A stretch of 40,485 bases of DNA, taken from Bacteroidales bacterium. GTDB lineage: Bacteria > Bacteroidota > Bacteroidia > Bacteroidales > UBA932. Made by a program: the position numbers and the translations under genes. The DNA lies in assembly GCA_017465225.1 (NCBI GenBank), contig JAFTWQ010000021.1:1-40485 (forward strand), given 5' to 3'. The notes under the pieces were generated by a model, which saw only the letters and a list, made by a program, of their open reading frames with translations, ran no database searches and was not told the DNA's origin. Positions 1-40,485 of this stretch are shown here, piece after piece (position 1 is the stretch's first letter; each line of letters starts with the position of its first letter).

Positions 1-49
1 CATCAAATGGTATCTGTACTTCAATGACGAAAAGAAGTCCAAGAAATGA
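1..49 (+). CDS. C-terminal end of an unidentified protein (partial)
   Basis: The second reading frame is open from the window edge to a TGA at 47-49 and reads IKWYLYFNDEKKSKK. Its lysine-rich end and the strong palindrome starting 18 bases later fit the end of a plus-strand gene. Too little is left to name a family. The first frame stops at 25-27, so this frame is the better choice, but the call is an inference from position. Confidence 0.45.
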   Translation, partial: IKWYLYFNDEKKSKK

Positions 50-67
50 GAAGATGTTTATATTGCT

Positions 68-107
68 AAAAGTGGTTGGTGAACGAGCTCGTTCACCAAC
101 CACTTTT
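68..107. terminator. Perfect 40-bp palindrome, probable bidirectional terminator
   Basis: The left arm AAAAGTGGTTGGTGAACGAG (68-87) is followed immediately by its exact reverse complement (88-107), with no spacer. The arms begin with four A and end with four T, so either strand would form a GC-containing hairpin followed by a short U tract. It lies between the end of the upstream gene and the lipoprotein gene at 277. Part of the arm sequence (TCACCAACCA) recurs at 115-124. Confidence 0.6.
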
Positions 108-139
108 GTCATGATCACCAACCAAAAATGTCAATTATA

Positions 140-172
140 CCGGGGATGTCGGAGCGCAGCGACGAAATCCCG
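140..172. repeat. REP-like imperfect palindrome
   Basis: The outer arms CCGGGGAT and ATCCCGG and inner arms GTCG and CGAC enclose a GAGCGCAG loop, giving a 33-base stem-loop. Its look (CCCCG/CGGGG arms, CGCTGCGCT-type centre) resembles short dispersed palindromes of Bacteroidales intergenic regions. Whether it is dispersed genome-wide cannot be seen here. The rest of 108-276 is AT-rich and shows no convincing gene. Confidence 0.45.
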
Positions 173-276
173 GTGAGAGATTTGACAACGAAGTTCTAGG
201 CCTTTCATCGGCAAAATCTCCTTTTTGCTTGATTTTTCCATTTATTGAAAATGGAAACTTATCATTTTTGTATTGC

Positions 277-2175
277 ATGAAAACAGATATTATGAGGTCC
301 ATAAAACATTTATATAAGTTCATCGGGGTTCTGTTGCTGTTGTGCTGCATTTCCTGTGAAGGGGGATTCGGCAGAATGGATGAAAACCCGTACGCAGATG
401 ATGACACTCACAGGTCGGAGCTGGATTATGACGACAGCAAGGAGCAGGAGGAAAACAATCAGGGTTCTTCTTCAGGAAGTCAGACAACCGGATCCTTGTC
501 TGAACTGAAGTCTTTTGACATAGAGTTCGATGATGGGCCGTTGACCGAAGATGAGACAGTACCTTCCGATGAAAGCGATCCGTCATATGAAGACTATGTC
601 GAAAATTATACAGTAAAAGATATTGTCGAGGTAGTTTGGTCAGGTACTGCAGCCACGTTCTCGGGAGCGGTGGATAAGGTCAGCATTACATGTGAGGGTA
701 CGGATGTGACCATCACTTCAAGCGAAAAAGGCATGTGCTATGTCCTTAAAGGAAATTGTCCTGACGGTATGGTTTCCATTTATTCGGATTATAAGTTCAG
801 GCTTGATATAGAGGGGCTTACGCTATCCAATGCAGATGGTCCGGCAATAAATATCCAGTCCGGAAAGAGAGCGTATGTCATACTGTCCGGAACAAATACA
901 TTGACTGACGGTCCGGCCTATGCCGCATCGAAAGAGGACAGGAAGGGTACATTCTTTTCGGAAGGACAGCTCTGCTTCAGTGGTACGGGGACATTGAATG
1001 TCATCGCCAATCATAAGAACGGAATAGTTTCGGACGATTATCTGTTCTTCAGGAGAGGGCCGGTCATCAACGTGACATCTTCAGGAACAAACGGTTTGAA
1101 GGCCAATGACTGGATACAGATAAATGGTGGAGTTCTCAATGTTGAGGCTACAGCTGCCGGAGGCAAATGCTTGAGCAGCGACGGCTATATCCGCATAAAT
1201 GGCGGGCGTGCCACGCTCATGACGACCGGAGGACTTGACGAAAGCGATTATTCGTCATCATGCTGCGTCAAGTCTGACAGCATATTCGTTATGGCTGGCG
1301 GCGAACTTTTCTGCAAGAGCACAGGGCGTGGCGGCAAAGGCATAAAAGCCGACATGAACGCTTATTTCAACGGAGGAACCGTCAGAGTCATCACTGCCGG
1401 TGCTGACGACACCTCCCGTCCGAAAGGAATCAGGGTCGAGGGCAAACTATTCATCAACGGCGGTGACATAATGGTGCGCGTAGCATCACACGAAGGCATC
1501 GAAAGCAAGTCATATATAGAGATCAACGGAGGCAGGATCATGGTACATTCATACGATGATGCCATAAATTCTGCCGGTGAACTCATCTTCAACGGAGGTT
1601 ATGTATATTCGCAGTCAACATCGAATGACGGATTGGATTCAAACGGAAACATGACCTTCAATGATGGAGTCATATATGCCGTAGGACCATCAGCCGGAGC
1701 GGAATGTGCGATCGACGTCAATGAAGAAGGAAGGGCATACATCGTTATGAACGGCGGTATTGTGGTCGGAGCCGGTGCGGGCAACAGCACTCCGAGTGCC
1801 GGGACCCAGAGCTGGTGCGTCTATGGAAATACAGGAATGGGCGGCGGTCCCGGCGGTGGCCCAGGTGGTCCCGGTGGAGGTCCTGGAGGTTTCGGAGGCG
1901 GCAGACCGGGAAACGGAGGTTCGTCTTCGGGGTCGATATCTTCCGCTGCAACCTGTTCAGTAACAGACGCTGACGGCAGTCTCGTACTGGCTTTCACATC
2001 GCCAGTGGCAGCCTCAGGTCTGTTTGTATCCTCTCCGGCTCTTGTCAAAGGTTCGTCTTACACCCTTTCGTCTGGAGTGACCGTCAATGGGGGAAATGAT
2101 TTCTGCGGACTGATAACGGATGCAGAGGTCAGCGGTGGAAATAAACTGGGAACGATGACGGCATCAGGCCGATAA
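277..2175 (+). CDS. Carbohydrate-binding-domain (DUF4353-type) lipoprotein
   Basis: A 632-residue surface or periplasmic lipoprotein. ATG at 277 is chosen (alternative 292, MRSIKHLYKF); the frame is open back to a TTG at 229, but only the ATG starts give a compact signal peptide, LLLLCCISC, with a lipobox cysteine. An acidic Ser/Glu/Asp-rich linker follows. The main body repeats INGG-type turns (for example IQINGGVLNVEA, IRINGGRATLM, IEINGGRIMV), the pattern of a right-handed beta-helix as in the DUF4353 carbohydrate-binding family. Near residues 522-550 is a very Gly/Pro-rich stretch of GGGPGG repeats, then a beta-rich C-terminal domain. Sixteen bases later comes a LytS-type kinase, so the two are probably co-transcribed and the lipoprotein may be linked to what the kinase senses. 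The ligand is unknown. Confidence 0.75.
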   Translation: MKTDIMRSIKHLYKFIGVLLLLCCISCEGGFGRMDENPYADDDTHRSELDYDDSKEQEENNQGSSSGSQTTGSLSELKSFDIEFDDGPLTEDETVPSDESDPSYEDYVENYTVKDIVEVVWSGTAATFSGAVDKVSITCEGTDVTITSSEKGMCYVLKGNCPDGMVSIYSDYKFRLDIEGLTLSNADGPAINIQSGKRAYVILSGTNTLTDGPAYAASKEDRKGTFFSEGQLCFSGTGTLNVIANHKNGIVSDDYLFFRRGPVINVTSSGTNGLKANDWIQINGGVLNVEATAAGGKCLSSDGYIRINGGRATLMTTGGLDESDYSSSCCVKSDSIFVMAGGELFCKSTGRGGKGIKADMNAYFNGGTVRVITAGADDTSRPKGIRVEGKLFINGGDIMVRVASHEGIESKSYIEINGGRIMVHSYDDAINSAGELIFNGGYVYSQSTSNDGLDSNGNMTFNDGVIYAVGPSAGAECAIDVNEEGRAYIVMNGGIVVGAGAGNSTPSAGTQSWCVYGNTGMGGGPGGGPGGPGGGPGGFGGGRPGNGGSSSGSISSAATCSVTDADGSLVLAFTSPVAASGLFVSSPALVKGSSYTLSSGVTVNGGNDFCGLITDAEVSGGNKLGTMTASGR

Positions 2176-2191
2176 TTATTATATTCGCGCT

Positions 2192-3295
2192 ATGGCAGAG
2201 TCGAAGAATGGAAATATGCGCCATGAATATATCCTGTATGCTTTGATATGGGTGGTTATCGCTATGCTGCCAATATTCCTGGAGTTATGGGAGTATATGG
2301 ATGGAGCTGAATTTGAATGGAGACCGGTCTTAAGATGGTGGACCGGCATGGTTCCTTTGGTTGCTATCTTTCTGCTGCATAATCATTTACTGATTCCACG
2401 TATTCTCAAGAAAGGAAAGATAAAGCACTATTGCGTATCTGTCTCCGTCATTCTGCTGGCTTTCGGGACAATGTTCTTTTCAATGGACAGACACAGGCCG
2501 GAAATGCATGGTGAAAGAAGAATGCCTCCTCCTCATCATATTGAAAGTCCGCACGCCCGTCCTCCGATGCCTATGCATGCTCCGGTACTTCCGTTGCCGG
2601 TATTGTTCAAGTTTGTGCTGGCCCTGCTGACATTGGGAGTCAATGTCGCCATTTCCCTGTCTTTCAGCTATAGCCGTGAGCAGGCAAACAGGAAGGATCT
2701 GGAGAATTACAGGCTGCAGGAAGAATTGAAATACCTGAAGCAGCAGATAAGCCCTCACTTTTTCATGAATGTTCTCAACAATATACATGAAATGGCGGAA
2801 GATGATGTCGCAAAGGCCCAGGAAATGATCCTGGAATTGTCGAGGCTGATGAGGTATGTCCTGTATGAAAGCGAGAATCCGGTCACTACGCTTGCTTCAG
2901 AGGTCAGGTTCATATCAAGCTATGTAGACCTGATGAGAATGAGATACCTTGAAGATGTCGTGAAGATAAATCTGGAACTGCCAGAAGATACTTCCGGATA
3001 TATCAATATTCCGCCGCTGCTTTTCATCTCGTTCATCGAGAATGCATTCAAGCACGGGGTCAGTTATCTGAACGATACCGTCATAGACATAAGGCTGCAT
3101 GAAAAGGATGGAAAGGTGCTTTTCAGCTGCAGCAACACGGTTCCATCCAGGAATCCAGAGACGTCAAGGAAAGGTGGAGTCGGACTTGTGAATGTAAGGA
3201 GGCGTCTTGATCTGCTGTATGGCGAAGACTACTCTCTCAAGATAAATGAAGATGATAAACTCTATTCAGTCACATTGATAATACCGAGCTTATGA
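2192..3295 (+). CDS. LytS-type sensor histidine kinase (His_kinase family)
   Basis: Membrane histidine kinase of 367 residues. Four hydrophobic segments are visible at about 12-32, 49-66, 78-97 and 136-158. Between the third and fourth lies a loop (about 98-135), predicted periplasmic, with many His, Met and Pro (HRPEMHGERRMPPPHH, then PHARPPMPMHAP). A short coiled coil leads to the phosphoacceptor motif QISPHFFMN (His189). The ATPase part shows PPLLFISFIENAFKHG and a late GGVGLVNVRRRL glycine box, as in the LytS/YpdA class. Its stop overlaps the start of the response regulator by four bases (ATGA), so the pair is translationally coupled. The His/Met-rich loop could bind metal or be a simple hinge; that is inference. 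Confidence 0.9.
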   Translation: MAESKNGNMRHEYILYALIWVVIAMLPIFLELWEYMDGAEFEWRPVLRWWTGMVPLVAIFLLHNHLLIPRILKKGKIKHYCVSVSVILLAFGTMFFSMDRHRPEMHGERRMPPPHHIESPHARPPMPMHAPVLPLPVLFKFVLALLTLGVNVAISLSFSYSREQANRKDLENYRLQEELKYLKQQISPHFFMNVLNNIHEMAEDDVAKAQEMILELSRLMRYVLYESENPVTTLASEVRFISSYVDLMRMRYLEDVVKINLELPEDTSGYINIPPLLFISFIENAFKHGVSYLNDTVIDIRLHEKDGKVLFSCSNTVPSRNPETSRKGGVGLVNVRRRLDLLYGEDYSLKINEDDKLYSVTLIIPSL

Positions 3296-3999
3296 AGATA
3301 AGATGCATAGCTGTAGATGACGAGCCATTGGCATTGAACAAACTGAAGCGCAATATTCTCAAGTTCCCGTTTCTTGAGCTTGTTGCAGCCTGCCATAATG
3401 CCGAACAGGCCAGGAAGGTACTGGAAACCAGGGAGATTGACCTGATATATATTGATATCAATATGCCGGACATGAATGGTCTGGAATTCATCCGTGCATG
3501 CGCGAATCCTCCTATGGTGATCTTTGTGACTGCATATTCCGAATATGCTGTGGAAAGTTACAAGGTCAGCGCCATCGATTATCTTCTCAAGCCGTACGGA
3601 ACGGAAGATTTCCGCCGCACAGCGGAAAAGGCTTACAGGTATTGGCAGCTTCTGAAAAGTCAGGCGGATGTCGAAGGCATAGCCGAAGAAAATGTGCTGT
3701 ACCTCAAAAGCGACCATCGCTTCCTTCGCGTGGAATGTGATGATGTCAGGTTCATAGAAGGCCAGAACGAGTATCTGAAGGTGCATCTTGCCTCTGCCGA
3801 GGCTTTCCTGACGCATATGACGTTCCGTCAGATTGCCGGATCGCTGCCGAAGAATTTCATTCATATCCACCGCTCATATATAGTGAACATGAAGCGTGTG
3901 GTCTCTGCTGAACGCACGCTTGTGATCATGGACGACGGCACGCGTCTGCCGGTCAGCGACTCCAGAAAGAATGCCCTTCTGGAGTACATGACCTCATGA
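3292..3999 (+). CDS. LytTR-family response regulator
   Basis: A 235-residue response regulator. The receiver domain (1-120) has the acidic pair at Asp9-Asp10, the phosphoacceptor Asp55 in LIYIDINMPDMNG, the VTAYSE switch threonine region and the late lysine in DYLLKPY. The C-terminal part (about 130-235) is a LytTR DNA-binding domain, with VRFIEGQNEYLKV and FIHIHRSYIVNMKRV as its typical strands. It overlaps the upstream kinase gene by four bases and is almost certainly its partner. LytTR regulators commonly bind direct repeats upstream of their targets; the neighbouring lipoprotein gene is the obvious candidate target, but I found no clear binding repeat in its leader. Confidence 0.93.
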   Translation: MKIRCIAVDDEPLALNKLKRNILKFPFLELVAACHNAEQARKVLETREIDLIYIDINMPDMNGLEFIRACANPPMVIFVTAYSEYAVESYKVSAIDYLLKPYGTEDFRRTAEKAYRYWQLLKSQADVEGIAEENVLYLKSDHRFLRVECDDVRFIEGQNEYLKVHLASAEAFLTHMTFRQIAGSLPKNFIHIHRSYIVNMKRVVSAERTLVIMDDGTRLPVSDSRKNALLEYMTS

Positions 4000-4009
4000 A
4001 GTCTCCGGA

Positions 4010-4303
4010 CTACCTGTTTCCTTTAGCTTCGTCAATCCTCTCCTGGACGCCCTTGCGTATTTCAGGATTCCTCATGGCCTTCTGCTCCTGAGCCATGGCT
4101 CCTGTTGTGATGCCTGTCATAAGGGCGGCAATACCCATGATCTTAATAAACTTCTTCACGAACTTGTCCTCAATCTTCTGGTATGTTCCTACCACCGCAT
4201 CCTCAACTGCCTTGTAACCTTTTACCACTCCTTCCTCGATTGTCTTATAGGCACCTACTGCTTTATCTTCGATCTTGCCTGTCTTCAGTTTCATATCGTT
4301 CAT
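4010..4303 (-). CDS. Small 11-residue-repeat protein with membrane segment
   Basis: A 97-residue protein of unknown function. Residues about 10-53 are four back-to-back 11-mers: KIEDKAVGAYK, TIEEGVVKGYK, AVEDAVVGTYQ, KIEDKFVKKFI. The period suggests an amphipathic helix like those of LEA or apolipoprotein type proteins, with acidic and hydrophobic faces. A hydrophobic segment follows (IMGIAALMTGITTGAMA), which could insert in a membrane or act as an internal signal sequence with an A-M-A cleavage site, then a charged tail. ATG at 4303 is used (alternative ATG at 4294). A TACCTTTG -7 element lies 20 bases upstream at 4331-4324. It converges on the regulator gene, with only 10 bases between. 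Confidence 0.7.
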   Translation of the reverse strand: MNDMKLKTGKIEDKAVGAYKTIEEGVVKGYKAVEDAVVGTYQKIEDKFVKKFIKIMGIAALMTGITTGAMAQEQKAMRNPEIRKGVQERIDEAKGNR

Positions 4304-4323
4304 ATCCTTTTCATTTAACGCTG

Positions 4324-4331
4324 CAAAGGTA
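4324..4331 (-). promoter_or_regulatory. -7 promoter element for the 11-mer repeat protein
   Basis: On the minus strand this reads TACCTTTG, a full match to the Bacteroidota consensus TANNTTTG, 20 bases before the ATG at 4303. No TTTG was found at the -33 distance, so the upstream half is weak. Confidence 0.55.
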
Positions 4332-4371
4332 TGGCAATTAACCGAAATAAATTATTCATATCATCGGAAGG

Positions 4372-4404
4372 GTTGGGCATATTTTCCTAATATGATTATA
4401 TTTG
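4372..4404 (+). promoter_or_regulatory. Promoter of the PHP phosphoesterase gene
   Basis: TATATTTG at 4397-4404 matches TANNTTTG fully. GTTG at 4372-4375 sits 21 bases upstream, close to the TTTG-N19 spacing of Bacteroidota housekeeping promoters. The ATG at 4425 is 20 bases downstream. This supports that start against longer readings of the same frame, which would begin upstream of the promoter. Confidence 0.6.
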
Positions 4405-4424
4405 TAGTAGCAAAACCTGACCAC

Positions 4425-5477
4425 ATGATGCAAAGATTCCTGTCCTTTCTTTTTTTGGCTGCTTCTTTCACAGCCAACGCCCAGATGTCGAATGACGATG
4501 TCCACAAATACGACCATCGCAACCAGTCCCAGTACCGTACCGAAATCAATATCCCCGGTTTCGACGGCTATCAGACATTGAAATGCGACTTCCATATCCA
4601 TACCGTGTTTTCTGACGGAACGGTATGGCCGTCAGTAAGGGTGCAGGAGGCATGGCAGGAAGGTCTTGACGTCATTGCCATCACCGACCATCTTGAATAC
4701 CGTCCTCATAAGGACATCGTGAAAGCCGATCATAACGAGTCGTACGATATCGCGAAGAAAGAAGGTGACAAGGTCGGCCTCATGGTCATAAAAGGAACAG
4801 AAATCACCAGAGGCAAGCCTCTGGGCCATCTGAATGCCCTTTTCATCACTGATGCGAATGCCATGGATGTGAATGATCCTCTGCAGGCGATCGACATCGC
4901 TGACGCCCAGGGAGCATATATAATATGGAACCATCCGGGCTGGCCGGACAACAAGTCCACATTCTACGACGTCCATGGCGAGCTCATCAAGGCCGGAAAG
5001 ATAGATGCATATGAGGCCTATAATTATATGGAGTCATATCCGCTGACCTTCGACTGGTATGCGCAGTATGGCATTGCTCCTATGGCAAACACGGACATCC
5101 ATGGGCCGATCGCAATGGATTATGACTGCGGCGACGGATGGATGCGTCCGATGACCCTTGTCTTCGCGGCTGACAGGACCGAGGCTGCGCTGAAGGAAGC
5201 TCTTGAGGCAAAGCGCACGCTGGCATTCTTCCATGGCAACCTACTTGGCGACAAGGAATATCTTGCAAAGCTTGTAGGTGCATCACTCAAGACCAGGATG
5301 ATCGGGGAGAGGATGGAAGTGACAAATATCTCGGACATCACATACAGCATGACCCAGGGAGATGCTCTTTACATATTCCCTGCGGGAAAGACTGTCATCA
5401 TAGGCAGGCCACAGGGTGAACTTGTAGTGCAGAACTGTCTCTGGGGCAATGGAAAGCATCTGCTCTTCAGATTCTGA
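4425..5477 (+). CDS. Secreted PHP-domain metal-dependent phosphoesterase
   Basis: A 350-residue exported protein. The chosen start gives a clean signal peptide (MMQRFLSFLFLAASFTANAQ). The PHP motifs follow in order: CDFHIHTVFSDGT (His57, His59), IAITDHLEYRPH, a GTEIT strand, IIWNHPGWP and NTDIHGP. These supply the metal ligands of the polymerase-and-histidinol-phosphatase superfamily, usually two or three Zn, Mn or Fe ions. The family hydrolyses phosphoesters; the exact substrate in the periplasm is not visible. The C-terminal ~70 residues look like a small beta domain. The PagL-like gene follows after 33 bases, probably on the same transcript. Confidence 0.85.
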   Translation: MMQRFLSFLFLAASFTANAQMSNDDVHKYDHRNQSQYRTEINIPGFDGYQTLKCDFHIHTVFSDGTVWPSVRVQEAWQEGLDVIAITDHLEYRPHKDIVKADHNESYDIAKKEGDKVGLMVIKGTEITRGKPLGHLNALFITDANAMDVNDPLQAIDIADAQGAYIIWNHPGWPDNKSTFYDVHGELIKAGKIDAYEAYNYMESYPLTFDWYAQYGIAPMANTDIHGPIAMDYDCGDGWMRPMTLVFAADRTEAALKEALEAKRTLAFFHGNLLGDKEYLAKLVGASLKTRMIGERMEVTNISDITYSMTQGDALYIFPAGKTVIIGRPQGELVVQNCLWGNGKHLLFRF

Positions 5478-5510
5478 TGAAAAAGAAACTTTAACCTGAA
5501 CTGACCGCAA

Positions 5511-6695
5511 ATGAAAAAGCTATTCCTTGTATTATTTGTCCTGCTGGGAGCATTGCCTGTCTTTGCCGGACCAGGAACCACGATATTCAATAAGGAGCAT
5601 ATGAATGTATCCGTGCACTCGCGTTACCAGTATATGCTGGACTGGCACGGCATCCATAATGATATGCTGTATACTTACGGCTCCATCCTGACAGGTGTGC
5701 AGGTGGGCTTTGACACACATCCTTCAGACAGCAGCTGGTGGTCGAACGCCTATAATTATCCTAGCCTGTCACTTGGCTTTTCATATGATAATGCTGATTT
5801 CATGAAGACAAAGCCCGGAACAAACATGGGTGACTTCTACAATCTTTATCTTGCTACGGAATTTGACTTCTTCCGTGCCGGAATCTTTTCCGTCGGACCG
5901 GTTCTTGAACTTGGAATGTCCTATACCACAGACAAATACAGTCCGAGAAGAAATGACGTCAACAAGTTCATAGGTTCCAATATCGTTGCCAATCTGGCAG
6001 CCGGAGTGGAAGCTTCTGTGCGTTTCCATCCTCATTGGGAGATGGCTTTGACCGGCTATTTTGTCCACCATTCCACAGGCATGACCAGCGTTCCGAATCT
6101 GGGTACCAATCAGGCTGCAGCGGGTGCGAAGCTGAAATATTACCTGGCTGCTCAGGAAACAGACAGGAAGATCAGGCTGGAAAAGCCGGAGTATTCCAAG
6201 GACCTTAAATGGAATGTCTATACTGCCTTCGGTGGTCATAGCTGCGACTGGGAGCTCAATGCAAAAGGTCCCGAAGCATATCCGGTGAAGTTCCGCCTCA
6301 GGGCGATTCTTGGCGTTGAAGCCTCATGGAGATACCACAGGATGCTGTCGACAGGCCTGGGCATCGAAGGAAACTATGCCGACAATGCATATAGGGAAAT
6401 GGACCTGCTGCTCAGAGGACAGGAAGATCTGGAAGGATATTCGCCATTCTATACCTCCGTCCATCTCATCCAGAATCTCCATTATGCGGATTTTTCCGTC
6501 AATTTCGCATTGGGCATGTACACATTCAAGAAGACAGGTCTCGTGGAGGATATGAGCAAATGTTTCCAGCGTGTAGGCATGCGTTACCATCTGCCTTCGT
6601 TCAAGACAGGTCAGGCCTTCCTTGGATTTGGAATGAGGACTCATTATTTCGACCGCTCATATTGTCTTGAATACAGTGCGGGCATAACATTCTGA
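5511..6695 (+). CDS. PagL-like acyloxyacyl hydrolase (lipid A deacylase) candidate
   Basis: A 394-residue outer-membrane protein with a type I signal peptide (MKKLFLVLFVLLGALPVFA) and many alternating aromatic/polar strands. Around residues 186-200 is HHSTGMTSVPNLGTN. This resembles the PagL active site, in which a His-x-Ser pair precedes a conserved PN-G-N segment. PagL enzymes remove the 3-O-acyl chain from lipid A in the outer membrane. Bacteroidota members are about this length, longer than the ~170 residues of Proteobacterial PagL. The C-terminal half is a second region of beta strands. Function is inferred from the motif and the barrel character. Confidence 0.6.
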   Translation: MKKLFLVLFVLLGALPVFAGPGTTIFNKEHMNVSVHSRYQYMLDWHGIHNDMLYTYGSILTGVQVGFDTHPSDSSWWSNAYNYPSLSLGFSYDNADFMKTKPGTNMGDFYNLYLATEFDFFRAGIFSVGPVLELGMSYTTDKYSPRRNDVNKFIGSNIVANLAAGVEASVRFHPHWEMALTGYFVHHSTGMTSVPNLGTNQAAAGAKLKYYLAAQETDRKIRLEKPEYSKDLKWNVYTAFGGHSCDWELNAKGPEAYPVKFRLRAILGVEASWRYHRMLSTGLGIEGNYADNAYREMDLLLRGQEDLEGYSPFYTSVHLIQNLHYADFSVNFALGMYTFKKTGLVEDMSKCFQRVGMRYHLPSFKTGQAFLGFGMRTHYFDRSYCLEYSAGITF

Positions 6696-6705
6696 TGTTC
6701 ATCCG

Positions 6706-6736
6706 CCACAATGGATATCAGTCATATCCTTAGTGG
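6706..6736. terminator. Hairpin between convergent genes
   Basis: CCACAATGGATAT and ATATCCTTAGTGG pair over 13 positions with two mismatches around a five-base loop. It lies between the PagL-like gene and the convergent gene ending at 6779. No clear T tract follows on either strand, so a terminator role is only likely by position. Confidence 0.4.
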
Positions 6737-6778
6737 TATAATCAACACTTTCAATGTATAAATCATCACCTGAATCTG

Positions 6779-7453
6779 CTATTTCTTAGTAAGGAATCTG
6801 TATGTGATTTCACCGGCCTGAGCTGGTGAGGCGTCTTTTAAAGGTGAAAATATCGATGAACTTGCCGCTCTGACAGCGAAGAACCTGAGGCATTGGCTTT
6901 TGGACGACAAGTCATCGATCACCTTGGCGCTGATTACGCGGCCAGATCGATCTACATGTATGAGGACATGGACCTCTCCGTCTGCTCTGCAATGAAATTC
7001 CGGAAAATCCAGATGAAGGGCATCTCGTCCGTCAAGAGTGTAGGACATGACAGCCGGCTTGGCAAATGAATTTTCGACAGGAAGAACCCTGTTTGTCGAG
7101 CATGAGAATTCGTATCCTCCGAAGAGAATCATGGATACCTTCTTCTTGTTGCCTGTAGTTATCCACAGGTCCATGACGTTACCCATGCTGTCGTTCGGAT
7201 TACTGATCGAGTAATGGATGTTGTTGCCCCACTTGTTGAAATCCAGGATGTTGAACGTCTTTTCTCCGATGCGGAAGTCTTTGGACGAACGATAGATGAC
7301 CTCGCATGGCCAATCTTCCTCTTCGACTTCCATATGGTTGTATTTCAACGATGTGATGTATAATGTGTCGGTCTGTTTTGGCGGATTTATCTGTGCTGCG
7401 GATAGTATAGGGCATAAAATCCACAGTCCTGTAAAAAGCACTTTTCTGATCAT
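6779..7453 (-). CDS. Exported protein with TonB C-terminal-like domain
   Basis: A 224-residue protein starting with a cleavable signal peptide (MIRKVLFTGLWILCPILSAAQ). The last ~70 residues follow the TonB_C pattern: GEVHVLIHVDRSGRVISAKVID, then a helix (FFAVRAASSSIFSPLKDA) and a final EITYRFL strand. It has no N-terminal membrane anchor or proline-rich span, so it is not a classical energy transducer. Such free periplasmic domains are common in Bacteroidota, and their role is generally unclear. It is the last gene of a minus-strand group of three envelope proteins, 31 bases after the lipoprotein gene. Confidence 0.65.
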   Translation of the reverse strand: MIRKVLFTGLWILCPILSAAQINPPKQTDTLYITSLKYNHMEVEEEDWPCEVIYRSSKDFRIGEKTFNILDFNKWGNNIHYSISNPNDSMGNVMDLWITTGNKKKVSMILFGGYEFSCSTNRVLPVENSFAKPAVMSYTLDGRDALHLDFPEFHCRADGEVHVLIHVDRSGRVISAKVIDDLSSKSQCLRFFAVRAASSSIFSPLKDASPAQAGEITYRFLTKK

Positions 7454-7484
7454 ATGTGTGTGGTTAGTCTAATCTTATTCTCTA

Positions 7485-8126
7485 TCAGAATACAGTGCAA
7501 ATATAGGACTTTTCTTTGAATGAGATGCTTCCGCTGTGGACCGGATCTCCGTTTATGAATGTTTCTACTGTGAAGCAGCCGCTTTTGCCGCACATTCCTT
7601 CCGGGGTGGTGCTGAATCTCGATGAATATTTGTCCTCGATCCTTTCGCCTTTGATGTGGAAAATGTGATCACCGCCGTTTTCCTCGACCCTTATCTCCAT
7701 CGTGCAGCTGAAGTTCTTGATGTGGTCTTTCCAGTATCCATGAAGGGTCTCCTTTAACTTTCCTTCCCAGCCTGTGGACGTGCGGGTGAATGTATATGTC
7801 TTCAGGTCGCCGCTCGTGTAATCTCTTTTCGACAGGGTCCATGTTGATCCTTCGCAGGAGAACGTCCGTCCGTCTGTCCGGACCGTATCGATACGTGGTA
7901 TGAGCCAAACATTGTTCTCAAGCATCGTATAGTAAGAGTCGTCGCCCATTCCGAAAAGGCAGTGGTCTGCCTCAAGCATGTCGCCCAGGGCCTCATCCGT
8001 TCCGAATCCATACTTCAGCATGACTCCTCTCATGTAGTCGTCAAACGTTCCCATCTCCCTCTCGTAATTGATTATAGTGCAAGAGGTTAAAGCAAGTATT
8101 GCTATGTATGTAAATAACTTTCTCAT
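7485..8126 (-). CDS. Hypothetical lipoprotein
   Basis: A 213-residue protein with a short lipoprotein signal, MRKLFTYIAILALTSC, acylated at Cys16. The mature part is rich in Thr, Gly and beta-prone segments (STWTLSKRDYTSGDLKTY, GKLKETLHGYWKDHIK), with four internal cysteines. I do not recognise the family. It begins three bases after the stop of the outer-membrane protein gene, so they are surely co-transcribed. Confidence 0.6.
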   Translation of the reverse strand: MRKLFTYIAILALTSCTIINYEREMGTFDDYMRGVMLKYGFGTDEALGDMLEADHCLFGMGDDSYYTMLENNVWLIPRIDTVRTDGRTFSCEGSTWTLSKRDYTSGDLKTYTFTRTSTGWEGKLKETLHGYWKDHIKNFSCTMEIRVEENGGDHIFHIKGERIEDKYSSRFSTTPEGMCGKSGCFTVETFINGDPVHSGSISFKEKSYICTVF

Positions 8127-8129
8127 GGC

Positions 8130-8774
8130 TTAAAATCTATATCCGACACCAAGACGTATTCCCAAAGGAATGCCCATGGAAAGGTCTCCTGCTCCGAGTT
8201 CGGTCACCCCGTAGACCTTTCTCTTTCCAAACTGGAATCCGGCGAATGTCACCTGAAATCCGAAAAGATCCTTGTCATAGTTGGATGCTTTCCAGTAGTC
8301 CAGGCTTCTGTTGTGGAGCATCAAGCCCATGTAGAGGGAACTGTAGAACTTGAAACCCGGCGTGTCCTTCCAATAGAAGCGTATGCCTGGCATGATCGAG
8401 AAGAAATTGTCGGCCTCGCTTTTGAGATGTTCCTTGGTGGCGGGGTCAAAGAAATCCGCATCCAGACGGCTGTAGCCCGAATTGAGCATCACGGCCCAGC
8501 GTTTTCCCAGGCGGTATGCCGCGTCGGCGGAGTAGAATCCGTATGTCCTGGATTTTATGTTTCCGGTGTAGAGATCGGTCAGATATCCGACTTCGTTGTA
8601 GAAATATTCCGCTCCATAGGTATAGTCGCTGAAAGCGTACAAAGGAGCTCCGGATATGGCCACGTTGATGTCCAGACGGTCTTTTGTCCACTCCGGCTGT
8701 GCGGAAATCTTCCCGCCCGTAAGGACGAGCAGGAGCAGTGTGGCGGACAGAAAATGGAGGTAAGTTCGTTTCAT
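8130..8774 (-). CDS. Small outer-membrane beta-barrel protein, hypothetical
   Basis: A 214-residue protein from ATG at 8774 (MKRTYLHFLSATLLLLVLTGGKISAQ, a normal signal peptide). A longer reading from 8843 would put 23 unlikely residues before the signal. The mature protein alternates aromatic and polar residues in strands (YRLGKRWAVMLNSGYSRL, GIRFYWKDTPGFKFYSSLY) and ends in LGIRLGVGYRF. The terminal aromatic is typical of a BamA-recognised barrel of about eight strands. The function is unknown. It leads a three-gene envelope cluster with the genes ending at 7485 and 6779. Confidence 0.65.
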   Translation of the reverse strand: MKRTYLHFLSATLLLLVLTGGKISAQPEWTKDRLDINVAISGAPLYAFSDYTYGAEYFYNEVGYLTDLYTGNIKSRTYGFYSADAAYRLGKRWAVMLNSGYSRLDADFFDPATKEHLKSEADNFFSIMPGIRFYWKDTPGFKFYSSLYMGLMLHNRSLDYWKASNYDKDLFGFQVTFAGFQFGKRKVYGVTELGAGDLSMGIPLGIRLGVGYRF

Positions 8775-8839
8775 ATCGGCAAGATTACATATAATAGATG
8801 CAATTTTTCCGAAAATGTACCATGGATATTGAAAAAAAG

Positions 8840-9331
8840 TCATTCAGGGTCGGTGGCGACTGAAGCGACTGTGGCTCCGACAAAGCCGATCAGGTCGGAC
8901 GGGGCTATTTCCAGCTGCAGTCCTCTGACGCCTGCGCTGACATAGATCGTGTCGAAATCCAAGGCTGTGGTATGGAAAAATGTAGGGAAGCGCTTCTTCA
9001 TGCCGACAGGGGAGCAGCCTCCGCGGATGTATCCTGTGACCCCGAGAAGATCCTTCATCGCTATCATCTCGACCTTCTTGTTGCCTGATGCCTTTGCCAG
9101 AGCCTTCAGGTCGACCTCTCCGTTTCCAGGAACGACACATACTATATGCCCGGTCCTGTCTCCGTGTAGAACCAGAGTCTTGAAGACACGGGCAATATCC
9201 TGTCCCAGACTGTCCGCAACATGCTGTGCGGCCAGGTCGTTCTCGTCAAATTCGTAAGGAATCAGCTTATATGATATTCCCGCCTTGTCCAGCAGGCGGG
9301 CAGCGTTCGTCTTTTCAATCTTTTTTGCCAT
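8840..9331 (-). CDS. ybaK: Aminoacyl-tRNA deacylase, YbaK/EbsC type
   Basis: A 163-residue YbaK-like protein that hydrolyses mischarged Cys-tRNA(Pro) or related tRNA. ATG at 9331 (MAKKIEKTNAARLLDKAG) is the family's normal start; a longer reading from 9391 crosses the promoter element. Key features are YKLIPYEF, the FKTLVLHG strand with the conserved lysine, VVPGNGEVDLKALAKASGNKKVEM, and GYIRGGCSPVGMKKRFPTF, which forms the binding pocket with the GxxSPxG motif. Its length is typical. The envelope genes begin 65 bases downstream and may be read through. Confidence 0.9.
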   Translation of the reverse strand: MAKKIEKTNAARLLDKAGISYKLIPYEFDENDLAAQHVADSLGQDIARVFKTLVLHGDRTGHIVCVVPGNGEVDLKALAKASGNKKVEMIAMKDLLGVTGYIRGGCSPVGMKKRFPTFFHTTALDFDTIYVSAGVRGLQLEIAPSDLIGFVGATVASVATDPE

Positions 9332-9339
9332 AACGGTTG

Positions 9340-9347
9340 CAAATATA
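9340..9347 (-). promoter_or_regulatory. -7 promoter element for the tRNA deacylase gene
   Basis: The minus strand reads TATATTTG, a full TANNTTTG match, eight bases before the ATG at 9331. The transcript leader would be very short or absent. No clear -33 TTTG was found. Confidence 0.5.
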
Positions 9348-9415
9348 GGAAATAATCGTAGCTGATGAATCGGAATAAGCGATTGCATCAATAGAAAGAA
9401 ACGGACATCATGGCT

Positions 9416-9445
9416 TTTGCAGAAGGATTAAGGAGGATACCTTTG
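9416..9445 (+). promoter_or_regulatory. Promoter of the 51-residue membrane protein gene
   Basis: TTTG at 9416-9419 and TACCTTTG at 9438-9445 are 18 bases apart, a near-perfect Bacteroidota promoter. It lies inside the longer reading that starts at 9410, so it decides the start of the downstream gene in favour of ATG 9473. Confidence 0.7.
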
Positions 9446-9472
9446 CGCCCGGTTTTTAAAAAGGGTAATGTT

Positions 9473-9628
9473 ATGACAAATTGGTTATTCATCGGCGGTA
9501 TCATGCTTATGGTCTTTGTCGCAAAATGCATCAAGGAACTGATTGATGTACGTGCAATGGGAAGAATGATGCCGCAGGAAAGAAAGGTAGTGTTGGAAAG
9601 AAGAAACTTCTACGATAATCACGCTTAA
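9473..9628 (+). CDS. Small single-span membrane protein
   Basis: A 51-residue protein, MTNWLFIGGIMLMVFVAKCI followed by a charged tail (KELIDVRAMGRMMPQERKVV). One N-terminal transmembrane segment and a basic cytoplasmic helix are visible. The promoter 28 bases upstream rules out the longer 72-residue reading. I do not recognise a family. Its TAA overlaps the last three bases of the convergent LysR gene, so the two genes end tail to tail. Confidence 0.6.
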   Translation: MTNWLFIGGIMLMVFVAKCIKELIDVRAMGRMMPQERKVVLERRNFYDNHA

Positions 9629-10524
9629 AGCCAGAGTCGGCTTCTTCTTAACGCTTTAGTATCGCTCAACAGACGGATGAATTCCTCGGTTGAGCGTTTT
9701 CTGTATCTGTTCGCACAGAAATGGAGACATCCTTCCATGTTGCACTCTGCATCGTCTATGTCGATGGTTACCAGGCCATTATGTTCGAGGATCACTGTTT
9801 CTGAAAGCACTGTGACATAGTTGCTTCTGCGCAGGATGTTCAGGATCGTGTTGACTTCATTAGCTTCCATCGCAACCTTGAGGTTGAGATTCCTTTCCGC
9901 GATGATGCTGTCGAATGTGCTTCTTGCCTGAAGTCCCAGACTCGGAAGGATGAGATCATAATCCTCGAGATCCGCCAGTCTCACGAACTCCTTTCTTGTA
10001 AGGGGATGATCCTCACGTACGATGATGCTGAGCTTGTTGTCGAAAAGAATATGTGACTCGACGTTGTCATATTTTTCCGATGAACGGAAAGACAGGGCGA
10101 AATCAAGCTCTCCGTCAGAAACCAGCTCCATGAGCTCCAGCACGTTCTTGTAGCAGATGTTGAGGATCACGTCCGGATATTCCTTCTTGAAGGCCAGGAC
10201 ACTCTCTGTCAGTATGGAACCGAAACTGTAGGTCACGCCTATGTTCAGCACGCCTCTGCATCCCTGGGCGAGATCCATGATCTTGGCCTTGTTGTCATCA
10301 GCTTCCGCCAATGTCTTCTTTGCTCCTTCGAGGAAGGTCTCCCCGGCTTCAGTAAGCGATACCTTATGGTTGTTTCTGAAGAAAAGGGCCATGTCCAGCT
10401 CGTCTTCAAGCTGCTTAATCTGCTGTGACAGAGTACTTTGTGTGATATAAAGAGCCTTGGCCGCCTTCGAGAAGCTGAGCAGCTCGGCGGTCTTTACGAA
10501 ATATTTCAACTGTCGCAGTTCCAT
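9625..10524 (-). CDS. LysR-family transcriptional regulator
   Basis: A 299-residue LysR regulator. ATG at 10524 gives MELRQLKYFVKTAELLSFSKAA, the usual start of the family; the ATG at 10533 would add three residues. The winged helix-turn-helix covers about 1-60 (ALYITQSTLSQQIKQLEDELDMALFFR). The substrate-binding domain begins near 85 (GVLNIGVTYSFGSILTE) and resembles OxyR/CysB-type folds, with no obvious redox cysteine pair. It is divergent from the SLC13 transporter gene, with 164 bases between, the usual arrangement for a LysR protein controlling its neighbour. The effector is probably a carboxylate carried by that transporter (inference). Confidence 0.9.
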   Translation of the reverse strand: MELRQLKYFVKTAELLSFSKAAKALYITQSTLSQQIKQLEDELDMALFFRNNHKVSLTEAGETFLEGAKKTLAEADDNKAKIMDLAQGCRGVLNIGVTYSFGSILTESVLAFKKEYPDVILNICYKNVLELMELVSDGELDFALSFRSSEKYDNVESHILFDNKLSIIVREDHPLTRKEFVRLADLEDYDLILPSLGLQARSTFDSIIAERNLNLKVAMEANEVNTILNILRRSNYVTVLSETVILEHNGLVTIDIDDAECNMEGCLHFCANRYRKRSTEEFIRLLSDTKALRRSRLWL

Positions 10525-10544
10525 AACCCTCACGATTTCGGCTG

Positions 10545-10552
10545 CAAAAATA
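10545..10552 (-). promoter_or_regulatory. -7 promoter element for the LysR gene
   Basis: The minus strand reads TATTTTTG, matching TANNTTTG, 20 bases before the ATG at 10524. The -33 position is not clear; a TTTTGC sequence occurs closer than normal. Confidence 0.45.
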
Positions 10553-10630
10553 GGACTATTTAATGCAAAAAGACTGTTTTAGGTATTGATTTATCCTATC
10601 GTGGCAATCGAAAATAACAATCATGCCGGC

Positions 10631-10661
10631 TTTTCCACCCTTGGTTCTGGAGATACCTTTG
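10631..10661 (+). promoter_or_regulatory. Promoter of the SLC13 transporter gene
   Basis: TACCTTTG at 10654-10661 is a full -7 match. TTTT at 10631-10634 stands 19 bases upstream in the -33 position. The ATG at 10689 is 27 bases downstream. The LysR regulator probably acts in this 164-base divergent region. Confidence 0.6.
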
Positions 10662-10688
10662 CACCGTTTTTATCAATAATTCATCCTT

Positions 10689-12191
10689 ATGTTCAAGATT
10701 TTCAACGGCATCCACCTTGTGGAGGCCTATCACGAATGGAAAAAGCAGAAACGCGACGACAAGCTCACTTCGCGTATGATCAAGCTGGCGATCGCCATTG
10801 CCGTACTTATAATATTATGGTGCCTTCCGTCTTCTGTATATGGAATCGACGGACTTGGTGTAATCCAGCAGAGAGTGATCGCGATCTTCGGATTCGCAAT
10901 CCTCATGTGGGTCTTCGAGGCTATTCCGGCATGGACCACTTCCATGGCAGTTGTCGGACTGCTCCTCTTTGCGACTTCAGACAGCAGCTTCTGGTTCTTT
11001 GAGAAGGGACTGAGCACTGCCGACATGGCGACACAGGTATCATATAAGGACATCCTCCATTGCTTCGCCGATCCTATAATCATGCTCTTCATCGGAGGAT
11101 TCATCCTCGCGATCGCAGCCACAAAAAGCGGTCTGGACGTTACTCTGGCAAGGATTCTCCTCAAGCCTTTCGGAAAGCAGTCGCGTTTTGTGCTTCTCGG
11201 CTTCATCATGGTGACAGCCGTATTCTCCATGTTCCTCAGCAACACGGCGACAGCTGCGATGATGCTTACCTTCCTTACTCCTGTCCTCAGGTCTCTTCCT
11301 GCTGACGGAAAGGGTAAGATAGCCCTTGCGCTCTCGATTCCTATCGCCGCTAACGTCGGAGGTATGGCTACCCCTATCGGAACCCCTCCTAATGCCATCG
11401 CCCTCAAGTATCTCAACGAGGTGCTCGGAATGGAGATCGGCTTCGGTCAGTGGACATCATTCATGCTTCCATATGTGATCGTCATACTTGTGATCGCATG
11501 GTTTCTGCTTCTGAAGATGTTCCCATTCAAGCAGAAGACAATCGAACTCAAGATCGAAGGCGAGACAAAGAAAGACTGGAAATCAATAGTAGTATATGTG
11601 ACATTTGCCCTTACAATCCTCATGTGGATGCTTGACAAGGTGACAGGAGTAAACTCAAATGTAGTTGCAATGTTCCCTGTAGTCATCTTCTGCGTGACAG
11701 GTATCATCACCAAGAAGGATCTCGAGGAGATCAGCTGGAGCGTTCTCTGGATGGTTGCCGGAGGTTTCGCACTCGGCGTGGCCCTTCAGAACACAGGTCT
11801 TGCACAGCAGCTCATCGCAGCCATACCATTCGATTCATGGTCACCAGCAGTAGTCATCATCGGATCGGGACTCATCTGCTACCTCATGGCGAACTTCATC
11901 TCGCACACAGCTACCGCAAACCTGCTCGTGCCTATCCTTGCACTTGCCGGAGGTGCCATGAAGGACATGCTCGCTCCTATGGGAGGCGTATCGACCCTCC
12001 TCATCGGTGTGGCTATCGCTTCATCAATTGCAATGGTGCTCCCTATCAGTACGCCGCCTAATGCAATCGCTCATGCTACAGGTATGATCGAGCAGAAGGA
12101 CATGGTCAGGACAGGTATCATCATGGGAGTTATCGGACTCGTGATCGGATACTCGATGCTGATGGTCCTTGGTATGAACGGACTCATCTAA
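10689..12191 (+). CDS. SLC13/DASS family sodium:carboxylate symporter
   Basis: A 500-residue inner-membrane transporter with about 11-12 hydrophobic segments. It shows both inverted-repeat substrate motifs of the divalent anion:Na+ symporter family: SNTATAAMMLTFLTPVL with GGMATPIGTPPNAIA in the first half, and SHTATANLLVPILAL with PISTPPNAIAHATG in the second. The SNT/SHT and TPPN signatures bind Na+ and the carboxylate. Members carry succinate, other C4-dicarboxylates, citrate or sulfate; the exact substrate cannot be read here. The N-terminal ~30 residues are cytoplasmic and basic. The gene is monocistronic: its own promoter precedes it and a hairpin follows. Confidence 0.9.
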   Translation: MFKIFNGIHLVEAYHEWKKQKRDDKLTSRMIKLAIAIAVLIILWCLPSSVYGIDGLGVIQQRVIAIFGFAILMWVFEAIPAWTTSMAVVGLLLFATSDSSFWFFEKGLSTADMATQVSYKDILHCFADPIIMLFIGGFILAIAATKSGLDVTLARILLKPFGKQSRFVLLGFIMVTAVFSMFLSNTATAAMMLTFLTPVLRSLPADGKGKIALALSIPIAANVGGMATPIGTPPNAIALKYLNEVLGMEIGFGQWTSFMLPYVIVILVIAWFLLLKMFPFKQKTIELKIEGETKKDWKSIVVYVTFALTILMWMLDKVTGVNSNVVAMFPVVIFCVTGIITKKDLEEISWSVLWMVAGGFALGVALQNTGLAQQLIAAIPFDSWSPAVVIIGSGLICYLMANFISHTATANLLVPILALAGGAMKDMLAPMGGVSTLLIGVAIASSIAMVLPISTPPNAIAHATGMIEQKDMVRTGIIMGVIGLVIGYSMLMVLGMNGLI

Positions 12192-12248
12192 ACTCCAATA
12201 AAACTGTAGACAATGTTGTGAAATATTGTAAAGTACCCAAATTGTTCA

Positions 12249-12284
12249 GAGGCTGACCCCGACCGGGCCAGCCTCAATTTTTTA
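12249..12284 (+). terminator. Rho-independent terminator after the SLC13 gene
   Basis: GAGGCTG at 12249-12255 pairs perfectly with CAGCCTC at 12269-12275 and is followed by AATTTTTTA. The T run is on the plus strand, so it ends the transporter transcript. Its tail overlaps the stop codon of the convergent rmuC gene. Confidence 0.75.
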
Positions 12285-13514
12285 TTCCCCAATTTCAAGA
12301 GTCTCATCCGGCACGGTGAATTCCTTGCCTTTGCTGCGGCGGACGCCGAGGCTGATGACCTGGCGGGCGGATGTCGTGATGCTCTGGCCGTTGTCCTGGA
12401 GCTTTGCGACGCCCTTGTTGTATTCCCCGAAGACGGCCTTGAGCTTGCGGCCGAGCTCGGCATATGATTCGTAGAATGATCCTACTCGGTCGATCATGTT
12501 CTGGGCGGCCTGTGTGATCCTCTGGGTGTTGGTGTCATGCTGGAACTTGTTCCATGTGAGCTGCATGATCTTCAGGAAAGGCATGATAGTCTGTTCGGTA
12601 GCGATGAGCACTCCCTTTCTGTAGGCCTCCTGCCAGAGCATCGGATCGGCCTCCAGGGCCACTCTGAAGGCCATGTCGCGCGGCATGAACATAAGCACAT
12701 AGTCAGCGAACGAACGTGCGTTCTTCTTTGCATATTCCTTGCGTGCCAGTTCCTCGATATGCTTGTGGACGCTTCTTATGTGTCTGTCGAGAGCGACGGC
12801 CTTTTCCTCTTCGGACGAGGCGTTCATGTATTCCACGAATGCGGTGAGCGAGACCTTCGAGTCCACAATGAGGTCCTTCTGCTCGAGTCCCTCCTTGAAA
12901 TGGAAGACGAAGTCCGGACGGCTGAGATCCTCGTTCGCGGCCTCGCGGGTATAGTGCTTGCCTTCCTCAAGGCCTTCTCCGGCAAGTATCGCCTCAAGGA
13001 AATTCTCCCCGAAGCATCCCTGCACCTTCGGCTTTCCTGTCAGCGCTTCCGAAAGAGTGTCGGCCTTTCTTCCTACATCCGATGTCTTCTCCTGCATTTC
13101 CTTGACGGCCTGCTTCAGCTGCTCGGAGAGCTTGGTGCTGGTCTCGAGGTGGGACGAGGCATTGTCCTTCATGGCCTTTTCCATGGCCGAGATGCTTTCC
13201 TTCAGCGGCTTCAGGATTCCGTCCATAGAAGTCAGGTTCTCGTCAGAGAGTTCCTTCTCCCTTTGGCGGAGAAGCTTTTCAGTCTCGGCGGTCATGCTTG
13301 CGACCACCGTCTCCCTCATGCTCTTGAGGGCCTTGTCATAGTTCTCCTGTGCCTGTGAGGCCATTTTCTCCATGTCGGCAAGACGCTTCTCGTGGAGCTC
13401 CTCCTGCGCTTTGATGCGGTTTCTGAAGTGTCCGCGTACGATAAGCCATGTGGCGACAGCCGTGATAAGAGCTGCTACTGCAGCTGTGATGATCATGTCT
13501 ATGTTCATTTCCAT
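12282..13514 (-). CDS. rmuC: DNA recombination protein RmuC
   Basis: A 410-residue RmuC-family protein. It has one N-terminal membrane segment (about 7-26), a long charged coiled coil (about 30-160), and then the RmuC domain. That domain has the family block GCFGENFLEAILAGEGL, the PDFVFHF and DLIVDSKVSLTAFVEYM nuclease-fold strands, and FMPRDMAFRVAL. RmuC limits inversion recombination at short repeats in E. coli, and the domain has a PD-(D/E)xK-like fold. Its length is typical. It is monocistronic, convergent with the transporter, and divergent from the sigma-factor cluster. Confidence 0.92.
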   Translation of the reverse strand: MEMNIDMIITAAVAALITAVATWLIVRGHFRNRIKAQEELHEKRLADMEKMASQAQENYDKALKSMRETVVASMTAETEKLLRQREKELSDENLTSMDGILKPLKESISAMEKAMKDNASSHLETSTKLSEQLKQAVKEMQEKTSDVGRKADTLSEALTGKPKVQGCFGENFLEAILAGEGLEEGKHYTREAANEDLSRPDFVFHFKEGLEQKDLIVDSKVSLTAFVEYMNASSEEEKAVALDRHIRSVHKHIEELARKEYAKKNARSFADYVLMFMPRDMAFRVALEADPMLWQEAYRKGVLIATEQTIMPFLKIMQLTWNKFQHDTNTQRITQAAQNMIDRVGSFYESYAELGRKLKAVFGEYNKGVAKLQDNGQSITTSARQVISLGVRRSKGKEFTVPDETLEIGE

Positions 13515-13546
13515 TTTTTCATGTATATACTCACGAAATTATGAAA

Positions 13547-13579
13547 TGTTCCGGAATACGGCAAAAATTCTTACCTTTA
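13547..13579 (+). promoter_or_regulatory. Candidate promoter of the sigma/FecR/receptor operon
   Basis: TACCTTTA at 13572-13579 matches seven of eight positions of TANNTTTG. TGTT at 13547-13550 is 21 bases upstream. The first gene starts at 13600, 20 bases downstream. This is the only promoter-like sequence found before the cluster; inside the cluster the gaps are too short for others, except possibly 14328-14401. Confidence 0.4.
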
Positions 13580-13599
13580 CGGACTGAACTGAAACAAAG

Positions 13600-13803
13600 A
13601 TGATGGGAAACAAAGCTTTGAAAATATTCTATGCCGCCTTCATGACGCTTATTCTGGCGGCTATGGTGGTATTCATGGTCATCCATATACGTGCGGGACT
13701 TGACGGTCAGACAGCGAAACTTCTTCTCGGAGGATACATTCTGCTCATCATCTGGGCTTCATACCGCATTTTCACCCTGATAAGAGACATAACAAGGAAG
13801 TAA
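13600..13803 (+). CDS. Small two-span membrane protein
   Basis: A 67-residue protein with two transmembrane segments, about 8-29 (IFYAAFMTLILAAMVVFMVI) and 41-59 (LLLGGYILLIIWASYRIF), and a basic tail. The family is not recognised. Its stop overlaps the ATG of the ECF sigma factor by one base (TAATG), so it is translated together with it. That position suggests a role in the sigma/anti-sigma circuit or simple carriage on the transcript. Confidence 0.65.
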   Translation: MMGNKALKIFYAAFMTLILAAMVVFMVIHIRAGLDGQTAKLLLGGYILLIIWASYRIFTLIRDITRK

Positions 13804-14327
13804 TGGCTGCGATCTCCCCAAATAGGCAGACCGAAATCGAAGACCTGTTCCGATTCAACTACAGGCCTCTGTGCATGTATGCCCTTCATTATCTGCAGGA
13901 TACGGATCTTGTGGAGGATGTCGTGCAGGAATGCTTCACCACGCTCTGGGAAAAACTGGAGCAGGGGGCTTCCGTCGCGAACAGACGTGCATACCTGTAC
14001 ATGACCGTAAGGAACAGATGTCTCGACACCCTCCGGAGGAAAGGCATTCCGACCGAGTCTCTCAAGCCTTATGATACATACGGAGTCATAGATGACGACG
14101 ATGCCGAGGAGCGTTCGCATATCGAGGCTAAGCTCTGGACGGCCATCGATTCGCTTCCGGAGAAATGCCGCGAGGTCTTCCTCCTGAGCAAGCGCGACGG
14201 ACTTAAATATGAAGAGATCGCCAAGGAGCTGGGACTGTCCGTCAACACGGTGAGGAACCAGATAAGCAAGGCTCTCAACGTGCTCAAGAACGGGGCTATA
14301 AAGATTTATATGTTCATTTTCGGATAA
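13803..14327 (+). CDS. ECF RNA polymerase sigma factor (FecI-like)
   Basis: A 174-residue sigma-70 family protein of the ECF class. Region 2 is visible at about 12-75 (LFRFNYRPLCMYALHYLQDTDLVEDVVQECF) and region 4 at about 118-170 (LPEKCREVFLLSKRDGLKYEEIAKELGLSVNTVRNQISKAL), which recognises -10 and -35 promoter elements respectively. No region 3 is present, as expected. A FecR gene starts 74 bases later. FecR holds such a sigma factor at the membrane until a TonB-dependent receptor with an STN domain signals ligand binding. Three such receptors follow on the same strand. No second copy of this promoter type could be identified in the window. Confidence 0.92.
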   Translation: MAAISPNRQTEIEDLFRFNYRPLCMYALHYLQDTDLVEDVVQECFTTLWEKLEQGASVANRRAYLYMTVRNRCLDTLRRKGIPTESLKPYDTYGVIDDDDAEERSHIEAKLWTAIDSLPEKCREVFLLSKRDGLKYEEIAKELGLSVNTVRNQISKALNVLKNGAIKIYMFIFG

Positions 14328-14401
14328 TTTACAAAAAAGGATAGTACTATTCGGCAGGTTGTACGTCTTTATGGCAGAAACCTGAATCTTGATCAATGAT
14401 T

Positions 14402-15214
14402 ATGTCACACAATGAAGACAGACATCTGGACTTTGTGCTGAAGCATTACAAAGCAGGAGCATTCGATACGCAGAAGGCTATCGGACGCTTCAAGGATGCC
14501 AACGGTATCAGACCTCTTCCACGCAGACGCTGGATATTCATGATATCCGGCATGTCTGCTGCGGCCATGCTTCTTGTCGGAGTCTTCCTGTTCATGCACC
14601 GCGATGCCCGCGGATGGACGGAGATTACGGCGGATGCCGCACAGGTGGAGCATGTCCTTCCAGACGGCTCATGCGTGACCTTGTCATCCGGATCGTCCCT
14701 CCGCTACCGCATGAAGGAGACCAGGGAGATAAGGATGGAAGGGAAGGTCTATTTCGATGTGGCCCGTGATGAGAGCAGACCGTTTGAAGTCGACGCGGAC
14801 GGAGCTTTCGTGAGGGTGCTCGGAACGGAGTTCATGGTAGATGCTTCCGATAGTCCGGACGGAGCCGAAGCCAAGGTCTATGTCGCTGAAGGAAAGGTGC
14901 TTTTCGCAAAGGATTCCGATGCGGAAGGCGTGATCCTTACCGAGGGCATGGGAGCAGTGCTTGGCGATGGCGCCGAGGTGCCGGTGGTCGAGGAGAAAGC
15001 GGACGTCAATTCTATCGCATGGCAGCGAGGCTCCTTCATCTTCGATCAGACTCCTCTCAAGGATGTACTGGACTGTCTGTCAAAGTATTATCATGTATCT
15101 TTCGTGGCGACAGACCTCTCCAAGGAGCTCAGCGGAGAGTTCTATACCGACGATCTTGACCTGATAATCGAGCTGATCGAATCAGCGCTTGATGTGACCA
15201 TAATCAAGAGATAG
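14402..15214 (+). CDS. FecR-family anti-sigma factor
   Basis: A 270-residue transmembrane regulator. The N-terminal ~43 residues are cytoplasmic and basic near the membrane (RPLPRRRW); the membrane segment is about 44-65. The periplasmic FecR domain (about 80-180) includes VEHVLPDGSCVTLSSGSSLRYR, EIRMEGKVYFDVARDESRPF and FVRVLGTEFMVDAS. The C-terminal DUF4974-like domain (about 205-270) begins SFIFDQTPLKDVLDCLSKYY and ends DVTIIKR; it contacts receptor STN domains in related systems. ATG at 14402 is chosen; ATG 14396 would add two residues. The first receptor gene begins 19 bases later. Confidence 0.93.
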   Translation: MSHNEDRHLDFVLKHYKAGAFDTQKAIGRFKDANGIRPLPRRRWIFMISGMSAAAMLLVGVFLFMHRDARGWTEITADAAQVEHVLPDGSCVTLSSGSSLRYRMKETREIRMEGKVYFDVARDESRPFEVDADGAFVRVLGTEFMVDASDSPDGAEAKVYVAEGKVLFAKDSDAEGVILTEGMGAVLGDGAEVPVVEEKADVNSIAWQRGSFIFDQTPLKDVLDCLSKYYHVSFVATDLSKELSGEFYTDDLDLIIELIESALDVTIIKR

Positions 15215-15455
15215 ATTCCCCTACGAACCGACAATGAAACACGTACTATCATTTTTCACAGCCATCATCATGATGGTCCTTCTCACCGTATCCGTCTGTA
15301 CGGATGCCAGGTCGTCGAGGGATGACCGAGGGAAGATGACGCTCAAAAGCCAGATGGAGGTGATCCATCAGACCTTCGGAGTCAATTTCATATATGACTC
15401 TTCGATCGACCTTGACATCCCCTACAAAGGCCCGTCAATGAAATCCCTTACCGAC

Positions 15456-15518
15456 CGTCACTCCGACTCTTCCGGTCGCCATACCGACTCTTCCGACCGT
15501 CATCCCGACTCTTCCGGT
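15456..15518 (+). repeat. 21-bp tandem repeat in frame, three copies
   Basis: Three direct units at 15456-15476, 15477-15497 and 15498-15518, each close to CGTCATCCCGACTCTTCCGG plus one base. They encode RHSDSSG, RHTDSSD and RHPDSSG within the STN domain of receptor 1. The equivalent site has one unit in receptor 3 (23909-23929) and none in receptor 2. A multiple of three keeps the frame whatever the copy number. Confidence 0.85.
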
Positions 15519-15522
15519 CGTC

Positions 15523-15543
15523 ATCCCCGACCTGATCGGGGAT
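15523..15543. repeat. REP-like palindrome inside the STN coding sequence of receptor 1
   Basis: The arms ATCCCCGA and TCGGGGAT flank a CCTGA loop, making an eight-base-pair perfect stem. It is translated as HPRPDRGS. Copies lie at the same place in receptor 2 (19627-19641, shorter arms) and receptor 3 (23934-23954), and an intergenic relative lies at 34749-34767. Confidence 0.8.
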
Positions 15544-17764
15544 CCCTCGAAGAGGCCCTCAAGGTCCTCTTCGCCGGCACCGGCATCGAATTCCAGATCA
15601 TGAAAAGATACATAGTCCTGACCAAGGCGGATTCGAAGAAAAAGCCGAAGGACTATACCATCTTCATCGAGGAGCAGAAGGATACTTTGGATGAATCACG
15701 TATCACGGCATACATCGACCGCAGACGCAACACCACCCAGACGGGCCTGCAGAAAATAGACGGAAGCAGGTTCAGACGTGGTTATGCGGTGCTCGGTTCT
15801 CCGGACCTGATCAAGGAACTCCAGAGCCTTCCCGGCGTATCCGGAGGCACAGAACTCCTCTCCGGAATGTATGTCCACGGAGGAGACGGAACAGACAACC
15901 TTTTTCTTCTTGACGGCGTCCCGCTCTATCAGGTCAGCCATCTGGCCGGACTTGTATCGTCATTCAACACGGAAATGATCGACAACCTTGATTTCTACAA
16001 GAGCGGCTTCCCCTCCCGCTTTGGCGGTAAGACTTCGTCGGTAGTGGACATCACCACAAGACCGGGCGATTTCCATGAGTACAGCGGATCCTTCAATATA
16101 GGCCTTCTCAACGGAGGTCTTCAGTTCGAGGGCCCGATCATTCCTGGAAAGACCTCGTTCAATGTGGGCGTAAGGCGCACATGGTTTGATGTCCTCACAG
16201 TTCCGTACAATCTTATCGCCAATCTTTCATTGCCATATGGAGATTCAGGCAAGGTGCAGCTTGCAATGACTGACCTCAATGCCTCGATAACCCATCTTTT
16301 CGACAAAGACAGCAGACTGTCGATGAATTTCTATGCCGGAGCAGACCAGATAAGATACAAGTATACGGATCTGCGTGTGAGGTATTGGGAAGGTGTCCGC
16401 CATACGGGAGACTCCGGACACGACATCAATGCCCGCTGGGGAAACATCCTTGCAAGCCTTGACTGGAAGAAGAATTTCTCGGACGACCTTCATCTCAACA
16501 CCCTTATTTATTATACACGTTCCAATACCGATGTCGGTCTGTGGGACAAACAGTGGCTTGTAGGAAACAGCAACACGCTGAACATCACTGACAGAGTGCT
16601 GCAGGAGAGGAATTATTCGAGACTCCACGACATCAGTGCAAAGGCAGATCTTGACTGGATCCCGTCCGAATATCATCACATCCGTGCAGGAGCTGCCTAT
16701 ATTCAGCATCTCTTCAGGCCGAGGAAAGTGTTTGCCGTTAATACGAAAGAGAATGGTGAGGGGATATATTCCGATAATGATTCATATTCAATAGATTACA
16801 ATGCATCGGAAGTGGCGGTATACGCAGAAGACGAGATTGCGTTTGCGTCATGGTTCAAGGCCAACATAGGCCTCCGTTATGATATGTTCAGCCAGGGCGG
16901 GACCATACATCATTCCTTCGAGCCACGTGCCGCGCTCCGCTTCCAGCTTTGCCCTATGGCCTCACTGAAGATGTCATATACGGAAATGAGCCAGCCCGTC
17001 CATCTGCTGCACTCGCATTATCTTGACATACCGATGACAAGCTGGCTTCCGTCCACGGACCGCATACCTCCGATGAGGTCAAGGCAGGCAGCCGGAGGCG
17101 TTTATATGAACCTGCCGCATGGGATCGTGCTGAATGTCGAAGGATACTGGAAGACGATGGACAACATGTATGAATACTCCGGGATCGAGATTCTTTATCC
17201 TGACATCGAAAAATGGGAGCATGATCTGATGCGTGGCAAGGGCCGTTCCTACGGTGCGGAAGTGGAGCTCGGATGGAAGACAAAGGATACGGAATTTCGG
17301 CATATTATACATTGTCATGGACCGAGCGTCTGATCAAAGGCATATGGCATGACTGGTATCCTGCACGCAATGACAACAGGCACAAGTTCACTCTCCATGC
17401 AACGCACCGCTTCAGCAGGCGCTTCGACATGTATCTCGCCTGGAACTATCATACCGGAGACAGATCTACAGTGCCGACCCAGATCATTGGAGGAGAAGTT
17501 TACTACACAAGCCCATACAATTATAAAATGCCTGACTATCACCGTCTTGACCTCGGATTCAATTTCCGCAAGACCACCAGGCGAGGCAACGAAAGCATAT
17601 GGAACCTGACGCTCTACAATGCCTATTGCAGGATGAATCCGATGTTCACGATGCTCGATCATTACAAAAAGAGTTCATCATCTGACGAGTACAAGACGAC
17701 ATTCAAGACATTGGCGGCGATTCCGGTTATCCCATCATTCAATTACACTTTGAGATTTTAAACC

Positions 17765-18862
17765 ATGAACAGATTCTTCACTTCACTTTGTTACGTTCAG
17801 AATGACAGTCTTTTGTCGTTCCGAGCTTGTCGAGGAATCTTCCTCCTGGTAGTGTTCCTTGTCGCGGTTTCATGCGAAAAGGAGACCGAATTCCCTGCAG
17901 ACAAGGACGGCAGGATATTCGTGAGCGCAATGCTGGGAACTGACGGCAAGGACAGGATAAGCATAACCGTCAGCCAGCCGGCATTAGGCGAGGAAGATGC
18001 GACGGCAGAAGACGTCACGCTATATCTTGAAGCCGATGGCGACAATATCGAGCTTGTCAGGGACATGGATGACAAGGAAGGTGTCTCATATATACCGCAG
18101 GGCACTTTTTCGCCTGGACAGAAACTTGTGTTAAGGGCCGAAGCGGACGGTCTGCCGTCAGCGAAGGCTGAGACAATTGTCCCGGCACCCCTGCCGCATG
18201 TCACCATAACCCCGAAGATAGTTGAAAGCTACAGGCAGGATGAACTCGGCCAGCCGATGCCGGACTATCCATATCAGCGTCAGAACTTTCACATAGTTAT
18301 TGATGAAGAGCCGGAAGAAGACTTTTATTATGGCGTTCAGGTGATAAGACAGCTTGTTTATTACAAAGTAGGGGATGTTCCGGATTACAAGTGGGACGAC
18401 TATGCGGAAAATATGGGAATCCCGGAATATGACAATCTGTATGTCAACGCTGGACCGTCAGAATCAGGTAGCCTCTCCTCAATCGAGACGGAGCTTATCG
18501 TCGATCATGACGGAGGTCCGATGAGAGTTGCCATAGGAGAATCGGAAGACGGGAAAGCAGCCATAGATGTCTATGTGAGTGTCACAGAGCATCTGATGAG
18601 GTCTGCACGATACACCAGTAAGGACGGAGTGGAAGAACTGGTTTATGCCGTATTCGAGCTATATGAATATAAGCTGAAGGTTTTCAGGCTCTCTCCTGAG
18701 ATTTTCCATTTCTTCAGAGGCAGATATGTCGTTGAAGAGTCATTGGCGCCCATCCATCTTGGATTCACGCCTGTCACATATACTTATACTAACGTAGAAG
18801 GAGGTCTCGGCATGTTCGGAGCAGTATCGATGTATGAGACCGACTGGTTCAGAGTAAATTGA
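17765..18862 (+). CDS. DUF4249 lipoprotein 1, receptor partner
   Basis: A 365-residue lipoprotein of the DUF4249 family, whose members are encoded next to TonB-dependent receptors and are thought to help capture ligand at the cell surface, as SusD does for SusC. The lipobox is VAVSC with Cys37. The N-region is unusually long (about 24 residues) because it is encoded by a REP-like sequence. The mature start (EKETEFPADKDGRIFVSAMLG, ISITVSQPALGEEDATAEDVTLYL) is an Ig-like N-terminal domain with the family's FSPGQKLVLRAEADGLPSAKAET block, and GLGMFGAVS near the C-terminus. It starts three bases after receptor 1. If the receptor is dead, this partner may be idle. Confidence 0.85.
   Translation: MNRFFTSLCYVQNDSLLSFRACRGIFLLVVFLVAVSCEKETEFPADKDGRIFVSAMLGTDGKDRISITVSQPALGEEDATAEDVTLYLEADGDNIELVRDMDDKEGVSYIPQGTFSPGQKLVLRAEADGLPSAKAETIVPAPLPHVTITPKIVESYRQDELGQPMPDYPYQRQNFHIVIDEEPEEDFYYGVQVIRQLVYYKVGDVPDYKWDDYAENMGIPEYDNLYVNAGPSESGSLSSIETELIVDHDGGPMRVAIGESEDGKAAIDVYVSVTEHLMRSARYTSKDGVEELVYAVFELYEYKLKVFRLSPEIFHFFRGRYVVEESLAPIHLGFTPVTYTYTNVEGGLGMFGAVSMYETDWFRVN
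17783..17840 (+). repeat. REP-like sequence inside a signal-peptide region
   Basis: The start of the first DUF4249 gene contains GTTCAGAATGACAG followed by GTCGTTCCGAGCTTGTCGAGG plus AATCT. These are the style of short dispersed repeats seen in Bacteroidales genomes (compare 36685-36714: AGATCCTTCGCTTCGCTCAG then GATGACAT). The sequence is read in frame and encodes most of the N-region before the hydrophobic core. Its genome-wide copy number is not visible here. Confidence 0.5.
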
Positions 18863-18864
18863 TA

Positions 18865-19422
18865 ATGAGAAAGATTTTTTACATCATATTATGCATTGCA
18901 GGATTGTCCTCATGCGAAAAAGTATGGGTGGAAGACCTGCAGGAAAAGGCATATGACACCATCAGAGGGGAGTATGAGATAGAATCCGCCACATGGGAAG
19001 GCCCTGACCCTATCGACCTGAACGGCGATGGAGTCGCATCTTTCGACTACCTCAAAGAGTGGGATGCCGTTATTTCAGGAAGTCCTGCATGGTCAAGCAT
19101 CGGCAACACTAAAGGTCGTCTCGGAATACCGTATACGGTCGACGACCATGCAGACTGGGGAGGAATGGCCGATGTTAATATCGCGAGAAGAACTCTGGAG
19201 TATCACTTTGAGATAAAGGCTGTAATCGAAAATGAGGAGTCCCATCTTGAATTCATTCTGCCGGATGACATAGAGGCAGAATTCGAGCACAGCGGTTACG
19301 GAAAGATCGCTCTGAGGGTCAATGTCACCTGCACAGTCAAGACCGGAGAATACGAAAGCAAGGACATAACCGGCCCGGTCCTCATCAGATATTACAGAAG
19401 CGAATACAGAATCAGTAATTAG
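18865..19422 (+). CDS. Hypothetical lipoprotein of module 1
   Basis: A 185-residue lipoprotein (MRKIFYIILCIAGLSSC, Cys17). ATG at 18865 is used; a TTG at 18859 would add two residues. The mature protein contains a DPIDLNGDGVASFDYLKEW segment, which resembles a calcium-binding DxNxDG loop, followed by beta-rich sequence. The family is not recognised. It starts two bases after the DUF4249 stop and precedes receptor 2 by five bases. It shows no clear similarity to the extra lipoprotein of module 2. Confidence 0.65.
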   Translation: MRKIFYIILCIAGLSSCEKVWVEDLQEKAYDTIRGEYEIESATWEGPDPIDLNGDGVASFDYLKEWDAVISGSPAWSSIGNTKGRLGIPYTVDDHADWGGMADVNIARRTLEYHFEIKAVIENEESHLEFILPDDIEAEFEHSGYGKIALRVNVTCTVKTGEYESKDITGPVLIRYYRSEYRISN

Positions 19423-19427
19423 AAACC

Positions 19428-21842
19428 ATGAAACGGACTTTACAATATGTTATCATTCTTATTGCTGCTGTTGTGCAGCCGCATCTTGCGTATACGCAGG
19501 AGGCGTTAGGCCAGGGCGGTGATCCGACCCTGAAAGCTCAATTGGAGATTCTCCATGAAACATTCGGAGTAAATTTCGTCTACGACTCTTCCATAGACCT
19601 TGACATCCCCTGCAAAGGTCTGCCCACCCGACCTGATCGGGGATCCCTCGAAGAGTCCCTCCAGACCCTCTTTTCCGGCACCGGCATCGAATACGAGATC
19701 ATGAAGAAATACATAGTCCTCACCAGGGCCGGCTCGAAGAAAAAGCCCAAGGACTACACTATCTTCATCGAAGAGCAGCATGATACCATCAATGAATCCG
19801 TGGTGACCGCCCTGGTGGATCCGAAAAGGAATTCCACCCAGACCGGCCTGAAAAGGATTGACAGCAGAGACCTGAATTCCGGTTTCGCCCTGTTCAGCAC
19901 TCCGGACGTGATAAAGACCCTTCAGCTGCAGCCGGGAGTGTCTTCGGGTACGGAGCTCCTTTCCGGATTCTATGTACATGGAGGCGATGGCAGCGACAAT
20001 CTTTTCCTGCTTGACGGGGTTCCGGTCTATCAGGTGAGCCATCTGCTCGGGTTGTTCTCGTCTTTCAACACGGACGTCATAAGCAGCCTGGACTTCTATA
20101 AATCCGGCTTTCCGGCTCGTTTCGGATCCAAGCTTTCGTCTGTCGTGGATGTGACCACGAAGGAAGGTGACTTCAATGAATATCACGGCACATTTGCTCT
20201 CGGTCTCATTGACGGCCGTCTGCAGCTGGAAGGCCCGATTTGGAAGGACAAGACCTCTTTCAATGTGGGATTGAGAAGGACATGGACGGAAACGCTTACG
20301 CTTCCGCTCTTTGCTATCGTGAACAAGTACAACAAGCCGGACAAGCTCAATGCAAGGTATGCCTTCTCTGACTTCAATGCAAAGCTCACCCATAAGTTCA
20401 GCGACACCAACCGCCTTTCGGCCAATTTCTACAGCGGACGTGATGTGTTCAGATATTTAGGTAAGGAGATCGGCAGCTATTATGATGCCGAGGGCATTCT
20501 CCGTGAAGAGCAGAACATTACGGATATCGGACTTTCATGGGGAAATGTGCTTGGATCGCTGAATTGGGACTATAAGCTCAACGACAGGATATCGATGAAG
20601 AACATCGCATATTACAGCGGCTCGATCTCGAACCTGTACTTCTATGCGAAGGAAGTCGATATGTTTGACAACAGCGTGAAGAACGGGGCATACAATATGT
20701 CAGATGTCCATAATATCGGCCTTAAGTCGGATTTTCATCATTTGCTCGGGGAGAAGCATAAGTTGAGGTACGGAGCTACGGCCCAGTATCATATCTATTG
20801 CCCTAATGCTACGGCAAAGACCGATATCATCTATGACAATGTTGCGCAGACGCAGACCGCATATGCCGATTCGCTCCGATATGGTACCGTCGAGGCATCG
20901 GTGTATGCCGAGGATGAGATCACGGTTTCGGATGCGTTCTCGATCAATGCCGGACTTCGCTACAGCATATATTCGTCCGGCAGAAAGGTCTGGCATTCGG
21001 CCGAGCCGCGTCTCGCCATGAAATATTCGTTCAACGACAGGATCACGGCAAAGGCCTCATATACAGAGATGAGCCAGCCATCCCACCTTGTTTCTTCATT
21101 GTATCTCGATCTGCCGACTAATTCATGGCTTCCGTCTACGGCGAAGGTGCGTCCGTCGCGTTCGCGTGAGGCTGCAGCCGGAATATATACCGGTCTTGCC
21201 CACAATCTCCACCTGAATGTAGAAGGATGGTACAAGCATATGTACAATCTTCTGGAATATGCGGGGTCGTACAATATCTTCCCTCCGCTTACGGATTGGG
21301 AAAGCAATTACAGGTCCGGACAGGGACGCTCATGGGGAGCGGAGATAGATTTCGGATATGACAACGGAAGGACAGAGGCCAATGTTTACTATACTCTTTC
21401 ATGGAACCAGAGGAAGTTCGACGACTTCTACAATGGCTGGTACCGTGACAGGAACGACAACCGTCACAAGCTCACGGTAATGGCAAGACACAAGTTCTCG
21501 AAGCGTTTCGAGATATATGGAGGATGGAACTGGCACAGCGGCAACAGGATGACCGTGGCGACTCATATCACGGGTTCCGGAGCCTATGTCTATACGGAGC
21601 CGAACAATGTAAAACTCCCTGATTATCACAGGCTTGACGTGGGAATGAATTTCGTGAAGAATACCAGACGAGGAAACACCCGTATCTGGAACCTGAGCCT
21701 GTACAATGCTTATTGCAGGCCGAATGCTATAGCCGCGACAACGCAGGAATTGAAGCTTCATGACAAGCTGGTCAGCCATTACGGTTCTTCCATAGGCATC
21801 ATTCCTATTGTTCCTACCTTCAGTTACACATTGAAATTCTGA
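19428..21842 (+). CDS. STN-domain TonB-dependent receptor 2
   Basis: An intact 804-residue receptor. Signal peptide 1-23; STN domain about 35-105 (ILHETFGVNFVYDSS, GSLEESLQTLFSGTGIEYE, KKYIVLTRAGSKKKPKDY); plug about 136-250 (LQPGVSSGTELLSGFYVHGG, NLFLLDGVPVYQVSHLLGL, FYKSGFPARFGSKLSSVVDV); then a barrel ending in PTFSYTLKF. The CarboxypepD_reg-like domain usual in DUF4249-linked receptors is absent; the STN takes its place. By the STN, ligand binding should be reported to FecR in addition to TonB-driven uptake. The ligand is unknown. The palindrome at 19627-19641 encodes the loop before GSLEES, with no 21-bp unit. Confidence 0.9.
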   Translation: MKRTLQYVIILIAAVVQPHLAYTQEALGQGGDPTLKAQLEILHETFGVNFVYDSSIDLDIPCKGLPTRPDRGSLEESLQTLFSGTGIEYEIMKKYIVLTRAGSKKKPKDYTIFIEEQHDTINESVVTALVDPKRNSTQTGLKRIDSRDLNSGFALFSTPDVIKTLQLQPGVSSGTELLSGFYVHGGDGSDNLFLLDGVPVYQVSHLLGLFSSFNTDVISSLDFYKSGFPARFGSKLSSVVDVTTKEGDFNEYHGTFALGLIDGRLQLEGPIWKDKTSFNVGLRRTWTETLTLPLFAIVNKYNKPDKLNARYAFSDFNAKLTHKFSDTNRLSANFYSGRDVFRYLGKEIGSYYDAEGILREEQNITDIGLSWGNVLGSLNWDYKLNDRISMKNIAYYSGSISNLYFYAKEVDMFDNSVKNGAYNMSDVHNIGLKSDFHHLLGEKHKLRYGATAQYHIYCPNATAKTDIIYDNVAQTQTAYADSLRYGTVEASVYAEDEITVSDAFSINAGLRYSIYSSGRKVWHSAEPRLAMKYSFNDRITAKASYTEMSQPSHLVSSLYLDLPTNSWLPSTAKVRPSRSREAAAGIYTGLAHNLHLNVEGWYKHMYNLLEYAGSYNIFPPLTDWESNYRSGQGRSWGAEIDFGYDNGRTEANVYYTLSWNQRKFDDFYNGWYRDRNDNRHKLTVMARHKFSKRFEIYGGWNWHSGNRMTVATHITGSGAYVYTEPNNVKLPDYHRLDVGMNFVKNTRRGNTRIWNLSLYNAYCRPNAIAATTQELKLHDKLVSHYGSSIGIIPIVPTFSYTLKF
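19627..19641. repeat. REP-like palindrome in the STN of receptor 2
   Basis: CCCGA and TCGGG around CCTGA, the trimmed form of the element at 15523-15543. It is followed by the same GATCCCTCGAAGAG sequence as in the other two receptors. Confidence 0.75.
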
Positions 21843-21844
21843 CG

Positions 21845-22894
21845 ATGATGAAGATTACAAGATATATATGCTCCCTGCTTCTTTCTGCGGCCTGTGTCTC
21901 ATGCATGACGCCGTTTGACCTGAAGTATGATGATGAGCCCCTGATCTGCCTGAATGCATTTCCGGGTGCGGAAGATATGGTGGTGTTTTCCATAGCTCCG
22001 GCTTATTCGCTCTCAAACAGCGCCATCCGCCCGGATTTCAATCCGGAGGTGGTCTTTAAGGTGAACGGCGACCTCGTGCCGGTGGTAAGGAATACGGGAT
22101 TCTGCGTCAGCGACAGATATGACGAGGACTGCTATATAGCCGACATAAAGCCTGTTCCTGGCGATGTGATGACCGTTGAGGTTGCTGCCGAGGGCTTCAG
22201 GACCGTTTCTGCTCAGACAAGTATCCCCCAGCCGTTTCCGGAAAGGAAGATCGATTACAGGATGGTGGAAGTGAACGAGAGGGAGTATTATGTGGTATAT
22301 GTCACGATCAAGGATGACGCGGCGACGGATTATGCCTACGGAATGCAGGTATACAATGAGGTCGTAGAATGTTATTATGATGTGCCGGAAGTGAGGATAA
22401 GTACATATGCCGGCGGGCAGATATCCGAGGATTATGAGTTCTCTCCGAGCTCTCTGGACGGCATGCAGTTCTGCTTCGACGGCTGGAGGGTCAATTCCAG
22501 CATGTGGGACAATGTCTCATGCTGGGATGACGATGCCTTCGATGGAAAGGAAAAGACCCTCTCCATGACTGTCGTGATCTACCATACGCAGAATGGATAT
22601 GAATCTTTCTTCGAGCATGAGTATCAGGCGTGGAAGTATGATGAGAATCGTGATGTGATGCTTTGTGGCACCGGTCGTGAACGCAATAAGCTGGTCTTTT
22701 TCACAATGAGCGACGAGTTCTATAAATATGCTGTGGCTCAGGAGCTTATCGAGGAGAATGCGGGTTCTTTTGCCGGAATAGCCCCGTCGAATTTCTGCTA
22801 TTCGAATGTACAGAACGGATATGGAGCCTTTGCCGGTATTTATCGTGAGGAAACGCAGTGGATCACTCCGGAATTCATAGAAAACAACAGATGA
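21845..22894 (+). CDS. DUF4249 lipoprotein 2, receptor partner
   Basis: A 349-residue DUF4249-type lipoprotein. Signal MMKITRYICSLLLSAACVSC, acylated at Cys20. The mature protein begins with an Ig-like domain (PLICLNAFPGAEDMVVFSIAPAYS), has the VPGDVMTVEVAAEGFRTVSAQTSIP block and a late YSNVQNGYGAFAGIYREE, which matches the family's end motif. It begins two bases after receptor 2 and overlaps the next lipoprotein gene by four bases. Many aromatic and acidic residues in the middle (SMWDNVSCWDDDAFDGKE) could form a ligand site; that is inference. Confidence 0.85.
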   Translation: MMKITRYICSLLLSAACVSCMTPFDLKYDDEPLICLNAFPGAEDMVVFSIAPAYSLSNSAIRPDFNPEVVFKVNGDLVPVVRNTGFCVSDRYDEDCYIADIKPVPGDVMTVEVAAEGFRTVSAQTSIPQPFPERKIDYRMVEVNEREYYVVYVTIKDDAATDYAYGMQVYNEVVECYYDVPEVRISTYAGGQISEDYEFSPSSLDGMQFCFDGWRVNSSMWDNVSCWDDDAFDGKEKTLSMTVVIYHTQNGYESFFEHEYQAWKYDENRDVMLCGTGRERNKLVFFTMSDEFYKYAVAQELIEENAGSFAGIAPSNFCYSNVQNGYGAFAGIYREETQWITPEFIENNR

Positions 22895-23715
22895 TCATGA
22901 GAAGGATGTTATTTGCCGTATGTACGGCTTTGATGATATTGAGCGGATGTGAATACCATCCGTATTATGACGGACAGGAGTTCTGCGTGTATAATGCAGG
23001 ATGCGGCCTGCTGGAGACAGACGGCGGTCATGCGATTGTGCCGACGGTCGGGAGGAATCCGTATGTGCTGGAATTCTATGGTGGCAAAGGTGAGAATCAT
23101 TCCGTGGAAATCGAGGATCCGGAAATCCTTGGATATTCTTTAAGGGAAAAGGATGTGAATCTTCCGATAGGGGATTGCGAGTTGATACCGGCTGGTGTCA
23201 CGCTTCTGCCGAAGAAGGTCGGGGACACGTCGATCACCGTGAAGGACGAGGACACAGGCAAGTCCATACAGATATATATCCATGTCCGTGAGGCATACAA
23301 GGCGATTCAGGTTTGTGAGGAGGGAAAATACTTTGACAAGGAGACCATATTCGCGTTCAGGTTTCCTTCGGAAGACAATGCCGTAAGGATCTGCCGCGGA
23401 AGTGTAGCGGACAATGATGTCCGCCATGTGGCTTTCGGAACCTACAGGTTCATTATGTCGGAGGACCTGCTTTATTTCGAAATAGCCTTTCCGGCCGATG
23501 AGGACGGTAGGCCTGCGGCTGAAGGAAATGAAGTAAGGAGGATTTATCAGGTGCAGCTTGAGGAGGGTGGTTCGTTCAGCGCCAGAGTCATGTTCAATTC
23601 TCTGAACATCAATGACTACATGAAAGATTATGATGCTGTCTTCAGGTTTGTGGATGAGACCGATGTATTCTATGCCCGTAGCGCACAATTCATAACATGG
23701 AATGAAGATGAATAG
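22891..23715 (+). CDS. Hypothetical lipoprotein of module 2
   Basis: A 274-residue lipoprotein starting MIMRRMLFAVCTALMILSGC (Cys20). ATG at 22891 overlaps the preceding stop; ATG 22897 is an alternative, and a GTG at 22858 is unlikely because the signal peptide would be buried. The mature part has Ig-like beta features (GRNPYVLEFYGGKGENHSVEI, KKVGDTSITVKDEDTGKSIQ) resembling bacterial Ig-like surface domains. The family is not recognised. It overlaps the start of receptor 3 by 14 bases. Confidence 0.65.
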   Translation: MIMRRMLFAVCTALMILSGCEYHPYYDGQEFCVYNAGCGLLETDGGHAIVPTVGRNPYVLEFYGGKGENHSVEIEDPEILGYSLREKDVNLPIGDCELIPAGVTLLPKKVGDTSITVKDEDTGKSIQIYIHVREAYKAIQVCEEGKYFDKETIFAFRFPSEDNAVRICRGSVADNDVRHVAFGTYRFIMSEDLLYFEIAFPADEDGRPAAEGNEVRRIYQVQLEEGGSFSARVMFNSLNINDYMKDYDAVFRFVDETDVFYARSAQFITWNEDE

Positions 23716-26122
23716 GATATCTGCATATTTCACAGCTGTACTGCTTCTTGCATTGTCTCTCGCTTCCGGCGTGGCTGATGCAAGGAATGCGGCTTCCGGT
23801 CGCGGGACTCTCAGATCGCAGATGGAAGTCATCCATGAGACTTTCGGCGTCAACTTCGTATATGACTCCTCTCTGGACCTTGACATCCCCTGCAAAGGCC
23901 CATCCGATCGTCTCCCCGACTCTTCCGGCCGTCATCCCCGACCTGATCGGGGATCCCTCGAAGAGTCCCTCCAGACCCTCTTCGCCGGCACCGGCATCGA
24001 ATACGAGATCATGAAGAAATACATAGTCCTCACCAAGGCCGGCTCGAAGAAAAAGCCCAAGGACTATACCATCTTCATCGAAGAACAGCATGATACATTG
24101 AGCGAATCACGCATCACGGCTGTCCAGGACAGGCGCAGGAATGCGGCCCAGACAGGTCTGGAGCACATAGATGCATCCGTGTTCAGGAGGGGATTCGCCG
24201 CTTTGAGCTCTCCGGATGTGATAAAGACCCTGCAGTATCTGCCGGGTGTCTCGGGAGGAACGGAGATGATGAACGGACTGTATGTGCATGGAGGAACAGG
24301 AAATGACAATCTTTACCTTTATGACGGGGTTCCGGTCTATTCGGTGAGCCATCTCGCAGGTCTCTATTCTTCGTTCAATGTAGATGTGGTGGACAATGTT
24401 AACTTCTTCAAGAGCGGCTTCCCGGCTTCGTACGGAGGCAGACTGTCTTCCGTGGTCGAGGTCAATACCCGTGACGGAAGCATGACCGATTATAAGGGAA
24501 GCTTTACGATTGGCCTTATCAACGGTTCCGTGCAGTATGAGGGTCCTATAGTGAAAGACCGCACATCCTTCAATGTGGCGATGCGCCGCAGCTGGCTGGA
24601 TGTGCTGAGTACGCCGGCTTTAGCTGTGGTCAATTCGTATAACAGCAATGATGAATTTGCTGAACGCATGTCTGCGAGGTATGCAATGACCGACTTCAAT
24701 GCGAAGGTGACCCATAAGATCGGCGAAGACAACATGCTGCGTTTCGGGATCATTACAGGAAGGGATGCTCTTGAATATGGAGCTGAAGCCCGTGACAATA
24801 CTTCAGGAACGGATTACGGGTTCCGATGGGGAAATGTCGTGGGCTATGCCGACTGGCAGAATGTGATAGGGGAGGATATCCATTATGACATGAAGGCTTA
24901 TTATACCCAGCATCGTTCAGATATGGATTGGGACAGGTTCATCAACGATGAAGGCCGGCAGGATGAGCAGAACGAGGGATGGACGACAGGCATCTATGAT
25001 CTGGGTCTGAAGTCTGATTTCGACCATGTCCTGAATGATATGCACAGATTGAGATATGGAGCGGAGCAGATTTTCCATATATATCGTCCCAAGCAGTCAT
25101 GGACCACATCTTCCCAGATGGGGGAGATCTCGTCCGGAAGCCTGTCAGGGATGTATTTCGGCAGCGAGACCGCACTGTATGCGGAGGATGAGATGACCTT
25201 GTCCGACAGGTTTACGGCCAGCATAGGTCTCCGTTCTGTGCTTTTCGGAGTGAAAGGCAAGGCATACGGAAGGCTGGAGCCGAGGGTGGCGATGAGTTAT
25301 CGTCATTCCGAAATCGCTGTCTTCAAGGCTTCATACACTGAAATGAACCAGTTCTCCCACCGTCTTCAGACCACTTTTCTCGACCTTCCTTCGTCGGTAT
25401 GGCTTCCTTCTACGGCAAAGATTCCTCCTATGAATTCAAGGCAGGTGGCGGCCGGTGCATATCTGACCCTGCCGTTCAATCTGGGGGTCGATGTGGAGGC
25501 ATTCTACAAGACGATGAACCATATAAGGGAATACAAGGGATACCGGCTTTTCCCTCCTCTTGAGAACTGGGAAAGGACTTTTGTGGACGGAAAGGGACGC
25601 TCATATGGTCTTGAGACATCGGTGGTCTACAATACCGTGAAGACCCATGCTGCGCTGAACTATACTTTGTCATGGAGCGAACGTTTCTTCGAAGACCTCT
25701 TCCCTGAATGGTTCCCGGACAGGCTTGACAACCGCCACAGGATGAATGTTTCCGTAAGCCACAGATTTTCGCGCCGTTTCGAGATGTATGCGGGCTGGTG
25801 CTGGCATAGCGGAGACCGTTTTACGGTCGAGAGCCAGTATATTCCGGAATATGGTGAATATGACTATAGGGAATATGTCTTCGTGAGCCCGAACAATGTG
25901 AAGATGCCTGACTATCACAGGCTTGACGTGGGATTCAATTTCCATAAGACCACAAAGAGAGGAAATGAGGCTGTCTGGAACCTGAGCGTCTACAACCTCT
26001 ACTGCAGGATGAATCCGATAGTGGTCTATACATATACGGAGGACGGAAAGCCGGTAAATGCCGCTGCCGGTATGCTTCCTGTCATCCCGACATTCAGTTA
26101 CACCTTGAAGTTCAAGAGATGA
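23702..26122 (+). CDS. STN-domain TonB-dependent receptor 3
   Basis: An intact 806-residue receptor. ATG at 23702 is used (alternative 23708); the signal peptide ends near GVADA. STN about 38-118 (VIHETFGVNFVYDSS, then an in-frame repeat RLPDSSGRHPRPDRG, GSLEESLQTLFAGTGIEYE). The plug starts near 150 (YLPGVSGGTEMMNGLYVHGG, LYDGVPVYSVSHLAGLYSS), and the barrel ends in PTFSYTLKFKR. No CarboxypepD_reg-like domain is present. The STN and following linker are almost the same DNA as in receptor 2, while the barrels differ widely, so the ligands probably differ. Its stop overlaps the start of the third DUF4249 gene by four bases. Confidence 0.9.
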   Translation: MKMNRISAYFTAVLLLALSLASGVADARNAASGRGTLRSQMEVIHETFGVNFVYDSSLDLDIPCKGPSDRLPDSSGRHPRPDRGSLEESLQTLFAGTGIEYEIMKKYIVLTKAGSKKKPKDYTIFIEEQHDTLSESRITAVQDRRRNAAQTGLEHIDASVFRRGFAALSSPDVIKTLQYLPGVSGGTEMMNGLYVHGGTGNDNLYLYDGVPVYSVSHLAGLYSSFNVDVVDNVNFFKSGFPASYGGRLSSVVEVNTRDGSMTDYKGSFTIGLINGSVQYEGPIVKDRTSFNVAMRRSWLDVLSTPALAVVNSYNSNDEFAERMSARYAMTDFNAKVTHKIGEDNMLRFGIITGRDALEYGAEARDNTSGTDYGFRWGNVVGYADWQNVIGEDIHYDMKAYYTQHRSDMDWDRFINDEGRQDEQNEGWTTGIYDLGLKSDFDHVLNDMHRLRYGAEQIFHIYRPKQSWTTSSQMGEISSGSLSGMYFGSETALYAEDEMTLSDRFTASIGLRSVLFGVKGKAYGRLEPRVAMSYRHSEIAVFKASYTEMNQFSHRLQTTFLDLPSSVWLPSTAKIPPMNSRQVAAGAYLTLPFNLGVDVEAFYKTMNHIREYKGYRLFPPLENWERTFVDGKGRSYGLETSVVYNTVKTHAALNYTLSWSERFFEDLFPEWFPDRLDNRHRMNVSVSHRFSRRFEMYAGWCWHSGDRFTVESQYIPEYGEYDYREYVFVSPNNVKMPDYHRLDVGFNFHKTTKRGNEAVWNLSVYNLYCRMNPIVVYTYTEDGKPVNAAAGMLPVIPTFSYTLKFKR
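23909..23954. repeat. One 21-bp unit plus REP-like palindrome in receptor 3
   Basis: A single tandem-repeat unit at 23909-23929 (RLPDSSG) precedes the palindrome ATCCCCGA / CCTGA / TCGGGGAT at 23934-23954. The order of elements is the same as in receptor 1, with two fewer units. Confidence 0.8.
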
Positions 26123-27096
26123 GAGTAAGATTATATATGATGCTACTGCTGCTTTCGGCGGCTGTTTCGTGCGAATATACCCTTGACACGTATCTGTGCG
26201 AGGATGAGACCGGGTATATATACCTGCAGGGCCTTGTTGTGCCCGGAGATACAACAATAGTTTCTCTCTATTCGACTGTTCCTGTCGGACAGACCCGCCA
26301 GGCGGACATCGGAAAGGCGCAGATACATATGACGGCGGACGGCAGGGAGGTCCTGTTGGAAAAAAGTGACAGAAACACCGGTACATTGCCGGAGGGGGTC
26401 TTTTATACGTCTGAATCCTTTTCTCCGGGCTGCAGGCTGGAGATTACTGTCAGTCATCCGGATCTGCCGTCAGTAAGGACCGTTACCGAGGTTCCGGATA
26501 TGTTCCCTGAATGTTCAGTGGAGGTGCGGAAGATAGCGATGAGTACCCAGGAATATCTTGCGATGAGTGATATGAACGGCGGCTCTACTTACCATCATTC
26601 CGAGGCTCTCCGTGTGCGCCTTGAGTTTCAGGATGACCCTTCCCGTAAGGATTATTATGGACTCCGGATCATCAGGGACAATGGCTTTTTCCCTCACTCT
26701 CAATACTATGTTTCTGATCCTTTTGACAATTCGCTGTCAGTCAATATGGAAAACCATATCATGATATTGAGTCCGGGCGATGTCTTCGGACCAAGTATGT
26801 ATGACCGGTCGACAGTCATCTTTTCAGACGAAGATTTTGACGGAAAGACTGCAGTGAAGGAATACATCGTACCTTTCTTCAAGGATGATGAAAAATGGAC
26901 CTATACATACCGTATGGAACTGATCAAACTTTCCGATGAGTTCTGGCGTTGCTCGGAAGCATACATGAACTACTGCCTGAATGTCATGAACTACTATGGC
27001 CAGGCATCCATCTACCCCTACACCAACATCATTGGAGGCATCGGTGCCTTCGGCGCCATATCACCGGTCACCGTCATTCCGCTGGAGATCAGATAG
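26119..27096 (+). CDS. DUF4249 lipoprotein 3, receptor partner
   Basis: A 325-residue DUF4249-type lipoprotein (MRVRLYMMLLLLSAAVSC, Cys18). The mature start YTLDTYLCEDETGYIYLQGLV, the FSPGCRLEITVSHPDLPSVR block and the late YTNIIGGIGAFGAISP segment match the other two copies in position and pattern. It is translationally coupled to receptor 3 by an ATGA overlap. It is the last gene of the cluster; module 3 has no extra lipoprotein. Repeat-rich intergenic DNA follows. Confidence 0.85.
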   Translation: MRVRLYMMLLLLSAAVSCEYTLDTYLCEDETGYIYLQGLVVPGDTTIVSLYSTVPVGQTRQADIGKAQIHMTADGREVLLEKSDRNTGTLPEGVFYTSESFSPGCRLEITVSHPDLPSVRTVTEVPDMFPECSVEVRKIAMSTQEYLAMSDMNGGSTYHHSEALRVRLEFQDDPSRKDYYGLRIIRDNGFFPHSQYYVSDPFDNSLSVNMENHIMILSPGDVFGPSMYDRSTVIFSDEDFDGKTAVKEYIVPFFKDDEKWTYTYRMELIKLSDEFWRCSEAYMNYCLNVMNYYGQASIYPYTNIIGGIGAFGAISPVTVIPLEIR

Positions 27097-27175
27097 GTCC
27101 CTTTTGCGTCGCTCTCGGCCTGATGCCACGAGGTCATCCTTCCTGCCCTGTTGTATGTCACTCCTGAAGAAATAT

Positions 27176-27221
27176 CCTCCGCGAAACGGACGTCAGCATT
27201 GCTACATCCGTTTCGCGGAGG
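27176..27221. repeat. 15-bp perfect inverted repeat, possible operon terminator
   Basis: CCTCCGCGAAACGGA at 27176-27190 pairs exactly with 27207-27221 around a 16-base loop. T-rich sequence follows at 27233-27247 (TTTTTCGGGTTTTTTG), so it may end the receptor operon transcript, although the T run is about 11 bases away. A related, inverted copy lies at 27258-27283. Confidence 0.55.
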
Positions 27222-27257
27222 ACTTTATGCTGTTTTTCGGGTTTTTTGTGCAACGAG

Positions 27258-27283
27258 ACGGATGTAGAGGTCTTCACGTCCGT
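27258..27283. repeat. Related imperfect palindrome, inverted copy
   Basis: ACGGATGTAG at 27258-27267 and ACGTCCGT at 27276-27283 match the two ends of the reverse complement of 27186-27211. The flanks (CGAGACGGA, TCCGTTTTGCGG) are also similar to those of the first element. The rest of 27097-27367 shows no gene. Confidence 0.5.
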
Positions 27284-27312
27284 TTTGCGGCAGAGCAGTC
27301 AAACAAGGATAT

Positions 27313-27345
27313 GAAAAACGGCGGCTGGATTGCTCCGGCCGCCGT
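27313..27345 (-). terminator. Rho-independent terminator of the OmpA-like gene
   Basis: ACGGCGGC and GCCGCCGT pair over eight bases, with GGA/TCC continuing inside around a TTGC loop. On the minus strand the stem is followed by TTTTTCAT, so it terminates transcription from 29002 downward. Confidence 0.75.
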
Positions 27346-27367
27346 CTGAATATGTTTTCAGATATGA

Positions 27368-29002
27368 TTATCTGTACTGTGCGAACTCGATGTCCTTTGC
27401 ATATCTTTCAGCAAGCTTCTCGTTCTTCTTTGCTACAGCGATGTTAGACTCTACTGCGCTTGCATTGCCCTGACGTGCAGCAGCTACTGCGCGGAGGTAA
27501 GCAGCCTTAGGGCACTCGCACTTGAGTGCTGCAGCAGGAGCGTTGTTGCCGTTGAGGAGAGCTACGAGAGCGGCGTTGAAACCGTCCTTGCCTGCGAGCT
27601 TCGCAGCAGCTTCCTTATAGTTGCCGTTAAGAACGTCGATAACAGCCATGTTCTCCTTTGCTGTCTCTGTGCCGGCAGCAGCGAAGTATCTGTTAGCCTG
27701 TGCATACTCGCCCTCGCGGAGAGCGATAACGCCCATTGCGTTGTTCCAGTCAGCATCCTGTGCGCACTTGTCGAGAGCGCTCTTTGCCTTGCCGAGCTTA
27801 TCCATCTGGATGTAAGTCACAGCGAGGTTGTACTGAGCGGCAGCGCTGTCGAACTTGTTTGCAGCCTTCTTGTAGAGTTCAACCTTCTGGTCGTTGTCCT
27901 TTACAAGTGTAGCGGCGCGGAGGAGTGCAGTCTCGTCGAGAACGTCGATGTTCTCCTCGATAAGCTGGAGAAGTTCCTCGTTGGTGTAGTTCTGGTACTC
28001 AACGTTAGCGATGAATCTTGCACGGCGAAGCTCTGGAAGAATCTCCTTTGCAAGAGTTGAATAAACTGCTGACATGTTTCTGATCTCCTTCTCACGTACT
28101 GCAGGATCGCTGTACATAGAAAGAACGCGGATGATGAGATCCTTGTCCTCAAGGTCAGAAGCAGCTACGAGCTCCTGGAAGCCTTCCCAGTCCTCGGCAA
28201 CGCTTGAAACGTTTACAGGACCTGCAACCTCGTGCTTCTTTGTAACCTTGCCGAATGCCTTCTCTGCAGTAGATGAACGCTTGTCAGAAAGCTTTGCATT
28301 GTCAGCCTCCTTACCGTCTGGTGAAGCGTAAGCAACGATGTCTGTACCTGTGAGGGTCTTGCGCTCGTTAGCCTTGATCTCGTCGAGGGCAGCCTGGAAG
28401 TCCTTGATTGACTGTGACTTGAGCTGGCTGTTTCTAACCTCTGCGCTGTTGATGTTGTAAAGGATCTGGCCCTCAGCGGTCTGCTTGATGATCTCCTGGT
28501 AGTTGTCATCCTTGAGATCAAGCTTGCCCTTCTGGCAAACAAGCATGTAAGTGGTGTTTGCTCCGTCAGCAACCTTCTTTGAAGGAAGGTCAGCATACTT
28601 TGCCTTGTACTTCGCTGTACCACGGAGCTCGAGGTAGCACTTCTCCATACCTGGAACGTAAGTGAAATGAACGTTCTTTGTTACGGTAGCGCCCTCTGAA
28701 GGGATCACCTCGTAGTTGTCCTTGACCTTCTCTCCCTGGAAAACGAACGGCTCCATAGCCTGCTCGCCACCTTCGTATACGATTACAGGAGTAACCTCAA
28801 GGATAGCCTTTGGATGGAAATAATCCTCAGGATAAGTGACAGAAATAGTTGCGTCAATCTTTCCGCCGACTACTTCAAGAACAGCAGGCTCGCACTTTAC
28901 TGTTACGTTCTCTGCCATTTCCGCCATTTTCTCAGGTGATGCGCATGATACAGCAGCGATACCGAGAATGGCAGCAAACATGAATTTAATGCCTTTTTTC
29001 AT
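27368..29002 (-). CDS. OmpA-like lipoprotein with TPR-like C-terminal half
   Basis: A 544-residue lipoprotein (MKKGIKFMFAAILGIAAVSC, Cys20). The N-terminal part is beta-rich (VTVKCEPAVLEVVGGKIDAT). The middle carries an OmpA-like peptidoglycan-associated pattern: ILYNINSAEVRNSQL and TDIVAYASPDGKEADNAKLSDKRS. The C-terminal half is helical, with TPR-type pairs (SAAAQYNLAVTYIQMDKLGKA, NAMGVIALREGEYAQANRYF) and many Ala. Codon use differs from the neighbours (frequent GCA, GCT, GTA, AAG), as in secG and rplC, suggesting high expression. It probably links the outer membrane to peptidoglycan. It stands alone, with a -7 element upstream and a terminator downstream. Confidence 0.8.
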   Translation of the reverse strand: MKKGIKFMFAAILGIAAVSCASPEKMAEMAENVTVKCEPAVLEVVGGKIDATISVTYPEDYFHPKAILEVTPVIVYEGGEQAMEPFVFQGEKVKDNYEVIPSEGATVTKNVHFTYVPGMEKCYLELRGTAKYKAKYADLPSKKVADGANTTYMLVCQKGKLDLKDDNYQEIIKQTAEGQILYNINSAEVRNSQLKSQSIKDFQAALDEIKANERKTLTGTDIVAYASPDGKEADNAKLSDKRSSTAEKAFGKVTKKHEVAGPVNVSSVAEDWEGFQELVAASDLEDKDLIIRVLSMYSDPAVREKEIRNMSAVYSTLAKEILPELRRARFIANVEYQNYTNEELLQLIEENIDVLDETALLRAATLVKDNDQKVELYKKAANKFDSAAAQYNLAVTYIQMDKLGKAKSALDKCAQDADWNNAMGVIALREGEYAQANRYFAAAGTETAKENMAVIDVLNGNYKEAAAKLAGKDGFNAALVALLNGNNAPAAALKCECPKAAYLRAVAAARQGNASAVESNIAVAKKNEKLAERYAKDIEFAQYR

Positions 29003-29080
29003 TTTAGATAACTATAGTTTAATTGGTTTGAGTTTAAAATTCCGTAATATGTTCCGGCTCCCGTCAGGGCATAATCATCG

Positions 29081-29088
29081 CAAAGATA
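29081..29088 (-). promoter_or_regulatory. -7 promoter element of the OmpA-like gene
   Basis: The minus strand reads TATCTTTG, a full TANNTTTG match, giving a leader of about 75 bases. No TTTG was seen at -33. Confidence 0.5.
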
Positions 29089-29141
29089 ATCATATTTTTA
29101 TATTTTTGGGGTCAGGGGTTACATATTTTCAACCCTTTTAG

Positions 29142-29149
29142 TAACTTTG
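29142..29149 (+). promoter_or_regulatory. -7 element immediately before the sigma-54-type regulator
   Basis: TAACTTTG lies only seven bases before the ATG at 29157, so a transcript from it would be nearly leaderless. A second match, TATTTTTG at 29101-29108, would give a leader of about 45 bases. Neither has a clear -33 element. Confidence 0.4.
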
Positions 29150-29156
29150 TCCCGTT

Positions 29157-30389
29157 ATGACTAATCAGGAATTACAGAGTTTAAAAAACAAATATGACAT
29201 CATCGGCAACGACCCTGCGCTGAACCGTGCGCTTGAGGTCGCTGTTGCCGTTGCGCCTACCGACATCACTGTGCTCGTGACGGGTGAAAGCGGTGTGGGA
29301 AAGGAGAATATCCCGAAGGTCATCCATCAGAACAGTCCGAGAAAGCGCGGGAAATATTTCGCGATCAACTGCGGAGCCATCCCGGAAGGAACCATCGATT
29401 CCGAGCTTTTCGGCCATGAGAAGGGATCGTTCACCGGTGCCAACGAGATGCGACGCGGATATTTCGAGGAAGCCGACGGAGGCACATTGTTCCTTGATGA
29501 GATAGGCGAGCTTCCTCTGCCGTCCCAGGCGAAGCTACTGAGGGTCCTTCAGTCCGGCGAGTTCATCAGGGTCGGATCTTCGAAGGTGCTCAAGACGGAT
29601 GTGAGGGTGATCGCGGCGACAAACATCAACCTGCTTCATGCCGTGTCCAAGGGAAAGTTCCGCGAGGACCTTTACTACAGGCTCAATGCGGTGTCCATAA
29701 TCATGCCTGCCCTTCGCGAACGTCCGGGCGACATCAACCTGCTTTTCCGCAAGTTCGCTTCTGACTTTTCCGCAAAATACGGGTTCAGCAAGGTGAGCCT
29801 TACTGAAGACGCATCCATACTTTTAAGGAAATACAGGTGGCCGGGCAATATCAGGCAGCTGAAGAATGTGGCGGAGACCATTTCAGCCCTGGAATCTTCG
29901 AAAATGACTCCGGGCTCGGACAAATGCATGATCGGGGTGGATGTGCTTTCGAAATATATCCCTCGCGAGGAACCGAACCTTCTTCCTGCTACGGCCCCTT
30001 CATATCAGGAGACTCCGGAGAGCGCTGCGGAAAGAGAGGCTATCATCAGGTCGATCTTCCAGCTCAAGCAGGATGTGGAGTATCTGAAGGATGTGATCGC
30101 AAAGGCTGGTCTTGCAAGACAGAACGCTGCGGCGATAGCGCCTCCTGAACAGCAGGTGCCTGTCCGTCAGGAGGTTGCCCATGAAGTCTATGAGTATGAT
30201 GAGGATCCTGAGGATCAGGAGCTTGAGGAGCAGAAGCCGGAGGAGACATCGATCAAGAAAGCCAGTCTGGAGCTTATCCTGAAGGTGCTGGACAAGCATG
30301 GTGGAAACCGTGCGGACGCTGCCGAGGAACTCGGAATATCGGAAAGGACAATATACAGGAAACTGAAACAGATAAAGATGAAGAAATGA
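29157..30389 (+). CDS. Sigma-54-dependent Fis-family transcriptional regulator
   Basis: A 410-residue bacterial enhancer-binding protein without an N-terminal receiver or sensor domain. The AAA+ domain starts almost at once: Walker A GESGVGKE (about 42-49), the sigma-54 contact loop GSFTGA (about 90-95, with Ser in place of the usual Ala), Walker [14 protein letters not shown], and the arginine-finger region [15 protein letters not shown] long acidic linker (about 285-365) leads to a Fis-type helix-turn-helix ([31 protein letters not shown]). Its stop overlaps the start of lptE by four bases. Its targets are not evident. Confidence 0.9.
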
Positions 30390-30916
30390 AGGTAAAGAGG
30401 ACAATATTGGCGAGTGTCGGAGTGGTCGTGGCGCTTCTCCTGACTTTGCCGCTGCTGCATTCCTGCGGAATATATTCGTTTACGGGAACATCCATCCAGC
30501 CGGACGTGAAGACCGTGACCATCAACTACTTCGAGTATCTGGCTCCGAAGGTCAATCCTTCGTTGAGCAACCAGCTTACCGAAGCTCTTCAGGAGAAATT
30601 CATCAGGCTTACGAAGCTTGAGCTTGTGGATATTGACGGAGACATCGAGATCGCCGGAGCGGTTACTGGATATGATGTGAAGGCATCGGCCATCACGGCT
30701 AACGAGCAGGCTGCACAGAGCCGTCTGACGGTGAATGTGAAGATAAGTTTTGTAAACAGAAAATATCCGGAGGAAAGCTTCCCGGACAAGTCGTTCTCTG
30801 CATATCAGGACTTCGATTCGAGCCAGTCTCTTGATGCCGTGGAGGCGACTCTTTGCGAGGATATAGTGGAGCAGCTTTGCGAGGACATGTTCAATGCAAC
30901 GGTAGCACAGTGGTAA
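30386..30916 (+). CDS. lptE: LPS assembly lipoprotein LptE family
   Basis: A 176-residue lipoprotein with a long hydrophobic signal and lipobox LLHSC (Cys27), followed by GIYSFTGTSIQPDVKTVTI, the characteristic start of Bacteroidota LptE. The alpha/beta body continues with NPSLSNQLTEALQEKFI and GAVTGYDVKASA. LptE plugs the LptD barrel that inserts lipopolysaccharide into the outer leaflet. The gene order (regulator, lptE, TPR protein, secG) is what I recall from other Bacteroidales, which supports the call. Confidence 0.82.
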   Translation: MKVKRTILASVGVVVALLLTLPLLHSCGIYSFTGTSIQPDVKTVTINYFEYLAPKVNPSLSNQLTEALQEKFIRLTKLELVDIDGDIEIAGAVTGYDVKASAITANEQAAQSRLTVNVKISFVNRKYPEESFPDKSFSAYQDFDSSQSLDAVEATLCEDIVEQLCEDMFNATVAQW

Positions 30917-30917
30917 T

Positions 30918-31529
30918 ATGAACGGATACATTGATATAAAGAAGCTTACATTCGACGAGCTTGCCGGGGTGGTGAATCTTTATCCATGGTTCGGAGGAGC
31001 GCGCAGGGAACTGTGCGAGAGGATGAGCTCGATGGGCGGAGATGCCATGGGTGAGTCGCAGTATGCCGAGGCGGCCATGTACATAGGGGCGCGGGGAAGA
31101 CTGTTCGACATGATGCGCTCGTCACAGAAGGTGGACTGGACGGATGCCGATGTGGAGAAGCTCCTGAAATCGTATATCGAGCGTGAGGAGGTTGTCAATG
31201 TCTCCGAGAAGAAGGAGAAGAGGAAGGCATATGCCGGAGTGGGTGACTATTTCTCGCAGGAGGATTACGAGCAGGTGCGCAAGTCCGGAGACAATGTATT
31301 CTCTCGTTATGCGGCCAAGGCGCGTCAGGACAAGCCAGTAGTCGAGACTGCCGCTTCATCCGATACGGAATTTGACCTTTATACGGAAACGTTGGCCAGA
31401 ATCTACCTTGAACAGGGCTATCCGGAGCAGGCAAAGAGCATTTATTCGAAACTAATTTTGGCATATCCAGAAAAAAATGCTTACTTTGCAGCCCTTATTC
31501 AAAAAATAGACGAATTAAATCAGTATTAA
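30918..31529 (+). CDS. TPR-like protein between lptE and secG
   Basis: A 203-residue cytoplasmic protein with no signal peptide. The C-terminal ~45 residues look like one TPR unit (TETLARIYLEQGYPEQAKSIYSKLILAYPEKNAYFAALIQKI), and the middle is charged and probably disordered (EKKEKRKAYAG, YEQVRKSGDNVF). It starts one base after the lptE stop and precedes secG by four bases. No specific function is known to me. Confidence 0.7.
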   Translation: MNGYIDIKKLTFDELAGVVNLYPWFGGARRELCERMSSMGGDAMGESQYAEAAMYIGARGRLFDMMRSSQKVDWTDADVEKLLKSYIEREEVVNVSEKKEKRKAYAGVGDYFSQEDYEQVRKSGDNVFSRYAAKARQDKPVVETAASSDTEFDLYTETLARIYLEQGYPEQAKSIYSKLILAYPEKNAYFAALIQKIDELNQY

Positions 31530-31533
31530 CGAT

Positions 31534-31884
31534 ATGAACGCACTTTTTACAGTATTGACAGTGCTTGTGCTCATCGCCAGCATCCTCATCACACTTATCG
31601 TTCTTCTCCAGAACGGAAAGGGTGGCGGACTCGCAAGCAACTTCGCAGCAGGTAACCAGACATTCGGTGTACGTCAGACAGCCGATATCCTCGAGAAGAT
31701 CACTTGGGGACTCGTAGCATTTATCTTCGTTGTATCGATTGTGACTACTTTCTCTCTTGGCAACAAGGGTAAGGCAGTTGATTATACAGAGAAGATCAAC
31801 ACTGAGGCACCAGCTCCAGAGTTCCCTGCAGCTATCCCTTCAGCAGAGAATCCTGCAGAGGCTGTTGAGACACCAGCTAATTAA
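31534..31884 (+). CDS. secG: Preprotein translocase subunit SecG
   Basis: A 116-residue protein with two membrane helices (about 3-23 and 54-73) joined by the conserved loop LLQNGKGGGLASNFAAGNQTFGVRQTADILEKITW, as in SecG. The tail is long and Ala/Pro/Glu-rich, typical of Bacteroidota SecG. SecG assists SecYE during protein export. Its codon use (GCA, CCA, GTT) is like that of highly expressed genes. It closes the operon that starts at 29157. Confidence 0.9.
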   Translation: MNALFTVLTVLVLIASILITLIVLLQNGKGGGLASNFAAGNQTFGVRQTADILEKITWGLVAFIFVVSIVTTFSLGNKGKAVDYTEKINTEAPAPEFPAAIPSAENPAEAVETPAN

Positions 31885-31891
31885 TCCGGCG

Positions 31892-31908
31892 ACTGACATT
31901 TTGTCAGT
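31892..31908 (+). terminator. Short hairpin just after secG
   Basis: ACTGACA and TGTCAGT pair exactly around a TTT loop, eight bases after the secG stop. No T tract follows, so its efficiency as a terminator is uncertain; it could also be an mRNA end-stabilising stem. Confidence 0.4.
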
Positions 31909-31940
31909 GTAAAGCCGATTGGAATACAATTTGACTTATA

Positions 31941-31966
31941 GCCGTCTGTTCTTCGGAATAGACGGC
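31941..31966 (+). terminator. cUUCGg-capped hairpin before clpB
   Basis: GCCGTCTGTTC pairs with GAATAGACGGC (one mismatch) and is capped by a C(TTCG)G tetraloop, a very stable RNA fold. It lies 58 bases upstream of the clpB ATG. It may terminate the secG transcript or lie in the clpB leader; the lack of a T tract leaves both open. Confidence 0.45.
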
Positions 31967-32023
31967 TAATTGTGCATTCTGCCGTCTCTGAAGATTTTTT
32001 GGAACATTAAAACGAACAGTAAT

Positions 32024-34165
32024 ATGGCAGAAAACAAGTTTGAAAATCTCAGCAGGTTCGCTGTCAATCTCAATGAGAGGGCGGCGCAGGGAAAGCTCGA
32101 TCCTGTTATCGGCAGGGACGAGGAAATCCGTAGGGTTTTGCAGATTCTCAGCAGGAGAACGAAGAACAACCCTATCCTGGTCGGTGAGCCGGGAGTAGGA
32201 AAGACTGCGATTTCGGAGGGAATCGCACAGAAGCTCGTGGACGGCGATGTGCCTGAAAACCTCAAGAGCAGAAAGATATACTCTCTTGATCTGGGCGCAC
32301 TTATCGCCGGTGCAAAATATCAGGGTGAATTCGAGGAAAGACTCAAGGGAGTCGTTAAGGAGGTGGTCGACAGCGAGGGAGAAGTGATCCTTTTCATCGA
32401 TGAGATCCATACTCTGGTAGGAGCAGGCCGTACGTCGGGAGCGATGGACGCTTCAAACATCCTGAAGCCGGCTCTTGCAAGGGGAGAGCTCCGTACCATC
32501 GGTTCCACTACCCTGGACGAGTATCAGAAATATTTCGAGACAGACAAGGCGCTTGAGCGCCGTTTCCAGATGGTCATGGTAGATGAGCCTTCCCCAGCAG
32601 CATCGATTTCCATCATGAGAGGGTTGAAGGAGCGTTATGAGAACCATCATAAGGTCCGCATCGAGGATGATGCCCTTATTGCGGCTGTGGAACTTTCACA
32701 CCGTTACATCACCAACCGTTTCCTTCCGGACAAGGCCATCGACCTTGTGGATGAGGCCGCGTCGAAGCTTCGTCTCGAGATGAATTCCGTGCCCGAGCCT
32801 ATTGCGGAGCTTGAGAGCCGTATCCGTCAGCTGGAGATCGAACGCGAGGCGATCAAGAGGGAAGGTGTGTCGCTTAAGGTAGATAAGATCAAGGAGGAGC
32901 TCAAGGCCTTGAATGCGGAACGTGACGATCTTCGCAAGCGTTGGGACGAGGAGAAGGGCATCCTGTCGGAGCTTCAGCACCAGAGGCAGAAGATAGAGGA
33001 CTACAGGATCGAAGCTCATAATGCGGAAAGGACCGGCGATTATGGTAAGGTCGCCGAGATCCGTTATGGAAAGATGGCGGAAGCCCAGAAGAAGATCGAT
33101 GAGCTTACAGCCCGTCAGGCTGCCATCAAGGACCCTATCATCACGGAGGCTGTGACTCCGGAGGATATCGCCGAGGTCGTGGCTAAATGGACCGGCATTC
33201 CTGTACGCAGGATGCTCGAAAGCGAAAGGGAGAAGCTGCTCCGGATGGAGGCCGAGCTTCATAAGAGGGTTGTGGGTCAGGATATGGCTATTGAGGCCGT
33301 TGCAGATGCGGTGCGTCGTTCGCGTGCAGGCCTTCAGAATGAAAAGAGGCCTATCGGTTCATTCCTTTTCATGGGTACGACTGGTGTCGGAAAGACCGAA
33401 CTTGCGAAGGCTCTGGCCGAGTTCCTCTTCAATGACGAGAACATGATGACACGTATCGACATGAGCGAGTATCAGGAGAGGCATTCCGTGAGCCGTCTCG
33501 TAGGTGCGCCTCCGGGATATGTTGGTTATGACGAGGGTGGACAGCTGACTGAGGCCGTAAGGCGCAAGCCGTATTCGGTGGTGCTTCTTGATGAGATCGA
33601 AAAGGCGCATCCTGATGTGTTCAACACCCTTCTCCAGGTGCTCGATGACGGCCGTCTGACCGACAACAAGGGACGTACGGTAGATTTCAAGAACACGATA
33701 CTTATCATGACATCGAATGTCGGTGCGGATATCATCCAGACCTTCATGGAGCATCTTCCCGTTGAGGGCGAAGAACGGCAGACCATGCTTGCAGACTGCC
33801 GCAATGAGGTGCTTGAGGTCCTGAAACGCACTGTCCGTCCGGAATTCCTCAACAGGATCGACGAGGTCATAATGTTCGAGCCTCTCTCGCAGAACGACAT
33901 CAGGGAGATCCTCCGCATGCAGATGCGTGATCTTCAGGCCAAGCTTTCGGAGAACGGCGTGACCGTGGAGTTCACAGCGGAATTCGAGGATTACATGAGC
34001 ACCAAGGGCTATGAGCCTGCATACGGCGCCCGCCCTATCAAGCGTCTCATGCAGAAGGAACTGATAAACATCCTTGCCAAGTCCATCCTTGACGGCCATG
34101 TCCGCCGCGACTCCGTCATCATGATCGGTGTCCAGGACGGCCAGATCACCGTCAGTGACAAATGA
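32024..34165 (+). CDS. clpB: ClpB-type disaggregase lacking the N-terminal domain
   Basis: A 713-residue AAA+ chaperone. It begins directly before the first ATPase domain ([19 protein letters not shown]) and shows Walker A GEPGVGKT near residue 53. A coiled-coil M domain follows at about 257-360 ([38 protein letters not shown]), which separates ClpB from ClpA/C. The second ATPase domain has Walker A GTTGVGKT near 450, then [11 protein letters not shown] and NRIDEVIMF. Full-length ClpB is about 860 residues; the ~145-residue Clp_N domain is missing and no coding sequence for it lies upstream. ATG 32024 is chosen over a TTG at 31970. It works with DnaK to rescue aggregates. Confidence 0.93.
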
Positions 34166-34190
34166 TGCGTGGAGCGTAACTAATTGTAGT

Positions 34191-34254
34191 TCAGTAATAT
34201 GCTAGAAGCCACGTGCTCCCCTTTGGCGGCACGTGGCTTCTAGCATATTGCTGA
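34191..34254. terminator. 26-bp near-perfect inverted repeat between clpB and yqeY
   Basis: Positions 34191-34216 pair with 34229-34254: 21 consecutive matched pairs next to the loop, one T-G mismatch, then four more pairs. The loop is TCCCCTTTGGCG and the inner arm contains GAAGCCACGTGC. It lies between the convergent clpB and yqeY genes, so it probably ends both transcripts. It lacks strong T tracts. Confidence 0.55.
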
Positions 34255-34287
34255 TAATCAGGGGGTTACACTCCACGGATAAACCGA

Positions 34288-34731
34288 TTAAGAGAGCAGT
34301 TTCTTGACCATTGCGGAGATGGCTCGTCCGTCTGCGAGGCCGGCGAGCTTCTTTGTGGCAACGCCCATGACCTTGCCCATTTCCTGTGGCTTGGTGGCTC
34401 CGACTTCAGCGATGATCTTTGCAAGTTCGGCTTCGAGCTCGGTCTCTGAAAGCTGTTTAGGAAGATATACCTCCATTGCAGCTGCTTCAGCGAGTTCGTT
34501 TTCCGCAAGTTCAGGGCGTCCGGCGTCGTTGTACTGCTGGGCGCTTTCCTTGCGCTGCTTGACGAGTTTCTGGATGATCTTGACGATGGCTGCATCATCG
34601 ACTTCTCCTGTTGCTCCTTCTGCGGTCTTGGCGAGCATGATGGCTGCCTTGATGGCTCTGAGCGATGCGAGACGTACGGTCTCCTTTGCTTTCATTGCCG
34701 ATACCATGTCGGCCTGTATTCTTTTTTCCAT
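34288..34731 (-). CDS. yqeY: GatB/YqeY domain protein
   Basis: A 147-residue protein of the YqeY family, similar to the C-terminal domain of the GatB subunit of Asp/Glu-tRNA amidotransferase. The helical pattern is clear: IQADMVSAMKAKETVRLASLRAIKAAI, then VKQRKESAQQYNDAGRPELAENELAE, LPKQLSETELEAEL and MGKVMGVATKKLAG. The family is thought to bind tRNA or help in amide-tRNA synthesis, but its cellular role is not settled. Its length is exactly typical. It is the last gene of the minus-strand series, 41 bases after the mannose-1-phosphate guanylyltransferase gene. Confidence 0.92.
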   Translation of the reverse strand: MEKRIQADMVSAMKAKETVRLASLRAIKAAIMLAKTAEGATGEVDDAAIVKIIQKLVKQRKESAQQYNDAGRPELAENELAEAAAMEVYLPKQLSETELEAELAKIIAEVGATKPQEMGKVMGVATKKLAGLADGRAISAMVKKLLS

Positions 34732-34748
34732 ATGGTGTTTCTTTTAGG

Positions 34749-34767
34749 TCCCCGATCAGACCGGGGA
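34749..34767. repeat. Intergenic REP-like palindrome
   Basis: TCCCCGATCAGACCGGGGA between manC and yqeY. Reversed, it matches the palindrome found in the three receptor STN domains at 17 of 19 positions, showing that the same element family occurs both between and within genes. Confidence 0.6.
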
Positions 34768-34772
34768 GACTG

Positions 34773-35867
34773 TTAACGATACTTTTCAAATTCCGGCATT
34801 GCTATGCCCGAGATGAAATCCTTGAATTTCTTGTCGTCCTTCGGACAGATGACCAGCACGTCGTCGGTATCGATGACCATGTAGTCCTCGAGCCCCTTGA
34901 TTGCAATGAGCTTCTTCTTTTCTGGAGAAACGACGAGTACATCCCTGGATCCCTCGATGAGCGTCTTTTCAGCGCTGATGGCATTGCCGTCCGCATCTTT
35001 CGGGATGTAGTTGTAGAGCGATTCCCATGTTCCGATGTCCTGCCATCCGAATTTCGCAGGGTATATCCATGCCCTGTCGGTGCGTTCCATGACTCCGTAT
35101 CCGATGGATATGTTCATGCATCCGGTGTAGGCTCTCTGGATGAATTCGTTCTCGACCTTCGTTCCGATCGCCGACTCCCATCCGGTGAACTGCCCTGTGA
35201 CTTCCGGGAGATGCTTCTCCATTTCCTGCCTGATGGTCTGTGCCTTCCAGAGGAAGATTCCGGCATTCCAGAGGAATTCTCCGGTTCCGATGAATACCTT
35301 TGCGAGCTCCCTGTCCGGCTTCTCCGTGAATGTCTTGATCTGGAGCGGCTCGTTGCTCATGTAGGCATCCTTGCCTCCGCAGGCCTGGACATATCCGTAG
35401 TTTGTGTCTGGCCTTGTCGGCACGATTCCGAGGGTCATGAGCACGTCCTTTTCGGCTACATGTCTGAATGCGTCGTTGATCGTCTCGGCGAAGAGTCCGT
35501 CATCGGTGATGATGTGATCGGCCGGAGAGACTACGACCATTGCGTCCGGATCCCTCTTGAGAAGGGTGTAGGTCGCATATGCGAGACATGGGGCCGTGTT
35601 CCTGCTGTAAGGCTCGAGAAGGAGATTCCTTTCCTCAAGCTCGGGAAGCTGTTCCCTCACCAGACCCTCATACCTTGCTGCGGTCACTACAATGATGTTT
35701 TCCTGGGGAACGATTGTCTTGAACCTGTCGTATGTCTGGCGGATGAATGTCTTGCCCGTATCGGCTACATCAAGAAACTGCTTTGGCTTGGCTGCCTTGC
35801 TGATGGGCCAGAAACGGGTTCCGAGTCCTCCTGCCAGAATCACACAATAGCGGTTGGTCATGTTCAT
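34773..35867 (-). CDS. manC: Mannose-1-phosphate guanylyltransferase
   Basis: A 364-residue GDP-mannose pyrophosphorylase that makes GDP-mannose from GTP and mannose-1-phosphate for surface glycans. The signature loop is LAGGLGTRFWPISKAAKPKQF; the rest of the fold includes ENIIVVTAARYEGLV, LLEPYSRNTAPCLAYA, VVSPADHIITDDGLF, FTEKPDRELAKVFI, LWNAGIFLW and the late DIGTWESLYNYI. It is a single-domain enzyme with no phosphomannose isomerase fusion. ATG 35867 is used (alternative 35861). It follows yraN by 18 bases. Confidence 0.93.
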   Translation of the reverse strand: MNMTNRYCVILAGGLGTRFWPISKAAKPKQFLDVADTGKTFIRQTYDRFKTIVPQENIIVVTAARYEGLVREQLPELEERNLLLEPYSRNTAPCLAYATYTLLKRDPDAMVVVSPADHIITDDGLFAETINDAFRHVAEKDVLMTLGIVPTRPDTNYGYVQACGGKDAYMSNEPLQIKTFTEKPDRELAKVFIGTGEFLWNAGIFLWKAQTIRQEMEKHLPEVTGQFTGWESAIGTKVENEFIQRAYTGCMNISIGYGVMERTDRAWIYPAKFGWQDIGTWESLYNYIPKDADGNAISAEKTLIEGSRDVLVVSPEKKKLIAIKGLEDYMVIDTDDVLVICPKDDKKFKDFISGIAMPEFEKYR

Positions 35868-35885
35868 TATGATGTGTTTTTATTT

Positions 35886-36275
35886 TTATATATATAAAGG
35901 TATATATGCCTGGGGGAACCATTCCACGGTCCATTCATCTCCCTTGAATGTAATGGCCGCTATGTCAAAATGGCACTCGTGGTTTCCGTACGGCAATCCG
36001 TTCTTTGTCTTCAGATATCCAAGTGCGGCTTTCGCGATGCGCCTCTGCTTCGCCCTGTCCACATTGTCCTGGGGAGGCGCCTGGATGCTCTGCCTGCGGG
36101 TCTTCACTTCCACAAAATGTATTCCATCAGGGTCGAAGGAGATGATGTCGATCTCCAGATGTCCGCTCCTCCAGTTCCTTTCCAGAATGGTGTGCCCCAT
36201 GTCCCGGAGCATACCGCATGCGATATCTTCCCCTCTCTTGCCTAAGGTCTGTCTGATGTCTCCTTCACCTTCCAT
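35886..36275 (-). CDS. yraN: YraN/UPF0102 family nuclease-like protein
   Basis: A 129-residue protein with the family blocks LGKRGEDIACGMLRDMGHTILERNW, then HLEIDIISFDPDGIHFVEVKTR, a PD-(D/E)xK-type Asp...Glu-x-Lys core, and KQRRIAKAALGYL. The family fold suggests DNA or RNA cleavage or recombination, but no activity has been firmly assigned. ATG 36275 is the only sensible start, so its first 34 bases overlap the end of the lipoprotein gene upstream. Confidence 0.92.
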   Translation of the reverse strand: MEGEGDIRQTLGKRGEDIACGMLRDMGHTILERNWRSGHLEIDIISFDPDGIHFVEVKTRRQSIQAPPQDNVDRAKQRRIAKAALGYLKTKNGLPYGNHECHFDIAAITFKGDEWTVEWFPQAYIPLYI

Positions 36276-36664
36276 TCTCCCTCCTCCTTCTTCAGTATGA
36301 TCAGTTTTCCTTTCCTGTTTCCGTCGAAGCCGATCGAACAGAACAGGTGTCTTTCGTCACCCTCCTTTACGATGTCGTCGACAGTGAACTCAATTTCCGA
36401 AAGCATCTGCGATGCGATGCTGAATGCGCTGCTGTCCTGCTTTTCAAGCATTTCCCATGCCTCTTTCTGTCCATCGATATAGCCCTTCATCGCGACAGTG
36501 TCGCAAAGAGCCCAGGCCTGGCCGAACTCACCTCCGGCAACCGCCCTGCAGAAACTCTCCGCCACCTCTTCCGGCCCCATCGCCTTCTTCTCCTCTGCGT
36601 TACCGCACCCGTGAATAAGGGTGCAGATTCCGATCAGTGCAACAATAGATATCTTACTTTTCAT
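36242..36664 (-). CDS. DUF4878-like lipoprotein
   Basis: A 140-residue lipoprotein, MKSKISIVALIGICTLIHGC (Cys20). The mature domain has a conserved-looking start GPEEVAESFCRAVAGGEFGQAWALCD and ends VDDIVKEGDERHLFCSIGFDGNRKGKLIILKKEEGEWKV, the pattern of the DUF4878 / NTF2-like lipoproteins common in Bacteroidota. The function is unknown. Its last 34 bases overlap the yraN start. Confidence 0.75.
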   Translation of the reverse strand: MKSKISIVALIGICTLIHGCGNAEEKKAMGPEEVAESFCRAVAGGEFGQAWALCDTVAMKGYIDGQKEAWEMLEKQDSSAFSIASQMLSEIEFTVDDIVKEGDERHLFCSIGFDGNRKGKLIILKKEEGEWKVKETSDRP

Positions 36665-36684
36665 TTTTTGTTATTAATCTGTTT

Positions 36685-36714
36685 AAAGATCCTTCGCTTC
36701 GCTCAGGATGACAT
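36685..36714. repeat. REP-like element between mutS2 and the lipoprotein gene
   Basis: The sequence AAAGATCCTTCGCTTCGCTC then AGGATGACAT contains ATCCT and AGGAT arms around a TCGCTTCGCTC loop. It is of the same style as the sequence in the DUF4249 signal region at 17783-17840. It fills most of the 79-base gap. Confidence 0.55.
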
Positions 36715-36743
36715 GTGATGAATGTTCAGGATGGCAGTTGGCG

Positions 36744-39320
36744 TTATTCAAATGTCACGATAGTGACCCCTGTGCCACCGAACTGTATATGCTCATCCTT
36801 AACACCCGCTACCCCGGGAATCGTCCTGATAAGCTTCTGAAGCTCATCACGAAGCACTCCCGTACCCTTTCCATGTATGATCCTCACGCTCGGCACCCCA
36901 AGCATCACAGCATCATCCACATATCTTGTAACCTTCTCCACGGCATCATTCAGCCTCTCGCCCCTTACATCCATCTCGGTGCTGAAACTCAGCTTCCTCT
37001 CGCTGATAGATGAATCGAAACGGATTGCCGAAACCGGCCTTGCAGTCTCCTTCACGGCACTCTTGAACTCGTTGGACGTGATCCTCTCGACCTTGTCGAG
37101 CGGCATCTTGCTGCTGATGTTTCCGATGGCTACCACAACAGCCTTTGCCGACACCTTCTGCACCTCGCCGACCATTCCGTTCTCCTTCACACGCACTTTC
37201 TCGCCGGCCTTGAGAGGAGCTGACCTGAATGCCTCTATCCTCTCCCTTTCCGCCTGCTGCTCCATCTGCTCCTGCATGGCCTTGTCGTCAGCCTTCTTCG
37301 CCTTCCTCTGCTTCTGACGCTCCTTCCGTGCATCGATCTGCTTTATCTTGCGCTCGATATAATCGTCCTTCTCCTTCTGCTCCTTCTCTTTTCTTGCAGC
37401 CAGGATGGACATGAAATCCTGAAGCTCCTTTCTGGCCTCCTGGGTCTCCTCCTTGGCTGCCTGGGACTCCTTGATGGTCTTGATAGTGTTCTCTACCTGC
37501 CTGTTGGCCCCCTTGATGATCTCCTCAGCCTCTTTCTTCGCCTCATCGAGGATGTCCTTCTTGAGCTGCTTGATCTGCTGGAGCTCCTTCTGGTATTTGT
37601 CGGTGATGTTCTCGAGCGTCCTGTCGGTATGCTTGATGCGTTCGAGCTTCTCATCGAGAGCCTTCCTGTTGCGCGCTATCTTGCGGAGATTGCGCTCTAT
37701 GCCCACGAACTCCTCTCCCGCACGGTTCTCCGCGTCCTTGATTATAGCCTCCGGAAGTCCCATCTTGCGGGCCAGCTCGAAGGCGAACGAATTGCCCGGC
37801 AGGCCCATCTCGAGCTTGAAGAGCGGCGCGATGTTCTTCACATCGAACATCATGGCTCCGTTTATTACTCCTGTGTCAGCGGAAGCATAGAGCTTGAGGT
37901 TGGTGTAGTGGGTGGTGATCACTCCGTATGTGCCTCTCTTGTCGAGTTCGCTGAGGATGGCCTCGGCGATCGCTCCTCCGGCTGCAGGCTCGGTACCCGA
38001 TCCGAACTCATCTATGAGCACGAGGGTCTTCCCGTCAGCCTTTGTGAGCATCTCCTTCATGTTGACAAGGAAGGAACTGTATGTACTGAGGTCGTTTTCA
38101 AGGGACTGGTCGTCTCCTATGTCGACCATGATCCTGTCGAAGACAAGCATTTCCGAAGTCTCGGAGGTAGGGATGAGCATTCCCCACTGGAACATGTACT
38201 GGAGAAGTCCGACCGTCTTGAGGCATACGGACTTTCCGCCGGCGTTCGGGCCCGAGATGAGCAGGATGCGCTTTTCAGGCGTCAGCGTCGCTGTGAGCGG
38301 GACGATTTCCTTCTTTTCCTTCCGGAGAGCCCTTTCGAGCAGAGGATGCCTTGCCTTGCGAAGGTTCATCTGTCCGTCGTCGGAGATGATCGGCATGCCT
38401 GCGATGAAATCGAGGGCGATCTGGGCCTTCGCCATGATGAAGTCGATCTCTCCGAGATATTTCGCCGCGTTCAGGAGGTCCGGAATATAAGGGCGGAGGA
38501 AGTCGGTGAATTCGAGGAGGATGCGCACGATCTCCCTCTGTTCGGAGAAACGCAGCTCCTTGATCTGGTTGTCCAGCTCCACCACTTCGGCCGGCTCGAT
38601 GAAGGCCGTCTTTCCTGTTGCAGATTCGTCATATATGAATCCTGCGATCCTCTTCTTGTTGGCGGCGCTTACCGGAATCAGCATCTTTCCGTCGCGTACG
38701 GACACTCCAGCGTCACTGTCCACGATGCCTTCCTCCTGCGCCTTCCTGAGGATTGCGCTCATTCTGCGTGATATGGCCCCTTCCTTCTCGCGAAGCGATT
38801 TCCTTATGCTGTAAAGCTCGTCGGAAGCTGTGTCCTTCACGTCGCCGTAGCGGTCGAGGATAAGGTCGATCCTGCGCTGAACTTCAGGGAAGCCCATTAT
38901 ATGCGCGCTCATCCTCTTGAGGTTGGGATATACCCCGTCCTTGATGCCCTCGAAGAATGATGTCACCTTCCTCAATGTCTCGAGCATGGTCTTCAGCTTC
39001 CGGAGTGAAAGCAGATCTATCGCCGCCGAGCTTCTTTCAAGCGGCTTCAGGAAATCTATGCAGTCTATGAAACCGCCTGACGGGAAGCTGTCCTCAAACA
39101 TCATGATGAGGCGCATCTCGTCGGTAAGCAGCAGACGTTTGCGTATGTGGGAAGGATTGGTCGAAAAGGTTTCAGTCGCTGTCCTTTCCGCCGCGTATGC
39201 TGTAGAGCATCTGTCGGAGATTATGTTCCTTATGCGGTCAAATCCGATCTTCTGCTCCAGCCTTCTGTCTATTGTTCTCTTCTTCTCTTCCAAATCTTTA
39301 TGTCTCTTACTCTTCTCCAA
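36744..39320 (-). CDS. mutS2: Endonuclease MutS2
   Basis: An 858-residue MutS2 with a core domain (KIGFDRIRNIISDRCSTAYA), a clamp/helical region, and a MutS ATPase with Walker A SGPNAGGKS near residue 355, DIGDDQSLENDLSTYSSFL and LIDEFGSGTEPAAG. A long charged coiled coil (about 510-690), a KOW-like region and the C-terminal Smr nuclease domain (LSFSTEMDVRGERL, RIIHGKGTGVLRDEL) follow. MutS2 acts on branched DNA and, in Firmicutes, on stalled ribosomes. There is no ATG at the start: the frame begins at TTG 39320, or at TTG 39293 (MEEKKRTIDRRLEQKIGFD), which fits the family better and avoids overlapping cdaA. Confidence 0.93.
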   Translation of the reverse strand: MEKSKRHKDLEEKKRTIDRRLEQKIGFDRIRNIISDRCSTAYAAERTATETFSTNPSHIRKRLLLTDEMRLIMMFEDSFPSGGFIDCIDFLKPLERSSAAIDLLSLRKLKTMLETLRKVTSFFEGIKDGVYPNLKRMSAHIMGFPEVQRRIDLILDRYGDVKDTASDELYSIRKSLREKEGAISRRMSAILRKAQEEGIVDSDAGVSVRDGKMLIPVSAANKKRIAGFIYDESATGKTAFIEPAEVVELDNQIKELRFSEQREIVRILLEFTDFLRPYIPDLLNAAKYLGEIDFIMAKAQIALDFIAGMPIISDDGQMNLRKARHPLLERALRKEKKEIVPLTATLTPEKRILLISGPNAGGKSVCLKTVGLLQYMFQWGMLIPTSETSEMLVFDRIMVDIGDDQSLENDLSTYSSFLVNMKEMLTKADGKTLVLIDEFGSGTEPAAGGAIAEAILSELDKRGTYGVITTHYTNLKLYASADTGVINGAMMFDVKNIAPLFKLEMGLPGNSFAFELARKMGLPEAIIKDAENRAGEEFVGIERNLRKIARNRKALDEKLERIKHTDRTLENITDKYQKELQQIKQLKKDILDEAKKEAEEIIKGANRQVENTIKTIKESQAAKEETQEARKELQDFMSILAARKEKEQKEKDDYIERKIKQIDARKERQKQRKAKKADDKAMQEQMEQQAERERIEAFRSAPLKAGEKVRVKENGMVGEVQKVSAKAVVVAIGNISSKMPLDKVERITSNEFKSAVKETARPVSAIRFDSSISERKLSFSTEMDVRGERLNDAVEKVTRYVDDAVMLGVPSVRIIHGKGTGVLRDELQKLIRTIPGVAGVKDEHIQFGGTGVTIVTFE

Positions 39321-40122
39321 GGGATGTGTTCAGGAGAAGCTTCAGTTCGTTGATGTTCGTGATAGGCGTCACTTTCCCCGCCTTGACAAAGGATATCCTA
39401 CCGGTCTCTTCCGAAACCACCACGGCATCCGCGTCCGTCTCTTCGGTAATGCCGATCGCCGCCTTGTGCCTCATTCCGTAGCTTGCCGGGATGTCTGTCC
39501 TTTCGGTGATCGGAAGGGTGCATCGTGCAGCTACTATGCGGCCTCCGGAGATGATGAGGGCTCCGTCATGCAGAGGCGAGTTCTTGAAGAAGAGGTTCAT
39601 GATCAGACGGCGGTGGATTGCCGCATCGATGCGGTCTCCCGTGCTGATGATCTCTTCAAGTGACGCCTTGTGGGCGATGACGATGAGGGCTCCGGTCTTG
39701 TCTTCGGACATTCTGCGGCATGCTTCCGTAAGGTCGTTGACGGCCTCGCTTCCGCTGATGTTGGTGCTTTTGGCTCCTCCGCCGATGCTGCGGATCCTGT
39801 CGAGGATGGCACGGCCCTGGGCGCTGTTCATGTATCTGCTTCCGAGCTGCATCAGGAATTTCCTGATCTCCGGCTGGAATATCACGATGAGGGCGATGAG
39901 TCCGACGTCGAGCACGGTCTCCATGATGTTGGTCATGAGCCTCATGTTGAATGCGGATACGATGACCCTGATCACATAAAGTGATATGATGGCGACGAAG
40001 ATGCTCATCGCCGAAGTGCCTCTGATCCAGCGGAAGATGATGTAGATCAGCAGAGCGAGCAGAAGTATGTCCAGGATGTCTGCGAATGAGATCTGCAGAA
40101 AACCGAAGATTGCCAGTATCAT
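39307..40122 (-). CDS. cdaA: Diadenylate cyclase CdaA
   Basis: A 271-residue membrane enzyme that joins two ATP into cyclic di-AMP. The N-terminal ~80 residues form three membrane helices. The DAC domain shows the DGA motif in SPLHDGALII (Asp186) and the RHxAA motif in YGMRHKAAIGI (about 218-222), followed by DADAVVVSEETGRIS, the metal and nucleotide site. A divergent promoter pair separates it from rplC. mutS2 follows with little or no gap, so DNA-repair and second-messenger genes are co-transcribed here. Confidence 0.95.
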   Translation of the reverse strand: MILAIFGFLQISFADILDILLLALLIYIIFRWIRGTSAMSIFVAIISLYVIRVIVSAFNMRLMTNIMETVLDVGLIALIVIFQPEIRKFLMQLGSRYMNSAQGRAILDRIRSIGGGAKSTNISGSEAVNDLTEACRRMSEDKTGALIVIAHKASLEEIISTGDRIDAAIHRRLIMNLFFKNSPLHDGALIISGGRIVAARCTLPITERTDIPASYGMRHKAAIGITEETDADAVVVSEETGRISFVKAGKVTPITNINELKLLLNTSLGEE

Positions 40123-40142
40123 ATACCTTTATTATATCCGCG

Positions 40143-40171
40143 CAAAGATAGTAATAATAATGCTACACAAA
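40143..40171 (-). promoter_or_regulatory. Promoter of the cdaA-mutS2 operon
   Basis: On the minus strand TTTG (40171-40168) and TATCTTTG (40150-40143) are 17 bases apart, a good Bacteroidota promoter. The ATG at 40122 is 20 bases downstream. Confidence 0.65.
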
Positions 40172-40200
40172 AAGTTATTAACAATTTTTTCACGTAAAAT

Positions 40201-40231
40201 GTTGAAAATAAAGATATTATTCGTATATTTG
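40201..40231 (+). promoter_or_regulatory. Promoter of the rplC ribosomal operon
   Basis: GTTG at 40201-40204 and TATATTTG at 40224-40231 are exactly 19 bases apart. The leader before the rplC ATG would be about 55 bases. A strong promoter here fits a ribosomal protein operon. Confidence 0.7.
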
Positions 40232-40293
40232 CAGCCCGCAAAAATGTGAAGCGGGATATAAAGTATTTATAATCAATCAATTAAACAAAACCA

Positions 40294-40485
40294 ATGCCTG
40301 GATTAATTGGAAAGAAAATCGGAATGACTTCCGTTTTCGGTGCCGATGGAAAGAATATTCCATGCACCGTTATTGAGGCTGGTCCATGTGTAGTTACGCA
40401 GATTCGTACAGTAGAGAAAGATGGTTATGCCGCTGTACAGCTTGCCTATGACGAAATTTCAGAAAAGCATGCCAGCAAGGCTCTC
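40294..40485 (+). CDS. rplC: 50S ribosomal protein L3 (partial, cut by window end)
   Basis: The first 64 codons of ribosomal protein L3: [20 protein letters not shown], then [20 protein letters not shown] and [11 protein letters not shown]. The GKKIGMT start and the EAGPCVVTQ block are diagnostic. L3 is an early assembly protein of the large subunit. It is normally second in the S10 operon after rpsJ, but only 171 bases separate it from the divergent cdaA gene, and no S10 coding sequence is present. Confidence 0.95.

Follow-up and report, generated by a model that had tools for sequence, protein, structure and literature searches.

A putative intragenic CGTC-REP and its tandem half-copies in the STN domains of neighboring TonB-dependent receptors of a Bacteroidales bacterium

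Introduction

A 21-bp tandem array coding for part of the STN signaling domain of a Bacteroidales TonB-dependent receptor is, with a probability of about 0.8, the product of an intragenic CGTC-REP, a tagged palindrome placed in frame in the length-variable β3-α2 loop of tandem paralogues. According to this reading, the 21-bp units are partial tandem duplications of the tag, the 5' arm of the stem and the immediate 5' flank, a type met with repeatedly at the tag side of REPs in this genus, and selection within genes keeps multiples of three. The palindromes belong to a dispersed family; their presence and the number of units vary between related genes; the partial copies are biased to the tag side, their ends cluster at the hairpin apex, and their spacings in gene-like frames are multiples of three. 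The feature is apparently an intragenic CGTC-REP with an unusual mode of growth, one that seems general.

How short palindromes spread and grow, and whether they help to build protein segments, has been an open question since intragenic REPs and Rickettsia palindromic elements (RPEs) were recognized. Here, one group of related genomes displays versions of a single loop with no REP, with a REP only and with an expanded REP, and growth leaves a signature that is measurable in direction and length. Annotators should be aware that such loops are repeat-derived and need not reflect receptor function.

Results and discussion

The repeat array and its gene context

The window, i.e., the whole stretch of 40,485 nt analyzed here, is contig C24 of a 2.35-Mb assembly (90 contigs, 78% complete). 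Three TonB-dependent receptors, each with a DUF4249 gene behind it, lie downstream of a sigma factor and a FecR gene (Table 1). The STN domains lie at the receptor N termini with FecR and the sigma factor nearby, the arrangement of an STN signaling domain, and this FecR is their likely partner. The Pfam STN match of receptor 1 scored 22.5 bits, below the cut-off of 28.4, and no Pfam STN match was reported for receptors 2 and 3, yet both align with the STN of receptor 1. This domain matched PupA weakly by profile (E 0.056), and a fold search with it returned weak matches to secretin, FpvA and PupA (E 0.14-0.86) and nothing at E 0.001 or better; weak as they are, the resemblances to PupA, FpvA and secretin N-domains by fold and profile are consistent with an STN. 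Receptor 1 is frameshifted near 17.3 kb, where a C-terminal piece 50% identical to receptor 2 lies in a different frame; either the gene is broken or frameshifted, or there is an indel or mis-assembly near 17273-17761.

Table 1. Location of the repeat elements and neighboring genes in the window
Feature	Position	Strand	Details
ECF-type sigma factor (Sigma70_r2/r4)	13803..14327	+	Pfam
FecR-type anti-sigma factor	14396..15214	+	Pfam FecR and FecR_C
TonB-dependent receptor 1 with STN domain	15234..17333	+	C-terminal barrel goes on in other frame, 17273-17761
Three 21-bp units, receptor 1 STN	15456-15476, 15477-15497, 15498-15518	+	In frame; encode RHSDSSG RHTDSSD RHPDSSG
Complete CGTC-REP, receptor 1	15519..15544	+	CGTC + ATCCCCGA/CCTGA/TCGGGGAT + C; encodes RHPRPDRG
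TonB-dependent receptor 2	19428..21842	+	Pfam, translation
Truncated REP, STN 2	19625..19643	+	Units absent
TonB-dependent receptor 3	23702..26122	+	Pfam, translation
Single 21-bp unit, STN 3	23909..23929	+	Somewhat diverged; alignment
Complete CGTC-REP, STN 3	23930..23955	+	Exact pattern match
Degenerate palindrome copy	34749..34767		TCCCCGATCAGACCGGGGA; 5 nt from end of minus-strand ORF 34773-35867

A first-pass annotation of this DNA had described an in-frame 21-bp array in STN 1, and it is present at 15456-15518, with 3, 0 and 1 units in STN 1, 2 and 3, respectively. Tandem Repeats Finder (TRF) assigned to 15456-15527 a period of 21, 3.4 copies and 82% matches; its score of 102 was the top among the 11 tandem-repeat rows of the window. 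The palindrome, said to follow the units in all three STN domains, is exact in STN 1 and STN 3 (15523-15543 and 23934-23954), but the element of STN 2, which reads CACCCGA/CCTGA/TCGGGGA, has lost the CGTCAT tag and the outer 5' arm. Likewise, the palindrome type was correctly seen to recur at 34749, with a perfect core, but this copy is degenerate and lacks the CGTC tag. The core pattern TCCCCGR-N5-YCGGGGA, scanned with at most 2 mismatches over the window and 100 shuffles, occurred at 4 window places, a number reached by none of the shuffles, versus 0.55 expected.

The element extends beyond the palindrome and comprises a CGTC tag, an 8-bp stem, a 5-nt loop and a tail. This tagged pattern has exact window matches at 15519 and 23930 only, the other three of its five hits being two opposite-strand readings of these sites and one likely chance match. 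Unit and palindrome, initially taken as two things, are both real, but they are related: aligned to the REP, the unit consists of tag, 5' arm and loop start, followed by local flank, and misses the 3' arm. To see whether the unit is dispersed independently, a 29-nt pattern (unit plus the start of the next REP, 3 mismatches) was searched for, and it matched at two window loci only.

A dispersed CGTC-REP family, and its relation to RAYT genes

Using a degenerate tagged-REP pattern with the reversed pattern as control, we identified 35 exact sites in the genome of the window and 5 more with one mismatch, and none with the control; the palindrome thus occurs elsewhere in the genome, as had been anticipated. 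The two stem positions left free by the pattern are complementary in 32 of the 35 exact sites, with several different pairs (hand count). At least one REP was present in 102 of 200 sampled genus genomes (own genome included; 2 control hits in all), and in a family sample of 149 genomes there were 18 with a site, 16 of them outside the genus of the window (1 control hit).

These elements resemble the CGTC-REPs of Di Nocera et al. (2013, PMC3733652), defined in the sections of that paper considered here by an 8-9 bp stem beginning with a paired AT and a 4-5 nt loop. All 35 exact sites carry an unpaired CGTC tag at one end; the stem has 8 bp and starts with AT, and the loop has 5 nt. Furthermore, the elements are dispersed and multi-copy, about 11 of the 40 own sites are no more than 7 nt away from the 3' end of a predicted ORF, and inverted (head-to-head) pairs are found on own contigs C17, C32, C47, C53 and C81. 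Tails are mostly CTN (CCC in the window) and not mostly CCA; this trait was not taken as strict because the same sections say 'most of which fit' CCA. The proposal that a selfish or structural repeat had turned into a protein loop is supported: the palindrome is a dispersed REP and lies in frame in the STN loop.

No mobilizing enzyme was found for CGTC-REPs, RAYT being the sole transposase family scanned. One alternative is that a RAYT transposase of the genus inserts the REPs and builds the arrays by repeated single-strand transposition. A REP-associated transposase had been suggested, and a RAYT-like gene is indeed present in the own genome (NF047646, 36.8 bits, cut-off 80), as are RAYT-like genes in 157 of the 200 genus genomes, none of which passes the curated cut-off. 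RAYT presence is positively associated with that of REPs (94/102 genomes with REP versus 63/98 without), an association that may stem from completeness or relatedness; against a role of RAYT, four genomes with at least 10 REPs have no RAYT match, though they may be incomplete. The neighborhoods were scanned in the own locus and 40 of those listed in genomes with at least 10 REPs, and a real CGTC-REP lay within about 2 kb of 2 of these 41 loci, near the background of about 3 that a rough REP-density estimate gives; within about 1.5 kb of 8 further loci (L117-L124) there was none. A third match (L131) was an untagged chance palindrome. RAYTs flanked by the same REP, as in REPIN/RAYT systems, were thus not the pattern found here, the positional link was rejected, and we consider RAYT-driven growth unlikely.

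STN loop states among paralogues and relatives

Receptor matches were obtained in at least 165 of the 200 genus genomes, among the matches listed, and a selection from them yielded 46 distinct STN homologues (left of 56 rows once 6 that lack the STN and 4 duplicates were removed). Loop length is already variable among the REP-free homologues. Reading of the translations revealed REP-derived loops in 8 of the 46: three in the window, four in genome G024 and one in G066; a fourth paralogue of the own genome (G000:C81, L091) has a loop without REP. The variation of unit number between paralogues, previously noted for the window, where it runs 3, truncated REP, 1, extends to G024 (1, 0, 0 and a more divergent array), and SIG154 has 0 units. 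At a single 7.4-kb locus of a relative (L236), one of two STN paralogues is REP-free (L236:2483) and the other (L236:6062) carries an intact REP without unit, so that IKSMID-RHPRPDRG-SLEQCL stands there versus MKSLTD-3 units-RHPRPDRG-SLEEAL in the window. The two G024 paralogues that were compared are, besides substitutions, one 18-nt unit (REP 5' part plus flank) apart. G024 also holds a head-to-head REP pair in the STN loop, whose stem is different in sequence but perfect (ATTCCCGA/TCGGGAAT); the same loop has therefore held at least two REP arrangements. The 11 named loci encoding receptor relatives belong to Bacteroidales MAGs; the sources, where one is stated, are water buffalo, goat, water deer and roe deer (caecum or rectum).

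The perfect stems of STN 1 and STN 3, and that of G024, which differs as if pairing had been kept, would agree with a REP that acts as an RNA or DNA hairpin, e.g., by slowing translation or altering mRNA decay in the operon, with the peptide as a by-product. This we judge to be quite unlikely: the outer stem is lost in STN 2 and also in L237, the G024 stem could equally come from another REP subfamily, and elsewhere a REP is found antisense to the gene that contains it.

Position of the loop and contact with FecR

A model of STN 1 built from 15 sequences (mean pLDDT 70.1, pTM 0.55) has the units begin in the last part of helix 43-52, while most of their length falls in a coil of low confidence (residues 53-75) ahead of the SLEEAL helix; mean pLDDT is 51 for residues 51-60 and 49 for residues 61-70, and residues 53-75 have no secondary structure. 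In this model the unit-bearing loop looks disordered, and from sequence order and the model it would correspond to the β3-α2 loop of the STN domain. Mapping of the loop on an STN structure, as had been suggested, gave a coil and a probable counterpart, but one outside a known contact: in the portion of PMC7186176 considered here, the β3-α2 loop is off the PupB:PupR interface.

A further alternative is adaptive tuning, i.e., that the unit number of the STN loop changes the engagement of FecR by the receptor and so acts as a variable signaling dial, an effect on receptor-FecR contact that the first-pass annotation had also put forward. Unit number does vary between paralogues and stays in frame, FecR and the sigma factor are directly upstream of the receptors, and earlier studies cited in that portion of PMC7186176 did implicate the β3-α2 loop. 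However, the PupB:PupR interface is elsewhere, the units lie mainly in a low-confidence coil, similar arrays occur in a methyltransferase, in traM and in non-coding DNA, and the receptor with the most units is the frameshifted one, so that relaxed constraint could explain its longer array. A functional dial is possible but unlikely given the disordered-looking loop, the PupB:PupR interface and the frameshift of receptor 1, and adaptive tuning as the origin of the arrays seems to us very unlikely.

Direction, end points and frame of the duplications

In the own genome, copies, partial or whole, were counted up to 100 nt from each exact REP: 14 of 35 have one on the tag side and 1 of 35 on the tail side, and two of these 14 cases belong to a single head-to-head pair (L047), one at each end. 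In three other species (G138, G122 and G054) the numbers were 15 of 53 versus 3 of 53, the sample covering, among the matches listed, the sites of G138 and G122 and some of those of G054. Fisher tests that treat the two sides as independent gave p 0.0002 (own genome) and p 0.003 (G138/G122/G054). Pooled, tag-side copies accompany 29 of 88 REPs and tail-side copies 4 of 88; a looser count over 40 own sites gave 14 on the tag side, 1 on the tail side and 3 in a control stretch.

Among the 29 REPs with tag-side copies, the nearest copy is whole in 3 and partial in 26. Eighteen of these 26 end at REP positions 12-17 (hand count; binomial p 0.0004), versus about 35% for ends distributed evenly across positions 8-24, the loop occupying positions 13-17; the other 8 end away from the hairpin apex. 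Unit spacings are mostly 18-26 nt, and the 21 bp of the STN array is thus simply the in-frame member of this class; the 44-nt spacing of L174 and L175 was divided by eye as 22 + 22. Every spacing is a multiple of three in the 15 of 30 arrays that lie, by judgement, in gene-like frames, and in 3 of the other 15, the remaining 12 having at least one spacing not divisible by three. We take this contrast as support rather than proof, because it is partly built into the classification, a gene-like frame having to be open on both sides, which itself favors multiples of three, and because paralogues among the 15 gene-like arrays leave about 10 independent ones; codon scores are weak (0.06-0.09) for three of the 15. 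The statistical test of this contrast counted 4 of the other 15 arrays instead of 3, which errs on the conservative side.

That a low-complexity coding repeat underwent ordinary slippage and has a REP beside it by chance seems very unlikely to us: 18-26 bp are ordinary tandem-repeat unit sizes, but the units include the REP start itself and the tag-side excess runs against it.

Regarding the preferred origin from the REP itself, a REP would have entered an STN loop of already variable length, and its hairpin, formed in single-stranded DNA, probably provoked either replication misalignment or cleavage near the apex followed by repair, by which tag, arm and flank would be duplicated on the tag side. 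Frame-breaking products would be lost inside genes, and extra residues would be close to neutral in a disordered loop. More tentatively, CGTC-REPs might grow stereotypically in this way (tag, 5' arm and flank, apex-ended, on the tag side, filtered by reading frame) and serve across the genus as an engine by which conserved proteins gain and extend disordered loops at sites used repeatedly (STN domains, the methyltransferase, TraM).

Comparison with known elements

There is precedent for CGTC-REPs inside genes, for in-frame palindromes, for intragenic clusters of REPs and for tandem REP clusters that include flanking DNA, as the sections of PMC3733652 and PMC3116915 considered here attest. The former reports CGTC-REPs in Bacteroidetes among five phyla, some of them inside genes, intragenic clusters coding for 43-82 residues, and REPs at about the same recB site in two Xanthomonas species; GTAG-family clusters are reiterated there in tandem with flanking DNA, and CGTC clusters are called rare. 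Our elements share with those CGTC-REPs the tag, the AT-starting 8-bp stem, the 5-nt loop, the frequent location at gene ends, the head-to-head pairs and the lack of a dedicated transposase; they differ in the tail, mostly CTN instead of CCA, and in the reiteration of only the 5' half of the REP on the tag side, of which those sections make no mention. RPEs, of which RPE-4 and RPE-6 are of CGTC type (PMC3733652, same sections), are likewise in-frame palindromes inside genes of known function, but they belong to another phylum, and in the present case partial duplications next to the REP supply much of the extra protein; we do not class our elements as RPEs. The REPIN clusters of Pseudomonas fluorescens SBW25 are also tandem arrays that include flanking DNA; in the part of PMC3116915 considered, however, the repeated item is the entire REPIN and three of the clusters adjoin RAYT genes, whereas here repetition is confined to the 5' half and the RAYTs are elsewhere. 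We recognized no description of tag-side half-REP arrays, of their reuse as protein loops, or of intragenic REPs in Bacteroidales in the open-licence PMC literature, and the words 'intragenic', 'within genes' and 'tandem' are absent from the part of RepRanger (PMC12306157) considered here; the growth mode of this intragenic REP looks little described.

REPs inside other genes

Eleven of the 40 own sites lie, by judgement, in frame within ORFs of a recognized family. Their hosts are two STN receptors, subunit a of ATP synthase (with one mismatch, close to the N terminus), a TsaB-like protein, MetH and a TPR protein with two sites each, a small methyltransferase and two TraM, the second TraM copy (L101) being counted through its near-identical translation. 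In-frame palindromes inside conserved genes, as in RPEs, are thus represented by metH, the TsaB-like gene, the methyltransferase and traM. The inverted REP pair of MetH (L110:432-4100) is situated in the linker before the first B12-binding domain, and alignment with the solved structure 9ssp opens 17 gap positions where the REP lies.

The STN array finds its closest parallel in the methyltransferase (L105), where 21-nt units come after a REP in opposite orientation, the whole encoding IPGQAGDDEPVTGDDKPVTGDDEPVTGGD. Comparison with the PDB gave two weak matches, so the evidence for this insertion is taken from genus homologues. The loop could be parsed in 28 of 30 homologous loci: besides the own gene, G066 has a REP in it, G183 a remnant, G186 (L215) a 7-residue tandem array that looks like a different repeat type, and the pattern scan gave no REP in the remaining parsed loops. 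The loops of L215 (G186), L218 (G169), L208 (G056) and L210 (G129) presumably hold other repeat types, and the methyltransferase loop is possibly a recurrent insertion site.

A REP is also carried by a 756-aa ORF without Pfam match (L108), and two sites lie at the end of a 178-aa ORF that we assume to be folK. The one-mismatch match at C71:18945, in an EamA gene, was counted as chance and encodes a seemingly ordinary membrane segment. The TraM copies L038 and L101, from conjugative elements on C33 and C76, are near-identical; what sets them apart is about 12 codons in the region of the REP. Finally, the TsaB-like protein (L109:1703-2440, own C10) displays 8 gap positions around the REP site relative to the TsaB/YeaZ chain 3r6m, and beside the CGTC-REP it contains a second repeat-like insert, VIPSEAEGS, which we take to be another palindromic repeat family.
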